Assembly: GCA_902627805.1 (NCBI GenBank)
Contig: CACOKN010000002.1
Span: forward strand, 62,001 to 126,000
DNA from: an uncultured Pelagibacteraceae bacterium
GTDB lineage: Bacteria > Pseudomonadota > Alphaproteobacteria > Pelagibacterales > Pelagibacteraceae
DNA length: 64,000 nucleotides
Direction: 5' to 3'
The notes under the pieces were generated by a model that was not told the origin of the DNA, searched no databases, and saw only the letters and a list, made by a program, of their open reading frames with translations. The position numbers and the translations under genes are program-made. Below, in pieces: positions 1 through 64,000 of this stretch. Positions within the stretch are counted from its first letter, which is position 1. Every line of letters starts with the position of its first letter.

Positions 1-32
1 AAAAGAAAACATAGATAGTATTTAATGTAAGG

Positions 33-1031
33 GTGAGTACGGTTTCCCTTACATTAGATGAAATTTTTGAATTAGCTAAAAAAACTTTATTAGCTAATGG
101 TTGTAATGATGAAACAGCTTCTATTCTGTCTGATCTAATTAGAAATGCCGAAAGGGATGGATCTTTATCTCATGGTTTGTTTAGATTACCTGCATATGTA
201 AGTGGTTTAAAAAGTGGAAAAATTAATGGTAAAGGAAAGCCTGAAATTAAAAAAATTTCTTTATCAGTTATAAAAGTTCAAGGGAATAATTGTTTAGCAC
301 CAGTAGTTTTAAATAAAGGGTTGCCTGAATTAGCTAAAGCTGCAAAAGAAAATGGTGTAGCAGTGCTTGCAATAAATAATTCTCATCACATGGCAGCGAT
401 GTGGCCTGAAACAGAAAAGTTAGCAGAAGAAGGTTTGGTTGCTTTTGCATGCACATCATACAAACCTGCTGTAGCACCTGCTGGTGCAATCAAACCATTA
501 TTTGGAACCAACCCTATTTCATTTGCTTGGCCACGAGCTGGTAAAACTCCAGTCGTTTATGATATGGCAACAGCATCAATGGCAATGGGAGAAGTCCAAG
601 TTGCAAAAAGAGAAGGGCACAAAGTTCCACTTGGAACTGGTTTAACTAAAGATGGTAAAGAAACTACTGATCCAGGAGCAATTGCAGATGGTGGTGTATT
701 ACTTCCTTTTGGAGGCTATAAAGGTTCAGCAATAGCGATGATGGTTGAACTGATGGCTGGTGCTTTGGTTGGTGATAATTTTAGTTTTGAAACAGCTGCA
801 AAGGATAACAATGATGGTGGCCCACCAAGTGGAGGTGAGTTTATTTTAGCTATATCACCAGATAAAACCTCAGGAACAAATTGGCAAAAACATGCAGATG
901 AATTCTTTGATAAAATGAAATCTTTTGATGGGGTTAGACTTCCAGGTGAAAGAAGACACAAAAATAGATTAGACAAAGGCCCTCGACATATTAATGAAGA
1001 CTTGGTTAATAAAATAAAATCGTTAAGCTAA
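33..1031 (+). CDS. Malate/L-lactate dehydrogenase family oxidoreductase, DpkA-like
   Basis: A 332-residue NAD(P)H-dependent oxidoreductase of the Ldh2/YlbC/DpkA fold. The motifs ERDGSLSHGLFR (about residue 40), LFGTNPISF and the glycine-rich LLPFGGYKGSA near residue 230 fit delta1-piperideine-2-carboxylate/pyrroline-2-carboxylate reductases better than true malate or lactate dehydrogenases, which suggests a role in D-lysine, D-proline or hydroxyproline catabolism. The start is GTG at 33; no earlier in-frame start lies in the window. The 3' end overlaps the convergent xthA by 9 bp. The family is secure; the substrate is inferred. Confidence 0.8.
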   Translation: MSTVSLTLDEIFELAKKTLLANGCNDETASILSDLIRNAERDGSLSHGLFRLPAYVSGLKSGKINGKGKPEIKKISLSVIKVQGNNCLAPVVLNKGLPELAKAAKENGVAVLAINNSHHMAAMWPETEKLAEEGLVAFACTSYKPAVAPAGAIKPLFGTNPISFAWPRAGKTPVVYDMATASMAMGEVQVAKREGHKVPLGTGLTKDGKETTDPGAIADGGVLLPFGGYKGSAIAMMVELMAGALVGDNFSFETAAKDNNDGGPPSGGEFILAISPDKTSGTNWQKHADEFFDKMKSFDGVRLPGERRHKNRLDKGPRHINEDLVNKIKSLS

Positions 1032-1799
1032 TTTAATTTCAATTGGAGTGTGGTCAGAAGGTTTTTCTCTTCCTCTTGGGTCTTTATTAATATTTATAGA
1101 TCTTACTTGATCGATTAAAGAATTTGATACTAAGAAGTGATCTATTCTCATACCATTATTTTTTTGCCAAGCTCCTCTCATATAGTCCCAAAAAGTATAG
1201 CCTTCTTTTGTTTCATTAAAGTGTCTATAAACATCATTAAATCCCAAGTTAAGCATTTCTCTGAATTTTTTTCTTATTTCCAATCTGTATAAAGCGTCAT
1301 CTTCAAAACTTTTAACATTATAAACATCTTCGGCAGCTGGAATAACATTGAAATCACCCGCAAGAATAATATTTGAGTTTTTTTTAGACAAGGTCTTTAA
1401 TTGTTTTATTAATTGATCCATCCAATTTTTTTTATAGTCATATTTCTCAGTATCTACCGGGTTTCCGTTTGGAGTATATATATTTATCAATTGAACAACT
1501 TTTTTCTTATACTCAACTTCAGCAGAAATAATTCTTGATTGTTTCAATTTATCTTTAATTAGATCTGTCCTAATATTTTTTAATTTTCCTTTGGAAATAA
1601 TTGCAACACCATTATAGCTTTTTTGGCCAAATACGTGACTTTCATAATCCACTGCTGAAAAATCATCATAAGGAAAGTTTACATCCTCTGTTTTGATTTC
1701 CTGCATCATTAGGATATCTGGTTTATATTTTATGAGATAACTTTTGATATTATCTATACGAGCTCTCACAGAATTTACATTCCATGACGAAATAATCAT
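1023..1799 (-). CDS. xthA: Exodeoxyribonuclease III (AP endonuclease)
   Basis: A 258-residue EEP-family nuclease that cuts abasic sites in base-excision repair and acts as a 3'-5' exonuclease. Visible catalytic elements are SWNVNSVRAR at the N-terminus, Glu34 in MMQEIKTED, the GDFNV loop and the C-terminal SDHTPI (Asp249/His250). An in-frame extension of ten codons exists upstream, but its hydrophobic, Trp/Phe-rich sequence is read out of the erpA 3' end, so ATG at 1797-1799 is chosen. That ATG shares one base with the erpA stop (TAATG), indicating translational coupling. Confidence 0.93.
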   Translation of the reverse strand: MIISSWNVNSVRARIDNIKSYLIKYKPDILMMQEIKTEDVNFPYDDFSAVDYESHVFGQKSYNGVAIISKGKLKNIRTDLIKDKLKQSRIISAEVEYKKKVVQLINIYTPNGNPVDTEKYDYKKNWMDQLIKQLKTLSKKNSNIILAGDFNVIPAAEDVYNVKSFEDDALYRLEIRKKFREMLNLGFNDVYRHFNETKEGYTFWDYMRGAWQKNNGMRIDHFLVSNSLIDQVRSININKDPRGREKPSDHTPIEIKLA

Positions 1800-2116
1800 T
1801 AAAGAGAAAAAGAAACACCACAACCACAAGATGACTTGGTTTGTGGATTAGTTATCTTAAATTGTTCACCAATTAATTCTGAGACATAATCAACTTCAGA
1901 GCCTTTTAATAAATCTGCTGAAGTTTTATCAATCAAAATATTTTCAAATTTCAAATCATCATTTGATTTTTCCTTATCAAAAGTGAATTCATATTGAAAT
2001 CCTGAGCAACCACCACCTTTAATAGCGATTCTAAAAAAAGACCCTTTATCTTTTTTAGATAATAAAACATTGATCTGTTTTAGTGCTTTATCAGTAAATT
2101 TAATTTCTTTAATCAT
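1799..2116 (-). CDS. erpA: Iron-sulfur cluster insertion protein, HesB/IscA/ErpA type
   Basis: A 105-residue A-type carrier that passes Fe-S clusters to apoproteins. The three conserved cysteines are present: Cys37 in GGGCSGFQY, and Cys97 and Cys99 in the C-terminal SCGCG. It lies directly upstream of xthA with a one-base stop/start overlap and is divergent from dgt, the same erpA/dgt head-to-head arrangement seen in many alphaproteobacteria. The 50 bp gap to dgt must hold both promoters. ErpA versus IscA cannot be settled from sequence alone; the dgt neighbourhood favours ErpA. Confidence 0.9.
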   Translation of the reverse strand: MIKEIKFTDKALKQINVLLSKKDKGSFFRIAIKGGGCSGFQYEFTFDKEKSNDDLKFENILIDKTSADLLKGSEVDYVSELIGEQFKITNPQTKSSCGCGVSFSL

Positions 2117-2166
2117 AATTGATCACTGGTATTAGTAATATAATACTTAATATTTTATTTTAAAGG

Positions 2167-3285
2167 ATGAAAAAATACTCAAAGATTGGCCAATTCAAAA
2201 GTAAAGGTAGGATATTTAAGGAATCTTTGTCAAAATATAGATCTCCTTATCAAAGAGATAGAGATCGTATTATTCATAGCGCTTCATTTAGAAGATTGAA
2301 ACATAAAACACAGGTATTTGTTAACACTGAAGGTGATCATTATAGAACACGAATTACCCATTCCATGGAGGTTGCTCAAATAGCAAGATCCATCACTAGA
2401 TATTTTAATTTAAACGAGGACTTAGCAGAAACACTTAGTTTAGCACATGATTTGGGACACACACCTTTCGGTCATGCAGGTGAAGATGCTTTAAATGAAT
2501 GTATGAACATTCATGGAGGGTTTGATCACAATTTACAAACATTAAGAATTGTTATGTTTTTAGAAAATAAGTATTTGAAATTTAGTGGTTTAAATCTCTC
2601 TGTTGAAACATTAGAAGGACTTTTAAAACACAATGGTCCAGTCGATGATTTTCATCTAGTTGATGAATTGATAGGCGTTAAAAAATTTAAAAACATGATA
2701 AATTTCAATACTTACCCTTCACTAGAGGCTCAAATTTCATCTATATCTGATGATATTGCTTATAATAACCATGACATACAAGATGGCATCAAAGCAAACT
2801 TATTTAGATTAGAAGAGTTAGTTGAAATAGATTTTTTTAAAAATATTTATAGAAAATATAAAAAAAAGATTAACAAAAAAAATTACAAGATTGCAACTTA
2901 TCAGATTATAAGAGATTCAATTGACTTAATGATCAAAGATTTAATAAGTAATACCATCAAAAATCTTAATCAAAATAAAATCAAAAGTAGAAATGATTTG
3001 AATAAAACTGATTTTCTTATGGTTGATTTCTCTGATAAAATTAAAAATTCTGATAATGAAATTAGGTATTTTTTAAGGTCCAAAATGTACAATAACAAAA
3101 ATGTGTTAAATAAAAATAATAAAGGTAAATTAATAATTAAAAGATTGTTTGCTAAAATAAGTAAAAATCCAGCAAAATTTATCTCAAAGGCACATTTATC
3201 TAAAAATAAATATCGAGCAGTTTCTGATTTTATTTCTGGTATGACTGACAGATATGCTATCAACCTTTATAACGATATTAAATGA
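2167..3285 (+). CDS. dgt: dGTPase-like deoxynucleoside triphosphate triphosphohydrolase
   Basis: A 372-residue HD-domain enzyme that splits dNTPs into nucleoside and triphosphate. Metal ligands are visible as His65 in RITHSMEVAQ and the HD doublet at residues 94-95 within LAHDLGHTPFGHAGED, followed by further conserved histidines. The length and the lack of an insert match the dGTPase-like subfamily of alphaproteobacteria rather than the roughly 500-residue enterobacterial Dgt. The stop overlaps the argS start by four bases (ATGA), so the two are co-translated. Confidence 0.9.
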   Translation: MKKYSKIGQFKSKGRIFKESLSKYRSPYQRDRDRIIHSASFRRLKHKTQVFVNTEGDHYRTRITHSMEVAQIARSITRYFNLNEDLAETLSLAHDLGHTPFGHAGEDALNECMNIHGGFDHNLQTLRIVMFLENKYLKFSGLNLSVETLEGLLKHNGPVDDFHLVDELIGVKKFKNMINFNTYPSLEAQISSISDDIAYNNHDIQDGIKANLFRLEELVEIDFFKNIYRKYKKKINKKNYKIATYQIIRDSIDLMIKDLISNTIKNLNQNKIKSRNDLNKTDFLMVDFSDKIKNSDNEIRYFLRSKMYNNKNVLNKNNKGKLIIKRLFAKISKNPAKFISKAHLSKNKYRAVSDFISGMTDRYAINLYNDIK

Positions 3286-5015
3286 ACATTTTTAATCAAT
3301 ACTTAGATAGAATAAAAAAAATTATTTTAGGTTTGTCGAAAGAGGGTAAAATAATTTTGCCAGATAATTTAGATGGAATAAATGCAGAAATTCCTCCTGA
3401 GAAATTTAATTGTGACATCTCTACAAATGTTGCAATGGTTTTATCAAAAATAAATAAAAAGCCCCCTATAGAATTAGCCGAAATTTTAGCAAAGAGTCTT
3501 GAGAAAGATGACAAATCAATAAAAGAAATATTAATCGCAAAACCAGGATTTATGAATATTAAATTTAAACCTGTGTTTTGGACAAATTTTTCAAAAGAAA
3601 TTATAAGTAATGCCAAAACATTTGGAATAAATACAAATGAAAAAAAGAAAAATTATTTAATAGAATTTGTTTCTGCCAATCCAACAGGACCTTTACATGT
3701 GGGTCATTGCCGAGGTGCTATTTTAGGAGATGTAATTTCAAATGTTTTATCATTTAATAATCACAAAGTTACTAAAGAATATTATGTAAATGACTATGGT
3801 AATCAGATAATTAATTTCACAAAATCAGTATATTTTAGAATAAGAGAAATCAAATTTAATGAAATATTTCCAACAGATAATGGGGATCTTTATCCAGGTG
3901 AATATTTGATTGAGTTTGCTAATAATATCATTTCATCAAATCCAAAAATAGATTTTACTAATTACGAAGTAATATCTGAACAATTAACAAATTTATCTAT
4001 AGATGAGGCAATAAAATTAATAAAAAAAAATCTTAGTAGTCTTGGTATAATTCACGATAATTTTGTCAGTGAAAAAAAATTAGTACTTAATCAAGAAGTT
4101 GAAAAAGTAGTAGAAAATCTTCAAAAAAATAAATTTGTTTATAAAGGTAAAATTAAAGCTCCAGCTGGTGAGGACGATAATAATTGGGTTAAGAGAGAAC
4201 AATTGCTTTTTAAATCAACTGATTTTGGTGATGACAAAGATAGAGCGTTACAAAAATCTGATGGTGCCTGGACTTATTTTGCTAGTGATGTTGCTTATCA
4301 TAAAAATAAATTGGATCGAAAGTTTGACTACTTGATAAATATTTTAGGTGCAGATCATGCGGGTTACATTAAAAGAATTACATCCTCTGTCGATGCTTTA
4401 TCGAGTTCTAAAGGAAAACTTATTTGTAAAGTCAGTCAACTTGTTAAGCTTATTAAGGATAAAAAACCATTTAAAATGTCAAAACGTAAAGGTGATTATA
4501 TAACTGTTGATGATTTAATTAATGAAGTTGGAAAAGATGCTACACGATTCATTATGTTAAACAGAAGTAATGATGTCGAACTTGATTTTGATTTTGATAA
4601 TGTAATTGAAAAATCAAAAGATAATCCTTTGTATTATGTTCAATATTGCTATGCTCGAATTTCATCTGTTTTTAGACATTTGGAAATAGATTTAAAAAAA
4701 GATTTAAAGATTGTAGAATACAATTTTGAATATTCTGACCATGAAATAAATATCTTAAAAAAAATATCTGAGTGGCCAAAGTGTATCGAAATCTCAAGTA
4801 AGAAGCTAGAACCACATAGAATTCCAGTTTATCTTTATGAACTAGCCTCTCTCTTTCATTCTTACTGGAACTTGGGAAAAGATAATCCTGAAAAAAGATT
4901 TATAAATGAGAATAAGAAGATATCAAATGACAAATTAGTTTTATTAAAAATTATATCAAATGTTGTTAAATCTGGAATGAATATCGTAGGTGTGTCTGCT
5001 CCCGAAAAAATGTAA
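3282..5015 (+). CDS. argS: Arginyl-tRNA synthetase
   Basis: A 577-residue class I synthetase charging tRNA-Arg. The N-terminal Add-1 domain is followed by the HIGH equivalent HVGH at residues 139-142 (within ANPTGPLHVGHCRGA) and KMSKR near residue 400 in FKMSKRKGDYITVDDL; many ArgRS lack a canonical KMSKS, so its presence is informative. The C-terminal DALR anticodon-binding domain ends in the usual GMxxxGVSAPEKM. It starts within the dgt stop and ends on the first base of the next gene's ATG. Confidence 0.97.
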   Translation: MNIFNQYLDRIKKIILGLSKEGKIILPDNLDGINAEIPPEKFNCDISTNVAMVLSKINKKPPIELAEILAKSLEKDDKSIKEILIAKPGFMNIKFKPVFWTNFSKEIISNAKTFGINTNEKKKNYLIEFVSANPTGPLHVGHCRGAILGDVISNVLSFNNHKVTKEYYVNDYGNQIINFTKSVYFRIREIKFNEIFPTDNGDLYPGEYLIEFANNIISSNPKIDFTNYEVISEQLTNLSIDEAIKLIKKNLSSLGIIHDNFVSEKKLVLNQEVEKVVENLQKNKFVYKGKIKAPAGEDDNNWVKREQLLFKSTDFGDDKDRALQKSDGAWTYFASDVAYHKNKLDRKFDYLINILGADHAGYIKRITSSVDALSSSKGKLICKVSQLVKLIKDKKPFKMSKRKGDYITVDDLINEVGKDATRFIMLNRSNDVELDFDFDNVIEKSKDNPLYYVQYCYARISSVFRHLEIDLKKDLKIVEYNFEYSDHEINILKKISEWPKCIEISSKKLEPHRIPVYLYELASLFHSYWNLGKDNPEKRFINENKKISNDKLVLLKIISNVVKSGMNIVGVSAPEKM

Positions 5016-5278
5016 TGTTTAAAGAAATCAAATATATTATTTTTGTTTTTATTATTGGTCTTTTTATTTTTTTTACAGCAAAATATTATTTTTCTGATGC
5101 CTATAAAAAAAAATCTTATAGATCACTCAACAATATCGAAAATAAGATAAATACTTACTCAGAAAAATTACCAATTTTAGAAGATGATACGAAAAATATT
5201 ATTGAATACGTTGAGCAAACAAACAATAAAAAAAAGAAAAAATTTAATTTTTGGAAATTATTAGAAAATAATGAATAA
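5015..5278 (+). CDS. Small single-pass membrane protein at the SPOR-protein position
   Basis: An 87-residue unrecognised protein with one transmembrane helix (about residues 6-25), then a charged, Lys/Asn-rich tail. It overlaps argS by one base and nagZ by eight, so it is made as part of the argS-nagZ run. In many alphaproteobacteria this slot holds a longer membrane-anchored SPOR-domain protein that binds denuded septal glycan. Here the anchor remains but no SPOR domain is visible, so a shrunken descendant is plausible but unproven. Confidence 0.65.
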   Translation: MFKEIKYIIFVFIIGLFIFFTAKYYFSDAYKKKSYRSLNNIENKINTYSEKLPILEDDTKNIIEYVEQTNNKKKKKFNFWKLLENNE

Positions 5279-6218
5279 ACGTCGATCTTTTATTGTTGGT
5301 ATCAAATCAACAAAACTTTCAGCAAAAGAAAAGTCATTTCTTAAAAAATATAAACCATGGGGAGTTATCTTATTTACAAGAAATATTAAAAATATTGATC
5401 AAACGCTAAAACTCACCACGTCAATAAGAAAATTATTTAAAGATAAAAAATATCCTATTTTAATTGATCAAGAGGGGGGTAAAGTTAATCGTTTAAAAAA
5501 TATTATATCATTTGATAATTTGACTTCAGAATTTTTTGGAAAAAAATATGTTAAAAATGTAAATGAATTTAAATTTTATTATAAATTATTTATTGATAAA
5601 ACTTCATATTTGTTAAAATCTCTTGGTATTAATATTAATACTTCCCCTGTTTTAGATTTAAGAATTAAAGGTGCATCAAATGTCATTGGGAATAGATCTT
5701 TTTCCAATAATCCTAAAATTGTATCTAATATAGGAGATTATTGTATCAATTATTTCCATCAAAATGGTATTGGAACAGTCATAAAGCATATTCCAGGACA
5801 TGGTCTTGCAAAAGTAGATAGTCACCATTTTACTCCGACGGTAAATAAAAAATTGAGTTATTTAACAAAGAAAGATTTTCTTCCATTTAAAAATAAAAAA
5901 ACTTATTTTGCTATGACCGCTCACATAATTTTTACTCAAATTGACAAAGAAAATTGTGTTACTCACTCAAAAAAATTTATTAAATTAATTCGTAATAAAA
6001 TTGGTTTTAAAGATATTTTGATTTCTGATGATTTATCTATGAAAAGTCTTAAGGGTAATTTAAAAGAAAATACAATCAAAACGTTTAGCGCAGGTTGTAA
6101 TTTAGCCTTACATTGTAATGGAAATTTAAATGAAATGAAAATTGTAGGAAATAATTCACCATTGATAAATCCTTTTCTCATTAAAAAAACATCACAATTT
6201 TACAAAATTTTAAGTTAA
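5271..6218 (+). CDS. nagZ: Beta-N-acetylhexosaminidase (GH3), peptidoglycan recycling
   Basis: A 315-residue family 3 glycoside hydrolase that removes GlcNAc from muropeptides in the cytoplasm. Family signatures are IDQEGGKVNRL near residue 65, the His-Asp loop KHIPGHG...DSHH near 171-185 and the nucleophile region ISDDLSMKSL near 251. The protein is close to the single-domain bacterial NagZ length with no signal peptide, which supports a cytosolic recycling role. It overlaps the upstream membrane gene by eight bases and is followed after 9 bp by scpA. Confidence 0.92.
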   Translation: MNKRRSFIVGIKSTKLSAKEKSFLKKYKPWGVILFTRNIKNIDQTLKLTTSIRKLFKDKKYPILIDQEGGKVNRLKNIISFDNLTSEFFGKKYVKNVNEFKFYYKLFIDKTSYLLKSLGININTSPVLDLRIKGASNVIGNRSFSNNPKIVSNIGDYCINYFHQNGIGTVIKHIPGHGLAKVDSHHFTPTVNKKLSYLTKKDFLPFKNKKTYFAMTAHIIFTQIDKENCVTHSKKFIKLIRNKIGFKDILISDDLSMKSLKGNLKENTIKTFSAGCNLALHCNGNLNEMKIVGNNSPLINPFLIKKTSQFYKILS

Positions 6219-6227
6219 TATTGTTTG

Positions 6228-6968
6228 ATGATTGAAAATGATTCTGAACTTTTTAAAGTAGATGTTGAAAATTATAATGGACCATTAGATGTTCTTTTAG
6301 ATCTTGCAAAAGCTCAAAAAGTTAATCTTGAGGATATATCTATTACAAAATTAGCAGATCAGTTTCATGATTTTATTACTCAAGAAAAAAAATTAAATTT
6401 AGAGATTGCTTCAGAATACTTATTAATGGCAACATGGTTAGCATATTTAAAATCAAAATTACTATTACCAGGCACCCCTGAAGAAGAGTTTAAAGTTCAA
6501 GAAGTAGCTGAAAAATTAAAACTTCAACTTAAGAAACTTGAATTAATAAGGTTATTATCTGAACAGATGCTTAAAAGAAAAAGATTAGGCAGAGAAATTA
6601 GAACTAGAGGTATGAGAGCAGGCATAAGGCCCATCTACAATAGTGAGTATAAATTAAATTTATTTGACCTCATGAAAACCTATTCTACTATAATTATGAC
6701 TAAAGATTTTCAGAGAATTAATATTCCTAAATTGCCAGTTTTTACAACAGAGGAAGGAATAAAAACTATAAAAGATTTTTTTGGAAAATTAATGGATTGG
6801 AAAAAATTAGATGATTTAATACCAAAAAATTTTAAAAGTGGATCAAAGTACAAACGAACCGGTAAAGCAGGAATATTTGCTGGCTCTCTTGAGTTAGTCA
6901 AAGAGGGCAACCTAAGTATAAAACAAGAAAACCTTTTTGATGATATTTATATAAAAGAAAAAAAATGA
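6228..6968 (+). CDS. scpA: Segregation and condensation protein A
   Basis: A kleisin of about 246 residues that bridges SMC heads in chromosome condensation. The N-terminal motif YNGPLDVLLDLAKAQKV and the SEYLLMATWLAYLKSKLLLP helix are typical. A TTG codon sits just before the chosen ATG at 6228; the ATG is the better start. The stop overlaps scpB by four bases (ATGA), which fits the one-complex stoichiometry of ScpA and ScpB. The partner smc is not in the window. Confidence 0.93.
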   Translation: MIENDSELFKVDVENYNGPLDVLLDLAKAQKVNLEDISITKLADQFHDFITQEKKLNLEIASEYLLMATWLAYLKSKLLLPGTPEEEFKVQEVAEKLKLQLKKLELIRLLSEQMLKRKRLGREIRTRGMRAGIRPIYNSEYKLNLFDLMKTYSTIIMTKDFQRINIPKLPVFTTEEGIKTIKDFFGKLMDWKKLDDLIPKNFKSGSKYKRTGKAGIFAGSLELVKEGNLSIKQENLFDDIYIKEKK

Positions 6969-7666
6969 TAAAAAAAAAGATTAAGAAAAAAGATAATATT
7001 ATTAATTTTCCAACTAAATTATCCTCAATTGAAAAGGAAATTGAAGGGGTTGTTTTTGCTGCTGCAGAACCATTAGATATTGAAACTGTTGAAAATAAGA
7101 TATCTAAAAAAACTGATGTGGAAAAAATTTTGTTAAAGTTACAAACTGAATATTCAAATCGAGGTATTAATTTAGTTTGCATTTCTAAAAAATGGTCTTT
7201 TAGAACCTCACCCAATCTCTCAAATTTAATGACACAAGAAAAAACTGTTGAAAAAAAATTATCAAAAGCTGCAATAGAAACTCTTGCTATAATTGTTTAT
7301 CATCAACCAGTTACTAGAGCAGAGATAGAGGAAATTAGAGGTGTAGCTTTTGGAACTAACACATTAGAAATTTTGATGGAATTAAATTGGGTTAAACCCG
7401 GTGGACGAAAAAATGTCCCTGGTCGACCTATTCAATATGTCACGACAGATGACTTTTTAAGTCATTTTAACTTGCAAAAATTATCTGATTTACCAACAGT
7501 GGATGAACTTGGAGCCGCAGGTTTAATTGATGCTACTAATATTGATAACGCTATTTTTGGTACTGGAAAATTCTATAAAGAAAAACAAGATGATAAAAAA
7601 GAGGACATTTATTCAAATATTGATGAAATGTTAAGTAGCACTCTTGACTTGGATGAGAAAAACTAA
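6965..7666 (+). CDS. scpB: Segregation and condensation protein B
   Basis: A 233-residue winged-helix partner of ScpA in the SMC complex. The conserved block ALAIIVYHQPVTRAEIEEIRG appears as AIETLAIIVYHQPVTRAEIE, followed by GRPIQYVTT typical of the second winged helix. It overlaps scpA by four bases. The C-terminus ends in an acidic tail as in many alphaproteobacterial homologues. The 50 bp gap before tatA is one of the few real spacers in this run. Confidence 0.93.
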   Translation: MIKKKIKKKDNIINFPTKLSSIEKEIEGVVFAAAEPLDIETVENKISKKTDVEKILLKLQTEYSNRGINLVCISKKWSFRTSPNLSNLMTQEKTVEKKLSKAAIETLAIIVYHQPVTRAEIEEIRGVAFGTNTLEILMELNWVKPGGRKNVPGRPIQYVTTDDFLSHFNLQKLSDLPTVDELGAAGLIDATNIDNAIFGTGKFYKEKQDDKKEDIYSNIDEMLSSTLDLDEKN

Positions 7667-7716
7667 GCTTACAAATTAGACTTTTCAATTATTGATAAAA
7701 AGGTTATAAGTTTTCC

Positions 7717-7917
7717 ATGAGCATTGGAATTTGGCAAATAGCAATCGTTGTAATACTTGTGGTATTATTATTTGGCAGAGGAAAAATTTCTAGCCTAATG
7801 GGCGATGTAGCAAAAGGAATAAAAAGTTTTAAAAAGGGAATGGCATCAGATGTGACTGATGACAATGAACCTAAAAATATTTCTGACGACAATCAAGATT
7901 CGAACAAAAAAGAATAA
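7717..7917 (+). CDS. tatA: Sec-independent translocase subunit TatA
   Basis: A 66-residue pore-forming component of the twin-arginine export system. It has a short N-terminal membrane helix (residues 4-20), the hinge [20 protein letters not shown] and an acidic tail, all diagnostic of TatA/E. tatB follows after 5 bp and tatC overlaps tatB, giving the complete three-gene system. A client with a Tat-like signal, the M48 lipoprotein at 23055-23876, lies in the same window. Confidence 0.93.
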
Positions 7918-7922
7918 ATCAC

Positions 7923-8135
7923 ATGCCTACTATTGGTTGGTTTGAGATTTTAATTATAGTTGCAATAGCTATTGTAGTTTTAGGACCTAAGGACTTTCCA
8001 ATAATGCTCAAAAAAGTTGGTTCATGGATCGGTTCTGCAAAAAAATATATTAATAATATTCAAAATGAAGTCTCAAATATTGATCTTGAAGATAATAAAG
8101 TAGAAAAAAAAGAAGAAAAAAAAGATGAGTCATGA
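7923..8135 (+). CDS. tatB: Sec-independent translocase subunit TatB
   Basis: A 70-residue protein with an N-terminal membrane helix carrying the TatB-specific acidic residue (GWFEILIIV), then the VVLGPKDFP hinge and an amphipathic helix. With TatC it forms the receptor for twin-arginine signal peptides. It is much shorter than enterobacterial TatB (about 170 residues), which is consistent with genome reduction. It overlaps tatC by 11 bp and ends in a Lys/Glu-rich tail. Confidence 0.9.
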   Translation: MPTIGWFEILIIVAIAIVVLGPKDFPIMLKKVGSWIGSAKKYINNIQNEVSNIDLEDNKVEKKEEKKDES

Positions 8136-8895
8136 TGAAAATGAAGGTGGCTTTGTAAGTCATTTAGCTGAGTTAAGAAAAAGACTAATTCATAGTTTTA
8201 TTTTTCTAATAATCTTTTTTGTAGGATGTTATTTTTTTGCTGAACATCTTTATGGTTTTTTAGTAGAGCCATATGCACAAGCAGTTAAAGATGATGGAAC
8301 TGATAGACGATTAATTTTCACAGCTTTACAAGAAACCTTCCTTACTTATTTAAAAGTATCTTTTTTCACAGCTTTTTTTGTTACTTGTCCATTTATTTTG
8401 ATGCAGATATGGAAATTTATTGCTCCTGGTCTTTATAAACATGAAAAAATTGCAATTTTACCTTATTTAGTTTTAACCCCAATCTTATTCTTACTAGGTG
8501 GTATGTTGGTTTATTATTTAATAATGCCCCTAGCGATAAAATTCTTTTTATCTTTTGAAAGTTCTGGTCTTTCAACAAATTTACCAATTCAACTTGAAGC
8601 AAAAGTAAACGAATATCTTTCATTGGTAATGAAACTAATATTTGCGTTCGGTATAAGTTTTCAATTGCCTGTTGTGTTAAGTTTATTAGCGAGGGTAGGG
8701 TTAGTTGATTCTGATTTTTTAAAGAAACGAAGAAAATATGTTGTGGTTATTATATTTGCAGCCGCAGCTTTACTCACACCACCTGATCCTATAACACAAA
8801 TTGGTTTAGCTATACCTTTATTAATTCTATATGAATTATCAATATTTTCAGTAAAACTTATTGAGAATAAAAATTTAAAAAATTCTGATGCATAA
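8125..8895 (+). CDS. tatC: Sec-independent translocase subunit TatC
   Basis: A 256-residue inner-membrane protein with six predicted helices. The cytoplasmic N-terminal signature SHLAELRKRL, which contacts the twin-arginine motif, is near residue 12, and the family motifs FITCPFILMQIWKFI-like and LLTPPDPITQ are present. Its start lies inside tatB and its stop overlaps serS by eight bases, so the Tat genes continue into a tRNA synthetase as in other alphaproteobacteria. Confidence 0.95.
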   Translation: MSHDENEGGFVSHLAELRKRLIHSFIFLIIFFVGCYFFAEHLYGFLVEPYAQAVKDDGTDRRLIFTALQETFLTYLKVSFFTAFFVTCPFILMQIWKFIAPGLYKHEKIAILPYLVLTPILFLLGGMLVYYLIMPLAIKFFLSFESSGLSTNLPIQLEAKVNEYLSLVMKLIFAFGISFQLPVVLSLLARVGLVDSDFLKKRRKYVVVIIFAAAALLTPPDPITQIGLAIPLLILYELSIFSVKLIENKNLKNSDA

Positions 8896-10147
8896 CATAA
8901 AAGAAATTAGAAAAGATTTTGATGCGTTTTCAAAAGCATTAAAAAAAAGATCTATTGATATAGATCTTAATAAACTCAAAAAATTAGATATAGATAATAG
9001 AGATTTAATTCAAAAAAAAGAAACATTAGAAAAAGAAAAAAAAGATATTTCAAAAACCAAAGATAAGGCTTTATTTTCTAGGTCAAAAGAAATTACACAA
9101 TCTATTGATAAAATTTCTAATCAACAATCAAAAATTAAATCTGACTTAGATGAAATTTTGTCAAGTATTCCTAATATACCTCATGATGATGTGCCTGTTG
9201 GATCTAATGAAAATGAAAATGTTGAGTTAACTAAATCTGGTCAAATTCCTTATTTTGAATTTACTCCAAAATCACATTACGAACTAGGTGAAAAACTTGG
9301 CATGTTAGATTTTGATCTTGCTACAAAAACTACTGGCTCAAGGTTTGTTTTTGTAAAGAATAAATTAGCATTACTTGAAAGAGCAATTTCAAATTTTATG
9401 CTTGATATACATACTTCAAAAAATGGTTATGAGGAAATTTCACCACCTTTATTAGCTTCAGAAAATACAATGTTTGGAACTGGTCAACTACCTAAATTTG
9501 AAAGTGATCAGTTTGAAGTAAAATTAGAAGAGGGAAGTGGTAGAAAATTTTTAATTCCTACAGCAGAAGTTATTTTAACAAATATTGTAAAAGACAAAAT
9601 TTTAGATTTAAAAACATTACCAATGAGGTTTGTTGCATCTACCCCATGTTTCAGAAAAGAGGCCGGTAGTTATGGTAAAGATACAAAAGGGATGATTAGA
9701 CAACATCAATTTTATAAAGTTGAATTAGTTAGCATTGTAGAACAAAACAATTGTCTTGAAGAACTAGAGAGAATGACGAATTGTGCCACAGGAATTTTGG
9801 ACCTGTTAGAATTACCATATAGAAAAATGATTTTATGTAGTGGAGATATGGGATTTAGTGCAGAAAAAACTTACGATATAGAAGTATGGTTACCTTCAGA
9901 GAACAAATATAGAGAAATATCCTCATGTTCATCATGTTCAACTTTTCAAGCAACAAGAATGAAAGCTAGATATAAAAATTCAAATAAAGAAACAGTATTT
10001 GTTGGAACACTTAATGGAAGTGGTTTAGCAGTGGGTAGAACTCTTATTGCTATATTAGAAAATTTTCAGCAAAAGGATGGGTCTATAAGTATTCCAAAAG
10101 TGCTTAGACCTTATATGAATAATCTAGAAAAAATTAGTCTGAATTAA
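8888..10147 (+). CDS. serS: Seryl-tRNA synthetase
   Basis: A 419-residue class II synthetase that charges tRNA-Ser and tRNA-Sec. The N-terminal antiparallel coiled-coil arm spans roughly residues 25-100 and is rich in Lys/Glu. The catalytic core shows motif 2 (FRKEAGSYGKDTKGMIRQHQ, about 255-275) and motif 3 (GSGLAVGRTLIAILEN). It overlaps tatC by eight bases. One of its substrates, tRNA-Ser(UGA), is encoded at 26946-27035. Confidence 0.97.
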   Translation: MHNIKEIRKDFDAFSKALKKRSIDIDLNKLKKLDIDNRDLIQKKETLEKEKKDISKTKDKALFSRSKEITQSIDKISNQQSKIKSDLDEILSSIPNIPHDDVPVGSNENENVELTKSGQIPYFEFTPKSHYELGEKLGMLDFDLATKTTGSRFVFVKNKLALLERAISNFMLDIHTSKNGYEEISPPLLASENTMFGTGQLPKFESDQFEVKLEEGSGRKFLIPTAEVILTNIVKDKILDLKTLPMRFVASTPCFRKEAGSYGKDTKGMIRQHQFYKVELVSIVEQNNCLEELERMTNCATGILDLLELPYRKMILCSGDMGFSAEKTYDIEVWLPSENKYREISSCSSCSTFQATRMKARYKNSNKETVFVGTLNGSGLAVGRTLIAILENFQQKDGSISIPKVLRPYMNNLEKISLN

Positions 10148-10201
10148 AGTTGTTTTAACTTAAGAGATAGTATAAAAGTTCATTTTTAATTAAGGAGTTT
10201 T

Positions 10202-10486
10202 ATGGAACAGGGAATAGGTTCATTTATACCACTAATACTAATTTTTGTTATTTTTTATTTTTTCCTGATAAGACCACAGCAAAAAAAAGTCAAAGAGCAT
10301 AAGGCTATGGTCGAGGGATTAAAAAAAGGTGATAAGATTGTTACTTCAGGCGGTATCACAGGAACCATAACTAGAGTTGTAGATAACGATAAAATTGAAG
10401 TTGAGGTTGCTGAAAATGTGACTGTTGAAGTTATCAGAGGTACAGGTGTACAAAGTCTGATGAACTCTCAAGAAGTTAAAAAGTAA
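10202..10486 (+). CDS. yajC: Preprotein translocase accessory subunit YajC
   Basis: A 94-residue single-pass membrane protein of the SecDF-YajC complex. The helix LILIFVIFYFFLIRPQQKK and the following block LKKGDKIVTSGGITGTI are diagnostic. A clear AAGGAG ribosome-binding site lies at 10192-10197, four bases before the ATG. That is unusual here, because most genes in the window start by overlap and lack a good Shine-Dalgarno sequence; it suggests an independently translated first gene of the secDF unit. Confidence 0.95.
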   Translation: MEQGIGSFIPLILIFVIFYFFLIRPQQKKVKEHKAMVEGLKKGDKIVTSGGITGTITRVVDNDKIEVEVAENVTVEVIRGTGVQSLMNSQEVKK

Positions 10487-10501
10487 TTTTGTTAAAGTAA
10501 A

Positions 10502-12058
10502 GTGTTATATTTTTCAAAATTTAGAATAATTTCAGTAACATTAGTTTCTCTATTTTTTATTTTAATTGCTTCATCAAATTTATTCAAGTTTGAAAATAAC
10601 TTCCTAAATAAAAAAATTAATCTTGGATTAGATCTTCAGGGAGGCTCTTACCTCTTACTGGAAATTGATAATAATCCAGTTATTGAACAAAAAATACAAA
10701 ATCTTTCAATTACCATTAGAAATTATTTCAAAGACAAAAATATTAGAATTAAAAATTTAAAAATTTTAGGACAAAAATTATCTTTTTCTGTAGATGAAAA
10801 ATTTAAACAAACTGTTCTAGACACATTTAATGACGAGGAAAGTGAATTAAATCCTTATTATCCAAGATTTAAATCTCATCAATTAGATATAAGTGAGGAA
10901 AATAATATTTTTTTTGTAAATTACTCAACCCAAGGTATTGTTAAACTGAAAACATCATCCCAAGATCAAGCATTAGAAATTGTAAGAAGAAGAATTGATG
11001 AGATAGGAACTAATGAGCCAAATATTCTAAAAAGAGGAAACGATAGAATTCTTGTTGAATTGCCTGGATTAGATGATCCAATGAGAATTAAATCTTTACT
11101 TGGTAAAACTGCAAATCTTACGTTTAGATTTGTAACTAATAACGATCAAGACTCTTTTGGGGCAGAAAAACTTAGTTATGAAGATGAGTCTGAAGAAGCT
11201 GCTCTAGTAAGTAAAAGAATTATTTTAAGTGGAGACAATCTGCTAGATGCTCAACCAAGAATGGATAGTGAGACAAATGAAACAGTAGTTACATTTACAC
11301 TTGATAGAGTTGGAGCTAAAAGATTTGGTAAGGCCACATCGACTGGTATTGGCAAACAATTAGCAATAGTATTGGACAATAAAATTATAAGCGCACCAGT
11401 TATAAGAGATACAATTGCAAGTGGATCAGGTCAAATCAGTGGAGGATTTACTTTTCAATCAGCAACAGATTTAGCTCTTTTATTAAGATCAGGTGCATTG
11501 CCCGCACCTTTAAATATTATTGAAGAACGGACAGTTGGTCCAGACTTAGGACAAGACTCAATTAATGCAGGGATGATTGCATTAGCAATTGGTTTTGTAT
11601 TAGTAATAGTATTTATCTTAGTTAAATATAAGATATTTGGTTTAATTACCAATATAACATTAATAGTTAATCTTTTCTTACTCATTGGAATATTGACTAT
11701 ATTCGAGGCGACCTTAACTCTTCCAGGGATAGCCGGAATAATTTTGACAGTTGGTATGGCAGTCGATGCAAATGTTTTAATTTTTGAGAGAATTAAAGAA
11801 GAGCTAAAAAATGAAAAAAATAATTTAATAGCTTTTGATAGTGGTTACACGAAATCTAGAACCGCTATACTTGATGCAAATATAACAACATTATTAGCAG
11901 CTATTATCTTATTTTTTATGGGCTCAGGTCCAATCAAAGGTTTTTCACTTACACTTGGAATTGGAATATTTACAACATTATTTTCGGTTTATTTCATAGC
12001 AAGATTATTGACAGTTTTGTATGTGTACAGAAACAAAGAAAAAGAGGGTTTAATTTAA
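10502..12058 (+). CDS. secD: Protein translocase subunit SecD
   Basis: A 518-residue RND-type subunit that uses proton motive force to pull exported proteins through SecYEG. It has an N-terminal helix, the GLDLQGGSYLLLEI motif near residue 42, a large periplasmic P1 domain and five C-terminal helices with TVGMAVDANVLIFERIKEE. The start is GTG at 10502, 15 bp after yajC; no ATG fits the N-terminal helix better. It is slightly shorter than enterobacterial SecD (about 615 residues). secF begins on the next base after the stop. Confidence 0.95.
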   Translation: MLYFSKFRIISVTLVSLFFILIASSNLFKFENNFLNKKINLGLDLQGGSYLLLEIDNNPVIEQKIQNLSITIRNYFKDKNIRIKNLKILGQKLSFSVDEKFKQTVLDTFNDEESELNPYYPRFKSHQLDISEENNIFFVNYSTQGIVKLKTSSQDQALEIVRRRIDEIGTNEPNILKRGNDRILVELPGLDDPMRIKSLLGKTANLTFRFVTNNDQDSFGAEKLSYEDESEEAALVSKRIILSGDNLLDAQPRMDSETNETVVTFTLDRVGAKRFGKATSTGIGKQLAIVLDNKIISAPVIRDTIASGSGQISGGFTFQSATDLALLLRSGALPAPLNIIEERTVGPDLGQDSINAGMIALAIGFVLVIVFILVKYKIFGLITNITLIVNLFLLIGILTIFEATLTLPGIAGIILTVGMAVDANVLIFERIKEELKNEKNNLIAFDSGYTKSRTAILDANITTLLAAIILFFMGSGPIKGFSLTLGIGIFTTLFSVYFIARLLTVLYVYRNKEKEGLI

Positions 12059-12946
12059 ATGATTGCTTTTAACAAATACTATAATCAATTTAATATATTT
12101 TCTATATCCTTAGTCGTTATTTCATTATTTTTACTGACTTTTAAAGGTCTTAACTTTGGAATAGATTTTAAAGGTGGAACCTTAATTGAACTTAGATCAA
12201 CTGACAGCATAATTAATGTGTCATCTCTAAGAGATAATTTAAATTCTATGAATTTAGGTGATGTTTCAGTAAAAAATTTTGGAAATGAGACAGACTTTCT
12301 AATTAAATTTGAAATTAATAATAACAAAAATATTATTGGAGAAATTAAAGCAAATTTAGATAAATCATTTGGCAATACTTTTGATTTTAGAAGAGTTGAA
12401 AACGTAGGTCCGAAAGTGAGTGCTGAGTTGCTTAAATCTGGGGTGATAGCTATCGCGGTGGCATTAACTTTAATGTTAATTTACATTTGGATCAGATTTG
12501 AATGGCAATTTAGTTTAGGAGCTATATTGGCTTTGTTTCATGATGTATTGGTAACCTTGGGATTATTTTCATTACTTGGTCTTGAAATCAATTTATCTAT
12601 TATTGCAGCTGTATTAACTATCGTTGGTTATTCAATGAATGATACTGTGGTTATTTTTGATAGAGTAAGAGAAAATTTAAGAAAATATTCTGACATTAAA
12701 ATTTATGATTTAACTAATATCTCTATCAATGAAACATTATCTAGAACTTTAATTACATCAATAACAACTTTATTAGCTTTGCTATCAATATTTTTCTTTG
12801 GCGGTGAGATACTAAAAGGTTTTTCTTTGGCTATGATATTTGGTATAATTTTTGGTACTTATTCATCTATCTATATTGCTAATACAGTTTTGGTTAGATT
12901 ACGAGTTTCACAAAAAACTGTTTTAAGGGACGACGAGAGTAATTAA
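12059..12946 (+). CDS. secF: Protein translocase subunit SecF
   Basis: A 295-residue partner of SecD. The motif LNFGIDFKGGTLIELR follows the first membrane helix, and the C-terminal five-helix bundle contains VGYSMNDTVVIFDRVRENL, the conserved SecF signature. It starts immediately after secD with no gap. The stop codon shares bases with that of the convergent PuuD-like gene: the palindrome TTAA at 12943-12946 is a TAA on both strands. Confidence 0.95.
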   Translation: MIAFNKYYNQFNIFSISLVVISLFLLTFKGLNFGIDFKGGTLIELRSTDSIINVSSLRDNLNSMNLGDVSVKNFGNETDFLIKFEINNNKNIIGEIKANLDKSFGNTFDFRRVENVGPKVSAELLKSGVIAIAVALTLMLIYIWIRFEWQFSLGAILALFHDVLVTLGLFSLLGLEINLSIIAAVLTIVGYSMNDTVVIFDRVRENLRKYSDIKIYDLTNISINETLSRTLITSITTLLALLSIFFFGGEILKGFSLAMIFGIIFGTYSSIYIANTVLVRLRVSQKTVLRDDESN

Positions 12947-13545
12947 TAAAGATTTTGAGCAGCCACCAAAGTAAGTAGCATAGGTATTGAAAATAAGGTA
13001 TTAACTCTCAAAAATAACATCGCTTTTCTAGCTGACCTAGCTTTATATTCTGGATCACATTCTACGATACCTAACGCCCTTTTTTGATTTGGCCATATTA
13101 TAAACCAAACGTTAAATGCCATTAACAAACCTAGCCACATACCAATTCCTATTGCAGTATGTTTTGGAATGCCAGAGCCTATACTTAAGGTCATTGCGTC
13201 ATACAAATATCCATTAAGAGCCATAATTGCAAAACCAGATAAAATCGCTAAAACTGCTCCCCATCTAAAATAAAACAATGCAGCTGGAGCAATTACTTTG
13301 TTGATAGCAGGTTTTTGTTCATCTGGTATCCTCGCCATATTTGGAATTTGTACAAAATTAAAGTACCATAATAATCCAATCCACATAATACCAGTTATAA
13401 CCTGTACAAATTGTGCAAACCAGCTCCAAAAAAGCACATCAAAACTAAAACCATCATTTTGATAAAATAATCCTAGAAATAATAATACTGCTATAGCTAG
13501 TGAAACATTAATCGTTCTTGATAAAGACGACAGCAAATTACCCAT
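12943..13545 (-). CDS. PuuD-like (urate hydroxylase N-terminal family) membrane protein
   Basis: A 200-residue integral membrane protein with about five helices, several rich in Trp. Segments such as QVITGIMWIGLLWYFNFVQ, FRWGAVLAILSGF and FNVWFIIWPNQKRALG match the membrane part of the Urate_ox_N/PuuD family. No CxxCH haem motif is present, so the C-terminal cytochrome c domain of full-length PuuD is absent and urate oxidation should not be assumed. It is a lone minus-strand gene sharing its stop with secF and divergent from sodB. Confidence 0.7.
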   Translation of the reverse strand: MGNLLSSLSRTINVSLAIAVLLFLGLFYQNDGFSFDVLFWSWFAQFVQVITGIMWIGLLWYFNFVQIPNMARIPDEQKPAINKVIAPAALFYFRWGAVLAILSGFAIMALNGYLYDAMTLSIGSGIPKHTAIGIGMWLGLLMAFNVWFIIWPNQKRALGIVECDPEYKARSARKAMLFLRVNTLFSIPMLLTLVAAQNLY

Positions 13546-13671
13546 AATAATGACAAATATATACTACATTACAACTTTTTAAAATAATTTTTAAGAGCAA
13601 ATCATTATGAATTCAAATTAATTGATAAACTTCTTGTATATTCAAATTATATAATTTAATAATTTTAAATA

Positions 13672-14265
13672 ATGATATTTGAACTTCCAAAACTTGATTA
13701 TGCTAACAATGCGCTTTCTCCAATAATGTCTGAGGAAACTTTAGAAATTCATCATAGTAAACATCATCAGACTTATATAACCAACTTAAATAATTTTATT
13801 AAAGAGACTGATTTATCTAATTCATCATTGGAAGATATAATTTTAAAAAGTTATGAAGATAAATCTAAAACTGGAATATTTAATAATGCAAGCCAACACT
13901 GGAATCATAATCTTTTTTGGAAATGTATGAAACCAAATGGTGGTGGAAAAATTCCGCCAAAACTTGAAAAAAGAATCATTGCAGATTTTGGAAGTGTCGA
14001 AAAGTTTAAAACAGATTTTAAACAAGCGGGAATAACACAATTTGGTTCTGGCTGGTGTTGGTTATCTCTAAGTAATGGTAAACTTGTAGTAACAAAAACT
14101 GCAAATGCAGCTAATCCTTTAATTGATAAAATGCAGCCTATTTTAGGATGTGATGTTTGGGAACACTCTTATTACATTGATTATAGAAATCGACGACCAG
14201 AATATTTAGATAAGTTTGTAGAAAATCTAATTAATTGGGAATTTGTTGAGTCTTTATTAGACTAA
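13672..14265 (+). CDS. sodB: Superoxide dismutase, iron type
   Basis: A 197-residue Fe/Mn superoxide dismutase converting superoxide to oxygen and peroxide. Metal ligands are His27 (EIHHSKHHQTY), His79 (ASQHWNHNLFW), Asp161 and His165 (CDVWEHSYYIDY). Gln75 in the helix before the second ligand is the position that distinguishes Fe-type from Mn-type enzymes, so an iron enzyme is inferred. There is no signal peptide, so it is cytosolic. The stop shares bases (CTAA) with the convergent membrane gene. Confidence 0.95.
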   Translation: MIFELPKLDYANNALSPIMSEETLEIHHSKHHQTYITNLNNFIKETDLSNSSLEDIILKSYEDKSKTGIFNNASQHWNHNLFWKCMKPNGGGKIPPKLEKRIIADFGSVEKFKTDFKQAGITQFGSGWCWLSLSNGKLVVTKTANAANPLIDKMQPILGCDVWEHSYYIDYRNRRPEYLDKFVENLINWEFVESLLD

Positions 14266-14684
14266 CTTTCTGTTTTTCCTGTTCTTCTAGCGTGAATGAA
14301 AGATCTTATACATTGAATTGTAAAAAATAGACCAGTTACTAACATCATTAATTTCGAGATATCCGCCCAAAAATTTGTAAAAACATTTCCCGTTATAATT
14401 GTTCTAATAAAATCTAATCCACCTATAAAAATTATTAATCCTAAAAGTACTACTATGTGCATAAAAAATTTTTTTTTATTAATAAATTTCACAGATAAAT
14501 AAGAAAAAATTAAAATTGGAAATCCCAAAAAAGATGGAATGAATGAAGTGAGAGAATCGCTATCACTTATAAAACTTATTATCATTCCCCAACAAATTAA
14601 TAATATTCCATAAATAATTGATAAATTTTCTATAGACATACCAAGTATCCTGAATTCAGTATTTGTATTTTCATTATCAATCAT
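14262..14684 (-). CDS. Four-helix membrane protein of unknown function
   Basis: A 140-residue protein I do not recognise, with four clear hydrophobic segments (about residues 22-40, 48-66, 73-92 and 105-128) and a short basic C-terminus (HARRTGKTES). It converges on sodB and shares stop-codon bases with it. Upstream is the 3' end of uvrA, 67 bp away. No catalytic or binding motif is visible. Composition and codon use look like the surrounding backbone, so it is probably a lineage-specific core gene. Confidence 0.65.
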   Translation of the reverse strand: MIDNENTNTEFRILGMSIENLSIIYGILLICWGMIISFISDSDSLTSFIPSFLGFPILIFSYLSVKFINKKKFFMHIVVLLGLIIFIGGLDFIRTIITGNVFTNFWADISKLMMLVTGLFFTIQCIRSFIHARRTGKTES

Positions 14685-14751
14685 AAAAATATTTTATTTT
14701 ATTAAGTAAATTTTATCAAATTAATTGCAACATTATTAATAAGCTGAAGAT

Positions 14752-17604
14752 TTACAAAAGTGGTTTTAAAAATTTTCCTGTATAACTAGTGTTAATTTTA
14801 CAAATTTCCTCAGGTTTGCCCTCAGCAATAATTTCTCCACCTTTTACACCGCCTTCAGGCCCCATATCTACAATATAGTCTGCTGTTTTTATAACATCTA
14901 AGTTATGTTCTATAACAACCACTGTGTTACCTAATGATACAAATGTATGTAAAATTTCTAATAATTTCTTGATATCGTGTTGGTGAAGACCAGTTGTTGG
15001 TTCATCTAATATGTACATTGTTCTTCCCGTTGATCTTTTTGATAATTCCTTGGCTAATTTAATTCTTTGTGCCTCACCCCCTGATAGAGTTGTAGCTTGT
15101 TGACCAATTTTTATATAACCCAAACCAACCTTTTTTAAAGTTAGTAATTTTGTCTTGATATTAGAAATATTTTCAAAATATTCACATCCTTCATCAACTG
15201 TCATGTTTAAAACATCTGCAATACTTTTATCTTTAAATTTTATCTCTAATGTTTCTCGATTATATCTAGTTCCCCTACACTCATCGCATTGAATATAAAC
15301 GTCCGGAAGAAAATGCATTTCATAAGTAATAACTCCATCGCCCTCACAAGCTTCACATCTACCTCCTTTAACATTAAAAGAAAACCTTCCTGGTTTGTAT
15401 CCTCTAGTTTTAGATTCAGGTAATCCTGTAAACCAATCTCTAATTGGCCCAAAAGCTCCAGTATAAGTTGCTGGATTAGATCTTGGAGTACGACCAATAG
15501 GTGATTGATCAATATCAATTATCTTATCAATTAATTCTGTGCCCTTGAAACCTTTGAATGGTTTTGGAATTTTTCTAGATTTATTATTATTTAAAGTTAA
15601 GTTTAACGCATTGTACAATGTTTGTAAGATCAATGTTGACTTACCACTTCCTGATACACCTGTAACACAGGTTAAGCTACCCAAAGGTATTTTCAAATTT
15701 ACATTATTCAAATTATTACCAGTCGCACCTGTTATTTCAAGAAATCTTCCATTTTTTGCTAACCTTCTTTTTTTAGGAACATCAATTCTTAATTTGTTTG
15801 AAAGATATTTTCCTGTGATACTTATTTTATTTTTTGTTATTTCATCAAAAGTTCCTTGCGCAACAACTTCACCACCTTTGTTTCCTGCTTCAGGACCAAG
15901 ATCAATAATATGATCTGCATTTTCCATCGTTTCAGTATCATGCTCAACTACTATAACTGTATTTCCCAAATCTCGTAATCTTTTAAGAGCATTAATCAGT
16001 TTTACATTATCCTTTTGATGCAAACCAATAGAAGGTTCATCTAAGACGTATAACACTCCAGTCAAACCAGATCCAATTTGAGATGCTAAACGGATTCTTT
16101 GCGCTTCTCCTCCTGATAAAGTGCCAGACTCTCTTGATAATGTTAGATAATCAAGACCAACATTTAATAAAAAATTTAATCTTTCATTAATTTCTTTGAG
16201 GATATGTTCGGCAATTTTGACCTGTCTTTTATCTAAATTGAATTTTAAATTTTCAAACCACTTTGCAGCATCTAAAATTGATTTTTCAGTCACTTCACTA
16301 ATGTGTAAGCCGTCAATTTTCACACATAATGCTTCATCTTTTAGTCTATGACCATTGCATCTTTCACATTTAGAATCTGACTGGTATTGGGCTATTTCTT
16401 CTCTTTTCCAATCACTATCAGTTTCTAAATATCGTCTTTCTAAATTATTTATTACCCCTTCAAACGTCTTTTTATGTGAGTATTTTTCATAACCATCATC
16501 ATATGAAAATTTTATTTCTTCATCATCAGATCCATAAAGAATAATATCCTTTATTTTTTTTGAAAGTTTTGACCATTTTTCATTTAATGAGAAACTATAA
16601 TGTTTTGCCAAAGAAGATAATGTTTGTGCGTAGTATAAGGTGGTTGTTTTAGCCCAGGGTTCAATAGCACCGTCAGCAATACTCCTTTTATGATTTGGTA
16701 CCACTAAATTTGGATCGACATTTAGTTTAATTCCTATTCCCTCACATTCCTCACAAGCGCCAAAAGGACTATTAAATGAAAAAAGTCTTGGCTCAATTTC
16801 CTCAATTGTAAAGCCACTTTCAGGACATGCAAATTTAGTCGAAAATATTAATTTTTCTACTTTTCTATATTTTTTCGGTAATGTTTCATCTTCATATTCA
16901 ACGAACACTAATCCATTCGCTAAATTTACCGATGACTCAATACTTTCAGCTAATCTGTTTCCTAAAGATGAATTTAGAACTATCCTATCGACCAAAATAT
17001 AAATGTCATGCTTAATTTTCTTATTTAATTCTGGAACTTTATCAATATCATAAATTACATCGTCTACTTTGATTTTTCGAAACCCTCTTTTTTTATAATT
17101 TAGGATTTCTTTTTTATATTCTCCTTTTCTTCCTCTCACTACCGGAGCGTAAATATATATTGTCGACTTTTTTGGAAGCTCTTTAATTTTATCCACAATC
17201 TGTGTAATCGTTTGTGATGTTATTGGTTTACCTGTAAATGGAGAATAGGGTATACCCGCTCTTGCATATAAAACACGCATATAATCATATATTTCAGTAA
17301 CTGTAGCAACAGTTGATCTTGGATTTTTAGAAGTATTTTTTTGTTCTATCGATATTGCTGGGCTTAACCCCTCAATTAAATCAACATTTGGCTTTTTCAT
17401 TTTATCTAAAAATTGTCTTGCATAAGCAGATAAACTTTCAACATACCTTCTTTGACCCTCTGCATAAACTGTATCAAAAGCTAAAGATGACTTTCCAGAT
17501 CCTGATAGACCAGTTATGACAACAAATTTATCTTTGGGTATCTCTAAAGAAACATTTTTTAAATTGTGTTCTTTAGCACCCTTAATAACTATCTTTTTCA
17601 TCAT
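14752..17604 (-). CDS. uvrA: Excinuclease ABC subunit A
   Basis: A 950-residue damage-recognition ATPase of nucleotide excision repair. Both ABC modules are complete: Walker [14 protein letters not shown] near residue 32 and [10 protein letters not shown] in the second half, each with LSGGEAQRI signatures and DEPSIGLHQ or DEPTTGLHQ Walker B segments. The second zinc module (CEACEGDG...CDECRGTRY) has four cysteines; the first reads CPESG instead of CPxCG and keeps only three. Two adjacent ATGs form the start. It is divergent from ssb, a common uvrA/ssb layout. Confidence 0.97.
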
Positions 17605-17694
17605 AATTTTTGTTGCTTTGACTTAATAAAATTAATATTCAGAGTAAATTGTGGTATAGTTCTAATTAACAAATTTAACAAATATTAAAATATT

Positions 17695-18144
17695 ATGGCT
17701 GGAAGTTTAAATAAAGTACTTTTAATTGGTCGTTTGGGCGCAGATCCAGAGATCAAACAAATGGTAAATGGCAAAAGTGTTGCAAGATTAAGTTTGGCAA
17801 CAAGCCAATCTTGGAAAGATAAGAATACTGGTGAAAAAAAAGAAAAAACCGAATGGCACCGTATAGTTGTATTCAATGAGGGTTTAGTAAATGTTGTTCA
17901 ACAATATTTAAAAAAAGGAGCCCAAATATATGTTGAGGGACAATTAACAACTCGAAAATGGAAAGATGAACAATCTGGTCAAGACAAATACTCGACTGAA
18001 ATTGTTATTCAAGGATATAACTCATCTTTAACAATGTTAGGTGGAGGTAATTCAGGTGGGGGTATATCAAATGATACTACTAAATCTAATAATGATGACA
18101 TGTCACAAATATCAAATGACATGGATGATGAAATACCATTTTAA
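17695..18144 (+). CDS. ssb: Single-stranded DNA-binding protein
   Basis: A 149-residue OB-fold protein coating single-stranded DNA. The N-terminal fold shows [14 protein letters not shown] and [10 protein letters not shown]; the linker is Gly/Asn/Ser/Asp-rich, and the terminal MDDEIPF is the canonical acidic tip that recruits partner proteins, so the protein is full length. It is divergent from uvrA across 90 bp and followed by gyrA after 5 bp. I looked for a LexA box in the divergent gap and could not support one. Confidence 0.97.
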
Positions 18145-18149
18145 TATCT

Positions 18150-20729
18150 ATGCAAAAAACTGAAATTCCTGAGGATAAGAATATAAAATTAATCTCAATG
18201 CATGATGAGATGAGTTCGTCTTATCTATCGTATGCAATGAGTGTTATAGTTAGTAGAGCACTTCCAGACATACGAGATGGTTTAAAGCCAGTTCATAGAA
18301 GAATTTTGTATGCAATGTACAAAGGAGGATATGATTGGTCAAAACAATTTCGGAAATCTGCAAGAATTGTTGGAGATGTCATTGGTAAATATCACCCACA
18401 TGGGGATCAATCAGTTTATGATGCTCTAGTAAGAATGGTCCAAGATTTTTCAATGAGTTTACCTTTAGTTGATGGACAAGGAAACTTTGGGTCTATTGAT
18501 GGCGATCCTGCTGCTGCTATGAGATATACAGAAACTAAATTGTCTAAAGTTTCACAATATTTAATTGATGACATCGAAAAAAATACAATTTCATTTAAAA
18601 ATAATTATGACGAAACCGAAAAAGAGCCAACAGTTTTACCAGCTCAATTTCCAAATTTATTAGTTAATGGTGCAGGTGGGATTGCAGTTGGAATGGCTAC
18701 TAGTATACCGCCACATAATTTAGGTGAAATAATTAATGGAACCTTAGCTTTGATTGAAAATAAAGATATTAAAATTAAAGATCTTATGAAACACATACCA
18801 GGGCCTGATTTTCCAACTGGAGGAGTGATAATCGGAAAAGATATGATCAAACAAGGCTATAACAAAGGCAGAGGTTCTTTTAAAATTAGAGGTGAAATTT
18901 CTATAGAAAGTTTAAAAAATGGAAGAGAAAGATTGGTTATCACATCAATTCCTTATCAAGTTAATAAATCTGTTTTGAATGAGAGAATTGCTCAGCTTGT
19001 TAGAGAAAAAAAAATTGAGGGTATTAGAGATATAAGAGATGAGTCTAATCGAGAAGGAATTAGAGTTTCAATAGATTTGAGAAGTGGAGTAGAACCTGAA
19101 ACAGTAAAAAGACAACTTTACAAGAATACACAAATTGAAAGTTCATTTGGATTTAATACACTTGCAATAGTTGATGGCAAACCCGAAACTTGTAACTTAA
19201 AAGATTTCTTATCAAATTTTTTGTCCTTTAGAGAGGACGTTGTAGTCAAAAAAACAAAATTTGATTTACAAAAAGCAGAAGAGCGAGCACATTTATTGAT
19301 AGGACTATCGGTATCAGTCGAAAATTTGGACAAAGTTATCAAGATAATTAGATCTTCGAAAAATCCAGAAGATGCAAAGAAATCTCTTTTACAAACTAAA
19401 TGGAAAATTAATAAGTCAAAAAAATTAATTTCACTTGTAGAAAATTCAAAATCAAAAACTTTATACTCCTTATCTACTTTACAAGTGAATGCTATTTTAG
19501 AATTAAGATTACAAAAACTGACAGCATTAGGAATTAATGAAATTGAAATAGAAATAAAGAAGTTAGCTGAATTAATTATAAAATATAAAAGAATAATTTC
19601 ATCTAAGAAAGAATTGTTAAAAGTAATCAGTGAAGAGTTAAAAAATATTAAAGAAAAATATTCATCACCTCGAAGAACTAAAATAATTGATGCCGTATTA
19701 AATTATGATATAGAAGAAACCATTCAAAAACAATCTGTATTGATTACAGTTACATTACAGGGTTACATTAAACGTGGATCTTTAAATAGTGTTAAGACAC
19801 AAAAAAGAGGTGGTAAAGGAAAAACTGGTATGACTACTAGAAATGAGGACTCTGTAGTCCAAACTCTATCAGTTAATACTCATACCTCAGTTTTGTTTTT
19901 TTCTACAGAAGGGTTAGTTTATAGAATAAAAGCTTGGAAAATACCTGAAGGATCTTCAGTTTCTAAGGGAAAATCGTTGTTTAATATTCTTCCACTTAAA
20001 AACCATCAGTCAATTAGCTCTATTATGCCTTTTCCTGATAATGAGTCTGAAATGAAAAATTATCAAATTGTTTTTGCTACAGCTCAAGGGAAAATCAGAA
20101 AAAATAGTTTAGATGATTTTTCTTCAATTAATACATCAGGAAAAATTGCTATGAAATTAGACAATAATGATAAAATTGTGGGAGTTAAAATTTGCAAGGA
20201 TGATCAAGATATAATTTTAAGTACTAAATTAGGAAAATGTATACGTTTTGAGTCAAAAAAATTGCGAGTTTTTAAGGGTAGATCCTCTAAAGGAATTAAA
20301 GGTATTGTTTTGTCTCCAAACGATCAAATTGTCTCTCTTTCAATTATAGACAATGATAAATCTAAAAAAAATGGGAAAAAATCGAAGGATGAACAATCAG
20401 AATTAAAAGCTAAAGAAAAGTTTATATTATCAATTACAGAAAATGGTTTTGGTAAAAAAACTAGTCACACAGAATATAGAGTAACTAATAGAGGTGGGAA
20501 GGGAATTATCGGAATTATAAATTCACCAAGAAATGGTAATATTTCATCCTCCTTTCCAGTATATGATGGTGATGAAATACTTATATCTACTAATAAAGGA
20601 AGAGTGATACGTGTAGCGGTAAAAGAAATTAGAACTGCGGGTAGAAATACCCAGGGTGTTAGAATTATTAAATTAACTGGAGAAGAAAAAGTTGTTTCAG
20701 CTGATAAAATAGATGATAACTTAGTTTAA
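18150..20729 (+). CDS. gyrA: DNA gyrase subunit A
   Basis: An 859-residue type II topoisomerase subunit. The catalytic tyrosine lies in [11 protein letters not shown] near residue 126, the quinolone-determining region reads [15 protein letters not shown] near residues 80-95, and the C-terminal pinwheel contains the GyrA box [11 protein letters not shown], which separates GyrA from ParC. The residue equivalent to E. coli Ser83 is Gln. A Lys-rich spacer ([12 protein letters not shown]) interrupts the beta-pinwheel near residue 740. The stop overlaps the coaD start by one base. Confidence 0.96.
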
Positions 20730-21223
20730 TGAGTAAAGTTGCAATCTATCCTGGAACATTTGATCCAATTACGTTTGGCCATATTGATGTTATTAAAAAA
20801 GGTTTAAAACTTTTTGATAAAATTGTGGTTGCAGTATCTAATGTAGAAAATAAGGATTATTTATTCGATTCGGACGAAAGAATTGAAATTGTAGAAAAAG
20901 CATTATTTTATGATTTAAAACTCAATAAAAAAAAAGTTGTCGTAATTTCTTTTAGCTCTTTGACCACTGAATTATGTAAAAAATACAAATCAAATATTAT
21001 TTTAAGAGGATTAAGAGCAGTTTCAGATTTTGAATATGAATTTCAACTAGCAGGGATGAATAGAAAATTAAATAGAAATATTGAAACTCTTTTTTTGATG
21101 TCAGATGTTGAAAATCAGATTATTTCATCAAGATTTGTTAAAGAAATAGTAAATTTAAAAGGTGATATCAAAAAATTTACTACTAAAAGCACAATTAAAT
21201 TATTAAAAAGAAAATATGAATAA
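20729..21223 (+). CDS. coaD: Phosphopantetheine adenylyltransferase
   Basis: A 164-residue nucleotidyltransferase catalysing the penultimate step of coenzyme A synthesis. The signature YPGTFDPITFGHIDVI at the N-terminus carries the conserved GH pair, and IILRGLRAVSDFEYEFQLA and the C-terminal ISSRFVKEI segment match the family. The gyrA-coaD-peptidylprolyl isomerase order is common in alphaproteobacteria. It starts on the last base of gyrA and overlaps the next gene by eight bases. Confidence 0.95.
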   Translation: MSKVAIYPGTFDPITFGHIDVIKKGLKLFDKIVVAVSNVENKDYLFDSDERIEIVEKALFYDLKLNKKKVVVISFSSLTTELCKKYKSNIILRGLRAVSDFEYEFQLAGMNRKLNRNIETLFLMSDVENQIISSRFVKEIVNLKGDIKKFTTKSTIKLLKRKYE

Positions 21224-21776
21224 AATTTTAATAAATATATTTATTTTCTTTTTTTTAACGATAAATCAAGCAATGTCACAGGAGAATATTATGATTTTGA
21301 AACTTAAAGATGGAGATGTTAAAATTGAATTATTTGATGATGTAGCACCTAATCATGTAAAAAGAATAAAAGATTTAGCCAATAGTGGTAAATATGATAA
21401 TGTTGTTTTTCACAGAGTTATTGATGGTTTTATGGCACAAACTGGTGACGTAAAATTTGGAAAAACATCATCAAATGATTTTAATTTAAGAATGGCAGGA
21501 ATGGGAGGGTCTGATTTACCAGATCTAAAACAAGAATTTAATAATTTGCCTCATGACAGAGGAACCTTATCTATGGCTAGATCACAAGATCCAAATAGTG
21601 CAAATAGTCAATTTTTCATTTGCTTTAAACCTGCTCCTTTTTTAGATAATCAATATACAGTTTTTGGAAAAGTGATCGAAGGAATGGAATTTGTTGATAA
21701 GATTAAACGTGGTGATGAAAACAATAATGGTGCTGTTACAGATCCAGATAAAATAATTAGTTTTAAATCATTGTAA
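21216..21776 (+). CDS. Exported cyclophilin-type peptidyl-prolyl isomerase
   Basis: A 186-residue cyclophilin that isomerises Xaa-Pro bonds. A signal peptide is visible in residues 1-20 (hydrophobic IFIFFFLTINQAMS, then AMSQ as cleavage region), so a periplasmic location is likely. The catalytic FHRVIDGFMAQTGD motif is present, as are NSANSQFFICF and FLDNQYTVFGKVIEGM. It follows coaD with an eight-base overlap and precedes tgt by 7 bp, as one operon. Confidence 0.93.
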   Translation: MNKILINIFIFFFLTINQAMSQENIMILKLKDGDVKIELFDDVAPNHVKRIKDLANSGKYDNVVFHRVIDGFMAQTGDVKFGKTSSNDFNLRMAGMGGSDLPDLKQEFNNLPHDRGTLSMARSQDPNSANSQFFICFKPAPFLDNQYTVFGKVIEGMEFVDKIKRGDENNNGAVTDPDKIISFKSL

Positions 21777-21783
21777 TATTTTA

Positions 21784-22896
21784 ATGGCATTAAAAGAATT
21801 TGCCTTTAAATTACTGAATAAAGAAAACTTTGCAAGAGAAGGAATTATAGAAACGCATAGGGGAATTATTAGAACTCCTGCTTTCATGCCAGTTGGAACC
21901 CAGGCAACAGTAAAAGCTTGTACAATCGATGATATTAAAAAAACTGGCTCAGATATAATTTTAGCTAATACATATCATTTAATGATCCGTCCAGGAGTTG
22001 AGCGAATTCAAAATGCAGGAGGATTACATTCCTTCATGAATTGTGATTTGCCAATACTTACTGACTCAGGTGGTTTTCAAGTAATGTCTCTTTCAAAACT
22101 TAATAAAATAGACCGAGAAAAAGGTGCAATTTTTAACTCTCATGTTGATGGAAAAAAATTTTATTTAAGCCCCGAGGAAAGTATCAAAATTCAACTTGGT
22201 TTGAACTCAGATATTGTAATGATCATGGATGAATGTCCAAAAAAAACTGATGATTATAAACTTATTAAAAAATCAATGGAGTTATCTTTATATTGGGCCG
22301 ATAGATCCAAAAAAGCATTTGGAAAAAATCCACACAAGGCTCTTTTTGGTATAGTCCAAGGAGGTCTTTTTAAAGATTTGAGACTTTTATCTCTAAAAGG
22401 TTTGTTAAATCTAAATTTTGATGGATATGCCATTGGTGGTCTTGCAGTTGGTGAAACACAAGAGGAAATGTTTAAAGTTTTAGACGATATCAAGGAAGAC
22501 CTTCCAGAAAATAAGCCGCATTATTTAATGGGTGTAGGCACACCCTCTGATATTTTAGGTGCAGTTAAAAGAGGAATAGATATGTTTGACTGTGTAATGC
22601 CAACCAGATCTGGTAGAACAGGTTTAGCTTTTACCTGGAATGGAAGAATAAATATTAAAAATAATAAATATCAAAACGATAATTCACCTCTTGATAAAAA
22701 ATGTAAAAATTTAAATTTAAACAAATATTCAAAAAATTACTTGAATCATCTATTTAATACTAATGAAATTTTAGGATCGATGCTTTTAACGTTAAATAAC
22801 ATAAATTTTTATCAAGAATTAATGAGCGAAATTAGAAAAAATATTCAAAAAGGTACTTTTAATGAATTTCATGACAAATACATTGATAAGTTGTGA
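21784..22896 (+). CDS. tgt: Queuine tRNA-ribosyltransferase (TGT) with eroded zinc site
   Basis: A 370-residue TIM-barrel enzyme that exchanges guanine-34 of Asp/Asn/His/Tyr tRNAs for a 7-deazaguanine. The active-site aspartates are visible in LTDSGGFQVMSL and FDCVMPTRSGRTG, so catalysis should be intact. The C-terminal zinc motif, normally CxCxxC plus a downstream His, reads KKCKNLNLNKYSKNYLNHL: only the first cysteine remains, at about residue 307, while the region's fold-defining residues are kept. Otherwise the length is normal. It ends the ssb-tgt run, 71 bp before tRNA-Lys. Confidence 0.93.
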   Translation: MALKEFAFKLLNKENFAREGIIETHRGIIRTPAFMPVGTQATVKACTIDDIKKTGSDIILANTYHLMIRPGVERIQNAGGLHSFMNCDLPILTDSGGFQVMSLSKLNKIDREKGAIFNSHVDGKKFYLSPEESIKIQLGLNSDIVMIMDECPKKTDDYKLIKKSMELSLYWADRSKKAFGKNPHKALFGIVQGGLFKDLRLLSLKGLLNLNFDGYAIGGLAVGETQEEMFKVLDDIKEDLPENKPHYLMGVGTPSDILGAVKRGIDMFDCVMPTRSGRTGLAFTWNGRINIKNNKYQNDNSPLDKKCKNLNLNKYSKNYLNHLFNTNEILGSMLLTLNNINFYQELMSEIRKNIQKGTFNEFHDKYIDKL

Positions 22897-22967
22897 TAAA
22901 GAAACTATATGTCTCATCAATTCCTATTTGAAATATTTAAATAAATATGTATATACGAGGTTATTTT

Positions 22968-23043
<76 letters not shown>

Positions 23044-23054
23044 TTAATTATTAA

Positions 23055-23876
23055 TTATATTTTAATTGGTGGGTAATCTAAAACAATACTATTTATCCAC
23101 TCGTTTATTTTTTTAATTCGATTGTCAGGCGAGGGATGTGTGCTAAGAAATTCGGATTGTTTTTTTCCCTTACTAAATTTTTTCATTCTTTCCCAAATTT
23201 TAGGTGTTTCTCTTATATCGTAACCAGACAAAGAAGCAAAAATCATACCTAAATAGTCAGCTTCAGTTTCTTGCTTCCTGTTAAAAGGATTCATTATTCC
23301 TAGTTGAGAAACCATACCAATAGTATTCATACCAGTTGTTCTATTAACTTGAGATAGTTTTCCACCAGATAATATATCAATAACATTTGTTCCAACGTTT
23401 AAAACAACACCTCTGGATGCTCGTTCTACTGAGTGTTTGGCTACAGCATGTGCAATCTCATGACCCATGACAGCAGCTAATCCATCAGTATTTTTTGTTA
23501 CTTCTAATATACCTGAAAAAACTGCAATTTTACCTCCTGGCATACAAAATGCATTTCTCATATTTTTTTTATCAATTAATATATATTCCCAATCAAAACT
23601 AATTGTTGGATCATCAAGTTTTGATTGATAAAAATATTCTCCAATAGAATTTTCCATTCTTTTGCCAATTTCTTTTATTTGATTAAGTTTCGACCCAGAT
23701 ATTAATTTTTCTTTTTTCTTAATTTTTTCAAAAATTTTAGCTGCCTGAGCATTTAATTTAGCTTCAGGGATTAATTTTAACTGTTTTCGATCAGTGATTG
23801 GTGCAGTAGTACATGAATTAAGAGCTAAACTACAACAAGTACAACCAACATAAGTTAAGAATTTTCTTCTATTCAT
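23055..23876 (-). CDS. M48-family metalloprotease lipoprotein with Tat-like signal
   Basis: A 273-residue periplasmic zinc protease. The active site is MGHEIAHAVAKHS (HExxH), with the third ligand Glu in QETEADYLGMIFAS further on. The N-terminus MNRRKFLTYVG resembles a twin-arginine motif and is followed by a hydrophobic stretch and lipobox LNSC with Cys22, so a Tat-exported lipoprotein anchored in the outer or inner membrane is inferred. BepA and LoiP are functional analogues in envelope quality control. It is a single minus-strand gene converging on tRNA-Lys. Confidence 0.87.
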   Translation of the reverse strand: MNRRKFLTYVGCTCCSLALNSCTTAPITDRKQLKLIPEAKLNAQAAKIFEKIKKKEKLISGSKLNQIKEIGKRMENSIGEYFYQSKLDDPTISFDWEYILIDKKNMRNAFCMPGGKIAVFSGILEVTKNTDGLAAVMGHEIAHAVAKHSVERASRGVVLNVGTNVIDILSGGKLSQVNRTTGMNTIGMVSQLGIMNPFNRKQETEADYLGMIFASLSGYDIRETPKIWERMKKFSKGKKQSEFLSTHPSPDNRIKKINEWINSIVLDYPPIKI

Positions 23877-23906
23877 TTTTAATTATCATTGATAATATAT
23901 TTTAAA

Positions 23907-23984
23907 ATGAATCTAAATAATAAAATATTAGTATTTTTATTTATTATAGCAATTTCTTTTGTAGTTTACTCTAGTTTTAAATGA
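23907..23984 (+). CDS. Possible 25-residue membrane microprotein
   Basis: A short open frame from ATG at 23907 to TGA at 23984, encoding a Lys/Asn N-terminus and a single hydrophobic helix (ILVFLFIIAISFVVYSS). It ends 4 bp before the DUF502 gene, spacing typical of co-translation in this genome, and fills a gap that would otherwise be unusually long. Nothing else supports it, and in AT-rich DNA such frames also arise by chance. Confidence 0.35.
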   Translation: MNLNNKILVFLFIIAISFVVYSSFK

Positions 23985-23988
23985 ATTT

Positions 23989-24609
23989 ATGAAAAAGATT
24001 AAAAAAAAACGATCACTTACTCTTATTCTTAGAAACTATTTTATAACCGGTGTAGTAGTGTTAATTCCTATTGGTTTTACTTTATATTTAAGTAAAATTT
24101 TAATTGGAATTTCCTCTAAGATAATTCCAGAAAATATAAATCCTAATAACTACTTACCTTATGCAATACCTGGAATAGAAATAATTATTTCCATAACTTT
24201 TATAACAATTGTAGGGGGCTTATCATTATCTTTTTTAGGTAAACGAATTCTTAAACTTATTGATGATTTATTCAAAAGAATTCCTGTTTTAAGAACTATT
24301 TATTCTGCAATAGTTCAAATGACAGAGACATTTTCTAATAAAGATGACAATGATAAAAAAAGTGTAGTTTTAGTAGAATATCCTAGAAAAGGTGTTTGGG
24401 CTGTTGGATTTGCAACAAAAGAGAATAAAGGAGAGATGGCTGAAAAAACAAATAAAAAATTAATAAACGTATTTGTTCCAACTACACCAAATCCTACAAG
24501 TGGTTTTTTACTAATGTTTCCTATAGATGAAGTTATATATCTGAATATGACATTTGAAGAGGCATCTAAATTTATTGTTTCTGCAGGAACATCCACAGGT
24601 AAGAATTAA
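23989..24609 (+). CDS. DUF502-family membrane protein
   Basis: A 206-residue protein with two N-terminal membrane helices (about residues 15-38 and 60-85). The family motifs are IPVLRTIYSAIVQMTETFS, VLVEYPRKGVWAVGFAT and the VFVPTTPNPTSGFLLMFP block. DUF502 proteins are widespread in proteobacteria, frequently beside recG in alphaproteobacteria as here; their biochemical role is not known to me. The stop shares a TTAA palindrome (24606-24609) with the convergent recG. Confidence 0.9.
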   Translation: MKKIKKKRSLTLILRNYFITGVVVLIPIGFTLYLSKILIGISSKIIPENINPNNYLPYAIPGIEIIISITFITIVGGLSLSFLGKRILKLIDDLFKRIPVLRTIYSAIVQMTETFSNKDDNDKKSVVLVEYPRKGVWAVGFATKENKGEMAEKTNKKLINVFVPTTPNPTSGFLLMFPIDEVIYLNMTFEEASKFIVSAGTSTGKN

Positions 24610-26657
24610 GCTATATCGTTAATTATATCTGCACGATCATATAATTTAATTAATGGTTTAAATCTCCCTATATCCTCTTTTTCATTTTCAATTCTTTTAA
24701 TTTCTTTTTCTGCTAAAATAAAAAGATTATGATTATGTATTGGATCTGCCAATTTAAAGTTTTTTATTCCACTTTGTTTAAAACCAAGAATATCTCCAAA
24801 ACCTCTTAATTTCATATCCTCTTCAGATATTTTAAATCCATCATTAGAGTCTTTTAATATATTAATTCTTTTTTTAGCATTTTCACTTAGATTTGACTTA
24901 AACATTAATACACATGAAGACTCTTTGTTGCCTCTTCCAACTCTACCTCTAAGTTGATGTAATTGAGACAAACCAAACTTATTTGCATTTTCTATTATAA
25001 TTACATTTGCATTAGGAAAATCTATACCAACTTCAATGATAGTAGTAGAAACTAATATCTTAAATTCATTTCTTAAAAATTTGTTTAAGATTTCCTCTTT
25101 TTCCTCAATGGTTGTTTTTCCATGGAGTAAATAAACCTCATTTGGAAAAATTTTTTTTAGATATTCAGACTTTTTAATCGCTGAAGAATGATCAATTTTT
25201 TTTGACTCTTCTATAAGAGGGCATACCCAAAAAATTTGATTTCCAAGTTGCATTTCTTTCTTGATGAATTTAATTACATCCTCAATCTTACTTTCAATTT
25301 TACTATAAGTTTTTACAGGTTTTCGGTTATTCGGTTTTTCTCGTATAATTGAAAGATCCATATCTCCGTAAATAGTCAATGTTAAAGTACGTGGAATTGG
25401 TGTTGCTGTCATTAAAAGAACATCACAATCTTTCCCAGCTTTATCAGATAATTTTTTTCTCTGACTAACTCCAAATTTGTGTTGTTCATCAATTATTATT
25501 AAACCTAGTTTTTTGAATTCTACTTTTTTTTGAAATAAGGCATGTGTTCCAAAAATAATATCAATTTCTTTTTTAATAAGTTTATTTAAAATTTTTTTCT
25601 TATCTTTGTATGATGATTTTCCAGAAAGTAACTCTATTTTAATATTTTTTGGATATATTTTTTTTGCTAATAAAAAATGCTGTCTTGCTAATATTTCTGT
25701 AGGAGCCATTACTGCTACTTGAAAATCAGAACTCATGGTATTGAATGCTGATAATAATGCTACAATTGTTTTACCACTACCAACATCACCCTGAAGTAAT
25801 CTGAACATCTTGTTATCTGAGCACAAATCTTTGTTAATCTCATTTAATGTTTTAGTTTGATCATTGGTTAAGGAAAAATCTAATTTTGATATTATTTCAC
25901 CTTGTTTTTTAATATCAAATTTTTTCTTTGTTTTTTTTATTTTTTTGATCTTTTTTCTAATTTCTGAATTAACTAAAAAAGTTGAAAAAATTTCATCAAA
26001 AGCAAGTCTTTGATAGAAATTTTCCTTGAATTTACCAATGTTTTCTGGATCGTGTAATTTTTTGATTGAGTCATTCCAACCAATATTACCAAAATTTTTT
26101 AATATATCTTTTGAGTGCCACTCATCAATCTGAGGTAAATTTTTAATAATTTGAAATATTATTTTATTATAAACCTTTTCACTAATTCCCTCAGTTAATG
26201 AATAGGTATTATGCTTTTGCTTTATTATAGATGAGTCTTCTGAAATATATTTAGGATTTGTTAATTGATATTTATTTCGAAAGTATTTAATTCTACCACT
26301 AATTGTTACTTCTTTTCCAATAGGTAATATTTTTCTAATATATCCTTCGTAACTATTAAAAAAAACACAATCTATTTCACCAGTTTCATCTCTGCATAAG
26401 ACTCGATTTGGTAAGTTTCTTACTCTTGGAAATGAATATTTTTGAGGAATTATAGTTATAGTTTGTATCTCATCTATTTTTAAATCTTTAATTTTCGAAG
26501 ATAAACTTCGATCTGTATAAGATTTTGGTAATTTCCATAACAGATCAAAAATACTATTAATTTTTTTTCTTTTTAATAAATTTGATGTTTTTAAACCAAC
26601 ACCTTTTATAGATTTTAGGTCAGATAATAAATATTCATAATTTCTTTTAATATCCAT
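24606..26657 (-). CDS. recG: ATP-dependent DNA helicase RecG
   Basis: A 683-residue superfamily 2 helicase that remodels stalled forks and Holliday junctions. The N-terminal wedge/OB domain is followed by Walker A LLQGDVGSGKTIVAL (about residue 289), DEQHKFGVSQR, the TATPIPRTL motif and the C-terminal LHQLRGRVGRG. It ends against DUF502 and is divergent from sdhE. Its start lies 22 bp from the sdhE start. Confidence 0.97.
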   Translation of the reverse strand: MDIKRNYEYLLSDLKSIKGVGLKTSNLLKRKKINSIFDLLWKLPKSYTDRSLSSKIKDLKIDEIQTITIIPQKYSFPRVRNLPNRVLCRDETGEIDCVFFNSYEGYIRKILPIGKEVTISGRIKYFRNKYQLTNPKYISEDSSIIKQKHNTYSLTEGISEKVYNKIIFQIIKNLPQIDEWHSKDILKNFGNIGWNDSIKKLHDPENIGKFKENFYQRLAFDEIFSTFLVNSEIRKKIKKIKKTKKKFDIKKQGEIISKLDFSLTNDQTKTLNEINKDLCSDNKMFRLLQGDVGSGKTIVALLSAFNTMSSDFQVAVMAPTEILARQHFLLAKKIYPKNIKIELLSGKSSYKDKKKILNKLIKKEIDIIFGTHALFQKKVEFKKLGLIIIDEQHKFGVSQRKKLSDKAGKDCDVLLMTATPIPRTLTLTIYGDMDLSIIREKPNNRKPVKTYSKIESKIEDVIKFIKKEMQLGNQIFWVCPLIEESKKIDHSSAIKKSEYLKKIFPNEVYLLHGKTTIEEKEEILNKFLRNEFKILVSTTIIEVGIDFPNANVIIIENANKFGLSQLHQLRGRVGRGNKESSCVLMFKSNLSENAKKRINILKDSNDGFKISEEDMKLRGFGDILGFKQSGIKNFKLADPIHNHNLFILAEKEIKRIENEKEDIGRFKPLIKLYDRADIINDIA

Positions 26658-26679
26658 AAACTAACATTATATTCCTAAT

Positions 26680-26937
26680 ATGACCGCTGATATAGAACAA
26701 ATAAAAAAAAAAATTATATACAGATCAAATTATCGCGGTACGAAAGAAATGGATAAACTTTTAGGAGCATTCACTAACAAATACATAGATCAATTAAATG
26801 TTGAAGATTTAAATGAATTGATAAAATTCTTAGAAATAGATGATAATAATCTTTACAATTTTTATAATGGTTTAAAAACCAACATTGAATTTGAAAATAA
26901 CAAAATTAATAATTTATTTAAAAATTTCAAATATTAA
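26680..26937 (+). CDS. sdhE: Succinate dehydrogenase flavinylation factor SdhE
   Basis: An 85-residue protein that promotes covalent FAD attachment to SdhA. The conserved RGTKEMDKLLGAF (the RGxxExD motif) lies near residues 19-32, and the acidic helix bundle follows. The usual alphaproteobacterial order recG-sdhE-mfd is interrupted here: instead of mfd the next feature is tRNA-Ser and an accessory island. The stop is 9 bp from the 3' end of the tRNA on the other strand. Confidence 0.88.
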   Translation: MTADIEQIKKKIIYRSNYRGTKEMDKLLGAFTNKYIDQLNVEDLNELIKFLEIDDNNLYNFYNGLKTNIEFENNKINNLFKNFKY

Positions 26938-26945
26938 CAATTATA

Positions 26946-27035
26946 TGGCGGAGAGACTGGGATTCGAACCCAGGAAAGAGTTGCCCCTTTGCCGGTTTTC
27001 AAGACCGGTGCTTTCAACCGCTCAGCCATCTCTCC
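26946..27035 (-). tRNA. tRNA-Ser (anticodon UGA)
   Basis: A 90-nt class II tRNA with encoded CCA. Read on the minus strand, the acceptor arm GGAGAGA pairs with TCTCTCC, the anticodon stem CCGGT/ACCGG closes CTTGAAA with anticodon TGA, a long variable arm follows, and the T-loop is GGTTCGAATCC. The 5' half and about 40 bp upstream recur in degraded form at 31104-31190, making this the likely attachment site of the island at 27.0-31.1 kb. Confidence 0.97.
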
Positions 27036-27080
27036 GTAAGCAAGGTTTTATAAGTAAAATATTTAATTTCAATAAAAAAA
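26994..27080. repeat. Left copy of the 85-bp att-like direct repeat
   Basis: This covers the anticodon loop, D-arm, 5' acceptor strand and upstream flank of tRNA-Ser. By eye it is about 80% identical to 31104-31190 in the same orientation, with one or two gaps. The longest shared runs are TTCAAGACC (anticodon loop) and TAAAATATTTAATT (upstream flank). Confidence 0.75.
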
Positions 27081-27163
27081 CAGGAGGGATAATTTCATAA
27101 ATATTGCCTGTCGTTCTAGTTTCGCTCTAGTTATCCTATAAAATCCTATGTATAATATTGTGT

Positions 27164-27421
27164 ATGGCAACTTACCAAGAAATTTTAGATAAAGTACCAC
27201 AGTCTGTAAAAGATAAATTTTTAATTAAAAAAAGAGAAAGAGCTATTGAAATAGTTAAGGAAAAAATATCCAACTCAAGTAAAAGCATATCCGACTTTGA
27301 TGATGATGAAATGGAAGGTATGATTGCAGATGAAGAACAAAATCTTAAAGGTGACCAATTAAAAACAATTTTATTTAGTCTACTAACAGCCGAGGGTCTA
27401 TCTTATTTGGCAAATCTTTAA
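27164..27421 (+). CDS. Unknown island protein, 85 residues
   Basis: The first gene of the island, 128 bp upstream of the tRNA-Ser 5' end and divergent from it. The product MATYQEILDKVPQSVKDKF... is soluble, strongly charged and predicted helical, with an acidic centre (SDFDDDEMEGMIADEEQ). A TTG two codons upstream is a less likely start than this ATG. I recognise no family. It is followed after one base by the next gene. The region before it (27101-27160) holds TTCGTTCTAGTTTCG-like repeats also seen at 30972-30995. Confidence 0.6.
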   Translation: MATYQEILDKVPQSVKDKFLIKKRERAIEIVKEKISNSSKSISDFDDDEMEGMIADEEQNLKGDQLKTILFSLLTAEGLSYLANL

Positions 27422-27422
27422 A

Positions 27423-27851
27423 ATGTTTAAAAAAAGTTTATTAGCAATAATTGGCTCAAAGATTTTATTTTTTTTTAAACCTGAGCTAAAAATAGTACTT
27501 AGAAATATAATACTATGTGCAGTATTCATTATATTATTATTATACATTCATTTTGAATTTATTAGTTGGTCAGAAATTTCTGGAAATAATCAATACTTAA
27601 CTTTCTCATATATTCTAAAGAATATTTTAATTTTATTATCTTTAATTTTATTATTTTTTAGTATCAAAAGATCAAAATTAAAAAATGACGGTTTTGATAA
27701 ATTTAGAAATAAAGATCTAAAAAGAGAGATTGATAAAAAACTAAGCACAAGTAATAATAATAAATCAGATATAGATGATAGGTATTTTGATAAATTTAGA
27801 AATAAAAAAAGATTAAGAACAACCCAAGAGATTAAACTCTCTAAGAAATGA
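27423..27851 (+). CDS. Unknown island membrane protein with a repeated FDKFRNK motif
   Basis: A 142-residue protein with two membrane helices (about residues 25-45 and 62-80) and a basic cytoplasmic tail. The tail carries the same heptapeptide twice, GFDKFRNKDLKR and YFDKFRNKKRLR, about 30 residues apart, separated by a low-complexity STSNNNKSD stretch. This suggests a duplicated binding or processing site. It lies one base after the previous gene and overlaps the next by four (ATGA). Family unknown. Confidence 0.6.
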   Translation: MFKKSLLAIIGSKILFFFKPELKIVLRNIILCAVFIILLLYIHFEFISWSEISGNNQYLTFSYILKNILILLSLILLFFSIKRSKLKNDGFDKFRNKDLKREIDKKLSTSNNNKSDIDDRYFDKFRNKKRLRTTQEIKLSKK

Positions 27852-28270
27852 GAAAACAAAATGAAATTGCTATTTTTGAAACATATAGAATAAAGATTTC
27901 TAAAGATGAAAAAAATGAGGTTGAAATTTTAAAAAAACAATTCAAAGAGTCACCTATATCAACAACAGGCTTATTAATAATAGATAGTATTTGCGCACCA
28001 TTTGTATCTAAACCAGATGAAACTGTTGATTACTTTAAAAATAGGTATTCAAATTTATCTAGTGTATTTAAGTCGTCAATAAGAGATGCCGCAATAAGCG
28101 ATGTTACACAAAAAATAAGAAAAAAAAATAAAAAAGCTTACGAATATAAAAAAGATGAATTAGAAAATCTCATATTGAAAGAAGAAAAAAGGATCAAAAA
28201 AAGAGGTAGATTGTGGTTAATTAAAAGACTTGCTATAGTCTGGGGTATTGGTTTTTTACCATTTCAATGA
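27848..28270 (+). CDS. Unknown island protein, 140 residues, basic
   Basis: A charged protein with a very basic middle (KIRKKNKKAYEYKKDELEN) and one hydrophobic C-terminal segment (LWLIKRLAIVWGIGFLPF) that could be a membrane anchor. The start overlaps the previous stop and the stop overlaps the next start (28267), both as ATGA, so it sits in the middle of a tightly coupled translation unit. No known domain is visible to me. Confidence 0.55.
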   Translation: MRKQNEIAIFETYRIKISKDEKNEVEILKKQFKESPISTTGLLIIDSICAPFVSKPDETVDYFKNRYSNLSSVFKSSIRDAAISDVTQKIRKKNKKAYEYKKDELENLILKEEKRIKKRGRLWLIKRLAIVWGIGFLPFQ

Positions 28271-28332
28271 TCGAAGTATTAATAGTTTTAGAGCTAACAT
28301 TTTTAACATATAAATTATTAAGTGATAATTAA
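28267..28332 (+). CDS. Candidate 21-residue membrane microprotein
   Basis: ATG at 28267 overlaps the preceding TGA (ATGA) and the frame ends at TAA 28330-28332. The product MIEVLIVLELTFLTYKLLSDN is almost entirely one hydrophobic helix. The exact four-base overlap matches the coupling used by its neighbours and is the main reason to keep it; a chance frame cannot be excluded. Confidence 0.4.
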   Translation: MIEVLIVLELTFLTYKLLSDN

Positions 28333-28358
28333 TATTGGTAGACTGGTAATGCGTTCTT

Positions 28359-28571
28359 ATGAGGAAACTGAAAGATAAATCTAAACTAGAAACTCTAAAA
28401 ATTTTGAGAGAAAATGGAGTTTCTTTTAAAGATATTTCAAAAGTTTTAAATTTAGATGTGGTTTATCTTCAACATTTATCACGAGTAAATAATTATAAAC
28501 CTTTAACTCAAAATAAAATTAGCTCTAAGGAATTAGATAGAATAGGAGATCAAAAAATCAAATATATTTAA
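28359..28571 (+). CDS. Small helix-turn-helix-like protein, 70 residues
   Basis: A compact basic protein. Residues 9-45 (starting KLETLKILRENGVSFKDI and continuing SKVLNLDVVYLQHLSRVNNY) read like a helix-turn-helix with a Gly at the turn, similar in layout to resolvase or transposase-type DNA-binding segments, followed by a short tail. It is the best candidate for a regulator of the island. Assignment rests only on pattern; no specific family is recognised. Confidence 0.5.
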   Translation: MRKLKDKSKLETLKILRENGVSFKDISKVLNLDVVYLQHLSRVNNYKPLTQNKISSKELDRIGDQKIKYI

Positions 28572-28599
28572 TGAATATGCAATAATTTTTTTTTTAATT

Positions 28600-28719
28600 A
28601 TGATTTTGTATAACCCTTTCATACCTATATATTTAAGCAGAGAAATATGGTTGCCTATAAATTTTCTAACCTCAGGAATTTATTTGTATGCTTTGTTTAA
28701 AAGTAAAAAATTTTTAAAA
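28600..28719 (+). CDS. Possible 39-residue hydrophobic open frame
   Basis: ATG at 28600 to TAA at 28717-28719; the product MILYNPFIPIYLSREIWLPI... is hydrophobic with two prolines. It fills most of the gap between the HTH-like gene and the gene at 28727. There is no ribosome-binding site and no overlap with a neighbour, so support is weak. Confidence 0.22.
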
Positions 28720-28726
28720 ATATAAT

Positions 28727-29002
28727 ATGGCTCTAGGTCCTTCAGAAATAGAATATTATAAAACTATTGTTGAAGCACTCGATGAAAAAGATTTAAAACC
28801 AACTTATGATAACTTAATGAATTCTTTAAAAGCATGTAAGGCTGCAATGGATAAAAGTAAAACTTTAGATCGATTTGTTGAACATATAGTTTGGATAGAC
28901 TGTAGACTTCAGGGTTATTCCTCCACAGGTGTGAAATCTTGGTGGTTTAGAACTAAAGCTAGAGCAAAGTATTATAAAATTGGAGGATTAGGAGGAAAAT
29001 AG
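28727..29002 (+). CDS. Unknown island protein, 91 residues
   Basis: A soluble protein with a helical N-terminal half and an aromatic, basic C-terminus (SWWFRTKARAKYYKIGGLGGK). Two cysteines (in LKACKAAMD and WIDCRLQGY) are present but not in a metal-binding spacing. The next gene's ATG follows the stop with no intervening base (TAGATG). No family recognised. Confidence 0.55.
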   Translation: MALGPSEIEYYKTIVEALDEKDLKPTYDNLMNSLKACKAAMDKSKTLDRFVEHIVWIDCRLQGYSSTGVKSWWFRTKARAKYYKIGGLGGK

Positions 29003-29164
29003 ATGATTAAATTAATAGTAACACTAGGTATATTATTAGGAATATGTGGCTTAGTAAAATTATTGTTTGGAACTGGATGGCCATTATATATAGTTGGAGG
29101 GATAGGTATATTTATCTGGTTGTCTATAAATAATGATTTTTTCAATAAAATTGAAGGTGGTTAA
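29003..29164 (+). CDS. Two-helix membrane protein, 53 residues
   Basis: This frame begins immediately after the preceding TAG and has a purine-rich GGAGGAAAAT segment 3-12 bases upstream that can act as a ribosome-binding site. The product has two glycine-rich hydrophobic helices (LIVTLGILLGICGLVKLLF and a second containing LYIVGGIGIFIWLSI). Placement, RBS and composition make it more convincing than the other microproteins here. Confidence 0.55.
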   Translation: MIKLIVTLGILLGICGLVKLLFGTGWPLYIVGGIGIFIWLSINNDFFNKIEGG

Positions 29165-29184
29165 AATTTGAGTTAATATTTTAT

Positions 29185-29778
29185 ATGTTCAATTGGTTTA
29201 AAAAAAAAAATAAAAACAAAGGTTTCACTTCAACAAAAGATTTAGATTCTGAAAATCCTCTATTAGATTTTTTACAACAAGAAACATCAAGAATAATGGA
29301 TGAAGCAGATGCAAAAAAAGCACCAAATAAATTACAAAAGAATATTAGAAAAAAAATAACTAATTCATTTAAGGAAAAAAATAACAAAAAATCTGATCTA
29401 AAATCAGAATTCATTCAACATTTACAAAAATCTTTAAAAACTGCATTAGGAAAAAATTTAAATAAAAAACTAAATGTTAAAGATAAATATCTCCTTGGTT
29501 ATATATATGGATTATGTGATTATACAAATGACTTGCATGATTTAGATAATGAAATAAATGGTATTGGTACCTTTATGGAGATGCACATGTTTTTTTTCAG
29601 AAATGTTGATCCAGGTGATTTAGGAAACATAATGGGCATGACAGGTAAATTAAGTTCTTCAGGTGATAAAACTTTCTTAGAAGGAGCTATTGATGGTGGA
29701 AGAGCTTTAGGAAATGAGAAAATTTATAGTGAGCTTCCAAAAAAAGCTTATAGCAAATTAGTCTCTCATTTGTCATAA
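29185..29778 (+). CDS. Unknown island protein, 197 residues
   Basis: The largest soluble product of the island. The N-terminal 75 residues are basic and Lys/Asn-rich (starting MFNWFKKKNKNKG); the C-terminal 110 residues look globular, with YLLGYIYGLCDYTNDLHDL, FMEMHMFFFRNVDPGD and a Gly-rich SSGDKTFLEGAIDGGRALGN stretch. I cannot assign a family. It stands 20 bp after the two-helix membrane gene and 42 bp before the next one. Confidence 0.6.
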   Translation: MFNWFKKKNKNKGFTSTKDLDSENPLLDFLQQETSRIMDEADAKKAPNKLQKNIRKKITNSFKEKNNKKSDLKSEFIQHLQKSLKTALGKNLNKKLNVKDKYLLGYIYGLCDYTNDLHDLDNEINGIGTFMEMHMFFFRNVDPGDLGNIMGMTGKLSSSGDKTFLEGAIDGGRALGNEKIYSELPKKAYSKLVSHLS

Positions 29779-29820
29779 TTTTTACATATTTAAAACAATA
29801 TCTGTTTTTAAGATAAAACA

Positions 29821-30009
29821 ATGGTTGATTATTTATTTTATTTATGTGTTGATATATTAGCTTGGTTGGCAAAAGCTACTGGAACAACATATGAATTGAT
29901 AAATATTATTATATTCGTAATAGGTTATCCAATTTTTGTGATTTTATTATTATTAATTATTTATATGCAAAGAAAAAAAATAAATAATCTAACAAGTAAT
30001 AAATTTTAA
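29821..30009 (+). CDS. Small membrane protein, 62 residues
   Basis: Two hydrophobic segments (residues 1-18 and 26-48) end in a positively charged tail (MQRKKINNLTSNKF), suggesting an in-out topology with a cytoplasmic C-terminus. It is the last gene before a 213-bp gene-free leader. Family not recognised. Confidence 0.5.
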   Translation: MVDYLFYLCVDILAWLAKATGTTYELINIIIFVIGYPIFVILLLLIIYMQRKKINNLTSNKF

Positions 30010-30083
30010 TTAACTTTTTTTAAACAAAATTCAGTCCTAATAAAAACAATTTAATACGTATAGTGGTTCTATGCATTGGATTT

Positions 30084-30158
30084 CAGTCCTTTTCTATCGT
30101 ATTCCGCTTTTTTTATTATCTCCCTTGTTGCGTAATTCGAACCAAACGAAAAGGATTG
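30084..30158 (+). ncRNA. Structured leader upstream of the CxxC/secreted-protein gene pair
   Basis: An imperfect long-range hairpin is visible: CAGTCCTTTTC (30084-30094) pairs with GAAAAGGATTG (30148-30158) at 10 of 11 positions, and inside it CGTATTCCGC (30098-30107) pairs with GCGTAATTCG (30130-30139) at 8 of 10. The motif TTCAGTCCT occurs twice (30030 and 30082). An AGGAG lies about 12 bases before the ATG at 30223. An attenuator or regulatory leader is inferred, with the function open. Confidence 0.4.
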
Positions 30159-30222
30159 AGACCATTTCAAACTACAAACTTTTAACCCTCAAAAAATCAA
30201 TCAATAATAGGAGTTCCAATAT

Positions 30223-30408
30223 ATGGAAATAGACCGTGTCTGCAAGTATTGTCACGTTAGTGCTTACGTTGCGTATGATAACTGCGATCCCGTTTATAAG
30301 AAAACATTCAAATTCGAAATTAGCCCTGGTTCACACAACAGTTTAGTCTGGGATAAGATAATCAAAATATTTAAAAAAAATGGCTTTAAAGTGGAGCTCA
30401 AATCATGA
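30223..30408 (+). CDS. Small cysteine-containing protein, 61 residues
   Basis: A soluble basic protein with CKYC near residue 7 and a third Cys at residue 20 (AYDNCDPVY), which could bind a metal with one more ligand. Its DNA, counted over 130 bp, is about 42% G+C, clearly above the flanking island genes, so it may have a separate origin. It is preceded by the structured leader, uses an AGGAG ribosome-binding site, and overlaps the next gene by four bases (ATGA). Confidence 0.5.
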   Translation: MEIDRVCKYCHVSAYVAYDNCDPVYKKTFKFEISPGSHNSLVWDKIIKIFKKNGFKVELKS

Positions 30409-30968
30409 AAAGAGTTTTACTTATTATTTTATTACATCTCTCTCTTTTTTTTCTTGTTTTTGCTTATCAAGCTCAAGCAGAAGAAGATCATTGGGAGGTT
30501 TCTGAATATAAAAATCAAAGCTATGCTCTTGTGTCCGGAGAAATTCAATCTACTGACAAATTTTCATTTATTTTATCTCCTGAAGATCAGTGTATTAAGG
30601 TGAGCGCAATGTTTTCTTTTTTTACATGGCAGGATCCAGGAGATTTTGATCAATTAGTAGGAAGAAAGTTACCGATTAAACTTAATAATATTGAAACAAC
30701 TGCTGAAGTATTAACTACTTTTCCTTATAAGGAAGGATTAAAGGTTGTTTTTTATTTTGGTACATTTCCTTTAAAAGAATACATCTACACTATGTACAAA
30801 TTTTATGAGGAGGAAGGTTTGTATCAAATTCAGATAGTTGATGGACTAAATTTTGTTGCCTCAAAGTACTTTGACATAACTGAAAATAATTGGAAACTTG
30901 ATAAATTGATTCCCTCAATGAATGATGCTTTTGAAATTTGTAAAACCATTAAAGATAAAAATGTTTAA
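30405..30968 (+). CDS. Exported protein of unknown function, 187 residues
   Basis: A clear signal peptide (basic MKRVL, hydrophobic core to about residue 20, then AYQAQAEED as cleavage region) points to the periplasm. The mature part is a mixed-charge beta-rich sequence with a single internal Cys pair (residues 55 and 181). No enzymatic motif is visible. Coupling to the CxxC gene by a four-base overlap suggests joint function. It is the last gene before the degraded tRNA-Ser copy. Confidence 0.6.
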   Translation: MKRVLLIILLHLSLFFLVFAYQAQAEEDHWEVSEYKNQSYALVSGEIQSTDKFSFILSPEDQCIKVSAMFSFFTWQDPGDFDQLVGRKLPIKLNNIETTAEVLTTFPYKEGLKVVFYFGTFPLKEYIYTMYKFYEEEGLYQIQIVDGLNFVASKYFDITENNWKLDKLIPSMNDAFEICKTIKDKNV

Positions 30969-31229
30969 TTGTTCGTTGTAGTTTCGTTCTAGTTTCTAGC
31001 TTAGGCGACCTAATAACGACGCAGATTTTGAAAAACTAAATTTAAAAAAGTAAGCAATGGCTTAATTTGTATGTATATTGTCGTAAAGGGGTAGGGGTAA
31101 CTTGGAATTTCAAGACCAGTGCTTACAACCACTCAGTCATCTCTACGTGTAGAAGCTTTTGTAATTAAAATATTTAATTCAATAATAAAATAGTCTAATT
31201 ACTCATGATATTTTATTCATTTAATTAGT
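30969..31229. other. Island right boundary, non-coding
   Basis: There is no convincing gene. The left part carries TTCGTTGTAGTTTCGTTCTAGTTTC-like tandem motifs that echo the segment at 27111-27130 on the opposite side of the island. The middle is featureless. The right part is the decayed tRNA-Ser copy and the promoter region of rarD. Confidence 0.5.
31104..31190 (-). pseudogene. Decayed tRNA-Ser 5' half plus promoter flank (att-like right copy)
   Basis: On the minus strand, the segment from the 5' acceptor strand through D-arm to the anticodon loop matches tRNA-Ser at 26946-27035 with five to six substitutions, and the upstream AT-rich flank matches too. Beyond the anticodon loop similarity stops abruptly. 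No 3' half is present, so it cannot make a tRNA. It marks the right end of the accessory island. Confidence 0.75.
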
Positions 31230-32108
31230 ATGAAAAATGATTTTAACAAAGGTTTAATATTAACTTCTTTAGGTTCTTTTTGGTGGGGATTTATTGGAGT
31301 TATATATTTTGAGTCAGTTTCTTTTATTGGTCATACTGAATTAGTTGTTCACAGATGTCTGTGGACAGCAATAATGTTAATTTTAACCACAACATTTCTG
31401 TCTAAATGGAAAATTTTTTTAAAAGAAGTAAAAGATAAAAAAAAATTAATTGCATTATTTTTGTCTGGTTTTTTAATTTTTGTTAATTGGTCTATATGGA
31501 TATATGCTGTTGCATCAGAAAGGATTATTGATGCTAGTTTTGGTTATTTTATAATGCCAATAATTAGTGTTCTTTTGGGATATATTTTTTTTAAAGAGGA
31601 ACTAAACAAAAAAAGGATTTTTTCAATTATTCTAGTTTTTGTTTCAATATTAATTTTAATTTTTTTTAATCTTAAATCATTACCATGGGTCGGTCTCATT
31701 GTAGCTTTTAGTTGGGCCTTTTATAACTTAGTTCGAAAAAAAATTGAAATTGATACCGATATTGGATTGTTAATTGAAAGTTTATATATTTTCCCTTTTG
31801 CTTTAGTTGCATTTTATATAATTGCAAATAATGGTCTAAACGACTTTAACTTAAGTAATCCAGGATTAAGTCTATATTTACTTTTAGCTGGTCCGATGAC
31901 TGTGATTCCTTTGTTTCTATATGTAAGAGGGGTTGAGTTAATTGGATTAGGACCTACCGGAATGATATTTTATATTACGCCAACATTACAGTTCATTTTA
32001 GGTTATTTTTATTATGGAGAGGATTTTTCATTAGTTAAATTTCTAAGTTTTATTATTATTTGGATTGCTGTAATTATATATTTAAATGACTTATATGAAA
32101 AAAATTAA
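31230..32108 (+). CDS. rarD: EamA-family transporter RarD
   Basis: A 292-residue ten-helix drug/metabolite transporter. RarD-specific segments include LGSFWWGFIGVIYFESV, HRCLWTAIML near residue 45 and VNWSIWIYAVASERIIDASFG, with the second repeat ending in TPTLQFILGYFYYGE. The substrate is not known with certainty; the name comes from a chloramphenicol-sensitivity phenotype. It begins right after the island boundary and overlaps the next gene by 14 bp. Confidence 0.88.
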   Translation: MKNDFNKGLILTSLGSFWWGFIGVIYFESVSFIGHTELVVHRCLWTAIMLILTTTFLSKWKIFLKEVKDKKKLIALFLSGFLIFVNWSIWIYAVASERIIDASFGYFIMPIISVLLGYIFFKEELNKKRIFSIILVFVSILILIFFNLKSLPWVGLIVAFSWAFYNLVRKKIEIDTDIGLLIESLYIFPFALVAFYIIANNGLNDFNLSNPGLSLYLLLAGPMTVIPLFLYVRGVELIGLGPTGMIFYITPTLQFILGYFYYGEDFSLVKFLSFIIIWIAVIIYLNDLYEKN

Positions 32109-33096
32109 AATTTTTTTTTTAATTCTATTTTTTTTAAATTCCAACTTATTTGCAAATGAGAATACAGATTTTGAAAAGTGGAAAAAAGATTTCAAACAAA
32201 GAGCTTTAGCAAATAATATTTCTGAGAAAACTTTTGATCTGGTAATGACAGATACTAAGTTCTTAGCAAATGTTATAAAATATGACAGATACCAGCCTGA
32301 ATTTTATGAAGACACCAAAACTTACATATCAAAGAGATCTTCTACAAAAAAATTAAATAAAGGTATCGACTTCTATTTAAATAATAAAGATTTGATTAAT
32401 ATTGTTGAAAATAAGTTTAAAGTTGAGAAGGAACTTCTATTGTCATTGATGGGCATTGAAACAAATTATGGAACTTATGTTGGAAAAATGGATATCCTTT
32501 CTTCACTAGCAACTTTAAGTTATGATAAAAGAAGATCTGAATTTTTTAGTAAAGAGCTATTAATATTATTGAAATTAATTGATGAAAATCAGATAGATTA
32601 TAAATCATTGTATGGTTCATGGGCAGGTGCATTTGGTTTTTTTCAATTCATGCCCTCAACCATAAAAAATCACGCAATTGATTTTAATACTGATAATTAT
32701 ATTGATTTAAAAAATTCTCATGATGCTTATGCCTCAGCAGCTAATTATCTTAAAAAAATTGGTTGGAAAAAAGACTCACCTTGTTTTTATAGAATAGATC
32801 TTAAAGAAGATATTCCAAAAAAGTATTTGAATGTTTCTGCAAAAAAACTTCAAAATAAAAAAAAATTAGGTTTTTTTAAAAGATATATTGATAATTATGA
32901 TGATATAAGCTTTCTAAAATCAAATTATAATGTTGCAATAATAACTCCAGATAAAGATATTATTCCTGGTGCAGATACTTTAAATCCTGCATATATTGTA
33001 TTTGATAACTACGAAATAATTCTCCAATGGAATAGATCTCTAAGATTTGCTTTAGCAGTTTGTACCTTAAAAGATAAATTTAAAGATGAACTATAA
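32095..33096 (+). CDS. mltB: Lytic murein transglycosylase, MltB type
   Basis: About 333 residues of an SLT_2-family enzyme cleaving the glycan backbone with anhydro-sugar formation. The catalytic Glu lies in LMGIETNYGTYVG, followed by SLYGSWAGAFGFFQFMPST, the family hallmark. ATG at 32095 gives a clean signal peptide (MKKIKIFFLILFFLNSNLFA); an alternative ATG three codons earlier is less fitting. It has no lipobox. It starts inside rarD and overlaps the RlpA-like gene by 11 bp. Confidence 0.9.
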   Translation: MKKIKIFFLILFFLNSNLFANENTDFEKWKKDFKQRALANNISEKTFDLVMTDTKFLANVIKYDRYQPEFYEDTKTYISKRSSTKKLNKGIDFYLNNKDLINIVENKFKVEKELLLSLMGIETNYGTYVGKMDILSSLATLSYDKRRSEFFSKELLILLKLIDENQIDYKSLYGSWAGAFGFFQFMPSTIKNHAIDFNTDNYIDLKNSHDAYASAANYLKKIGWKKDSPCFYRIDLKEDIPKKYLNVSAKKLQNKKKLGFFKRYIDNYDDISFLKSNYNVAIITPDKDIIPGADTLNPAYIVFDNYEIILQWNRSLRFALAVCTLKDKFKDEL

Positions 33097-33835
33097 AATT
33101 TTATTAATATTTTTGTTATCAATATTTTTAATAGGTTGTGAACAAGTAGCAATGAAGCCAGATAAGACTGAAACAAAAATAGAGAAAAAATATAGTAATA
33201 GTGGCTTTGCTTTAATTTTTGACGAAAATGTAAAAAAAATTAAAAAATTAGATGATAGATCATTAATGATTCATCATAAATCACTTAAAAGAAAATCTGC
33301 TGTTAAGATTACAAATCCAAAAAATGGAAAGTCTTTAATTGCAGAAGTAAAATCTAATAACCAAAAATTTTCAGATTTTTACAATTCTGTTATATCTAGA
33401 AGAATTGCTGAAGATTTAGATCTTGATTTAAATGAACCCTTATTAGAAATAGTTTTAATATCTAGAAATTCTACTTTTATTGCAAAAAAAAGTAAAACTT
33501 TTGATGAGGAAAAAAAAGTTGCAGAAAAGGCGCCAATTGATGGTATTCAAATTAATGATTTAAGCAAAACTAAGAAAAAAGAAAAAAAAACAACAAAAGA
33601 AAAATTTTCTTACTCAATAAAGATTGCTGATTTTTACTATAAATCTACTGCCAAAATGATGATTTCTAGAATCAAAGACGAAACTTCTATAAAAAACTCT
33701 AAGATAAAAAAATTATCTCAAACTAAATTTAGAGTATTAATAGGTCCTTTTAATGATATAAAAAGTTTGAAAGAGTCATTTGAGAAGTTAAAATCTCTTA
33801 ATTTCGAAAACTTAGAAGTGCTAAAAAATGTTTAA
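33086..33835 (+). CDS. RlpA-like lipoprotein with C-terminal SPOR domain
   Basis: A 249-residue lipoprotein (lipobox LIGC, Cys18). Its position between mltB and dacC is where alphaproteobacteria keep rlpA. A double-psi barrel-like segment (AVKITNPKNGKSLIAEV, near residues 70-110) is weak, but the C-terminus from about 168 onward, with FSYSIKIADFYYKSTAKMM and FRVLIGPFNDIKSLKES, reads as a SPOR domain that binds denuded septal peptidoglycan. A Lys-rich linker joins them. The classic RlpA active-site motif is not obvious, so activity is uncertain. Confidence 0.7.
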   Translation: MNYKILLIFLLSIFLIGCEQVAMKPDKTETKIEKKYSNSGFALIFDENVKKIKKLDDRSLMIHHKSLKRKSAVKITNPKNGKSLIAEVKSNNQKFSDFYNSVISRRIAEDLDLDLNEPLLEIVLISRNSTFIAKKSKTFDEEKKVAEKAPIDGIQINDLSKTKKKEKKTTKEKFSYSIKIADFYYKSTAKMMISRIKDETSIKNSKIKKLSQTKFRVLIGPFNDIKSLKESFEKLKSLNFENLEVLKNV

Positions 33836-34979
33836 AAATTTTCTAATTACAATTCTTATAACTTTTTTTATTTTCAATAGAGTACATTCTAATATTGACA
33901 TAAAAGCAAGAACAGCAATTTTACAAGATTTTTTATCGGGTGAAATTCTATACGAAAAAGAACCAGACAGATCAATTTATCCTGCTTCAATGACAAAAAT
34001 AATGACCGCCATTATTGCTTTTGATTTGATTAAATCAGGCGATTTAACTTTAGATGAAAAATTTATTATTTCAGAGAAAGCTTGGAGGTTGTCAACATCT
34101 GGATATTCCTCAATGTTTGTCATGGTTAATGACGAGGTAAGTGTAGAAAATTTACTTAGAGGTATTATTGTTGCCTCAGGAAATGATGCTTGTATTGCAT
34201 TAGCTGAAGGGATAGCGGGTACGGAAGAAGAATTTGCTATTATGATGACTTCTAAAGCACAAGAAATTGGTATGAGCAATACAAATTTTGCTAACTCATC
34301 TGGAATTAATGATCCTGAAAATTATTCAACAGTAAAAGATATAATGATAATGTCTCATTATTTAATTGAAAACTATCCAGAATATTACGAATGGTTCAGT
34401 GAAAAAGAATTTACATGGGATAGAACTGGTGGTGATCCAATTACTCAGGGAAATAGAAATCCACTTCTATATAAAAATATGGGTGCAGACGGAATTAAAA
34501 CTGGATATCTAGCAGTGGAAAAATATTCTTTAGCATCATCATTAGAAAGAAAAGGGAGGCGGCTAATTGCAGTGGCTAGTGGTTTTGAAACTAAAAATTT
34601 AAGATCTAGAGAGAGCTCAAAACTGTTGACATATGGTTTAACTAATTTTGATTTAGTAGAAATAAATAAATCAGGAGAAGATTTTGATAGCGTTGATGTT
34701 TGGTTAGGAAAAAAAGATTTTGTTAAAGTTTATACTAAAGAGGATATCTATAAAATTGTAAAAAAAGGTAAGAAAAAACTATTAAAAGTTAAAATGTTAT
34801 ATGAGGGACCTGTTGAAGCTCCAATTAGTAAAGATCAAGTTTTAGCAAAATTAAGGATTATTTATGATGATGAATTAATTGACGAATATGATCTTTTGGC
34901 AAAAGAGCAAGTGAAGAAAGTAAATATTTTTTCAAGGTTAATGAAATCCTTAAATTATTTGATTTGGGGTGATGTCTAA
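33828..34979 (+). CDS. dacC: D-alanyl-D-alanine carboxypeptidase (PBP5/6 family)
   Basis: A 383-residue class C penicillin-binding protein trimming the terminal D-Ala of stem peptides. After a signal peptide, the catalytic triad motifs are SMTK (Ser54, Lys57), SGN in IVASGNDAC near residue 118 and KTG in DGIKTGYL near residue 224. The C-terminal PBP5 domain and an amphipathic terminal helix (LMKSLNYLIW) that would anchor it to the membrane are present. It overlaps both neighbours by eight bases. The dacA/dacC distinction is arbitrary. Confidence 0.93.
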   Translation: MFKNFLITILITFFIFNRVHSNIDIKARTAILQDFLSGEILYEKEPDRSIYPASMTKIMTAIIAFDLIKSGDLTLDEKFIISEKAWRLSTSGYSSMFVMVNDEVSVENLLRGIIVASGNDACIALAEGIAGTEEEFAIMMTSKAQEIGMSNTNFANSSGINDPENYSTVKDIMIMSHYLIENYPEYYEWFSEKEFTWDRTGGDPITQGNRNPLLYKNMGADGIKTGYLAVEKYSLASSLERKGRRLIAVASGFETKNLRSRESSKLLTYGLTNFDLVEINKSGEDFDSVDVWLGKKDFVKVYTKEDIYKIVKKGKKKLLKVKMLYEGPVEAPISKDQVLAKLRIIYDDELIDEYDLLAKEQVKKVNIFSRLMKSLNYLIWGDV

Positions 34980-35583
34980 AAAAATTGTTATAGCCTTTGA
35001 GGGTATTGAAGGTAGTGGAAAAACTTTTCATATTGATAATGTTTCTAAATATTTAAAAAGAAAAAAAATACCTCATATAAAGTTAAGAGAGCCTGGAGGA
35101 AATAAGAACTCAGAAAAAATAAGAAAATTAATTTTAGATAAGAAATCTAATTTTAAAAAAAAAACCGATTTATTACTTTATTTAGCGGCCAGAAGTGAAA
35201 ATATGGACAATTTGAAAAAAAATTTCAGAAAAAAGATAATTTTACTTGATAGGTTTACCGACTCTACTATTGCCTATCAACATTTTGGAATGGGTGTAAA
35301 TTTAGATATTATTAAAAAGATTAATAATCATATTTTAAAATCATTTAAAGTAGATTTTACATTTTTAAGTATTGTTAACATAAACAATATGCAAAAAAGA
35401 TTAAAACAACGAAAAAAACTTAATCGTTACGATACATTCAAAGAAAAATTTTATAAAAAAGTACAAAATGGTTTTTTAAGAATATCAAAAAATAAAAAAA
35501 GATATAAAATAATTAATTCAAACCTTTCAATAGAATTAAACAAAAAAATCATAATTGATAAAATTGAAAAATTATTAAAATGA
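34972..35583 (+). CDS. tmk: Thymidylate kinase
   Basis: About 203 residues phosphorylating dTMP to dTDP. The P-loop is FEGIEGSGKTFH near residue 8, followed by LREPGG and the DRF signature in ILLDRFTDSTIAYQ near residue 88. The start may be ATG at 34972 or GTG one codon before; ATG is preferred. The start lies inside the dacC stop region and holB begins in the stop (ATGA). The tmk-holB pairing is conserved across bacteria. Confidence 0.93.
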   Translation: MSKKIVIAFEGIEGSGKTFHIDNVSKYLKRKKIPHIKLREPGGNKNSEKIRKLILDKKSNFKKKTDLLLYLAARSENMDNLKKNFRKKIILLDRFTDSTIAYQHFGMGVNLDIIKKINNHILKSFKVDFTFLSIVNINNMQKRLKQRKKLNRYDTFKEKFYKKVQNGFLRISKNKKRYKIINSNLSIELNKKIIIDKIEKLLK

Positions 35584-36500
35584 ATTTATATCCTAACAGC
35601 CAAACAAATCTTTATGGATTACAGGACAACCTTTTATTTTTTGCTAAATTATTTGATCAAAAAAGATTACCATCAAAGATTTTATTAACCGGTCAAAAAG
35701 GTATTGGCAAGTGTACTCTCGCTTATCATTTCATTAATTTTGTTTTATCAAAAGATGAAGAAATGCCTTATGATTTAGTTGAATTTAAAATAAATTTAGA
35801 TAATCGCTCATTTAAGTTAATTCAAAATGGTTCTTGTCCAAATTTCAATTTAATAGACATTAATCTTGATAAAAAAAACATTGATATAGAACAAATTAGA
35901 GAATTAATAATTCAACTTAATAAGTCTTCATTCAATAATAAGCCAAGATTTGTTTTAATTGATAATATTGAATATTTGAATTTAAATTCAGTAAATGCGC
36001 TGTTAAAAACGTTAGAGGAACCTAATGAGAATATATTTTTTATTTTAATAAATAGTAATAAGAAAATTATTCCAACACTTCTATCTCGTTGTATTAATTT
36101 CAATATATCCTTAGAAAATGATAAGGTTAATGAAATTAGTTCACTTCTTTTTGATAATGATATTGATAATCTCATAAATAAAGATTTATTAAATTATTAT
36201 TCTACTCCTGGAGAAATTTATAATCTTTTAAAATTTTCTGAAGAAAAAAAAATTGATTTAAAAGATATAATTTTAAAAGATTTTTTATTAAAATTGATAA
36301 GTGAGAATATTTATAAGGATGATAAGCAATCTAAAACATTTGTTTACAATATACTTGAATTATTTATGATAAAAGATATTTCAGTTTCAAATTCAGATGT
36401 TTACAATTATTTTTTGAAAAGAATAAATGATTTTAAAAAATTCAATTTAGATGATGAATCTTTATTTTTAGAAATAAATTCAAAGCTTTTAAATGGATAA
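35580..36500 (+). CDS. holB: DNA polymerase III delta-prime subunit
   Basis: A 306-residue clamp-loader subunit. The vestigial P-loop region reads ILLTGQKGIGKCTLAYHF, and the core contains NSVNALLKTLEEPNENIFF and the SRC motif (TLLSRCINF), diagnostic of delta-prime/tau-family AAA proteins. The usual zinc-binding cysteine quartet of this family is not evident. The C-terminal collar domain is short and Lys/Asn-rich. It overlaps tmk by four bases and metG by eight. Confidence 0.9.
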   Translation: MNLYPNSQTNLYGLQDNLLFFAKLFDQKRLPSKILLTGQKGIGKCTLAYHFINFVLSKDEEMPYDLVEFKINLDNRSFKLIQNGSCPNFNLIDINLDKKNIDIEQIRELIIQLNKSSFNNKPRFVLIDNIEYLNLNSVNALLKTLEEPNENIFFILINSNKKIIPTLLSRCINFNISLENDKVNEISSLLFDNDIDNLINKDLLNYYSTPGEIYNLLKFSEEKKIDLKDIILKDFLLKLISENIYKDDKQSKTFVYNILELFMIKDISVSNSDVYNYFLKRINDFKKFNLDDESLFLEINSKLLNG

Positions 36501-38034
36501 AAATTATTATATTACAACACCAATTTATTATCCCTCAGCCAAACCACATATGGGACATGCTTATTCGAGTATTATCGCTGATTTTTTTGCCAGGTTTAAA
36601 AGAATAGATGGATATAAAGTTTATTTTCTGACTGGAACTGATGAGCACGGTTTAAAAATTCAAAGAGCTGCTGAAAAAAAAGGAGTTGAACCTCTAGCGT
36701 TCTGTGATGAAATTAGCAAAACATTCAAGAATTTATCAAAAACTCTTAATTTAACAAATAATGATTTTATAAGAACTACTGAGTCTCGACACAAAAAATC
36801 TGTTCAATATTTGTGGGAAGAATTAAAAAAAAATGATGACATTTATTTATCAAAATATTCTGGTTGGTATTCAGTATCGGATGAAGCGTTTTACAATGAG
36901 GATGAAATTGAAGATCTTGATAATAAAAAAGTGGCCATATCATCTAAGTCTCCTGTTGAATGGGTTGATGAGGAATCTTATTTTTTTAGATTATCTAAGT
37001 GGGAAAAGCCATTATTAGAATTTTATGAAAAAAATCCTGATTTTATTTCTCCAGCGTCTAGAAAAAATGAGGTCATAAGTTTTGTTAAAAGTGGATTAAA
37101 AGATTTGTCAGTGAGTAGAAAAAGTTTTTCTTGGGGTATAAAAGTTCCGAATGATAATGAACACGTAATTTATGTGTGGTTAGATGCTCTCACTAATTAT
37201 ATTAGTGCTTTAAATTATCCCAATAAAGATGATGAATTATTTAAAAAATTTTGGCCAGCATCTGTTCACTTGATTGGAAAAGATATATTAAGATTTCATG
37301 CGATATATTGGCCTGCGTTCCTATTAGCTACAAAAATAACTCCTCCAAAAAAAGTTTATGGACATGGATGGATATTATCTAATGAGGAAAAAATGTCTAA
37401 ATCAAAAGGAAATATATTGGATCCATTAGAAATTATAAAACAATATGGACTAGATCCTTTGAGATATTATTTAATAAAAGAAGTTTCATTTGGAAATGAT
37501 GGTAATATTTCTCAAGAAAGATTAGAGGATTGTATTAACAGCGATCTAGCTAATAATTTTGGTAATTTATGTCAACGTGTATCTGCATTTGTTATTAAAA
37601 ATTGTGATAGTAAAGTGCCAGAAAAAATTAAATTTGAAAATGATGATATAAAAATTTTAGATGAATATAGTCAAAATTTAAACAATTTAAGATCGGAAAT
37701 AGATAATCAAAATATTAATTATTATATTGATTATATTGTCAATCGATTATTTGAAGCTAATAAATATTTTAATGATCAGGAGCCGTGGAAAAAAAAAGAT
37801 GATAAAATTAGGTTAAATACAATAGTTTATACAACTCTTGAAATTGTTAGAAAAGTAACTTTTTTATTATATCCCATAATTCCGCAATCATCTCTTAAAG
37901 CACTTAAAATTTTCAATCTTGAAGAAAAGGATGTAATTTTTGAGACAATTGGAAATAATGAATTTATAAAAAAAGGAAGTGCTATTAATAAAATTGATAT
38001 ATTATTTAACAAAATAGAAAAAGAAAATGATTGA
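36493..38034 (+). CDS. metG: Methionyl-tRNA synthetase
   Basis: A 513-residue class I synthetase. The HIGH motif is HMGH in SAKPHMGHAYSS and the KMSKS motif is exact (NEEKMSKSKGNILDP, about residue 297-315). The connective-peptide region carries no cysteines (GWYSVSDEAFYNEDE), so it belongs to the class lacking the zinc knuckle. No C-terminal tRNA-binding dimerisation domain is present. It overlaps holB and tatD by eight bases each. Confidence 0.95.
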   Translation: MDKNYYITTPIYYPSAKPHMGHAYSSIIADFFARFKRIDGYKVYFLTGTDEHGLKIQRAAEKKGVEPLAFCDEISKTFKNLSKTLNLTNNDFIRTTESRHKKSVQYLWEELKKNDDIYLSKYSGWYSVSDEAFYNEDEIEDLDNKKVAISSKSPVEWVDEESYFFRLSKWEKPLLEFYEKNPDFISPASRKNEVISFVKSGLKDLSVSRKSFSWGIKVPNDNEHVIYVWLDALTNYISALNYPNKDDELFKKFWPASVHLIGKDILRFHAIYWPAFLLATKITPPKKVYGHGWILSNEEKMSKSKGNILDPLEIIKQYGLDPLRYYLIKEVSFGNDGNISQERLEDCINSDLANNFGNLCQRVSAFVIKNCDSKVPEKIKFENDDIKILDEYSQNLNNLRSEIDNQNINYYIDYIVNRLFEANKYFNDQEPWKKKDDKIRLNTIVYTTLEIVRKVTFLLYPIIPQSSLKALKIFNLEEKDVIFETIGNNEFIKKGSAINKIDILFNKIEKEND

Positions 38035-38788
38035 TTCACATTGCCATCTAGATCATGAGCCATTATTTAGCAATCTAAAAAATGTTATACAGCGATCTAA
38101 AGAAATTGGTGTTAAAAAATTATTAACAATCTCAACATCTATTGAAAGTTTTTCCAGAGTTAAAGAAATTGTAAATAAAGATGAAATTATATTTGGTTCA
38201 ATTGGAATACACCCACATGAAACAGATAAAAATAATGTCAACTCAGAATTTTTCACAAAAAATTTAGAAGAAAATAAAAAAATTATTGGGATAGGGGAAA
38301 CTGGTCTTGATTTTTATTATGATAATTCAGACAGAGATAAACAGATAGAAAGTTTCAAGATACACATTAAAGCTGCATTGAAAGCAAACATACCATTAAT
38401 TATTCATTCAAGAAATGCTGAAGAAAAAACTTATGAAGTATTAAATGAATATAAAGATGAAAAGTTAAAAATATTGATGCATTGTTTCACAGGATCTCAA
38501 AAATTTGCAGAAAAGCTTTTAAAATTTAATTCTTATTTTTCTGCAAGTGGTATTATCACTTTTAAAAATTCTGTTGATCTTCAGAATACATTTAAGTCTC
38601 TTCCATTAGATAGAATTCTTATTGAAACAGATAGTCCTTTTTTAGCTCCAGTACCAAATCGAGGAAAAAAAAATGAACCATCATTCATAGATTTTACTGC
38701 AGGCAAACTTGCAGAAATAAAGGGCATTGAAAAATCTGAACTTATCAAAATTACCACTAATAATTTTAATAATCTTTTTTTTAATTAA
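38027..38788 (+). CDS. TatD-family metal-dependent hydrolase
   Basis: A 253-residue TIM-barrel hydrolase of the YcfH/TatD family (D-aminoacyl-tRNA deacylase or nuclease roles have been proposed for members). Metal ligands are visible in DSHCHLDH at the N-terminus, IGETGLDFYY near residue 90, IIHSRNAEE, MHCFTGS and ETDSPFLAP. It is the standard neighbour of metG in alphaproteobacteria and overlaps it by eight bases. The exact in-cell reaction is not settled by sequence. Confidence 0.9.
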   Translation: MIDSHCHLDHEPLFSNLKNVIQRSKEIGVKKLLTISTSIESFSRVKEIVNKDEIIFGSIGIHPHETDKNNVNSEFFTKNLEENKKIIGIGETGLDFYYDNSDRDKQIESFKIHIKAALKANIPLIIHSRNAEEKTYEVLNEYKDEKLKILMHCFTGSQKFAEKLLKFNSYFSASGIITFKNSVDLQNTFKSLPLDRILIETDSPFLAPVPNRGKKNEPSFIDFTAGKLAEIKGIEKSELIKITTNNFNNLFFN

Positions 38789-38794
38789 AATTAT

Positions 38795-39565
38795 ATGAAG
38801 TTTATAATACTTGGTTGTGGTAGTTCAATGGGTGTACCAAGACCAGATGGTTTTTTTGGTAATTGTGATCCTAAAATCAAGAAGAATTATAGAACACGAT
38901 GTTCTGCATTATTAAAAACCTCTAATCAAAATATTTTGATTGATACTTCACCCGATTTACGTCAACAATTATTAAGACATAAGATTAAAAAAATAGATAA
39001 AGTGCTTTTTTCACACATGCATGGTGATCAAACACATGGAATAAATGATTTAAGATCATTTTATATAAGTAGCAAAAATCAAATCGATGTATATGCTGAT
39101 CCATTTACTTCTAAATATTTAAAAAATAGTTTTTCATATATATTCAAAAGTTATTCTAGAGAGTATCCTGCTACTTTAAAATTGCATAAATTACCTAAAA
39201 CTTTTTTTACATCTAATAATAAGAAAAAAATTTCTGTTAAATCTATTAAAGTTGAACACGGAAAAGTTAAATCTAATTGCTTTATAATTGATCAGAAATT
39301 GGCCTATATAAGTGATGTAAGTAAAATTTACACTAAAGATTTTAGATATTTCAAAAATTTGAAGTTTTTAGTCATAGATTGCCTCTGGTATAATTACCAT
39401 CCATCACATTTTAATTTAGAGACCTCTCTTTCTATGATAAGAATGTTCAAACCTAAAAAAGCTATTTTAACCAATTTATCTCCAGTATTAGATTACAAAG
39501 TTCTCAGGAAAATTTTACCAAAAAACACAATACCTGCTTTCGATGGGCTTACTCTAAATTTATAA
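38795..39565 (+). CDS. Metallo-beta-lactamase fold hydrolase (PhnP-like)
   Basis: A 256-residue metallohydrolase. The opening ILGCGSSMGVPRPDG and the metal site FSHMHGDQTHGINDLR are typical of the PhnP/lipoate-synthesis-adjacent branch that acts on cyclic phosphodiesters; the usual HxHADH reads HMHGDQTH here. The later ligands are seen in VEHGKVKSN and AYISDVS. It follows tatD by six bases, a conserved pair. It converges on the glutathione peroxidase gene with a 6-bp palindromic overlap (TTATAA). Confidence 0.85.
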   Translation: MKFIILGCGSSMGVPRPDGFFGNCDPKIKKNYRTRCSALLKTSNQNILIDTSPDLRQQLLRHKIKKIDKVLFSHMHGDQTHGINDLRSFYISSKNQIDVYADPFTSKYLKNSFSYIFKSYSREYPATLKLHKLPKTFFTSNNKKKISVKSIKVEHGKVKSNCFIIDQKLAYISDVSKIYTKDFRYFKNLKFLVIDCLWYNYHPSHFNLETSLSMIRMFKPKKAILTNLSPVLDYKVLRKILPKNTIPAFDGLTLNL

Positions 39566-40105
39566 GATACTCTCTATTTTATTAATTATTTTATTTGATA
39601 ATGGCTTAGTGAAAGAGGAAAATGTATCCTCAATTTTCCCCTCTTTGTTTATTAAAATCTTATGAAAATTCCACTTTGGTACTGCTGAGCTACCATGATT
39701 ATTTTTAGCCCATTTAAACAAATCATGTGCATTATTTCCTTTTACTTCAGTAATAGCTGAAAGTGGAAAGGTGATATTAAAATTTACTTCACAGAATTCT
39801 TTAACTTCTGAGTTTTTATTTTTTTCTTGATTAAATGAATTTGATGGTACAGCAAGAACAACTAAACCCTTACTTTTATATTTATCCCAAAGAATTTGAA
39901 GTTCTTCATATTGATTTGTAAACCCACAATAACTTGCCGTATTTACAATTAACACTGTATTATTTTTAAAATCACTAAAATTTATTATTTCACCTGATAT
40001 GCTCTCAATATTTAGATCAAAAAAAGTTTTTTCATAATTTGCGGTAGCTGAACTTTTAAAAAAAAACATGATTATAGTAAAACCTATTATAAATTTTTTT
40101 GTCAT
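39560..40105 (-). CDS. Exported glutathione peroxidase family protein
   Basis: A 181-residue thiol peroxidase. The peroxidatic motif is NTASYCGFTNQYEEL (Cys in place of selenocysteine, about residue 60), and WNFHKILINKEGKI is the C-terminal signature. A hydrophobic N-terminus (FIIGFTIIMFFFKSSATA) acts as a signal peptide, so detoxification of peroxides in the periplasm is inferred. The resolving-Cys loop near residue 105 (VKEFCEVNF) is present, which fits thioredoxin-dependent family members. It overlaps nhaA by four bases. Confidence 0.88.
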   Translation of the reverse strand: MTKKFIIGFTIIMFFFKSSATANYEKTFFDLNIESISGEIINFSDFKNNTVLIVNTASYCGFTNQYEELQILWDKYKSKGLVVLAVPSNSFNQEKNKNSEVKEFCEVNFNITFPLSAITEVKGNNAHDLFKWAKNNHGSSAVPKWNFHKILINKEGKIEDTFSSFTKPLSNKIINKIESIL

Positions 40106-41274
40106 TTATTAGGTGTAAGTAGTATTAAGAAGTAACCAAATAAAGTGGATAAAAGTGACCCAGTTAGTACTCCAATTTTTACACCATCCATATATTGCAT
40201 ATTTTCCACAAAAGCTAAATTTCCAACAAAAAGACTCATTGTGAAACCAATACCAGTTAGAACACCCACGCCATAAAAGTTATACCAATTTGAATTGTTA
40301 GGCATTTGAGCAATTTTTGTTTTAATTGAAGCGTATGAAAATACGAAGACACCTAATTGTTTACCCACAAATAATCCTAACACAATTCCAAGTGGCACTT
40401 TGTCTAATAAAGAACTAAAAGATAAGCCCTCTAAAGATACTCCTGCATTGGCAAAAGCAAATAGAGGCATAATACCAAAAGCTACGTAGGGACTTATTGC
40501 ATGCTCAACTTTGATTAATAAAGAAAAATCTTTTTCTTTCTTTCGGTGAGGTATGGTCATAGCCAATAATACTCCAGCAATAGTAGCGTGAATACCAGAA
40601 TTATGTGTAAAGTCCCAAAGAAATATACCTATAACCAAGTAAGGTAAAAATCTTTTAATATCAAATTTATTTATTATTAACAGGACAATAAAAGCTAACA
40701 TCATGAGCGTTAAGTATTTGATGCTCAAATCGCCTGAATAAAATAAAGCAATGATAACAATCGCTCCTAAGTCATCAATAATTGCTAAAGCGGTTAAAAA
40801 AACTTTTAGAGATAATGGTACTCTTTTTCCTAATAGAGATAATACTCCAAGTGAGAAAGCAATGTCGGTAGCAGAGGGAATGGCCCATCCATTCATAGTT
40901 TCGCTGTCACCAAAGTTTATAAATACATAAAATAATGCAGGAACCAACATGCCGCCTACAGCAGCAATTATTGGAAGTAAAGCTTGTTTTATATTTGAAA
41001 GTTCTCCTTGTAAAAATTCTCTTTTTATTTCTAAAGTGACAAAGAAAAAAAATATAGCCATTAAGGCGTCATTAATCCAATGTAAAACAGATAATTTTAA
41101 CCCAAAGTTGTTAATACCTATAAATAAGTATTTATTTAAAGTTGAAAAATATAAATCAGATAAATTAGAGTTGCTGATTATTAATGCAATTATAGCCGCA
41201 AATAGCAAAACTAAACCGCTAGCTGCTTCAAGTTTAAAAAACCATTTAAAAGGTTTAGATAAGTAATTGATCAT
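40102..41274 (-). CDS. nhaA: Na+/H+ antiporter NhaA
   Basis: A 390-residue 12-helix antiporter exporting Na+ (or Li+) in exchange for protons. The ion-binding pair is visible in ALAIIDDLGAIVIIALFY and the assembly helix contains IPSATDIAFSLGVLSLLG. The length equals that of the E. coli protein, so it is complete. It is followed by the peroxidase gene with an ATGA overlap and preceded by the zinc-ribbon gene with 2 bp between. Salinity and pH homeostasis fits a marine lifestyle. Confidence 0.95.
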   Translation of the reverse strand: MINYLSKPFKWFFKLEAASGLVLLFAAIIALIISNSNLSDLYFSTLNKYLFIGINNFGLKLSVLHWINDALMAIFFFFVTLEIKREFLQGELSNIKQALLPIIAAVGGMLVPALFYVFINFGDSETMNGWAIPSATDIAFSLGVLSLLGKRVPLSLKVFLTALAIIDDLGAIVIIALFYSGDLSIKYLTLMMLAFIVLLIINKFDIKRFLPYLVIGIFLWDFTHNSGIHATIAGVLLAMTIPHRKKEKDFSLLIKVEHAISPYVAFGIMPLFAFANAGVSLEGLSFSSLLDKVPLGIVLGLFVGKQLGVFVFSYASIKTKIAQMPNNSNWYNFYGVGVLTGIGFTMSLFVGNLAFVENMQYMDGVKIGVLTGSLLSTLFGYFLILLTPNK

Positions 41275-41276
41275 GA

Positions 41277-41750
41277 TTAAACTAAGTCTTTAATAAATAA
41301 TTTAATATCTTTCAATATCTCAAAGAGGCTAAATATAACAAGCTCAAGAGAAGGGAATAATTGATATAAATAGGTATTAAAAGTATCTATGACAACTAAT
41401 AAAGCAACAAAAGTTATCAAAAGTACAATTAAATACGAAAGTAATTTAGTAAATGATAAGTTTTTTCTTGGCTTATATTTTGTTATCTCATAATTTTTTT
41501 TATCTTTTAATTTAGAATAGCTTTCTTCTTTAAATGTTTTTGCTTCATTTTTTTTTGTTTGATTTATAGTTAGTTTTTCTTTGACATTTATTTCAACATT
41601 CTGTTTTATTTCTTTTTTAATATCTGCAATTTTTGGATTATAAAACCAAACATGATTACACGAGCCACATTGAATAGTTCTTCCGTTTTCAGGAATAAGT
41701 TCTGAATTTACTTCAAATACTTTATTACAATTAATACATTCAATAATCAT
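41277..41750 (-). CDS. Zinc-ribbon membrane protein (MJ0042-type finger)
   Basis: A 157-residue protein with an N-terminal zinc ribbon, CINCNKVFEV...QCGSCNHVWFYNP (CxxC twice within the first 40 residues), a Lys/Glu-rich linker and one membrane helix near residues 108-128. Such MJ0042 finger proteins are common single-copy genes in alphaproteobacteria, with unknown function. It is probably the first gene of the nhaA unit. Confidence 0.75.
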   Translation of the reverse strand: MIIECINCNKVFEVNSELIPENGRTIQCGSCNHVWFYNPKIADIKKEIKQNVEINVKEKLTINQTKKNEAKTFKEESYSKLKDKKNYEITKYKPRKNLSFTKLLSYLIVLLITFVALLVVIDTFNTYLYQLFPSLELVIFSLFEILKDIKLFIKDLV

Positions 41751-41902
41751 TATTTTATAAAATAAATGTTATGCTTATCTTATATATATTTATATGCAAA
41801 AGTTAATTATAGTTTTTACAGAGACAGTTGTTGGTCTTTTTAATTTACATTTTATTTGTGATGTATAAGGTAAAAATATTGAAAATTCTTAATAATTAAT
41901 AA

Positions 41903-42649
41903 ATGTTCTTTTTTAAAAGTAGAAGCAAAAATTTCAAAAATAGTAAACTTAAAATTTTATCAGGTTATAACTATAGATATAGAAATATTGGAAAAGAATC
42001 AGAAAAAACAATAATCAAATATGCCAATCATTTTAAATTTGATTATGAAATTGATAAAAGAACATCATTTGAGAGACACTTTTATTGGTTAAAAATAAAG
42101 ATGCTAATTGAACACCTTGAAGCTAAAAGCCATGAATTCTATCTCTGGTTAGATGCCGATTCTTTTGTATGCAGATATGAAAATATTTTAAATCATATTG
42201 ATAAAACAAAACATATTTTTATTCATAATCAATTTTTTAAATCCAAACATAAAACAAAATATAAAAATGTTGATTTTTTAACATGGGGTCCTAATGTTGG
42301 AGTAATCCTTGTAAGAAATACCAGTTGGTCTCTAAACTTTTTTAGAAATGTATGGAATAAAAAAAAATATTTAAATCATTATTGGCCAGATAATGCAGCA
42401 GTAATGGATGAAATTGGTTTCAAAGCCGAAATTTCAAAATTGTCAGATAATAAACCAAATAAGTATACTTTAAATAAGATTCAATTTTTATCAGGAATTT
42501 GGAATAGTATGCCTAATAAAAATTTTTATGATCCAAAAAATAATGAAATATCAAATTATTATTTTAATCCTGTAATAATTCATTTGGCTGGTATAAGGCG
42601 GAGAGATAGAGTTGAATTTATCAAAAAATATAAGAATTTATTTATTTAA
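41903..42649 (+). CDS. Glycosyltransferase, galactosyl/mannosyltransferase-like (GMA12/MNN10 type)
   Basis: A 248-residue probable sugar transferase. The DxD motif lies in FYLWLDADSFVCRYENI near residue 84, preceded by WLKIKMLIEHL, the usual arrangement in GT34-like enzymes; the later LTWGPNVGVILVRNTSWSLNF helix supports it. No membrane anchor is seen. It converges on the methyltransferase with an 8-bp overlap, and both lie between the nhaA unit and tRNA-Pro, an arrangement typical of variable surface-polysaccharide genes. Confidence 0.7.
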   Translation: MFFFKSRSKNFKNSKLKILSGYNYRYRNIGKESEKTIIKYANHFKFDYEIDKRTSFERHFYWLKIKMLIEHLEAKSHEFYLWLDADSFVCRYENILNHIDKTKHIFIHNQFFKSKHKTKYKNVDFLTWGPNVGVILVRNTSWSLNFFRNVWNKKKYLNHYWPDNAAVMDEIGFKAEISKLSDNKPNKYTLNKIQFLSGIWNSMPNKNFYDPKNNEISNYYFNPVIIHLAGIRRRDRVEFIKKYKNLFI

Positions 42650-43424
42650 TTTTTAATTCATGAATCTGATTTTTCGTATAAAGATTTAGGTAACAATTAA
42701 AACCACTATTTTTATTCAGTTCATCTTTATCTAGTATTTCTTGTAGTGGTTTAGGCAGTAAAAACGGAGGTCTAGTTAAGTCTATTTCTCTATATTCTCC
42801 ATCAGGAATATCTAAATTATCTATTTCTTTATTTGTATCTTTTAACTTATATGTTGTGAGTAATAAGTAGTTAATCTTACTTTTTTTAAAGTTTTCAAAA
42901 AATAATTTAATACTTTTAAATGACAAGTGAATTAAACAATCTCTACAAATCATTAAATCTGAGTCTGGTAAATTTTCTTTAGTAATATCTAGCTTAATGA
43001 AATCTAAGTTATTATTCTTAAATTTTCTAATATTATTATCAATTATTTCTTGCACAATATCTCCACCAATATAAGTCAAATCCTTATCTAAAACATTTTT
43101 AACCCAATTGAAATCTCCACATGGTGCATCTAAAATACTTTTAATTTGATACTTTTTAATAATATTAATTATTTCTTTCTCGATATTGATGGTATTTTTT
43201 AACTCAGATCCATAACCTGAAACACTTTCATTTGAGGACCAGAAATTAGTTTTATAAATAAGATTAAATCTTTTTTCTGAAGTGTTTTGATTAAAGATAT
43301 TTTTTTTATTTTTTTGATAAATATACTTTTTAACAATTCGATAGGGTGTTGTTAAAATTTTTGTAATAGTTTTTATTAATCCGTTGTATTTATAAAATTT
43401 ATAATATCTATTTAATATAAACAT
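42642..43424 (-). CDS. Class I SAM-dependent methyltransferase
   Basis: A 260-residue protein whose SAM-binding motif I is SILDAPCGDFNWVKNVL, followed by LTYIGGDIVQEIIDNN and the acidic motif II FIKLDITKENLPDSDLMICRD. The N-terminal 70 residues are basic and Tyr-rich, like other surface-polysaccharide or lipid methyltransferases. The substrate is unknown. It shares its 3' end with the glycosyltransferase and its 5' end is 122 bp from tRNA-Pro. Confidence 0.75.
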   Translation of the reverse strand: MFILNRYYKFYKYNGLIKTITKILTTPYRIVKKYIYQKNKKNIFNQNTSEKRFNLIYKTNFWSSNESVSGYGSELKNTINIEKEIINIIKKYQIKSILDAPCGDFNWVKNVLDKDLTYIGGDIVQEIIDNNIRKFKNNNLDFIKLDITKENLPDSDLMICRDCLIHLSFKSIKLFFENFKKSKINYLLLTTYKLKDTNKEIDNLDIPDGEYREIDLTRPPFLLPKPLQEILDKDELNKNSGFNCYLNLYTKNQIHELKIK

Positions 43425-43546
43425 TGTCGCTTTTGGAAATTATATTAAAATATAGAAGGTAAAATCAATTATTTCTACTTTTCCTTATCATTTAACCTTT
43501 TTCTTTTTATTGAAAACATAAGTAAAAACGCTATAACCAACATTCT

Positions 43547-43623
<77 letters not shown>

Positions 43624-43628
43624 TTGAT

Positions 43629-43910
43629 ATGAAAAAAGCAAAAATTTACATACCTAATAAAAGTGCAATGCAATCTGGGCTAGGAAAACTTGACAAATGG
43701 ATACTTGAGTTTGAAACTAATGATCCCACAAAAAATCCTTTAATGGGATGGGAAAGTTCTAATGATACATATACTGAGTTGAAACTAGAATTTTCTACCA
43801 AAGAATTAGCGATAAATTATGCAAAGAAGAAAAAAATTGATTTTGAGCTAGTTGAGCCAAAAAAAAGAAAAATAGTAAAAAAATCCTACGCAGATAATTT
43901 TTTAAAATAG
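43629..43910 (+). CDS. NADH dehydrogenase accessory subunit, NDUFS4 family
   Basis: A 93-residue protein of the ETC complex I subunit family (the bacterial form of the 18-kDa NDUFS4 subunit). Typical features are AKIYIPNKSAMQSG, WILEFE and NPLMGWESSNDTYTEL. It stabilises the NADH-binding module of complex I at the membrane in alphaproteobacteria and mitochondria. A position just after tRNA-Pro is common in that class. The C-terminal tail is basic (PKKRKIVKKSYADNFLK). Confidence 0.88.
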   Translation: MKKAKIYIPNKSAMQSGLGKLDKWILEFETNDPTKNPLMGWESSNDTYTELKLEFSTKELAINYAKKKKIDFELVEPKKRKIVKKSYADNFLK

Positions 43911-43917
43911 ATAAATA

Positions 43918-44910
43918 ATGTTTAAATTTTTTACAGATAGAAGATGGTATTTATGGAGTATAGGTGGAACGTTACTGATTTTAATGGCTACTTGGTATCA
44001 GGTTCAACTTGATGTGAGAATAAATGAATGGTTTGGTGAATTTTACGATACTTTACAAAAAGCTCTCACTAATCCTAATTCTGTATCTGAAAAAGAATTT
44101 ATCGCGTATCTTTTTACATTTGCTAAAATTGCAGCCGTATACATATTAGTAGTTATTTTTAGTGATTATTTTACTAGCCACTGGACATTTAGATGGAGAA
44201 CTGCAATGGCAGATTTTTATCATGACAAATGGAATGATGCCTCTTCTATAGAGGGAGCATCTCAAAGAGTTCAAGAGGACACTCTCAAATTTGCTAGAAT
44301 AATGGAAGGGCTAGGGGCTGAATTATTGAGAAGTGTAATGACGTTAATTGCTTTTACTCCAATTTTATGGGGCTTATCAAAAAGTATTACAGTGTTACCA
44401 TGGATTGGCGAAGTTGAACATGCTTTAGTTTGGGTCGCGATTATATCAGCACTTGGTGGAACAATATTATTGGCCAGCGTTGGGATTAAACTTCCTGGCG
44501 TTGAATATGATATTCAAAAAGAAGAGGCTGCTTATAGGAAAGAATTAGTTTTAGGAGAGGATTTTAAAGAAAGTGCACAACCTGCAAAAATTACAGATCT
44601 TTATGGAGGCGTTAGAAAGATTCATTATAAGATGTATTTTCACTACCTTTACTTTAACGCAGTAAAATGGAGTTACTTACAAGGTATGGTAATTGTTCCA
44701 TATTTAGCATTAGCACCAACGATTGTAACTGGTGCAATAACACTTGGTTTTGTTCAACAAATTATAAGAGCTTTTGGTCGAGTTGAAACATCACTGCAAT
44801 ATTTAGTTAGAAGCTGGCCAATTATTGTTGAACTAATTTCAGTTTGGAAAAGATTGAGAGAATTTGAATCAAAATTAGAGAAAAATATATCTATTGAAAC
44901 CGCAAAATAA
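43918..44910 (+). CDS. SbmA/BacA-like inner-membrane protein
   Basis: A 330-residue membrane protein of the SbmA/BacA family, which imports proline-rich peptides, modified microcins or cobalamin using the proton gradient. Family segments include WRTAMADFYHDKW, GASQRVQEDTLKFARIME and QYLVRSWPIIVELISVWKRLREF. It lacks an ABC ATPase domain. It is shorter than E. coli SbmA (about 406 residues). The stop shares one base with the glpX start. The substrate here is unknown; BacA homologues also affect very-long-chain fatty acids. Confidence 0.82.
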   Translation: MFKFFTDRRWYLWSIGGTLLILMATWYQVQLDVRINEWFGEFYDTLQKALTNPNSVSEKEFIAYLFTFAKIAAVYILVVIFSDYFTSHWTFRWRTAMADFYHDKWNDASSIEGASQRVQEDTLKFARIMEGLGAELLRSVMTLIAFTPILWGLSKSITVLPWIGEVEHALVWVAIISALGGTILLASVGIKLPGVEYDIQKEEAAYRKELVLGEDFKESAQPAKITDLYGGVRKIHYKMYFHYLYFNAVKWSYLQGMVIVPYLALAPTIVTGAITLGFVQQIIRAFGRVETSLQYLVRSWPIIVELISVWKRLREFESKLEKNISIETAK

Positions 44911-45857
44911 TGTCATTAGACAAAAAATTTGAAGACTTATTTTTGAATGTTTCAATCAAAGCAGCCCTATCGTCTTACCATTTTGTTGGAAAAAAAGATA
45001 AAATAGCAGCAGATAAATCGGCTGTAGACGCAATGAGAAATAAACTTAATGAAATAGAAATGAGAGGAAAGGTGGTTATAGGAGAGGGAGAACTGGATGA
45101 AGCTCCTATGCTTTATATTGGTGAAACTTTAGGTACCATGAGTGGTCCTGAGTTAGATATTGCTGTGGATCCTTTAGAGGGAACTAATTTTGCAGCAAAT
45201 AATCAGCCAGGAGCATTATCTGTTATTGCAGTTGCAGAAAAGTCAAATTTATTTAGTGCACCAGAGACTTATATGAACAAAATTTCTGCTAATGTACCCT
45301 CTGCGGGTATTATTGATTTGGATTATTCAGTTAAAAAAAATATTTCTAATCTTGCAGATTATAAGAATAAACAACCCAATGAACTTTCTGCATGTATTTT
45401 AGATCGACCAAGGCATAAAAAGATTATTGAAGAACTGAGGAATTTGAAGGTGAATTTAAAACTTATTTCTGATGGAGATGTATCAGGAGCTTTATTAGTT
45501 TCTGATAAAAAATACAATATAGATATTTTTATGGGTATTGGTGGCGGACCCGAGGGTGTGCTTGCAGCCTCTGCTTTGGATGCTTTTGATTGTTTTTTTC
45601 AAGGTAGATTCATTTTTGATAATGAAAATGATGTAAATAGGGCAAAAAAAATGGGTATAAATGATTTAAATAAAAAGTATTTGTTAAATGAAATTGTTAC
45701 AGGTGACTCAATTTTTTGTGCAACTGGCATTACAAACGGGGACATTGTTTCTGGGATTAAAATAGAGGAAAATAATTATATATCAGAAACGCTTATTACG
45801 CATAAATCTACAAATTTGAAAAAAATAATTAAATCAAAAAATGAAATAAATGAATAA
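44910..45857 (+). CDS. glpX: Fructose-1,6-bisphosphatase class II
   Basis: A 315-residue GlpX-type phosphatase, making fructose-6-phosphate in gluconeogenesis. Signature segments are VIGEGELDEAPMLYIGE, AVDPLEGTNFAANNQPG (metal-binding Asp and sugar-binding loop), SDGDVSGALL and FMGIGGGPEGVLAA. It follows the SbmA-like gene with a one-base overlap and overlaps merR by eight bases. In several alphaproteobacteria glpX adjoins hom; here hom is 6 kb away, so the locus has been rearranged. Confidence 0.93.
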   Translation: MSLDKKFEDLFLNVSIKAALSSYHFVGKKDKIAADKSAVDAMRNKLNEIEMRGKVVIGEGELDEAPMLYIGETLGTMSGPELDIAVDPLEGTNFAANNQPGALSVIAVAEKSNLFSAPETYMNKISANVPSAGIIDLDYSVKKNISNLADYKNKQPNELSACILDRPRHKKIIEELRNLKVNLKLISDGDVSGALLVSDKKYNIDIFMGIGGGPEGVLAASALDAFDCFFQGRFIFDNENDVNRAKKMGINDLNKKYLLNEIVTGDSIFCATGITNGDIVSGIKIEENNYISETLITHKSTNLKKIIKSKNEINE

Positions 45858-46221
45858 AGAAGATAATTCCTACAAAACTATAAGCGAAGTTGTTAAAATA
45901 TTAAATTTAAAATCAAAAAAAGGGGACTCTTTACCCACTCATACTCTTCGTTTCTGGGAAAAAGAATTTAAACAAATTAAACCTAAAATACTTACTGGAA
46001 ATAGAAGATATTATGATAAAAAAAACATTGAATTATTAAAAAAAATTAATTTTTTATTAAAAGATCAAGGAATGACTATCAAAGGTGTAAAGAAAATACT
46101 AAATAATAAAGGACCTTTAAAGCTTGACGAAATGGCAGATAATTCTATAAGAGCAGATAATTTAAAAAATAAGCTAAATAAGATTTCAAATATTGTAAAA
46201 AGTTTAAAAAAATTTAAATAA
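45850..46221 (+). CDS. MerR-family transcriptional regulator
   Basis: A 123-residue regulator with an N-terminal MerR winged helix: YKTISEVVKILNL, THTLRFWEKEFKQIKP and GNRRYYDKKNIELLKKINFLL. The effector-binding C-terminus is short and has no cysteines, so a metal is an unlikely signal. In many alphaproteobacteria a merR gene closes the plsX-fabH-ihfA cluster, but here it sits between glpX and rpmG. Targets are unknown. Confidence 0.88.
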   Translation: MNKEDNSYKTISEVVKILNLKSKKGDSLPTHTLRFWEKEFKQIKPKILTGNRRYYDKKNIELLKKINFLLKDQGMTIKGVKKILNNKGPLKLDEMADNSIRADNLKNKLNKISNIVKSLKKFK

Positions 46222-46222
46222 T

Positions 46223-46414
46223 ATGGCAAAAAAAACTCATATAAAAGTTCGTTTAGTTCCTGAAGAAAAACCTGATAGTCCTTTTTTTTATTATGTAAAA
46301 AAACCTGCTGGTGGAGAAAAAGCCAAGGTAAAATTAAAAGCTAGAAAATATAATCCTTCAACTAGAAAACATGAAATTTTTGTTGAAAAAAAATTACCAC
46401 CACATAGTAAATAA
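46223..46414 (+). CDS. rpmG: 50S ribosomal protein L33
   Basis: A 63-residue basic protein. The C-terminal half (VKLKARKYNPSTRKHEIFVEKK) matches bL33, and the N-terminus MAKKTHIKVRLV fits. It has no cysteines, so it is the zinc-independent type. It is slightly longer than the usual 55 residues because of the insert EKPDSPF and the tail LPPHSK. The stop abuts the stop of the convergent chorismate mutase gene with no intervening base. Confidence 0.87.
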   Translation: MAKKTHIKVRLVPEEKPDSPFFYYVKKPAGGEKAKVKLKARKYNPSTRKHEIFVEKKLPPHSK

Positions 46415-46705
46415 TTATTTTTTTTTAAAATTTCTTCTTTCGTAATCAATATAAGACCAGATCATGTTTTTCCATATTCTATTAGTAATACGTGGATCAA
46501 TTTTATTCTTTAAAGATTTTTTTCTTATATTACTAAGTATGGATTTAATTCTTTTTTGATCAACTATTTGATTTTTTCTATCTTTAAGTTCTAAAACTTT
46601 TTTTACGAGAAATGTTCTCTTTTTTATAATTTTTATAAGTGAATTATCTATTTTATCTAGTTCTGATCTAATTTTGCTTAGTTTTTTTCGTTTTTGTGGC
46701 GACAT
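46415..46705 (-). CDS. Chorismate mutase, AroQ type
   Basis: A 96-residue all-helical protein: LSKIRSELDKIDNSLIKIIKKRTFLVKKVLELK carries the Arg, Asp and Arg that open the AroQ active site, and the C-terminal helix is IDPRITNRIWKNMIWSYIDYE. It converts chorismate to prephenate for Phe and Tyr synthesis. No signal peptide or fused prephenate dehydratase is present, so it is the free-standing form. It is a single gene on the minus strand. Confidence 0.82.
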   Translation of the reverse strand: MSPQKRKKLSKIRSELDKIDNSLIKIIKKRTFLVKKVLELKDRKNQIVDQKRIKSILSNIRKKSLKNKIDPRITNRIWKNMIWSYIDYERRNFKKK

Positions 46706-46748
46706 TTATATATTTGGATAATTAAAAAATTATTATATTTATGCGCAT

Positions 46749-47765
46749 ATGTACACAGCAAATCATAAGATTAATTATCAATTATCTCTCTGGTTAATTT
46801 CAATGTTTTGGATTGTGTCCATTATGATTGTTGTTGGTGGTTTAACAAGATTAACGGACTCGGGTCTTTCAATTACTAAATGGCAACTTTTCTCAGGATT
46901 TTTACCACCTTTAAATCAAGAAGACTGGAATTCATATTTTAATCTTTATAAGCAAATACCGGAATTCAAATTACAAAATTACAATATGAATATGCAAGAA
47001 TTCAAAATTATTTTTTGGTGGGAATGGGCACATCGTTTTTTAGGAAGATTAATTGGTATTGGATTTTTAATACCATTAATTTATTTTTCTTTTAAAATAA
47101 GTATTTCAAAATTGTATAGTTTGTATTTAATTTTTTTTCTAATATGTTTTCAAGGCTTTATTGGTTGGTATATGGTCAGTAGTGGTCTTGTAGATAGAGT
47201 TGATGTAAGTCATTTTAGATTATCTATTCATTTATTGATTGCTTTTATTATTTTATCATCAATATTCTGGAACTATCTCAAGCTAAATTTGAGTTATAAC
47301 ACAACAAATAAAATAAATCCTTTAATACCACTCGTTTTTTTAACATTGGTTTTTACACAAATTGTTATAGGAGCTTTTGTATCTGGTATGGATGCTGGAA
47401 AAATTTATAATTCCTGGCCAAATATGGGCACAGCATATTTTCCTGACGACAATGAATTTGTTAATTTATTTAAACTATCTGCTTTTAGCGATCCATCTTT
47501 GGTTCAATTTATTCATAGAAACTTAGCTTATATAATCGGATTTTATTATTTATTTATGTTTTACAAAATTTATAAGGATAAAATTTTTGATTTATACAAG
47601 TCTATAAATGTATTGGGTTTCTTTATTTTATTACAAATTATTTTAGGAATAATAACAGTTTTGTATGGTGCACAAATCTATATAGCATCTATGCACCAAA
47701 TAAGTTCAATCTTTTTGGTAAGTTCTTCTATCTATTTTTTATTTCTTAATACAAGATTTAACTAA
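46749..47765 (+). CDS. ctaA: Haem A synthase (COX15/CtaA)
   Basis: A 338-residue eight-helix enzyme that oxidises the C8 methyl of haem O to haem A for cytochrome aa3 oxidase. The family segments are VVGGLTRLTDSGLSITKW and FWWEWAHRFLGRLIG, with the haem-ligand histidines also in DVSHFRLSIHLLIAF, FIHRNLAYIIG and SMHQISS. It belongs to the proteobacterial class with the long second loop lacking the cysteine pair of Bacillus. It overlaps the metY stop by eight bases. Confidence 0.93.
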   Translation: MYTANHKINYQLSLWLISMFWIVSIMIVVGGLTRLTDSGLSITKWQLFSGFLPPLNQEDWNSYFNLYKQIPEFKLQNYNMNMQEFKIIFWWEWAHRFLGRLIGIGFLIPLIYFSFKISISKLYSLYLIFFLICFQGFIGWYMVSSGLVDRVDVSHFRLSIHLLIAFIILSSIFWNYLKLNLSYNTTNKINPLIPLVFLTLVFTQIVIGAFVSGMDAGKIYNSWPNMGTAYFPDDNEFVNLFKLSAFSDPSLVQFIHRNLAYIIGFYYLFMFYKIYKDKIFDLYKSINVLGFFILLQIILGIITVLYGAQIYIASMHQISSIFLVSSSIYFLFLNTRFN

Positions 47766-49086
47766 CTGCCCTTAATTTACCTTTAGAAGATTTGTTTAAA
47801 GCTTGGTTTAAATCCTCAATGATATCATCTACATGCTCAATACCAATACAAAGTCTTACATAGCTCTGTGTAACTCCAGATGCTGCAAGTTCTTTTTCAT
47901 TTAATTGGCTATGAGTTGTGCTAGCAGGATGTATTGCTAAACTTCTCACATCACCAATATTTGCAACATGATAAAACATTTTTAAAGACTCAATGAATAT
48001 TTTTCCAGCCTCAATACCACCTTTTAATTCAATACCAACCATTGGCCCATTACCACCCTTTAGATATTTTTTTGCTCTATCGGCAATTGGTTTATCATGT
48101 TCAGTAGAATAGATTACTTTTGTAACCTCTTTGTGTTTTTTTAAAAAATTAACAACTTTCTCAGCATTCTCACAATGTTGTTTCATGCGTAAAGCAACAG
48201 TTTCTAAACCCTGAATTATTGCAAATGCATTGTCAGGTGCTAATGCTGAACCAAGGTCTCGCAATAAACATACTCTAGCTCTTACTGCAAAAGGAACATT
48301 TGCCCCTGTAAGTTCAGGCACTGCTTTACCCCATATTACTCCTCCATAACTAGCATCAGGTTCATTAAATAAAGGTTGTCTTTTTGGATCAGCCGTCCAA
48401 TCAAAATTACCACTATCAACAATACTTCCTGCTATTGCAGTACCATGTCCACCAATATATTTAGTGAGAGAATGAATTACTATAGCTGCGCCATGTTCAA
48501 TAGGTTTACAAATGACTGGTGATGCAGTGTTGTCCATGATTAATGGAATATTATATTTTCTACCAATATCAGAAACTTCTTTAATAGGAAAAACTCTAAG
48601 ATAAGGATTTGGTAAAGTTTCTCCATAAAAAGCTCTTGTTTTATCATCGACCATTTTTTCGAAATTTTTTGGGTCACTTGGGTCTGCATATCTAATTTCA
48701 ATTCCCAATTTACTTAATGTATGAGTAAATAAAGATACAGTTCCACCGTATAGATCGGTTGAACTTACAATATTATCACCCGCTTGGGCGACATTTAATA
48801 TTGCAAAAGATGATGCGGTTTGACCTGAAGATACTGTTACACAAGATAATCCTCCCTCTAAAGCAGCAACTCTTTTTTCTAAAACATCATTAGTTGGATT
48901 CATAATTCTCGTGTAGATGTTTCCAAATTCTTTTAATGCAAAAAGATTAGCAGCATGTTCAGTATTATTAAATTGATACGATGTTGTTCTATAGATAGGT
49001 ACAGCCACAGCATTTGTGGCTGGGTCACTTTTATAGTCACCACCATGAATGGCTATAGTTTCTGGATTATTTCTTTTAGTACTCAT
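47758..49086 (-). CDS. metY: O-acetylhomoserine sulfhydrylase
   Basis: A 442-residue PLP-dependent Cys/Met metabolism enzyme that joins sulfide (or methanethiol) to O-acetylhomoserine. Family features are YTRIMNPTNDVLEKRVAALEGG, SSTDLYGGTVSLF, the PLP lysine in VIHSLTKYIGGHG and IGDVRSLAIHPASTTHSQL near the C-terminus. The length fits MetY rather than MetB or MetZ. The leader carries two SAM aptamers, so expression should fall when SAM is plentiful. A strong AAGGAG site is buried in the second aptamer. Confidence 0.93.
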   Translation of the reverse strand: MSTKRNNPETIAIHGGDYKSDPATNAVAVPIYRTTSYQFNNTEHAANLFALKEFGNIYTRIMNPTNDVLEKRVAALEGGLSCVTVSSGQTASSFAILNVAQAGDNIVSSTDLYGGTVSLFTHTLSKLGIEIRYADPSDPKNFEKMVDDKTRAFYGETLPNPYLRVFPIKEVSDIGRKYNIPLIMDNTASPVICKPIEHGAAIVIHSLTKYIGGHGTAIAGSIVDSGNFDWTADPKRQPLFNEPDASYGGVIWGKAVPELTGANVPFAVRARVCLLRDLGSALAPDNAFAIIQGLETVALRMKQHCENAEKVVNFLKKHKEVTKVIYSTEHDKPIADRAKKYLKGGNGPMVGIELKGGIEAGKIFIESLKMFYHVANIGDVRSLAIHPASTTHSQLNEKELAASGVTQSYVRLCIGIEHVDDIIEDLNQALNKSSKGKLRAVS

Positions 49087-49150
49087 TTTTACTCCTTTTT
49101 TAGTGCTTTTGCTTTATGCAAGGCGCACAATATAGTTCAAATGCCTACCG
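49087..49150 (-). promoter_or_regulatory. SAM-V riboswitch overlapping the metY ribosome-binding site
   Basis: Minus-strand segments in order: AGGC (P1 5'), ACTATATTGTGC, GCCT (P1 3'), a small TTGC/GCAA hairpin, and GCACTAAAAAAGGAG. The pseudoknot GTGC/GCAC closes over the A-run and takes in the AGGAG site (plus-strand 49092-49096) that serves the ATG at 49084-49086. SAM binding would block ribosome access. The arrangement matches the SAM-V class known from marine bacteria. Confidence 0.85.
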
Positions 49151-49162
49151 ATTTTATGAGAG

Positions 49163-49210
49163 TTCCTTTTTAGCAGTTTATGCCCGCAATAGGATCAAAT
49201 CGGCATCACT
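49163..49210 (-). promoter_or_regulatory. SAM-II riboswitch upstream of the SAM-V element
   Basis: On the minus strand, P1 pairs ATGCC with GGCAT. Between them lie GATTTGATCCTATTGC, and after them AAACTGCTAAAAAGGA; TCCT pairs with AGGA as the pseudoknot. The GATTT, TTGC and GCTAAA elements are the SAM-II conserved positions. It lies about 12 nt before the SAM-V aptamer, giving a tandem arrangement. No clear terminator follows it. Confidence 0.75.
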
Positions 49211-49289
49211 AACTTAACAGAATAGAGTTATTTTACAAGGCAAATATAAAATTGACTTTAAACTTAATAATAGTATTAATCCTCGCTTA

Positions 49290-49748
49290 ATGACAAAATT
49301 TGTTAAAAAAAGTGAGCTTAATTCATCTTGGTTTGAAATTGACGCAAAAAATGCTGTTGTAGGAAGACTTGCAACAATTGTATCTAAAATCATTAGAGGA
49401 AAAAATAAAGCAACATACACACCTCATATGGATACAGGAGATTTTGTAGTAGTCAAAAATATAGAGCATGCAAAATTTACAGGAAAAAAATTTCAAAATA
49501 AAAAATATTACAGACATACTGGCTATCCTGGAGGTATTAAAGAAACAACTCCAGAAAAATTACATGAAAAAAAACCAGGAGAGGCATTAAAATTAGCAGT
49601 TAAAAGAATGTTACCAGGTGGTGTTTTGGGCAGAAAACAACTTACAAAACTCAAAATATATGCTGGCAACAATCATCCTCACTCAGCTCAAAATCTTAAA
49701 GTAATTGAATTAGATAAGTTAAGTAGCAAGAATATAGCAAGAAATTAA
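49290..49748 (+). CDS. rplM: 50S ribosomal protein L13
   Basis: A 152-residue ribosomal protein. WFEIDAKNAVVGRLATIVSKIIRGKNKATYTPHMDTGDFVV is the conserved N-terminal core (residues 14-54), with HTGYPGGIKETTPE and RMLPGGVLGRKQL following. It starts at ATG 49290 about 80 bp from the SAM-II element on the other strand. rpsI follows after one base; the L13-S9 pair is conserved across bacteria. Confidence 0.97.
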   Translation: MTKFVKKSELNSSWFEIDAKNAVVGRLATIVSKIIRGKNKATYTPHMDTGDFVVVKNIEHAKFTGKKFQNKKYYRHTGYPGGIKETTPEKLHEKKPGEALKLAVKRMLPGGVLGRKQLTKLKIYAGNNHPHSAQNLKVIELDKLSSKNIARN

Positions 49749-49749
49749 T

Positions 49750-50187
49750 ATGGAAAACGCTCAAACTTCATCAAAAACAACAAAATTAAAACTTGATTTT
49801 AAGGATAGCAAATATGCAACTGGAAGAAGGAAAACATCTATTGCAAGAGTTTGGCTTAAAAAGGGTTCAGGAAAAATTTATGTTAATGGCAAATTATACA
49901 ATGAGTATTTTGCTAGTGAGAATCACAAAATGCAAATTACAAGACCTTTTGAATTAATTAATCAAGCCACAGATTATGATGTAAGATGTAATGTTAAAGG
50001 TGGTGGTCCAACAGGACAAGCGGGGGCAATGGTACATGGAATTTCAAAAGCTTTAGTATTATTTGATGAAAACTTTAAATCTACACTTAGAACTGAAAAA
50101 TTAACAACGAGAGACTCCAGGGCAGTTGAAAGAAAAAAACCTGGAAGAAGAAAAGCTAGAAGAAGCTTCCAGTTTTCTAAAAGATAA
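49750..50187 (+). CDS. rpsI: 30S ribosomal protein S9
   Basis: A 145-residue ribosomal protein. YATGRRKTSIARVWLKKGSG and the C-terminal KKPGRRKARRSFQFSKR are diagnostic; the last Lys-Arg reaches the P-site tRNA. The N-terminal extension of about 18 residues is common in alphaproteobacterial S9. It is coupled to rplM with a one-base gap and followed by argC after 33 bp. Confidence 0.97.
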   Translation: MENAQTSSKTTKLKLDFKDSKYATGRRKTSIARVWLKKGSGKIYVNGKLYNEYFASENHKMQITRPFELINQATDYDVRCNVKGGGPTGQAGAMVHGISKALVLFDENFKSTLRTEKLTTRDSRAVERKKPGRRKARRSFQFSKR

Positions 50188-50220
50188 TTTTTTTTTAATT
50201 TTTAACTGTTATAATAAGAA

Positions 50221-51243
50221 ATGCCTAAGCTAAATGTATTAGTCGCTGGATCAACTGGTTATATTGGTATCCAATTGATAAAATTGTTAAATAAACATAA
50301 ATATGTAAAAATAAAGTATTTATGTGGAAATACATCAGTAGGAAAAAAAATTTCTTATTACGATAAAACCATTGGATTAAAAAAGTTTCCCAAAATTGTA
50401 AAATTCAATAAAAAATTTTTGAATGAAATTGACGTTGTATTTACAGCACTTCCTAATGGAGAAGCACAAGTAATTTCAAAACATTTAAATAAACAGAACG
50501 TTTTAATTGATCTTGCCGCAGATTTTAGACTTCAGAAAGCTTTAGATTACAAAAAATGGTATAAAAAAGATCATAAAGCAAAATATAATATTAAGAATAG
50601 CATTTATTCTTTACCTGAAATTACAGGTAAAAAAGTTCAAGATTATAAAATTATTTCTTGTCCTGGATGTTATCCGACTTCTATTTTATTACCTTTAATA
50701 CCTTTATTAAAAAACAGATTAATAAAAAATCATAATATTATAATTGATTCAAAATCAGGATATTCTGGTGCTGGAAGAGGAGTACATAAAAAATATAAAG
50801 ATAAAAATTTATATGAGTCTCTAAGTGCTTATGGTGTTGCATCACACAGACATAATTCTGAAATTGAAGAAATGATAAAAAAATGTGTTAAAGGAAATAT
50901 TCAATTTGATTTTACTCCTCATTTATCACCTATGTTCAGGGGCATTTTAAGCACAATTTATGTTGAGTTAAATAAGACCTCTTCAGCATCACAAATATTA
51001 AAAACGTTGAAAAAATATTATAAAAAAGCAAATTTTATAAAAATATTAAATAAAGAAAAATTAATAAGCACAAATGACGTAATAAATACGAATAATTGTA
51101 ATATATCTGTTTGTAAATCAAAAAATAAGAATAAGATAATTATACTTTCTGCTATTGATAATCTTATTAAAGGGGGAGCGGGTCAGGCAATACAAAATAT
51201 GAATATGAAATTTAATTTTCCAAAAGATGCTGGTTTAAAATGA
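50221..51243 (+). CDS. argC: N-acetyl-gamma-glutamyl-phosphate reductase
   Basis: A 340-residue enzyme of the third step of arginine synthesis. The NADP-binding motif is VAGSTGYIGIQLIKLL, and the catalytic Cys lies in ISCPGCYPTSILLPL, followed by SGYSGAGRG. Placement after rpsI is usual in alphaproteobacteria. It overlaps the small lipoprotein gene by four bases (ATGA). The protein is Lys/Asn-rich, following the base composition. Confidence 0.95.
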   Translation: MPKLNVLVAGSTGYIGIQLIKLLNKHKYVKIKYLCGNTSVGKKISYYDKTIGLKKFPKIVKFNKKFLNEIDVVFTALPNGEAQVISKHLNKQNVLIDLAADFRLQKALDYKKWYKKDHKAKYNIKNSIYSLPEITGKKVQDYKIISCPGCYPTSILLPLIPLLKNRLIKNHNIIIDSKSGYSGAGRGVHKKYKDKNLYESLSAYGVASHRHNSEIEEMIKKCVKGNIQFDFTPHLSPMFRGILSTIYVELNKTSSASQILKTLKKYYKKANFIKILNKEKLISTNDVINTNNCNISVCKSKNKNKIIILSAIDNLIKGGAGQAIQNMNMKFNFPKDAGLK

Positions 51244-51461
51244 ATAGATTATTATTTATAGCTTTTTTCGTATTTTTAAATGCATGTTCATTTAATATTA
51301 ACTCTAAATATTGGAATGAAAAAAGTGATAAAAAAAATGATAATAACAAATTAACTGAAATAATTAAAAAATCAAAAGATATTAGATTAATAACAATTGA
51401 AGAGTATGAAATTTATATTAATGATTATATAAAAAAGAGTAAATTTCCAGATATTAATTAA
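51240..51461 (+). CDS. Small predicted lipoprotein, 73 residues
   Basis: The signal peptide ends in the lipobox LNAC (Cys16); the mature part of about 58 residues is hydrophilic and Lys/Asn/Asp-rich with no recognisable domain. The gene is squeezed between argC (four-base overlap) and hom (one-base overlap), so it is certainly co-transcribed with amino acid synthesis genes although no link in function is apparent. Confidence 0.65.
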   Translation: MNRLLFIAFFVFLNACSFNINSKYWNEKSDKKNDNNKLTEIIKKSKDIRLITIEEYEIYINDYIKKSKFPDIN

Positions 51462-52753
51462 TGAATAAAAATATAAATATTGCACTAGTTGGATTGGGTC
51501 AGATTGGAATATTTTTATATAATGAATTGAATTCAAAAAAGAAAGAAATTGAGACAAAAACTGGAAAAAAAATAAATATTGTAGCTATATCTGCTAAAAA
51601 TAAAAATAAAAAAAGACGATTTTTCATAGATAAAAAAATTTTTTATTCAAATCCTTTAAAAATTTTTAAAGAAAAAAAAATAGACATTTTATTTGAATGT
51701 ATTGGTTTATCCGATGGTATTTCCAAAAAAATAGTTGAATACGCTTTAAAAAATAAAGTAAATGTAATAACGCCGAATAAAGCATTAATTGCTAAACATG
51801 GAGATCATTTAGCGAAACTAGCTGAAATGAATAAAGTAAATCTAGAATTTGAAGCTTCAGTTGCTGGAGGAATTCCAATTCTTCGAACTATTAAAGAAGG
51901 TTTAGCAACTAATTCAATTAAAAAAGTTTATGGAATTCTTAATGGGACAACTAACTATATCTTATCAGAGATGGAAAGTAGTAACGAAAGTTTTGAAAAA
52001 GTTTTAAAGAAAGCACAGGTGCTTGGATATGCTGAACCTGGTAATCCCAAATTAGATCTCAACGGCTTTGATGCTTTCGCTAAAATTAGAATCTTATCAG
52101 CTCTCTCATTTAACATCAAAATATCAAAAAGTAAGTGTATAATGGAAGGAATTGAAAATATTAAACTAGAAGATATTAAAATAGCAGATCAATTAGGATT
52201 GAGAATAAAATTACTTGGGATTTCTGAAATTATTAATAATCAATTATTCGAGACAGTACATCCTTGTTTAGTGAGTAAGAACTCATACATCGGCAATGTG
52301 AATGGTGTAATGAATGCGGTTATTACAGAGGGCAAACCAGTAGGTCAAAGTATTTTACAAGGAGAGGGTGCTGGTCCTGGACCAACCTCATCATCCTTAT
52401 TATCAGATTTACTATCAATTTTGAGAGGAAATATAAAACCTCCTTTTGGAATTTCTTATAATAAAAGGAAATCTATTAAACCATTTAATAATCAAAAATA
52501 TTCTAATTCATTATATCTTAGGTTTGAGGTTAAAGATAAACAGGGCGTTTTATCTTTAATAACTAATCGATTATCAAAATTTAAGATCTCAGTAAAAAGA
52601 ATTATTCAAACTCCTGATAAGAAAAATAAGAAGGCTACAATTGTTATCATAAGCCATAAAACTACTGAAAAAAATATAAGAAATTGTCTGTCAATTTTTA
52701 AAAAAAATAATAATATTCTTAAATTTCCAACTTTAATTAGACTTTATAATTAA
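51461..52753 (+). CDS. hom: Homoserine dehydrogenase
   Basis: A 430-residue NAD(P)-dependent enzyme reducing aspartate semialdehyde to homoserine for Met and Thr synthesis. The N-terminal Rossmann motif is ALVGLGQIGIFLYNEL, the catalytic segment YGILNGTTNYILSEM is near residue 165, and the C-terminal 90 residues form an ACT domain (LYLRFEVKDKQGVLSLITNRL) for feedback control by threonine. With metY nearby, homoserine supply and use lie within 5 kb. It overlaps the next gene by one base. Confidence 0.95.
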   Translation: MNKNINIALVGLGQIGIFLYNELNSKKKEIETKTGKKINIVAISAKNKNKKRRFFIDKKIFYSNPLKIFKEKKIDILFECIGLSDGISKKIVEYALKNKVNVITPNKALIAKHGDHLAKLAEMNKVNLEFEASVAGGIPILRTIKEGLATNSIKKVYGILNGTTNYILSEMESSNESFEKVLKKAQVLGYAEPGNPKLDLNGFDAFAKIRILSALSFNIKISKSKCIMEGIENIKLEDIKIADQLGLRIKLLGISEIINNQLFETVHPCLVSKNSYIGNVNGVMNAVITEGKPVGQSILQGEGAGPGPTSSSLLSDLLSILRGNIKPPFGISYNKRKSIKPFNNQKYSNSLYLRFEVKDKQGVLSLITNRLSKFKISVKRIIQTPDKKNKKATIVIISHKTTEKNIRNCLSIFKKNNNILKFPTLIRLYN

Positions 52754-53655
52754 TGGATATTTATGTAAAACTTTTTGAAGTTTTGTTTCCGGTATTTTTT
52801 GTTGTTGGTATCGGATATTATCTTGGTAAAAAAAATCCTAGAATTGATACTACATTTATTACAAATTTTGCAGCAAATGTTGGTACACCTGCGATGATAA
52901 TTTATGCGTTAAATCCAGTAAATATATCATTTAATATTTTCATCAATTATTTTTGGTATTATGCAATTGCTATAGTTGGATTTATCATTGTGGGAACAAT
53001 TATTTTATACCTTTTGAATACTAAAGATATAATAAGAGAGCTTCCACCTTTAACAATGCCTAACACAGGTAATATGGGTTTACCAATTTGCTTATTTGCA
53101 TATGGTTCACAAGGTCTTGGTGTTTCGGCAGCTATATCTGCTCTCATTATTTTATGCCATTTTACTTTAGGTGTTTTTTTAGCTGATAGAAAATTTAGCT
53201 TACAAGTTATATTAAAAAGTCCACCTTTTTATGCAATCATTATCGCAGTTTTTTTACTTTATTATGATTTAGAACTTCCAGGTTTTATTGAAAATACCAC
53301 TTTTCTATTAATGTATGCCACAATATTTCTAATTTTGATGTCATTAGGAATAGCACTTACAAGACTAAAAGTTTTTTCGCTTCATAAGGCAATATTTTCT
53401 TCTTTATGCCGAGTTATTGTGGGACCTATAATTGGGTATTTATTGATATTATATTTTGGTCTAGAAGGGTTTGCAGCTGGTGTATTACTAATACAATGTT
53501 CAATGCCTAGCGCAGTTCTTAATTATCTTGTTGCATCAATTTATTCACCTAAAAAAATTGTTGATAGTGTTGCTAGTACAATTGTTGTGTCAACACTCAT
53601 GTCTTTTATAACAATTCCAATTGTTGTATTCTTTGCTTTAAAATACTTTAATTAA
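52753..53655 (+). CDS. AEC-family transporter
   Basis: A 300-residue ten-helix carrier of the auxin efflux carrier family. Signatures are FFVVGIGYYLGKK, FAANVGTPAMIIYAL and LPPLTMPNTGNMGLPIC, and the C-terminal half repeats the fold (MPSAVLNYLVASIY). Bacterial members move malate, malonate or other small acids; the substrate here is unknown. It starts on the last base of hom. Confidence 0.87.
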   Translation: MDIYVKLFEVLFPVFFVVGIGYYLGKKNPRIDTTFITNFAANVGTPAMIIYALNPVNISFNIFINYFWYYAIAIVGFIIVGTIILYLLNTKDIIRELPPLTMPNTGNMGLPICLFAYGSQGLGVSAAISALIILCHFTLGVFLADRKFSLQVILKSPPFYAIIIAVFLLYYDLELPGFIENTTFLLMYATIFLILMSLGIALTRLKVFSLHKAIFSSLCRVIVGPIIGYLLILYFGLEGFAAGVLLIQCSMPSAVLNYLVASIYSPKKIVDSVASTIVVSTLMSFITIPIVVFFALKYFN

Positions 53656-53671
53656 TCTATATCCTTCTTAT

Positions 53672-54523
53672 ATGAGGGCTATTACATTTAATCTTTTAGC
53701 GTGGATAATGCTTCCAATTATGGATGGTTTTGCTAAATATTTAAGTGCAGAATTACCTGTATTACAAATCACTTGGGCAAGATATTTTTTTACTGTGACA
53801 TTCACTTTACCAATTATGTTTTTCTTTTTTCGAGAAAATCTTGTTTGGACAGACAAACCAAAACTACAATTTATAAGAGGCTTAATACTTTTAACAGCAA
53901 ATATTTGTTTCTTTTATGCCATTTCAGTAATCTCTTTAGCAAAAGCATTAACTTTGGCATTTGTTGCACCTTTGATTGTTACAGCTTTTTCCCCAATTTT
54001 TTTAGGTGAGAAGGTTGGATTTAGAAGATGGTCAGCTGTAATTATAGGATTTATAGGATCCTTGGTTGTTATAAGACCTGGTTTTGTAGAAATTAATTTA
54101 GCAAGTATTGCTGCGCTTGGAACAGGAATAATGTATGGATTTTATTTAATTATTACTCGTAAGTTAAGTACTTCAGACAACCCTTTATTAACTTTATTGT
54201 TAACTGGTGTAGTAGGGGCTGTTATTATTTCATGTGTAATGCCCTTTGTTTGGATCAAGCCAACAATAAATCAGTGGTCAATGATGGCTGCTATTGGTGT
54301 ATTTGCCTGCGTAGGTCATTTATTTCTAATATTATCTCTAAAATACGCTGATGCATCAAAATTAGCTCCATTTAGTTACTTTGAGATCATTACAAATATA
54401 ATTATAGGTTATTATTTCTTTAGTGATTTCCCTGATAATTGGACTTTCTTAGGTTTGTTTATTATTGTATTAAGTGGCATCTACATTGCAAGAAGAGAGA
54501 ATATGGTTAAAAAAGTTAAATAA
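53672..54523 (+). CDS. EamA-family drug/metabolite transporter
   Basis: A 283-residue DMT-superfamily permease with ten predicted helices in two repeats: the first includes QITWARYFFTVTFTLP and AKALTLAFVAPLIVTAFSP, the second LASIAALGTGIMYGFYLIITRKL and ADASKLAPFSYFEIITNIIIG. It belongs to the branch often annotated as metabolite exporters. The substrate is unknown. A perfect hairpin starts on the base after the stop codon. Confidence 0.85.
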   Translation: MRAITFNLLAWIMLPIMDGFAKYLSAELPVLQITWARYFFTVTFTLPIMFFFFRENLVWTDKPKLQFIRGLILLTANICFFYAISVISLAKALTLAFVAPLIVTAFSPIFLGEKVGFRRWSAVIIGFIGSLVVIRPGFVEINLASIAALGTGIMYGFYLIITRKLSTSDNPLLTLLLTGVVGAVIISCVMPFVWIKPTINQWSMMAAIGVFACVGHLFLILSLKYADASKLAPFSYFEIITNIIIGYYFFSDFPDNWTFLGLFIIVLSGIYIARRENMVKKVK

Positions 54524-54550
54524 TAGATAATATTTATTTACTATTATCTA
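54524..54550 (+). terminator. Perfect hairpin after the EamA gene
   Basis: TAGATAATA (54524-54532) and TATTATCTA (54542-54550) form a 9-bp perfect stem with a 9-nt loop, beginning directly after the TAA stop. There is no U-run after it, so an RNA-stabilising or rho-assisted 3' end is as likely as an intrinsic terminator. Confidence 0.5.
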
Positions 54551-54984
54551 AAGTATTACATTAAGTATTACTTATAAAATATTGTATTTATTATATTTTA
54601 TTAAAAATAAGAATAATATAAATTTTTTAATATTTTGGATTATTTAATGTTTAAATAACTCTAATATGTTCTGTAAGAGTGGAGGTTTATAGCAAATTAA
54701 TAAAAACATCAAATAACCTTTTAAAATAAGGACTTTTTCGGATTGTGGTTATAAAAATTTCAAAAAAATAGGGCAGTCTGAAAGCATTGATATAGCTGAA
54801 TAGTAGAGCAATGCACTAATTGAATATAGCATTTAAACGCCCATAGAGGGGTCTATTTTTGGTATAGTTTAATATATGCTACAACTGAAGGGTGAATTAT
54901 GTTATTTAGAAAGTAATCTCAAAAAAAAGTAAAAAAGCGTTGATTTTACTAACTTTTTTAACTTAAAAAAGGTCTAAAATAGCG
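54551..54984. other. Gene-free stretch with several small hairpins
   Basis: About 430 bp without a plausible gene, exceptional for this genome. It contains the direct repeat AAGTATTAC (twice near 54551-54566), an inverted repeat GCATTG/CAATGC at 54784-54789 and 54809-54814, and a terminator-like hairpin ATAGA-GGGG-TCTAT followed by TTTT at 54843-54860. A small RNA gene or decayed genes are both possible; I cannot tell which. Confidence 0.4.
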
Positions 54985-55260
54985 CTAAATAGTTGCTTTT
55001 TCAGATCTTAATAATTTGAGTTTTTGCTTAATTCCACCTCTACCAGAGTAACCTCCAAGAGCTCCATCAGATCTAATTACTCTATGACAAGGTATTTTTG
55101 GGGCATATGGGTTTTTAGCACAAGCATTAGCAACAGCTCTGGCTGATTTAGGGCAGTTTATGGCAACAGCAACTTGTTTATATGTTCTTATTTTACCTTT
55201 AGGTATAGTTTTAAGGTATTTCCAGACTTTTAATTGAAATTTAGTGCCTTTAAGATGCAT
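54985..55260 (-). CDS. ogt: Methylated-DNA--cysteine methyltransferase domain protein (very short)
   Basis: A 91-residue product made up only of the C-terminal alkyltransferase domain. The active site PCHRVI is intact (Cys58), with the helix-turn-helix ARAVANACAKNP before it and GGYSGRGG after it, so it is a transferase type rather than a Cys-less ATL protein. Upstream the frame stays open to a GTG at 55323, but those residues come from a GC-rich foreign segment; ATG at 55260 is preferred. The N-terminal domain of ordinary Ogt is missing. Confidence 0.8.
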   Translation of the reverse strand: MHLKGTKFQLKVWKYLKTIPKGKIRTYKQVAVAINCPKSARAVANACAKNPYAPKIPCHRVIRSDGALGGYSGRGGIKQKLKLLRSEKATI

Positions 55261-55284
55261 TTTACTGAAGAAACCCCTGTTTCC

Positions 55285-55304
55285 TTGCACTTTTAAGGGT
55301 GCAA
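55285..55304. repeat. Hairpin at the left edge of the GC-rich fragment
   Basis: TTGCAC (55285-55290) and GTGCAA (55299-55304) pair across an 8-nt loop. The loop and right arm contain TTAAGGGTGC, repeated almost exactly (TTAAGGGTTGC) at 55432-55442 on the other side of the GC-rich block. Confidence 0.5.
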
Positions 55305-55335
55305 AGAACAGTTGTTTTGGCACGTCGTTGATGCG

Positions 55336-55431
55336 CTACCGCCATGCCTCCCGTTCTACATGTTCAGCGATGCTTTGCAGAACTTTCTGCCCCTTGGATT
55401 TGTACCTCTCGGCTTTTGCCCAATTGGCCAG
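55336..55431 (-). pseudogene. GC-rich gene fragment, C-terminal 31 residues of an unknown protein
   Basis: The segment 55321-55431 is about 54% G+C (60 of 111 bases counted), roughly twice the background. On the minus strand one frame reads from CTG at 55431 to TAG at 55336-55338, giving a helical, charged peptide (LANWAKAERYKSKGQKVLQS then IAEHVEREAWR) that looks like the end of a real protein. A TAA lies directly upstream in frame. It is probably a transferred remnant. Confidence 0.5.
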
Positions 55432-55449
55432 TTAAGGGTTGCCCCTTAA
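55432..55449. terminator. Perfect hairpin at the right edge of the GC-rich fragment
   Basis: TTAAGGG (55432-55438), a four-base TTGC loop and CCCTTAA (55443-55449) form a 7-bp stem; on the plus strand it is followed by TTCATTTTT. It could terminate transcription, and it carries one of the two TTAAGGGT(T)GC repeats. Confidence 0.5.
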
Positions 55450-55544
55450 TTCATTTTTACTTTAACAGATAGGATTTTAAAGCTGTATCACCTTTTAATT
55501 GATTCTTAAAATTTACAGCAATTCCTGTGAATATTGGGGATAAA

Positions 55545-55721
55545 TTAAACTTCGAAAACTAAAATAAAATAGCTGATTAAAAATAAGATTGCTAAAATAG
55601 ATAAAAAAATAGTTTCAATGCTTTTACCATAATTTTTATATTGTATTGAACTTAATATAATAAATCCTGCAGATATAATTAAAAAATATATAGCGGGAAT
55701 TTCTCCATCGATTGAACCCAT
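55545..55721 (-). CDS. Small two-helix membrane protein, 58 residues
   Basis: From ATG at 55721 (a 12-residue extension is possible) the product has two hydrophobic helices (AIYFLIISAGFIILSS and a second with IFLSILAILFLISYFILVF) joined by a polar loop with YKNYGKS. It lies between the GC-rich fragment and the recombinase, which it diverges from. No family recognised. Composition is typical of the genome. Confidence 0.5.
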   Translation of the reverse strand: MGSIDGEIPAIYFLIISAGFIILSSIQYKNYGKSIETIFLSILAILFLISYFILVFEV

Positions 55722-55765
55722 AATTTTTAAATTTAAACTATTGACAATAAAAATCACTTGATATA

Positions 55766-55798
55766 TTACTAATGATAATTAATTGTTATCAATAGTAA
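55766..55798. promoter_or_regulatory. 13-bp dyad just before the recombinase gene
   Basis: TTACTAATGATAA (55766-55778) and TTATCAATAGTAA (55786-55798) are inverted at 12 of 13 positions around a 7-bp spacer. The right arm ends 4 bp before the recombinase ATG, so it may be an operator or a start-masking hairpin. Confidence 0.5.
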
Positions 55799-55802
55799 TT
55801 AT

Positions 55803-56756
55803 ATGAACGAACTAATAACAGACCTAAAATCGCTTCACGAGGCAACTCTAAATAACCTCAAAAGCTCTAAAGCAAATAACACTTTAAGGGCATATAAATC
55901 AGACTTTAAAGATTTTGGAACTTTTTGTGCTAAACATGGATTAAATTCATTGCCATCAGAGCCAAAAATAGTCTCTTTATACCTAACTCATCTTTCTAAA
56001 AATTCAAAAATCAGCACTTTAAGGAGAAGATTAGTGTCAATTAGCATGGTGCATAAACTCAAAGGTCATTATTTAGATACAAAACATCCAATTATTGTAG
56101 AAAATTTAATGGGGATAAAAAGAGTAAAAGGAAGTATTCAAAAAGGAAAAAAACCTATATTAATCAATCATTTAAAATCAATAATTAATGTAATAGATGA
56201 GCAAAAAATTGAAAATATAAAGAAGTTAAGAGACAAGTCAATTATTCTAGTAGGCTTTGGAGGTGGCTTTAGACGAACTGAGCTTATTTCAATTGATCAT
56301 GAAGATTTAGAATTTGTACCTGAAGGTCTCAAAATTACCATCAGAAAATCAAAAACTGATCAATTTGGTGAAGGAATGATAAAAGGACTACCCTACTTTA
56401 ACAAAGAAAATTATTGCCCTGTAGTCAATCTTAAAAAATGGCTAGAAATTTCTAAAATTAAATCTGGACCTATTTTTAGAAGATTTTCTAAAGGCTTATC
56501 TTTAACAGAAAAAAGATTAACCGATCAATCAGTGGTCTTATTAATGAAAGAATATTTGAATTTAGCAGGCATCGAGAATAAGAATTTTGCAGGTCATAGC
56601 TTGAGATCTGGTTTTGCAACTGTTGCTGCAGAATCTGGTGCTGATGAACGTAGTATTATGGCAATGACTGGTCACAAAACATCACAAATGGTTAGAAGAT
56701 ACATAAGAGAAGCAAATATATTTAAAAATAATGCTTTAAATAAGATTAAGATTTAA
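55803..56756 (+). CDS. Tyrosine recombinase/integrase
   Basis: A 317-residue site-specific recombinase. The N-terminal SAM-like core-binding domain (about residues 10-100) includes KANNTLRAYKSDFKDFGTFC. Catalytic residues are Arg157 (GFRRTELISI), Lys184 (RKSKTDQF), His265 and Arg268 (GHSLRSGF), His291 (GHKTS) and Tyr300 (VRRYIREAN). All are present, so it should be active. It is not next to dif-like sites that I can recognise. It converges on the glycosyltransferase, 5 bp away. Confidence 0.9.
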   Translation: MNELITDLKSLHEATLNNLKSSKANNTLRAYKSDFKDFGTFCAKHGLNSLPSEPKIVSLYLTHLSKNSKISTLRRRLVSISMVHKLKGHYLDTKHPIIVENLMGIKRVKGSIQKGKKPILINHLKSIINVIDEQKIENIKKLRDKSIILVGFGGGFRRTELISIDHEDLEFVPEGLKITIRKSKTDQFGEGMIKGLPYFNKENYCPVVNLKKWLEISKIKSGPIFRRFSKGLSLTEKRLTDQSVVLLMKEYLNLAGIENKNFAGHSLRSGFATVAAESGADERSIMAMTGHKTSQMVRRYIREANIFKNNALNKIKI

Positions 56757-56761
56757 ACTTG

Positions 56762-58861
56762 CTATATCAAAGAAGCTTTTTTTCCAATAGATTTATCAAT
56801 TATATATTTTGAAATTTTTACTTCATTAAATAATTTGAAATATTTTTCCTTACCTTTTTTAGCGATTCTAATTCTTGATTTATCATTTTTTTTATAAAAT
56901 TTGATTTTTTCTGCAAGATCATCAATGTGATCATATGAAACTATTTCATTTGAATTGAAGAAATTGTTCATTTTTACCTTTTTATCAATAAAAACTAATA
57001 ATCCATTTCCCATAAGTGAAGCGATTCTGTTACTTGAGTAATGTTTGGTAGGTTCGCCCCTACTTAAATTTAGGGCCATTTTTGAATTAAGTAACGATTT
57101 ATAAAATTCATTTCCCCAAACGGGTTCTTGTTTTCCAATTCCGTAAAAATCGTATTTAATTCCCTCTATTTTCTTAATAAGTTTTTCTAAAAAAATTACC
57201 CTGTTATCTGTTTTTCCCTCTTTAAGTATTGCTCGATTAACACCATGGCTCATTGCATAAAAAACATCGTTCTGCGGCTTAAGTTTAAAGACATCAAAAC
57301 ATTCAATATTTTTATCTACAGGTGTCATAAAAAAATGAATATATTGAGCGAATTTTTTTGAAAGTTTTAATACTGATGGATTAGTTGTAATAAATGAATG
57401 ATCTACTAATGAAAGAAATCCTTTTAATTTATCAATATTTTGTGAAGTATCTGGTAAATTTTTCATTAATGGGTCTTCATTCCATTGAGAGATAATTATT
57501 CTTTTATTAATTGATCTGAAATCAGATAAAATTTCCTGATTTATGTTGTCGGAATGACCAAAAATAATTAAATCTGGATTATAATTTTTAAAAGTTTCAA
57601 CTAAATAGTTACGAAATTTATCTTTAAAACTTAATAGATTAATCCCTTTATTTTGTCTCACATAGTCTCTATCACTAATTTCAATTACATCATGACCATT
57701 TCTGATAAAACCGTTTGTAAATTTTTTGCCTAATGAGAGATTGTAAATTCTATGATTTAATTTTTGCGCTAAATTATAGATATTTATAATTCTTAATTTA
57801 TTGCCGTTAATATTAACTTTTTTAAACGGGAATAACGAGCGCCTCATTAAATCAATTTTTTGAGAATTTTTTTTTAACTTATGTTTAACAAATTTTTTAC
57901 TTCTGATTTGAATATTCTTTCTAAATTTATCATTTTTAATAAGATTTATAATTTCTTTTTCAATATTTTTAGTGTTTAATTTTTTTAGTTTTATTGCATA
58001 ATCAGTTGTTTCAGGGAGACCACCAGTATTAGAAATTATTGTTGCACAGCCACGTGAAGAGGCTTCTAATGCTGTTCTACCAAATGGCTCTTCCCATCTT
58101 GAGGGAATAACAGCAATTTCTGATTTACTTAAATAATCTAGAACTTTATTATGTGGAATTTGGCCAAGATTAAAGTGTCTTTTATGAGTAGGGAAATTTT
58201 GAAATCTTCTTTCTTCACCAATTGAAATAGCACTCCAATCATTATATTGACCTAAGATTCTAAACATTGATTTGCAATATAGATCATATCCTTTAGATTC
58301 ATTTAATTTTCCAACAAAAATTATTTGTTTATTTTTCTTTATATTTTTTTTTATTGGATCAATACTATGATAGATTATTTCAGTGTTGTTATCTGATAAA
58401 TTTGGTAAATTTTCAAAAAACCTTTTTTTTACCCATTTTGAGATAAAAATAATTTTATCAACTTTTTTTAAAAGATAGATCCTTTCATTAACTGATTTAG
58501 CACCTTTCATGGTAGTTGGGTCATTATGAAAATATAAGATAATTTTTGAATTTAATTTTCCAAAAAATTCTCTTACCATAATTGGTCTATTGTGCAGCTC
58601 CAAGATGTCAAAATTTAAATTTTTAATTTTATTAATAATTTTATTTGAGTACTCTTTTGTTGTACTATTAAGTTTTGAATTAATATTATCTATATTTATA
58701 TAATTTTTTGTTAAATAGTTTTTATTTTTGGTGCTACCTATAATGTAGGTATTTTTTTTATATTCAGAATCTCTTATAAAATCACTAATCCATAGAGCAA
58801 CTGCTCCAGCTCCTCTAAGTGTGTAGTTTTCTTTATATGGTAAAATTGATGCGATCTTCAT
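56762..58861 (-). CDS. Two-domain glycosyltransferase (GT4 plus CgeB-like)
   Basis: A 699-residue fusion. Residues 1-340 are a GT4-type transferase with IIFVGKLNESKGYDLY and the donor-binding IPSRWEEPFGRTALEASSRG; residues 360-699 form a second domain with PDLIIFGHSDNINQEIL, ISQWNEDPLMKN and LSRGEPTKHYSSNRIASLMG, resembling CgeB/Glyco_trans_1_2 proteins. Such bifunctional enzymes build surface polysaccharides. It is a large accessory gene beside a recombinase and tRNA-Glu. Confidence 0.82.
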   Translation of the reverse strand: MKIASILPYKENYTLRGAGAVALWISDFIRDSEYKKNTYIIGSTKNKNYLTKNYINIDNINSKLNSTTKEYSNKIINKIKNLNFDILELHNRPIMVREFFGKLNSKIILYFHNDPTTMKGAKSVNERIYLLKKVDKIIFISKWVKKRFFENLPNLSDNNTEIIYHSIDPIKKNIKKNKQIIFVGKLNESKGYDLYCKSMFRILGQYNDWSAISIGEERRFQNFPTHKRHFNLGQIPHNKVLDYLSKSEIAVIPSRWEEPFGRTALEASSRGCATIISNTGGLPETTDYAIKLKKLNTKNIEKEIINLIKNDKFRKNIQIRSKKFVKHKLKKNSQKIDLMRRSLFPFKKVNINGNKLRIINIYNLAQKLNHRIYNLSLGKKFTNGFIRNGHDVIEISDRDYVRQNKGINLLSFKDKFRNYLVETFKNYNPDLIIFGHSDNINQEILSDFRSINKRIIISQWNEDPLMKNLPDTSQNIDKLKGFLSLVDHSFITTNPSVLKLSKKFAQYIHFFMTPVDKNIECFDVFKLKPQNDVFYAMSHGVNRAILKEGKTDNRVIFLEKLIKKIEGIKYDFYGIGKQEPVWGNEFYKSLLNSKMALNLSRGEPTKHYSSNRIASLMGNGLLVFIDKKVKMNNFFNSNEIVSYDHIDDLAEKIKFYKKNDKSRIRIAKKGKEKYFKLFNEVKISKYIIDKSIGKKASLI

Positions 58862-58862
58862 A

Positions 58863-59111
58863 TCAACTTATATTTAACAATTGTTTTCTTTTTTTTTTAT
58901 CTTTTTTTAATTTATACTCAAATGACATAGCTAACCTTTTATCATAAAATCTTTTTTTATAGATAATTTTCCACTTATAACCTCGGGTTGACTTTGCCCC
59001 TTTACTGGAATTGTGTTTTTTAAGTCTTAAATTAAGGTTATTTGTATATCCAACGTAAGTTTTAATAATTTTATTATTTACGCTTTTAAGCATATAAACA
59101 TAAAAAATCAT
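58863..59111 (-). CDS. GIY-YIG domain protein (UPF0213 type)
   Basis: An 82-residue single-domain GIY-YIG endonuclease-like protein. The motif pair is VYMLKSVNNK...TYVGYTNNLNLRLKKH (residues 5-33) with RGYKWKIIYKKRFYDKRLAMSFEYKLKK giving the Arg and Glu of the active site. UPF0213/YhbQ proteins are widespread and act on DNA ends in vitro in some cases. It precedes the glycosyltransferase by one base and follows tRNA-Glu closely. Confidence 0.88.
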   Translation of the reverse strand: MIFYVYMLKSVNNKIIKTYVGYTNNLNLRLKKHNSSKGAKSTRGYKWKIIYKKRFYDKRLAMSFEYKLKKDKKKRKQLLNIS

Positions 59112-59116
59112 AAATG

Positions 59117-59191
59117 TGGCGGTCCCTAGGGGAATCGAACCCCTCTTTCGAGGATGAAAACCACGTGTCCTAACCGATAGACGAAGGGACC
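59117..59191 (-). tRNA. tRNA-Glu (anticodon UUC)
   Basis: A 75-nt cloverleaf with encoded CCA on the minus strand. The acceptor GGTCCCT pairs with AGGGACC, the anticodon loop TTTTCAT has anticodon TTC, and the T-loop is GGTTCGATTCC. It bounds the flexible zone that holds the recombinase, a plausible past attachment site, though no duplicated tRNA end was found nearby. Confidence 0.96.
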
Positions 59192-59236
59192 AAATTTCAG
59201 CTTTCTATTTCATAATGCAATCTTTATCAAGTGTTA

Positions 59237-59542
59237 TTAGGTTGCATCCTTTATACTTTTATTAAGTAATTCTTTAAATTCTTTTGATGGTTTAAATAGA
59301 ACAACATCTCTCTTAGATATCTCTTTTTCTTCTTTAGTTTTTGGATTTCTACCAATTCTCGAATTCTTTGATCTAATTAGAAATGTTCCAAACTTTGATA
59401 TTTTTACAGATTTTTTTTTACATAAATTTGAAGTTATTATTGAAAAAAATTCTTCAACTAAATTTTCTGTAATTTGTTTTGAAAATCCAACTTGCATATA
59501 TATTACATTTACAAGATCTTTTTTGGTTAAATTAATTCTCAT
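59237..59542 (-). CDS. ihfA: Integration host factor alpha subunit
   Basis: A 101-residue DNA-bending protein. LTKKDLVNVIYMQVGFSK opens the HU/IHF fold, VKISKFGTFLIRSKNSRIGRNPKT holds the beta-arm with the intercalating proline region, and the C-terminal helix FKPSKEFKELLN is typical. It follows plsX with 3 bp between. In relatives fabH lies between plsX and ihfA, but it is absent here. Confidence 0.92.
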   Translation of the reverse strand: MRINLTKKDLVNVIYMQVGFSKQITENLVEEFFSIITSNLCKKKSVKISKFGTFLIRSKNSRIGRNPKTKEEKEISKRDVVLFKPSKEFKELLNKSIKDAT

Positions 59543-59545
59543 TAA

Positions 59546-60547
59546 TTAGATATTTTCTCTTATCTTATTGATTAAATCGCCTTTAACAATTTTACTACAT
59601 ACTTCTAGTGAATTTGAAAAACCAATGAAATCTGTTCCTCCATGACTTTTTACAACCGGTGAGTCTAAGCCGATGAAAATTGCACCATTATAGAGTCTAG
59701 GATCTAATCTTTTTTTGAACTTATTTAAATTCGAAAAATTCAAAATTGCAGATATTTTACCCAAAATCGAGTCTTTGAAAACTTTTTTCAGTTCATCTGT
59801 TATAAAGTTTGCTGTTCCTTCTGCAGTTTTAAGAGCTACATTGCCTGTAAAACCATCTGAAATAATTACATTAACATTTCCATCCATAAGTTCATTTCCT
59901 TCTATATAACCAGAAAAATTAAAGTTTTTAGATTTTTTTTCATTAAGTATTTGAAAAGTTTCTTTTATAATTTCATTACCCTTTAATTCTTCCGTACCAA
60001 TATTTAACAAAGCTGTATTAGGTGTTTCTTTTGGATAAAGAGACTTATATAAAGATGCTCCCATAATTGAGAAATCAACCAAATTTTTTGAACTACATTC
60101 AATATTTGCACCTAAATCCAATACAACACTCATCCCTTTTTTATTAGGCCATAAGGCAGATAATGCAGGTTTATCTATATTTTCAATCATCTTAAGATTT
60201 AACTTAGAAATAACAAGTAATGCTCCAGTATTTCCTGCGGATATTACAATATCAGTTTCTTTTTTTTTTACACTTTCAATTGCAAGCCACATACTTGTAT
60301 CTTTACCTCTTTTAGCAGCTTCAAGAGGACTGTCTGTACTCTTAACAACATTGTCTGTATGTATAATTTCATAGAAATCTCTATTAAGATTATTTTTAAT
60401 GTATGTTTCAATCGCAGACTTGTTTCCAAAAATTTTAAAAAAATTTTTTTTATTTGATTTATGACTATGGATTATGCCATCAACGATTTTTTTAGGTGAT
60501 CCATCACCTCCCATTGCATCAACTGCAATTTTAATTAAATCTGACAT
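59546..60547 (-). CDS. plsX: Phosphate acyltransferase PlsX
   Basis: A 333-residue enzyme making acyl-phosphate from acyl-ACP for phospholipid synthesis. The opening IAVDAMGGDGSPKKIVDGI, then STDSPLEAAKRGKDTSMWLAI, SAGNTGALL and ISDGFTGNVALKTAEG are family hallmarks. It belongs to the ubiquinol chaperone-rpmF-plsX-ihfA run, all minus strand. Partner PlsY is not in the window. Confidence 0.95.
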   Translation of the reverse strand: MSDLIKIAVDAMGGDGSPKKIVDGIIHSHKSNKKNFFKIFGNKSAIETYIKNNLNRDFYEIIHTDNVVKSTDSPLEAAKRGKDTSMWLAIESVKKKETDIVISAGNTGALLVISKLNLKMIENIDKPALSALWPNKKGMSVVLDLGANIECSSKNLVDFSIMGASLYKSLYPKETPNTALLNIGTEELKGNEIIKETFQILNEKKSKNFNFSGYIEGNELMDGNVNVIISDGFTGNVALKTAEGTANFITDELKKVFKDSILGKISAILNFSNLNKFKKRLDPRLYNGAIFIGLDSPVVKSHGGTDFIGFSNSLEVCSKIVKGDLINKIRENI

Positions 60548-60558
60548 TAAAATACTAA

Positions 60559-60741
60559 TTATTCTTCTGGGTCTAAAACTTGACGACCTTTGTACATTCC
60601 AGTTTTTAAATCTAAATGATGAGACAATCTATATTCACCAGATTTTTTGTCCTCAATCACGTTTTTTGATGAGAACTTCATATTTTGAGATCTTCTCATA
60701 CCAGTTCTTGACGGTGTTTGTTTTCGTTTAGGTACTGCCAT
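60559..60741 (-). CDS. rpmF: 50S ribosomal protein L32
   Basis: A 60-residue ribosomal protein with the canonical start [18 protein letters not shown]. It has no CxxC pairs, so it is the zinc-free type. rpmF-plsX linkage is near-universal in proteobacteria and couples lipid and ribosome synthesis. plsX starts 11 bp downstream. The C-terminal GRQVLDPEE is normal for alphaproteobacteria. Confidence 0.95.
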
Positions 60742-60743
60742 AA

Positions 60744-61211
60744 CTATGGACTACTTACACTTTTTAAAAAAAAATTCAAAGTTTTTTTCTTTAAATTAAC
60801 AGAAAAATCATCAAAATAATCAACTAAAATATCAATTTCTTTAAAATCCTCTAAAAAAGATGATAGTTTTTTTAATTTTTCATTTTTATCTAATTTATCC
60901 CAAAAGTGAATTTCTGAAACAATGGCATGAAATAAATTCAAATAAATTTTCATTTTTTTATTAATTGATTGATCTCCATATCCTATTTCTCGAATACTTA
61001 ATTCCAACTGTCTAAAATTAAAATCATAAATTCTTTGTAAAATATCCTTATTTTCTTTATTTTTAAAGGTTTTTAAAAAGAAAGCAAAATGAATAAGGAA
61101 AAGTGTTAAGCGATCCGAAAAGTTATCTTCTCGATTAAGAGATTTATATAAGTCTTTATTTCTAGAGTAATTGATTAAATTGTTATAAACATTAATATAA
61201 TTTTCAGACAT
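60744..61211 (-). CDS. Ubiquinol-cytochrome c chaperone (CBP3 family)
   Basis: A 155-residue helical protein related to mitochondrial Cbp3/UQCC1, which assists bc1 complex assembly. The segments [23 protein letters not shown] and [12 protein letters not shown] match the family. In other alphaproteobacteria a DUF177 gene stands between this gene and rpmF; here rpmF follows with 2 bp. Its start overlaps that of the divergent bamE by two bases (CATG). Confidence 0.82.
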
Positions 61212-61695
61212 GTTTAAAATATTATATATATTTTTTTTTGCATTAGTAGCATCAAATTGTTCTTTTAAAAAAGTTGTTAAGCATCACGGTGTTCCTTTTC
61301 TTGATAAAAAACAAAAACAATTAATAATCAATAAGTCAACAAGTAATGATGTAAGAAAAATTCTTGGATCACCCTCGACACGAAGTAAATTTGATAACGA
61401 TATATGGATATATATTGAGAGAAAACAAACACAATCAAAATTGAAAAATTTAGGTAGAATGAAAATTTTCAAAAATGATGTACTTGTTCTTGAAATTGAT
61501 AATTATGGAATTTTAAAGAAAAAAGAGTTTTATGATATGGAGGATATGAAAAAAATAAAAGTTGCAGAAGACACAACTGAAGCAAATTTTGCTAGAAATT
61601 CATTTATTTATGATTTCATGTCTAGTATGAGACAAAAAATTAATGACCCTCTTGGTGTGAGGGCTAAAAAAAGAAAAGAAATTAGCCAGCGATAA
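61210..61695 (+). CDS. bamE: Outer-membrane assembly lipoprotein BamE (SmpA)
   Basis: A 161-residue lipoprotein of the BAM complex. The signal peptide ends at ASNC (Cys17). The SmpA/OmlA core is [45 protein letters not shown] and a beta-strand with [10 protein letters not shown]. The C-terminal 50 residues are a charged extension as in other alphaproteobacteria. It is divergent from the chaperone and converges on hppA with a 14-bp overlap. Confidence 0.88.
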
Positions 61696-63787
61696 CCGCT
61701 AATAAAAGTAAAGCAACAATATTCGTTATCTTAATCATTGGATTTACAGCTGGACCCGCCGTATCTTTATAAGGATCACCAACCGTATCACCAGTTACTG
61801 CAGCTTTATGAGCTTCAGACCCCTTTCCTCCATGATTTCCATCTTCAATATATTTTTTAGCATTATCCCAAGCACCTCCACCTGCTGTCATAGAAACTGC
61901 AACGAATAGACCGGTAATAATAACACCTAATAACATCGCACCTACGGATGCCAAAGCAGCAACTTGGCCTCCAATTGCTAATATTATAAAATATAAAACA
62001 ATTGGTGAAAGAACTGGTAATAATGAAGGAATAATCATTTCTTTAATTGCAGCAACAGTTAATAAATCAACTAGTTTAGCATAATCAGGTTTTTGTTTTT
62101 TTTTCATTATGCCTGGATATTTTTTAAATTGTCTTCTAACCTCTACAACAACAGCACCACCTGCTCTACCAACGGCCTGCATACCCATAGACCCAAATAA
62201 ATAAGGTAACATTCCACCAATTAATAAGCCAACTACGACATATGGATTTGATAAATCGAAAGTTACGACAATTCCCTCAAGTTTTGAACCGGCTTCTTTT
62301 GAAAAATGTTTGATATCCTCTGTATATGCTGCAAAAAGAACTAGAGCACCTAATCCCGCAGAACCAATAGCATATCCTTTTGTAACTGCTTTAGTAGTAT
62401 TACCGACAGCATCTAATGCATCTGTAGTTTTTCTAACATTATTTGGCAATTTAGACATTTCAGCAATACCGCCAGCATTATCTGTAACTGGTCCGTAAGC
62501 ATCTAAAGCAACAACCATTCCTGCTAAAGCTAACATTGTTGTTACAGCAATTGCTATACCATACAAACCAGCGATATGGTTAGTGAGTAAAATACCTGCA
62601 ACAATTATTAAAGCTGGTATAGCTGTAGCTTCTAATGAAATTGCTAAGCCTTGAATTACATTAGTTCCATGACCTGTAGTGGAAGAACTTGCAACACTTT
62701 TTACAGGTCTATAGTTAGTTCCTGTATAATATTCAGTCACCCAAATTAGTAATCCTGTGATAATTAATCCTATCACTCCACAATAATATAAGCTCATTCC
62801 AGAAAATGATTTATTATTTAAATCATAAGAATTTTCTAAACCTAGAACATAATCAGTAACTGGATATAAAATAACTAAGGATGCTAAAGCTGATACAACA
62901 AATCCCTTATATAATGCTCCCATCACATTTTTACTTTTCCCAAGTTTAACGAAAAAAGTTCCAACAATTGAAGTTAAAATACATGCCCCACCAATTGTTA
63001 ATGGATAAATCATCATTGACAAATCCCCTGGAAAAAATATTGAAGACAAAACCATTGTAGCAACAATAGTTACTGCATAAGTTTCAAATAAATCAGCAGC
63101 CATTCCAGCGCAATCACCAACATTATCACCAACGTTATCAGCTATTACAGCAGGATTTCTTGGATCATCTTCTGGTATACCGGCTTCTACTTTTCCAACT
63201 AAATCAGCTCCAACATCAGCACCTTTAGTGAAAATACCTCCACCAAGCCTCGCAAAAATAGAAATTAATGATGCACCAAAACCAAGCGCAACTAATGCAT
63301 TTACAATTTCTCTCTCATCAACATTAAATTTTAATAATAAATAATAATAAACAGCTATTGATAATAATGCTAATCCAGCAACCAACATTCCAGTTACGGC
63401 TCCAGATTTAAATGCTACTGATAAACCACTAGCCAAACCATTTTTAGATGCTTCAGCAGTCCTTACATTTGCTTGAACTGAAACTAACATTCCTACATAT
63501 CCAGCTATACCTGATAAAGTTGCACCAATAAGGTAGCCTAATCCAACAAGCATACTAAAAGCAAAACTTACAATAACTAAAACAACAACACCAACAATAG
63601 CAATTGTTTTGTACTGTCTGGCGAGATAAGCTTTTGCACCAATTTGTATCGCTGATGCAATATCTTGCATTTTTGAATTTCCTGGGCTTGAATTTAAAAT
63701 ATTTTTTCCAGTTAGATATCCATAAATTATAGATAATAATCCAGCACCAATAGTATATAAAAGAATAGTTTCAATGGTTGAAGTCAT
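61682..63787 (-). CDS. hppA: K+-independent H+-translocating pyrophosphatase
   Basis: A 701-residue membrane pyrophosphatase that pumps protons using PPi energy. Substrate and metal-binding motifs [20 protein letters not shown] and [13 protein letters not shown] are near residues 190-225; the second acidic motif [12 protein letters not shown] and the C-terminal [13 protein letters not shown] are intact. The determinant GNTTKA carries Lys rather than Ala, which marks the K+-independent proton-pumping class. It spans about 16 helices. It is probably in an operon order with thiL upstream. Confidence 0.95.
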
Positions 63788-63866
63788 ATAAGCCTTAATT
63801 ATGTTGGTTGTTAGTTATTAAAAATCGGACAATACAAAAAAAGCTATAAAAGGCAATAAATAACTT

Positions 63867-64000
63867 TTAAAAATTATGAAAATGACCTTTGTTTTTAATG
63901 GCAATTTTATTCCCTTTTTCATCAAAAATTTGTGATTTTTGAGCAGCTGAAGAAATATTTCCGATTTTTGAAATCTTAATACCTAAAGATCTAAATGTTC
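63867..64000 (-). CDS. thiL: Thiamine-monophosphate kinase, C-terminal fragment at window edge
   Basis: The last 43 codons of a minus-strand gene that enters from beyond the window. The end reads FRSLGIKISKIGNISSAAQ and finishes GHFHNF before TAA at 63867-63869. LGIKIxxIG is the usual C-terminal segment of ThiL, and thiL next to hppA is a known alphaproteobacterial arrangement. The identification rests on this short piece plus context. The 79 bp to hppA is non-coding. Confidence 0.6.
   Translation of the reverse strand, partial: TFRSLGIKISKIGNISSAAQKSQIFDEKGNKIAIKNKGHFHNF

Follow-up and report, generated by a model that had tools for sequence, protein, structure and literature searches.

Cis-mobilizable elements are bounded by attL and attR ends and carry neither integration nor transfer genes. 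The term, together with tandem islands at ssrA, appears in the available part of its source (PMC3146451). Islands at tRNA genes have been catalogued by Islander, whose report, as far as its text is available, describes an intact tRNA gene at one end and a displaced fragment at the other, a class of crossovers centred on the anticodon, an attP of about 250 bp, 5' fragments in 159 of 3919 islands, and the rejection of candidates that lack an integrase or are shorter than 2 kb (PMC4383910). According to excerpts of the respective reports, tycheposons possess a tyrosine recombinase and span 4-200 kb (PMC10872708), and CALIN are integron cassette arrays that lack an integrase (PMC11389934). The Pelagibacterales phn operon, laterally acquired, lies beside tyrosine recombinases and tRNA genes, and the excerpted text makes no mention of recombinase-free cassettes at that locus (PMC12416821).

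The window (the whole stretch of 64,000 nucleotides analysed, from an uncultured Pelagibacteraceae bacterium) has a tRNA-Ser gene at 26946-27035, which ARAGORN called on the minus strand with anticodon tga, in agreement with the first-pass annotation, and no ARAGORN tRNA at 31.1 kb. That annotation had also described a degenerate second copy of the 5' part of the gene, in the same orientation and at about 80% identity. This copy is the top direct repeat of the island region (26997-27079 versus 31108-31190, 83 nt, 80%), and its similarity begins, as had been noticed, at the anticodon loop (TTTCAAG); its start lies at 31108, not at 31104. In the Rfam scan of the island, the tRNA alone exceeds its gathering score. 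The features of the locus are as follows.

26946-26996, minus strand: host part of tRNA-Ser(UGA), 3' half to the anticodon loop (ARAGORN), identical in the aligned empty site of G104
26997-27035, minus strand: 5' half of tRNA-Ser(UGA) in present use, supplied by the element, attL core (repeat, empty-site and left-end comparison)
27036-27083, no strand: upstream flank of the tRNA, of element type and with a putative tRNA promoter (identities to empty sites versus left ends)
27109-27130, plus strand: left copy of the 11-bp tandem repeat, at 74 bp from the tRNA end, with putative arm-type integrase sites
27131-27149, plus strand: TTATCCTATAAAATCCTAT, kept in most left ends of the left-end alignment, promoter-like, with a putative role as such
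27158-27421, plus strand: cargo ORF of 87 aa, or 85 aa from the ATG at 27164 (ORF list, family scans)
27423-27851, plus strand: cargo ORF of 142 aa, N-terminal part hydrophobic by eye (ORF list, Pfam scan)
27848-28270, plus strand: cargo ORF of 140 aa (ORF list, Pfam scan)
28359-28571, plus strand: cargo ORF of 70 aa, with a weak MerR_1 match under the cut-off (Pfam scan)
28727-29002, plus strand: cargo ORF of 91 aa, also in the elements of G389 (89%) and G124 (84%) (cargo comparison)
29003-29164, plus strand: cargo ORF of 53 aa, 52 of 53 residues the same in the G389 element (ORF list)
29185-29778, plus strand: cargo ORF of 197 aa, in G389 (89%), with a weak phage anti-repressor PHROG match (6.2e-05)
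29821-30009, plus strand: cargo ORF of 62 aa, also in G389 (94%) (cargo comparison)
30223-30408, plus strand: cargo ORF of 61 aa (ORF list, Pfam scan)
30405-30968, plus strand: cargo ORF of 187 aa, signal-peptide-like start by eye, in G174 (77%) and G389 (75%)
30971-30992, plus strand: right 11-bp tandem repeat, resembling the left one, 137 bp before the junction
30993-31107, plus strand: conserved right end, to the junction (right-end alignments)
31108-31146, minus strand: displaced original 5' half of the tRNA-Ser, attR core, 5 of 39 bases changed (repeat comparison)
31147-31229, no strand: original upstream flank of the tRNA, running on to rarD

The interval had been described as holding only unrecognised small genes, and none of the 10 island ORFs scanned reached a Pfam cut-off. 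The promoter scan of the island gave 23 sites versus 29.0 expected, and the terminator scan 0 versus 1.4. The right end also contains, at 31052-31064, an IHF-like site with one mismatch to the consensus.

The island had been placed within a recG-sdhE-mfd order, which is not the local one, because in relatives a rarD-like gene (31230-32108 in the window) faces sdhE across the site. Between the matches to sdhE and rarD there are 165-261 bp in 86 of the 94 informative genomes (same genus, both flanking genes on one contig). In 12 of these 86 short-site genomes the tRNA-Ser was read, as a single copy each; 11 empty sites were aligned and 12 were read for copies of the tRNA half. The comparison with relatives that the annotation had proposed gave the anticipated picture, a single tRNA-Ser with the rarD-side flank immediately after it. 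The nearest empty site, that of G104, matches the window at 96.3% to the left of the insertion and at 97.0% to its right. The flank of the right copy agrees with it at 79 of 84 positions (94.0%), and the left flank is closer to the left ends of 23 other elements (79.6-91.7% identity) than to that same site (78.4%). Since the right flank fits the empty site and the left one is of the element type, the new 5' half and its flank came from the element. The insertion point of the island is thus the anticodon loop of tRNA-Ser(UGA); the tRNA acquired its present 5' half and upstream flank from the element, and the old half came to lie at the far end, in essence the course of events that the annotation had suggested. 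Some empty sites (G096 and G140) have element-like bases directly beside the tRNA, so that the displaced copy proves more than the flank does by itself. As in other genomic islands at tRNA genes, one end has an intact tRNA and the opposite end a displaced fragment oriented alike, and relatives offer an empty site; the integrase gene that Islander requires inside is absent.

Including the window island, 30 related element copies were collected from its own genus and from contigs titled Pelagibacteraceae. The genomes compared are drafts; some element contigs carry AG- isolate names, which presumably denote single-cell genomes, and some are labelled MAG. The copies are 0.2-7.5 kb long, and some stand in tandem (G124, G171 and L090). 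Their right end adjoins the tRNA half in 13 of 13 genome copies reaching the junction, a count outside which the G169 copy, cut by a contig end, falls, and in 17 of 17 stretches of the contig collection, a set that overlaps with the 13. The right-end search reported 79 of 399 genomes, of which 16, each with some 90 aligned bases or more, were kept and 63 were dropped for short matches (about 20-42 bases). It undercounts, because two candidates were scored per genome; the elements of G080 and G132 were found by the tRNA-half search and are absent from it. The cargo is varied and includes some restriction systems, NB-ARC, caspase and trypsin proteins, and many proteins of no known function; PADLOC gave no match for the large proteins of G021 and G171b, and a weak one only for the 394-aa protein. 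Two other insertions fall outside this family, that of G145, which lies to the sdhE side of the tRNA, and that of G019, which has no repeat.

Further resemblance among the elements lies in an 11-bp tandem repeat, situated 73-75 bp inside the left end and 137-140 bp inside the right end (22 elements). Its sequence varies between elements and matches across the two ends of one element (0.89 versus 0.60), a pairing reached in 0 of 20,000 permutations by a test that counts related elements as independent; the element's own partner repeat ranks first or ties for first in only 15 of 22. The other 8 copies are cut by a contig or stretch end (G021, G008, G169, L083 and L088), have an unreadable left end (G124b) or no right end (G094), or hold one shared repeat pair (G132). 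With up to 2 mismatches, the repeat of the island occurs at two sites only in its own genome, one per island end.

The annotation had stated that no integrase remains inside. The absence is borne out, but the wording implies a loss; related copies also lack an integrase and keep both ends complete and matched, and this favours use in trans over loss. PF00589 had no match inside any element of the 19 element-bearing genomes, the own genome included (21 copies), and PF00239 had none in any of these genomes. Pfam scans of ORFs of at least 156 aa in the other 9 copies, from the contig collection, gave no recombinase, two of the 9 (L083 and L088) being incomplete. A SAR11 integrase profile also had no match in the element copies; it is not very sensitive, having missed the PF00589 protein of L146, so the absence rests mainly on the PF00589 and Pfam ORF scans. 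Because no cassette found carries a recognisable one, the inserting enzyme is probably provided from another source within the cell.

It is therefore likely that the island is a non-autonomous cassette with complete attachment sites, moved by integrases acting in trans. The 11-bp repeats would be arm-type sites, and the two ends would together form an attP composed of the right arm, the IHF-like site, the core with the tRNA half, and the left arm. A tyrosine integrase, most likely from a phage or another mobile element, would join the circular cassette to the tRNA-Ser in trans. Tandem arrays would follow from repeated insertion at the regenerated tRNA, and selection may keep the cargo, which in some copies comprises anti-phage systems.

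Such cassettes share with the Islander islands, as these are partly described, the tRNA gene with a displaced fragment and the anticodon crossover, and differ in having no integrase and in their length, 13 of the 25 measured copies being shorter than 2 kb. They resemble the cis-mobilizable elements, so far as the source covers these, in their tandem arrays, their flanking attL and attR and the lack of recognised integration or transfer genes, the latter judged by family scans that cover part of the cargo; unlike in those, no adjacent integrase-bearing element was seen at the site and the arm-like repeats vary by element. With tycheposons, in the excerpted account, they have in common cargo beside tRNA genes of streamlined aquatic bacteria, but they carry no recombinase and span 0.2-7.5 kb instead of 4-200 kb. 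The likeness to CALIN, drawn from partial text and apart from attC, is the tandem order and the presumed need for an integrase in trans, whereas here a tRNA gene serves as anchor and each cassette has its own tRNA half. The phn operon, in the part of its report available, belongs to the same order and is likewise suspected of transfer at tRNA genes, but with a recombinase present.

The search for a helper integrase covered IMG/VR patterns, the phage collection and carriers of A1-type integrases, and found none. The right-end pattern had 0 matches in IMG/VR and none in the phage collection, which also bears on a reading as phage satellites, and the tRNA half preceded by A had 0 in IMG/VR. There, the exact tRNA-half pattern gave 4 matches, all within intact tRNA-Ser genes, and a shorter core gave 21, among them L129 and L134 (GC 0.61), which also match the integrase profile. 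Three repeat patterns gave 0, 1 and 1 matches: in L146 the repeat lies within a coding frame, with a PF00589 protein about 1.5 kb away on the same contig, and in L147 it adjoins a terminase gene. Given the size of the collection, these single exact matches are near chance, and a SAR11 origin of both contigs is only a candidate assignment. Among the 399 genomes, 19 carry A1-type integrases, with no tRNA-Ser gene in the stretch read around the integrase; those with a repeated tRNA part sit at tRNA-Met, tRNA-Gly or tRNA-Asn, and for the remainder the stretch read contains tRNA-like fragments or nothing of the kind. No integrase at the tRNA-Ser site was seen in the stretches read.

This outcome would also agree with the elements being defective remnants, which lost their own integrase after insertion and are now fixed. 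The displaced half of the window copy is one of the two most decayed (34 of 39 positions, and 33 in G124a), and given this decay that copy may be immobile; moreover, the right end is missing from G094 and the left end of G124b is unreadable. However, no recombinase or fragment of one was recognised in the 30 copies (five incomplete), the displaced halves are unchanged (39/39) in 18 of 28 copies, G094 aside, and the cargo varies, yet both ends stay matched in sequence and position. The remnant reading is thus unlikely.

Movement by the resident Xer-like tyrosine recombinase (55803-56756 in the window), in the manner of an integron, is less probable again. Pfam gives this protein SAM-like and catalytic domains only, with no arm-binding domain, and it scores far under the XerC and XerD cut-offs (70.3 versus 329.6 bits for XerD). 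No other PF00589 protein was found in the own genome, and 15 of the 18 remaining element-bearing genomes yielded a homologue, but across 15 hosts the repeat type does not track the Xer-like sequence (Mantel r = 0.00, p = 0.47). For G124 and G171, the Mantel test omitted the second element; G132 and G169 have no PF00589 match, and the sole one of G389 is its tRNA-Met integrase. That an unrecognised recombinase hides among the cargo genes is very improbable: most small cargo proteins have no known function, but no gene occurs in every copy of the cargo comparison, and the G132 element, 212 bp long, lacks any ORF of at least 45 aa. It is scarcely conceivable that 31108-31190, degenerate as it is (5 of 39 positions changed), is an independent tRNA pseudogene repeated by coincidence, because its flank is the original tRNA flank of the empty sites, other elements have the same junction, and the 12 empty-site loci read, where the annotation would have looked for such a pseudogene, all hold one half copy and no extra one.

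SAR11 are among the most abundant bacterial groups of the ocean, and their genomes are small. Cargo can be more alike than its surroundings: between G000 and G389 it is 86.5% identical over 1,484 bp, with flanks at 69.5% and 70.3%, and between G174 and G389 it is 91.7%, with flanks at 69.4% and 70.5%. The opposite trend is seen between G000 and G174 (77.6% versus 85.0% and 75.7%) and between G333 and G094 (91.4% versus 96.1% and 94.6%). More tentatively than for the cassette itself, one may propose that SAR11 species share a tRNA-anchored pool, in which tRNA-Ser(UGA) would be a fixed docking site, enzyme-free cassettes, some of them with entire anti-phage systems, would circulate between species, several integrases borne by phages or other elements would move them, and the arm repeats would decide which. 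Islands at tRNA genes are already known, and the elements are new as a variant that island screens requiring an integrase would miss. The docking site can be counted in metagenomes, the cassettes would offer a direct handle on defence-gene exchange in SAR11, and, if the arm sites can be read, the repeat would predict which integrase moves which cassette.

Tyrosine recombinases are few in most SAR11 genomes: they were matched in 294 of the 399 searched, about 26 of these having more than one by eye. Integrase-bearing SAR11 elements at tRNA-Met and tRNA-Gly are of the 5' type, with a repeat common to both ends; like the cassettes, they replace the 5' part and have end repeats, and unlike them they encode an integrase. 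The automatic best-tandem search chose the shared repeat for both ends in G345 and G180 alone, and for G284, G303 and G389 it is based on shared 8-mers and the end sequences. The integrases of the Pseudomonas phages YA3, Ab31 and PAJU2 are 34% identical to that of one such SAR11 element. The site used by phage YA3 is the final 63 bp of a serine tRNA gene, according to the available part of its report (PMC7326022). YA3 and the other Pseudomonas phages encode an integrase, which the cassettes lack, and the site of YA3 lies on the 3' side of the gene, in contrast to the 5' half used by the cassettes.

The tRNA-Ser(UGA) gene at one edge of the island and the displaced copy of its 5' half at the other form the top direct repeat of the region:

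26680-26937, sdhE-like flanking gene
26946-27035, minus strand, tRNA-Ser(UGA)
26997-27079 and 31108-31190, same orientation, direct repeat of 83 nt, 80% identical
31230-32108, rarD-like flanking gene

The match starts at the anticodon loop, and comparison of the displaced half with the one in use shows 5 differences in 39 positions. The alignment bears out what the first-pass annotation had described: a same-orientation repeat of the tRNA 5' half and its flank, about 80% identical, with similarity from the anticodon loop onward.

The two flanking genes were searched in 151 genomes of the genus, including the island's own. Both matched on one contig in 94 genomes, and 10 others gave one match only or two on different contigs. 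The matches lie 165-261 bp apart in 86 of the 94; the spacing is wider in G132 (433 bp), G145 (1,247 bp), G019 (2,069 bp), G124 (2,427 bp), G094 (2,654 bp), G080 (3,226 bp), the island's own genome G000 (4,295 bp) and G089 (7,685 bp). Twelve of the short sites were examined, and each holds one tRNA-Ser(tga) and one half copy, as the annotation had expected of island-free relatives; no extra tRNA-half pseudogene was found in these 12 loci. The G019 insertion carries nucleotidyltransferase- and epimerase-like genes (by eye), and that of G145 sits between sdhE and the tRNA. Both of these insertions near the tRNA-Ser (stretches L020 and L019) lack the repeat.

In the nearest relative, G104, identity to the window is 96.3% on the left side and 97.0% on the right; the left and right alignments have 87 bases in common, which fall in the repeat. 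Alignment of 11 empty sites showed that the flank beyond the right copy is the flank of the empty sites; the right flank agrees with G104 at 79 of 84 positions (94.0%), versus 40 of 51 (78.4%) for the left one. The left flank is 79.6-91.7% identical to the left ends of 23 other elements, a likeness not to be over-read, given that G096 and G140 have element-like bases beside the tRNA in their empty sites. Because the right flank fits the empty sites and the left flank fits element left ends, the present 5' half of the tRNA gene, with its upstream flank, came from the element. The earlier proposal, that the element supplied a new half and pushed the old one aside, is upheld by this comparison. 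Such 5' polarity is known but uncommon, since 159 of 3919 islands show a 5' fragment, as tallied by Islander (PMC4383910).

The right end of the island, roughly the last 135 bp ahead of the junction, recurs in 16 of the 399 genomes of the genus over an alignment of some 90 bases or longer, twice in G124 and in G171, and as an exact pattern in 17 genome_contigs stretches, all titled Pelagibacteraceae. Wherever the sequence extends past the junction, a tRNA half follows (13 of 13 genus-genome copies and 17 of 17 genome_contigs stretches, in overlapping sets). Thirty copies were gathered, 29 with a whole or partial right end; the 25 uncut by a contig or stretch end, including G094 and G124b, which have each lost one end, measure 212-7,454 bp (median 1,944). 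Tandem pairs occur in G124, G171 and contig L090, the second element keeping its left end in G171 and L090. A 212-bp element (L018, 522-733), with a single repeat pair and no ORF of 45 aa, looks as if its left and right ends had come together once cargo was lost or before any was gained.

Both ends could be read in 22 copies, where one tandem 11-bp repeat starts 73-75 bp past the end of the tRNA and a second one 137-140 bp ahead of the junction. The two repeats of one element agree at a fraction of 0.889 of their positions, versus 0.600 with shuffled partners (sd 0.033; 0 of 20,000 permutations reach the observed value), in a test that assumes independent elements, which these are not fully. 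In 15 of the 22 elements no other partner agrees better than the element's own, and in the island's own genome the repeat is found, at up to two mismatches, solely at the island's two ends. An IHF-type site fits the consensus exactly in 18 of 28 right ends; that of the island deviates at one position. From these matched repeats and the IHF-type site we infer ends resembling an attP that carries arm sites.

No integrase was recognised inside the island, as the annotation had stated; its wording that none "remains" calls for amendment, since no integrase was recognised in related copies either. The 10 scanned ORFs of the island reached no Pfam cut-off, one of them weakly matching an anti-repressor in PHROG. 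Pfam found no recombinase among ORFs of at least 156 aa in nine genome_contigs copies, and a profile from five SAR11 integrases, which missed a PF00589 protein on the IMG/VR contig L146, gave no match among the 410 open frames that the 30 copies contain. In 17 of 19 element-bearing genomes, the island's own included, the PF00589 matches all lie outside the elements, the other two being without a match; PF00239 is absent from all 19. With ends complete and matched and no enzyme recognised, a tyrosine integrase acting in trans is the simplest reading. The rival mover is a resident Xer-like protein, the single PF00589 protein of the island's own genome (96.8% complete):

55803-56756, Xer-like recombinase, adjoining a glycosyltransferase-like ORF

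Fifteen other hosts carry homologues of it, with 59-95% identity. It is a poor candidate: Pfam finds no arm domain, and across 15 hosts its sequence does not track the type of repeat (r=0.00, p=0.47).

The patterns searched in IMG/VR and in the phage collection turned up no helper that would supply the integrase; they take exact or close matches, so that a helper whose repeats lie in different surroundings would escape them. The low-GC contig L146 encodes its PF00589 protein at 2-946 and, 1.5 kb away, a TGTCTCTAG-type tandem repeat in a repetitive coding frame (2448-2468), a pairing that is either chance or a lead to a helper. In the low-GC viral contig L147 a terminase gene is immediately preceded by several 11-bp repeats resembling GCTTCTAG (14030-14080), which could be chance. 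Eight viral contigs of GC 0.60-0.61 (L129, L132, L134-L138 and L143) carry the tRNA-Ser 5' half after AA (AATTTCAAGACC), resembling most SAR11 junctions, where A precedes TTTCAAG; an integrase-like frame lies in the stretch of two of them, L129 and L134. Among the literature matches listed, titles and abstract openings gave no account of such cassettes at SAR11 tRNA-Ser, which is not proof.

Integrases of the profiled type (E 1e-25 or better) occur in 19 of 399 genus genomes, the island's own not among them, and the stretches surrounding these integrases yielded no tRNA-Ser call. Their elements repeat the 5' 41-54 bases of tRNA-Met (G345, G284, G303, G389) or tRNA-Gly (G180, G124), or 57-58 bases of tRNA-Met (G187, G222); the G253 element at tRNA-Asn has the usual 3' polarity. 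Five (G345, G284, G303, G389, G180) share an element-specific motif between their ends, e.g., TGTCACAA at tRNA-Met. Nine stretches (L102-L106, L111, L120, L121, L123) hold integrase-bearing SAR11 elements at tRNA-Met and tRNA-Gly, eight repeating the 5' tRNA part; in L105 no second copy lay within reach, and a type I restriction system is present in L106. Both element kinds coexist in G389, G180 and G124, and they draw on the same cargo, because HsdM-type proteins of the G389 tRNA-Met and G169 tRNA-Ser elements are 83% identical over 484 aa.

PADLOC, run on eight cargo proteins, recognised a type IIG enzyme (G080), a type III methyltransferase and, more weakly, a type III restriction subunit (both G151), and an HKD-Snf2 helicase with a IIG/PglX-like enzyme (G089); the large G021 and G171b proteins gave no match. 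Pfam added NB-ARC (G171b), caspase (G180), trypsin (L076), HsdM (G169), type I specificity (L088), glycosyltransferase (L083), MORN repeats (L090) and DUF805 (L078); the remaining cargo is mostly without known function.

Cargo and host flanks were compared in 15 pairs, several of which have short or no flank alignment. Cargo is clearly closer in G000/G389 (86.5% over 1,484 bp and 76.4% over 450 bp, versus flanks of 69.5% and 70.3%) and G174/G389 (91.7% over 625 bp versus 69.4% and 70.5%), and not closer in G000/G174 (77.6% versus 85.0% and 75.7%) or G333/G094 (91.4% versus 96.1% and 94.6%). The L076/L078 pair fits cargo turnover, since its flanks are close (91.7% and 90.8%) and no cargo is alignable. 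By blastp, four island proteins recur in other elements (75-94% in G389, 84% in G124, 77% in G174), and a fifth (53 aa) agrees with its G389 counterpart in all residues but one. Between cargo ORFs lies a segment that looks missing from the matching G389 element:

30010-30222, possible inverted repeat around TCAGTCCTTTTC / GAAAAGGATTGA (by eye)
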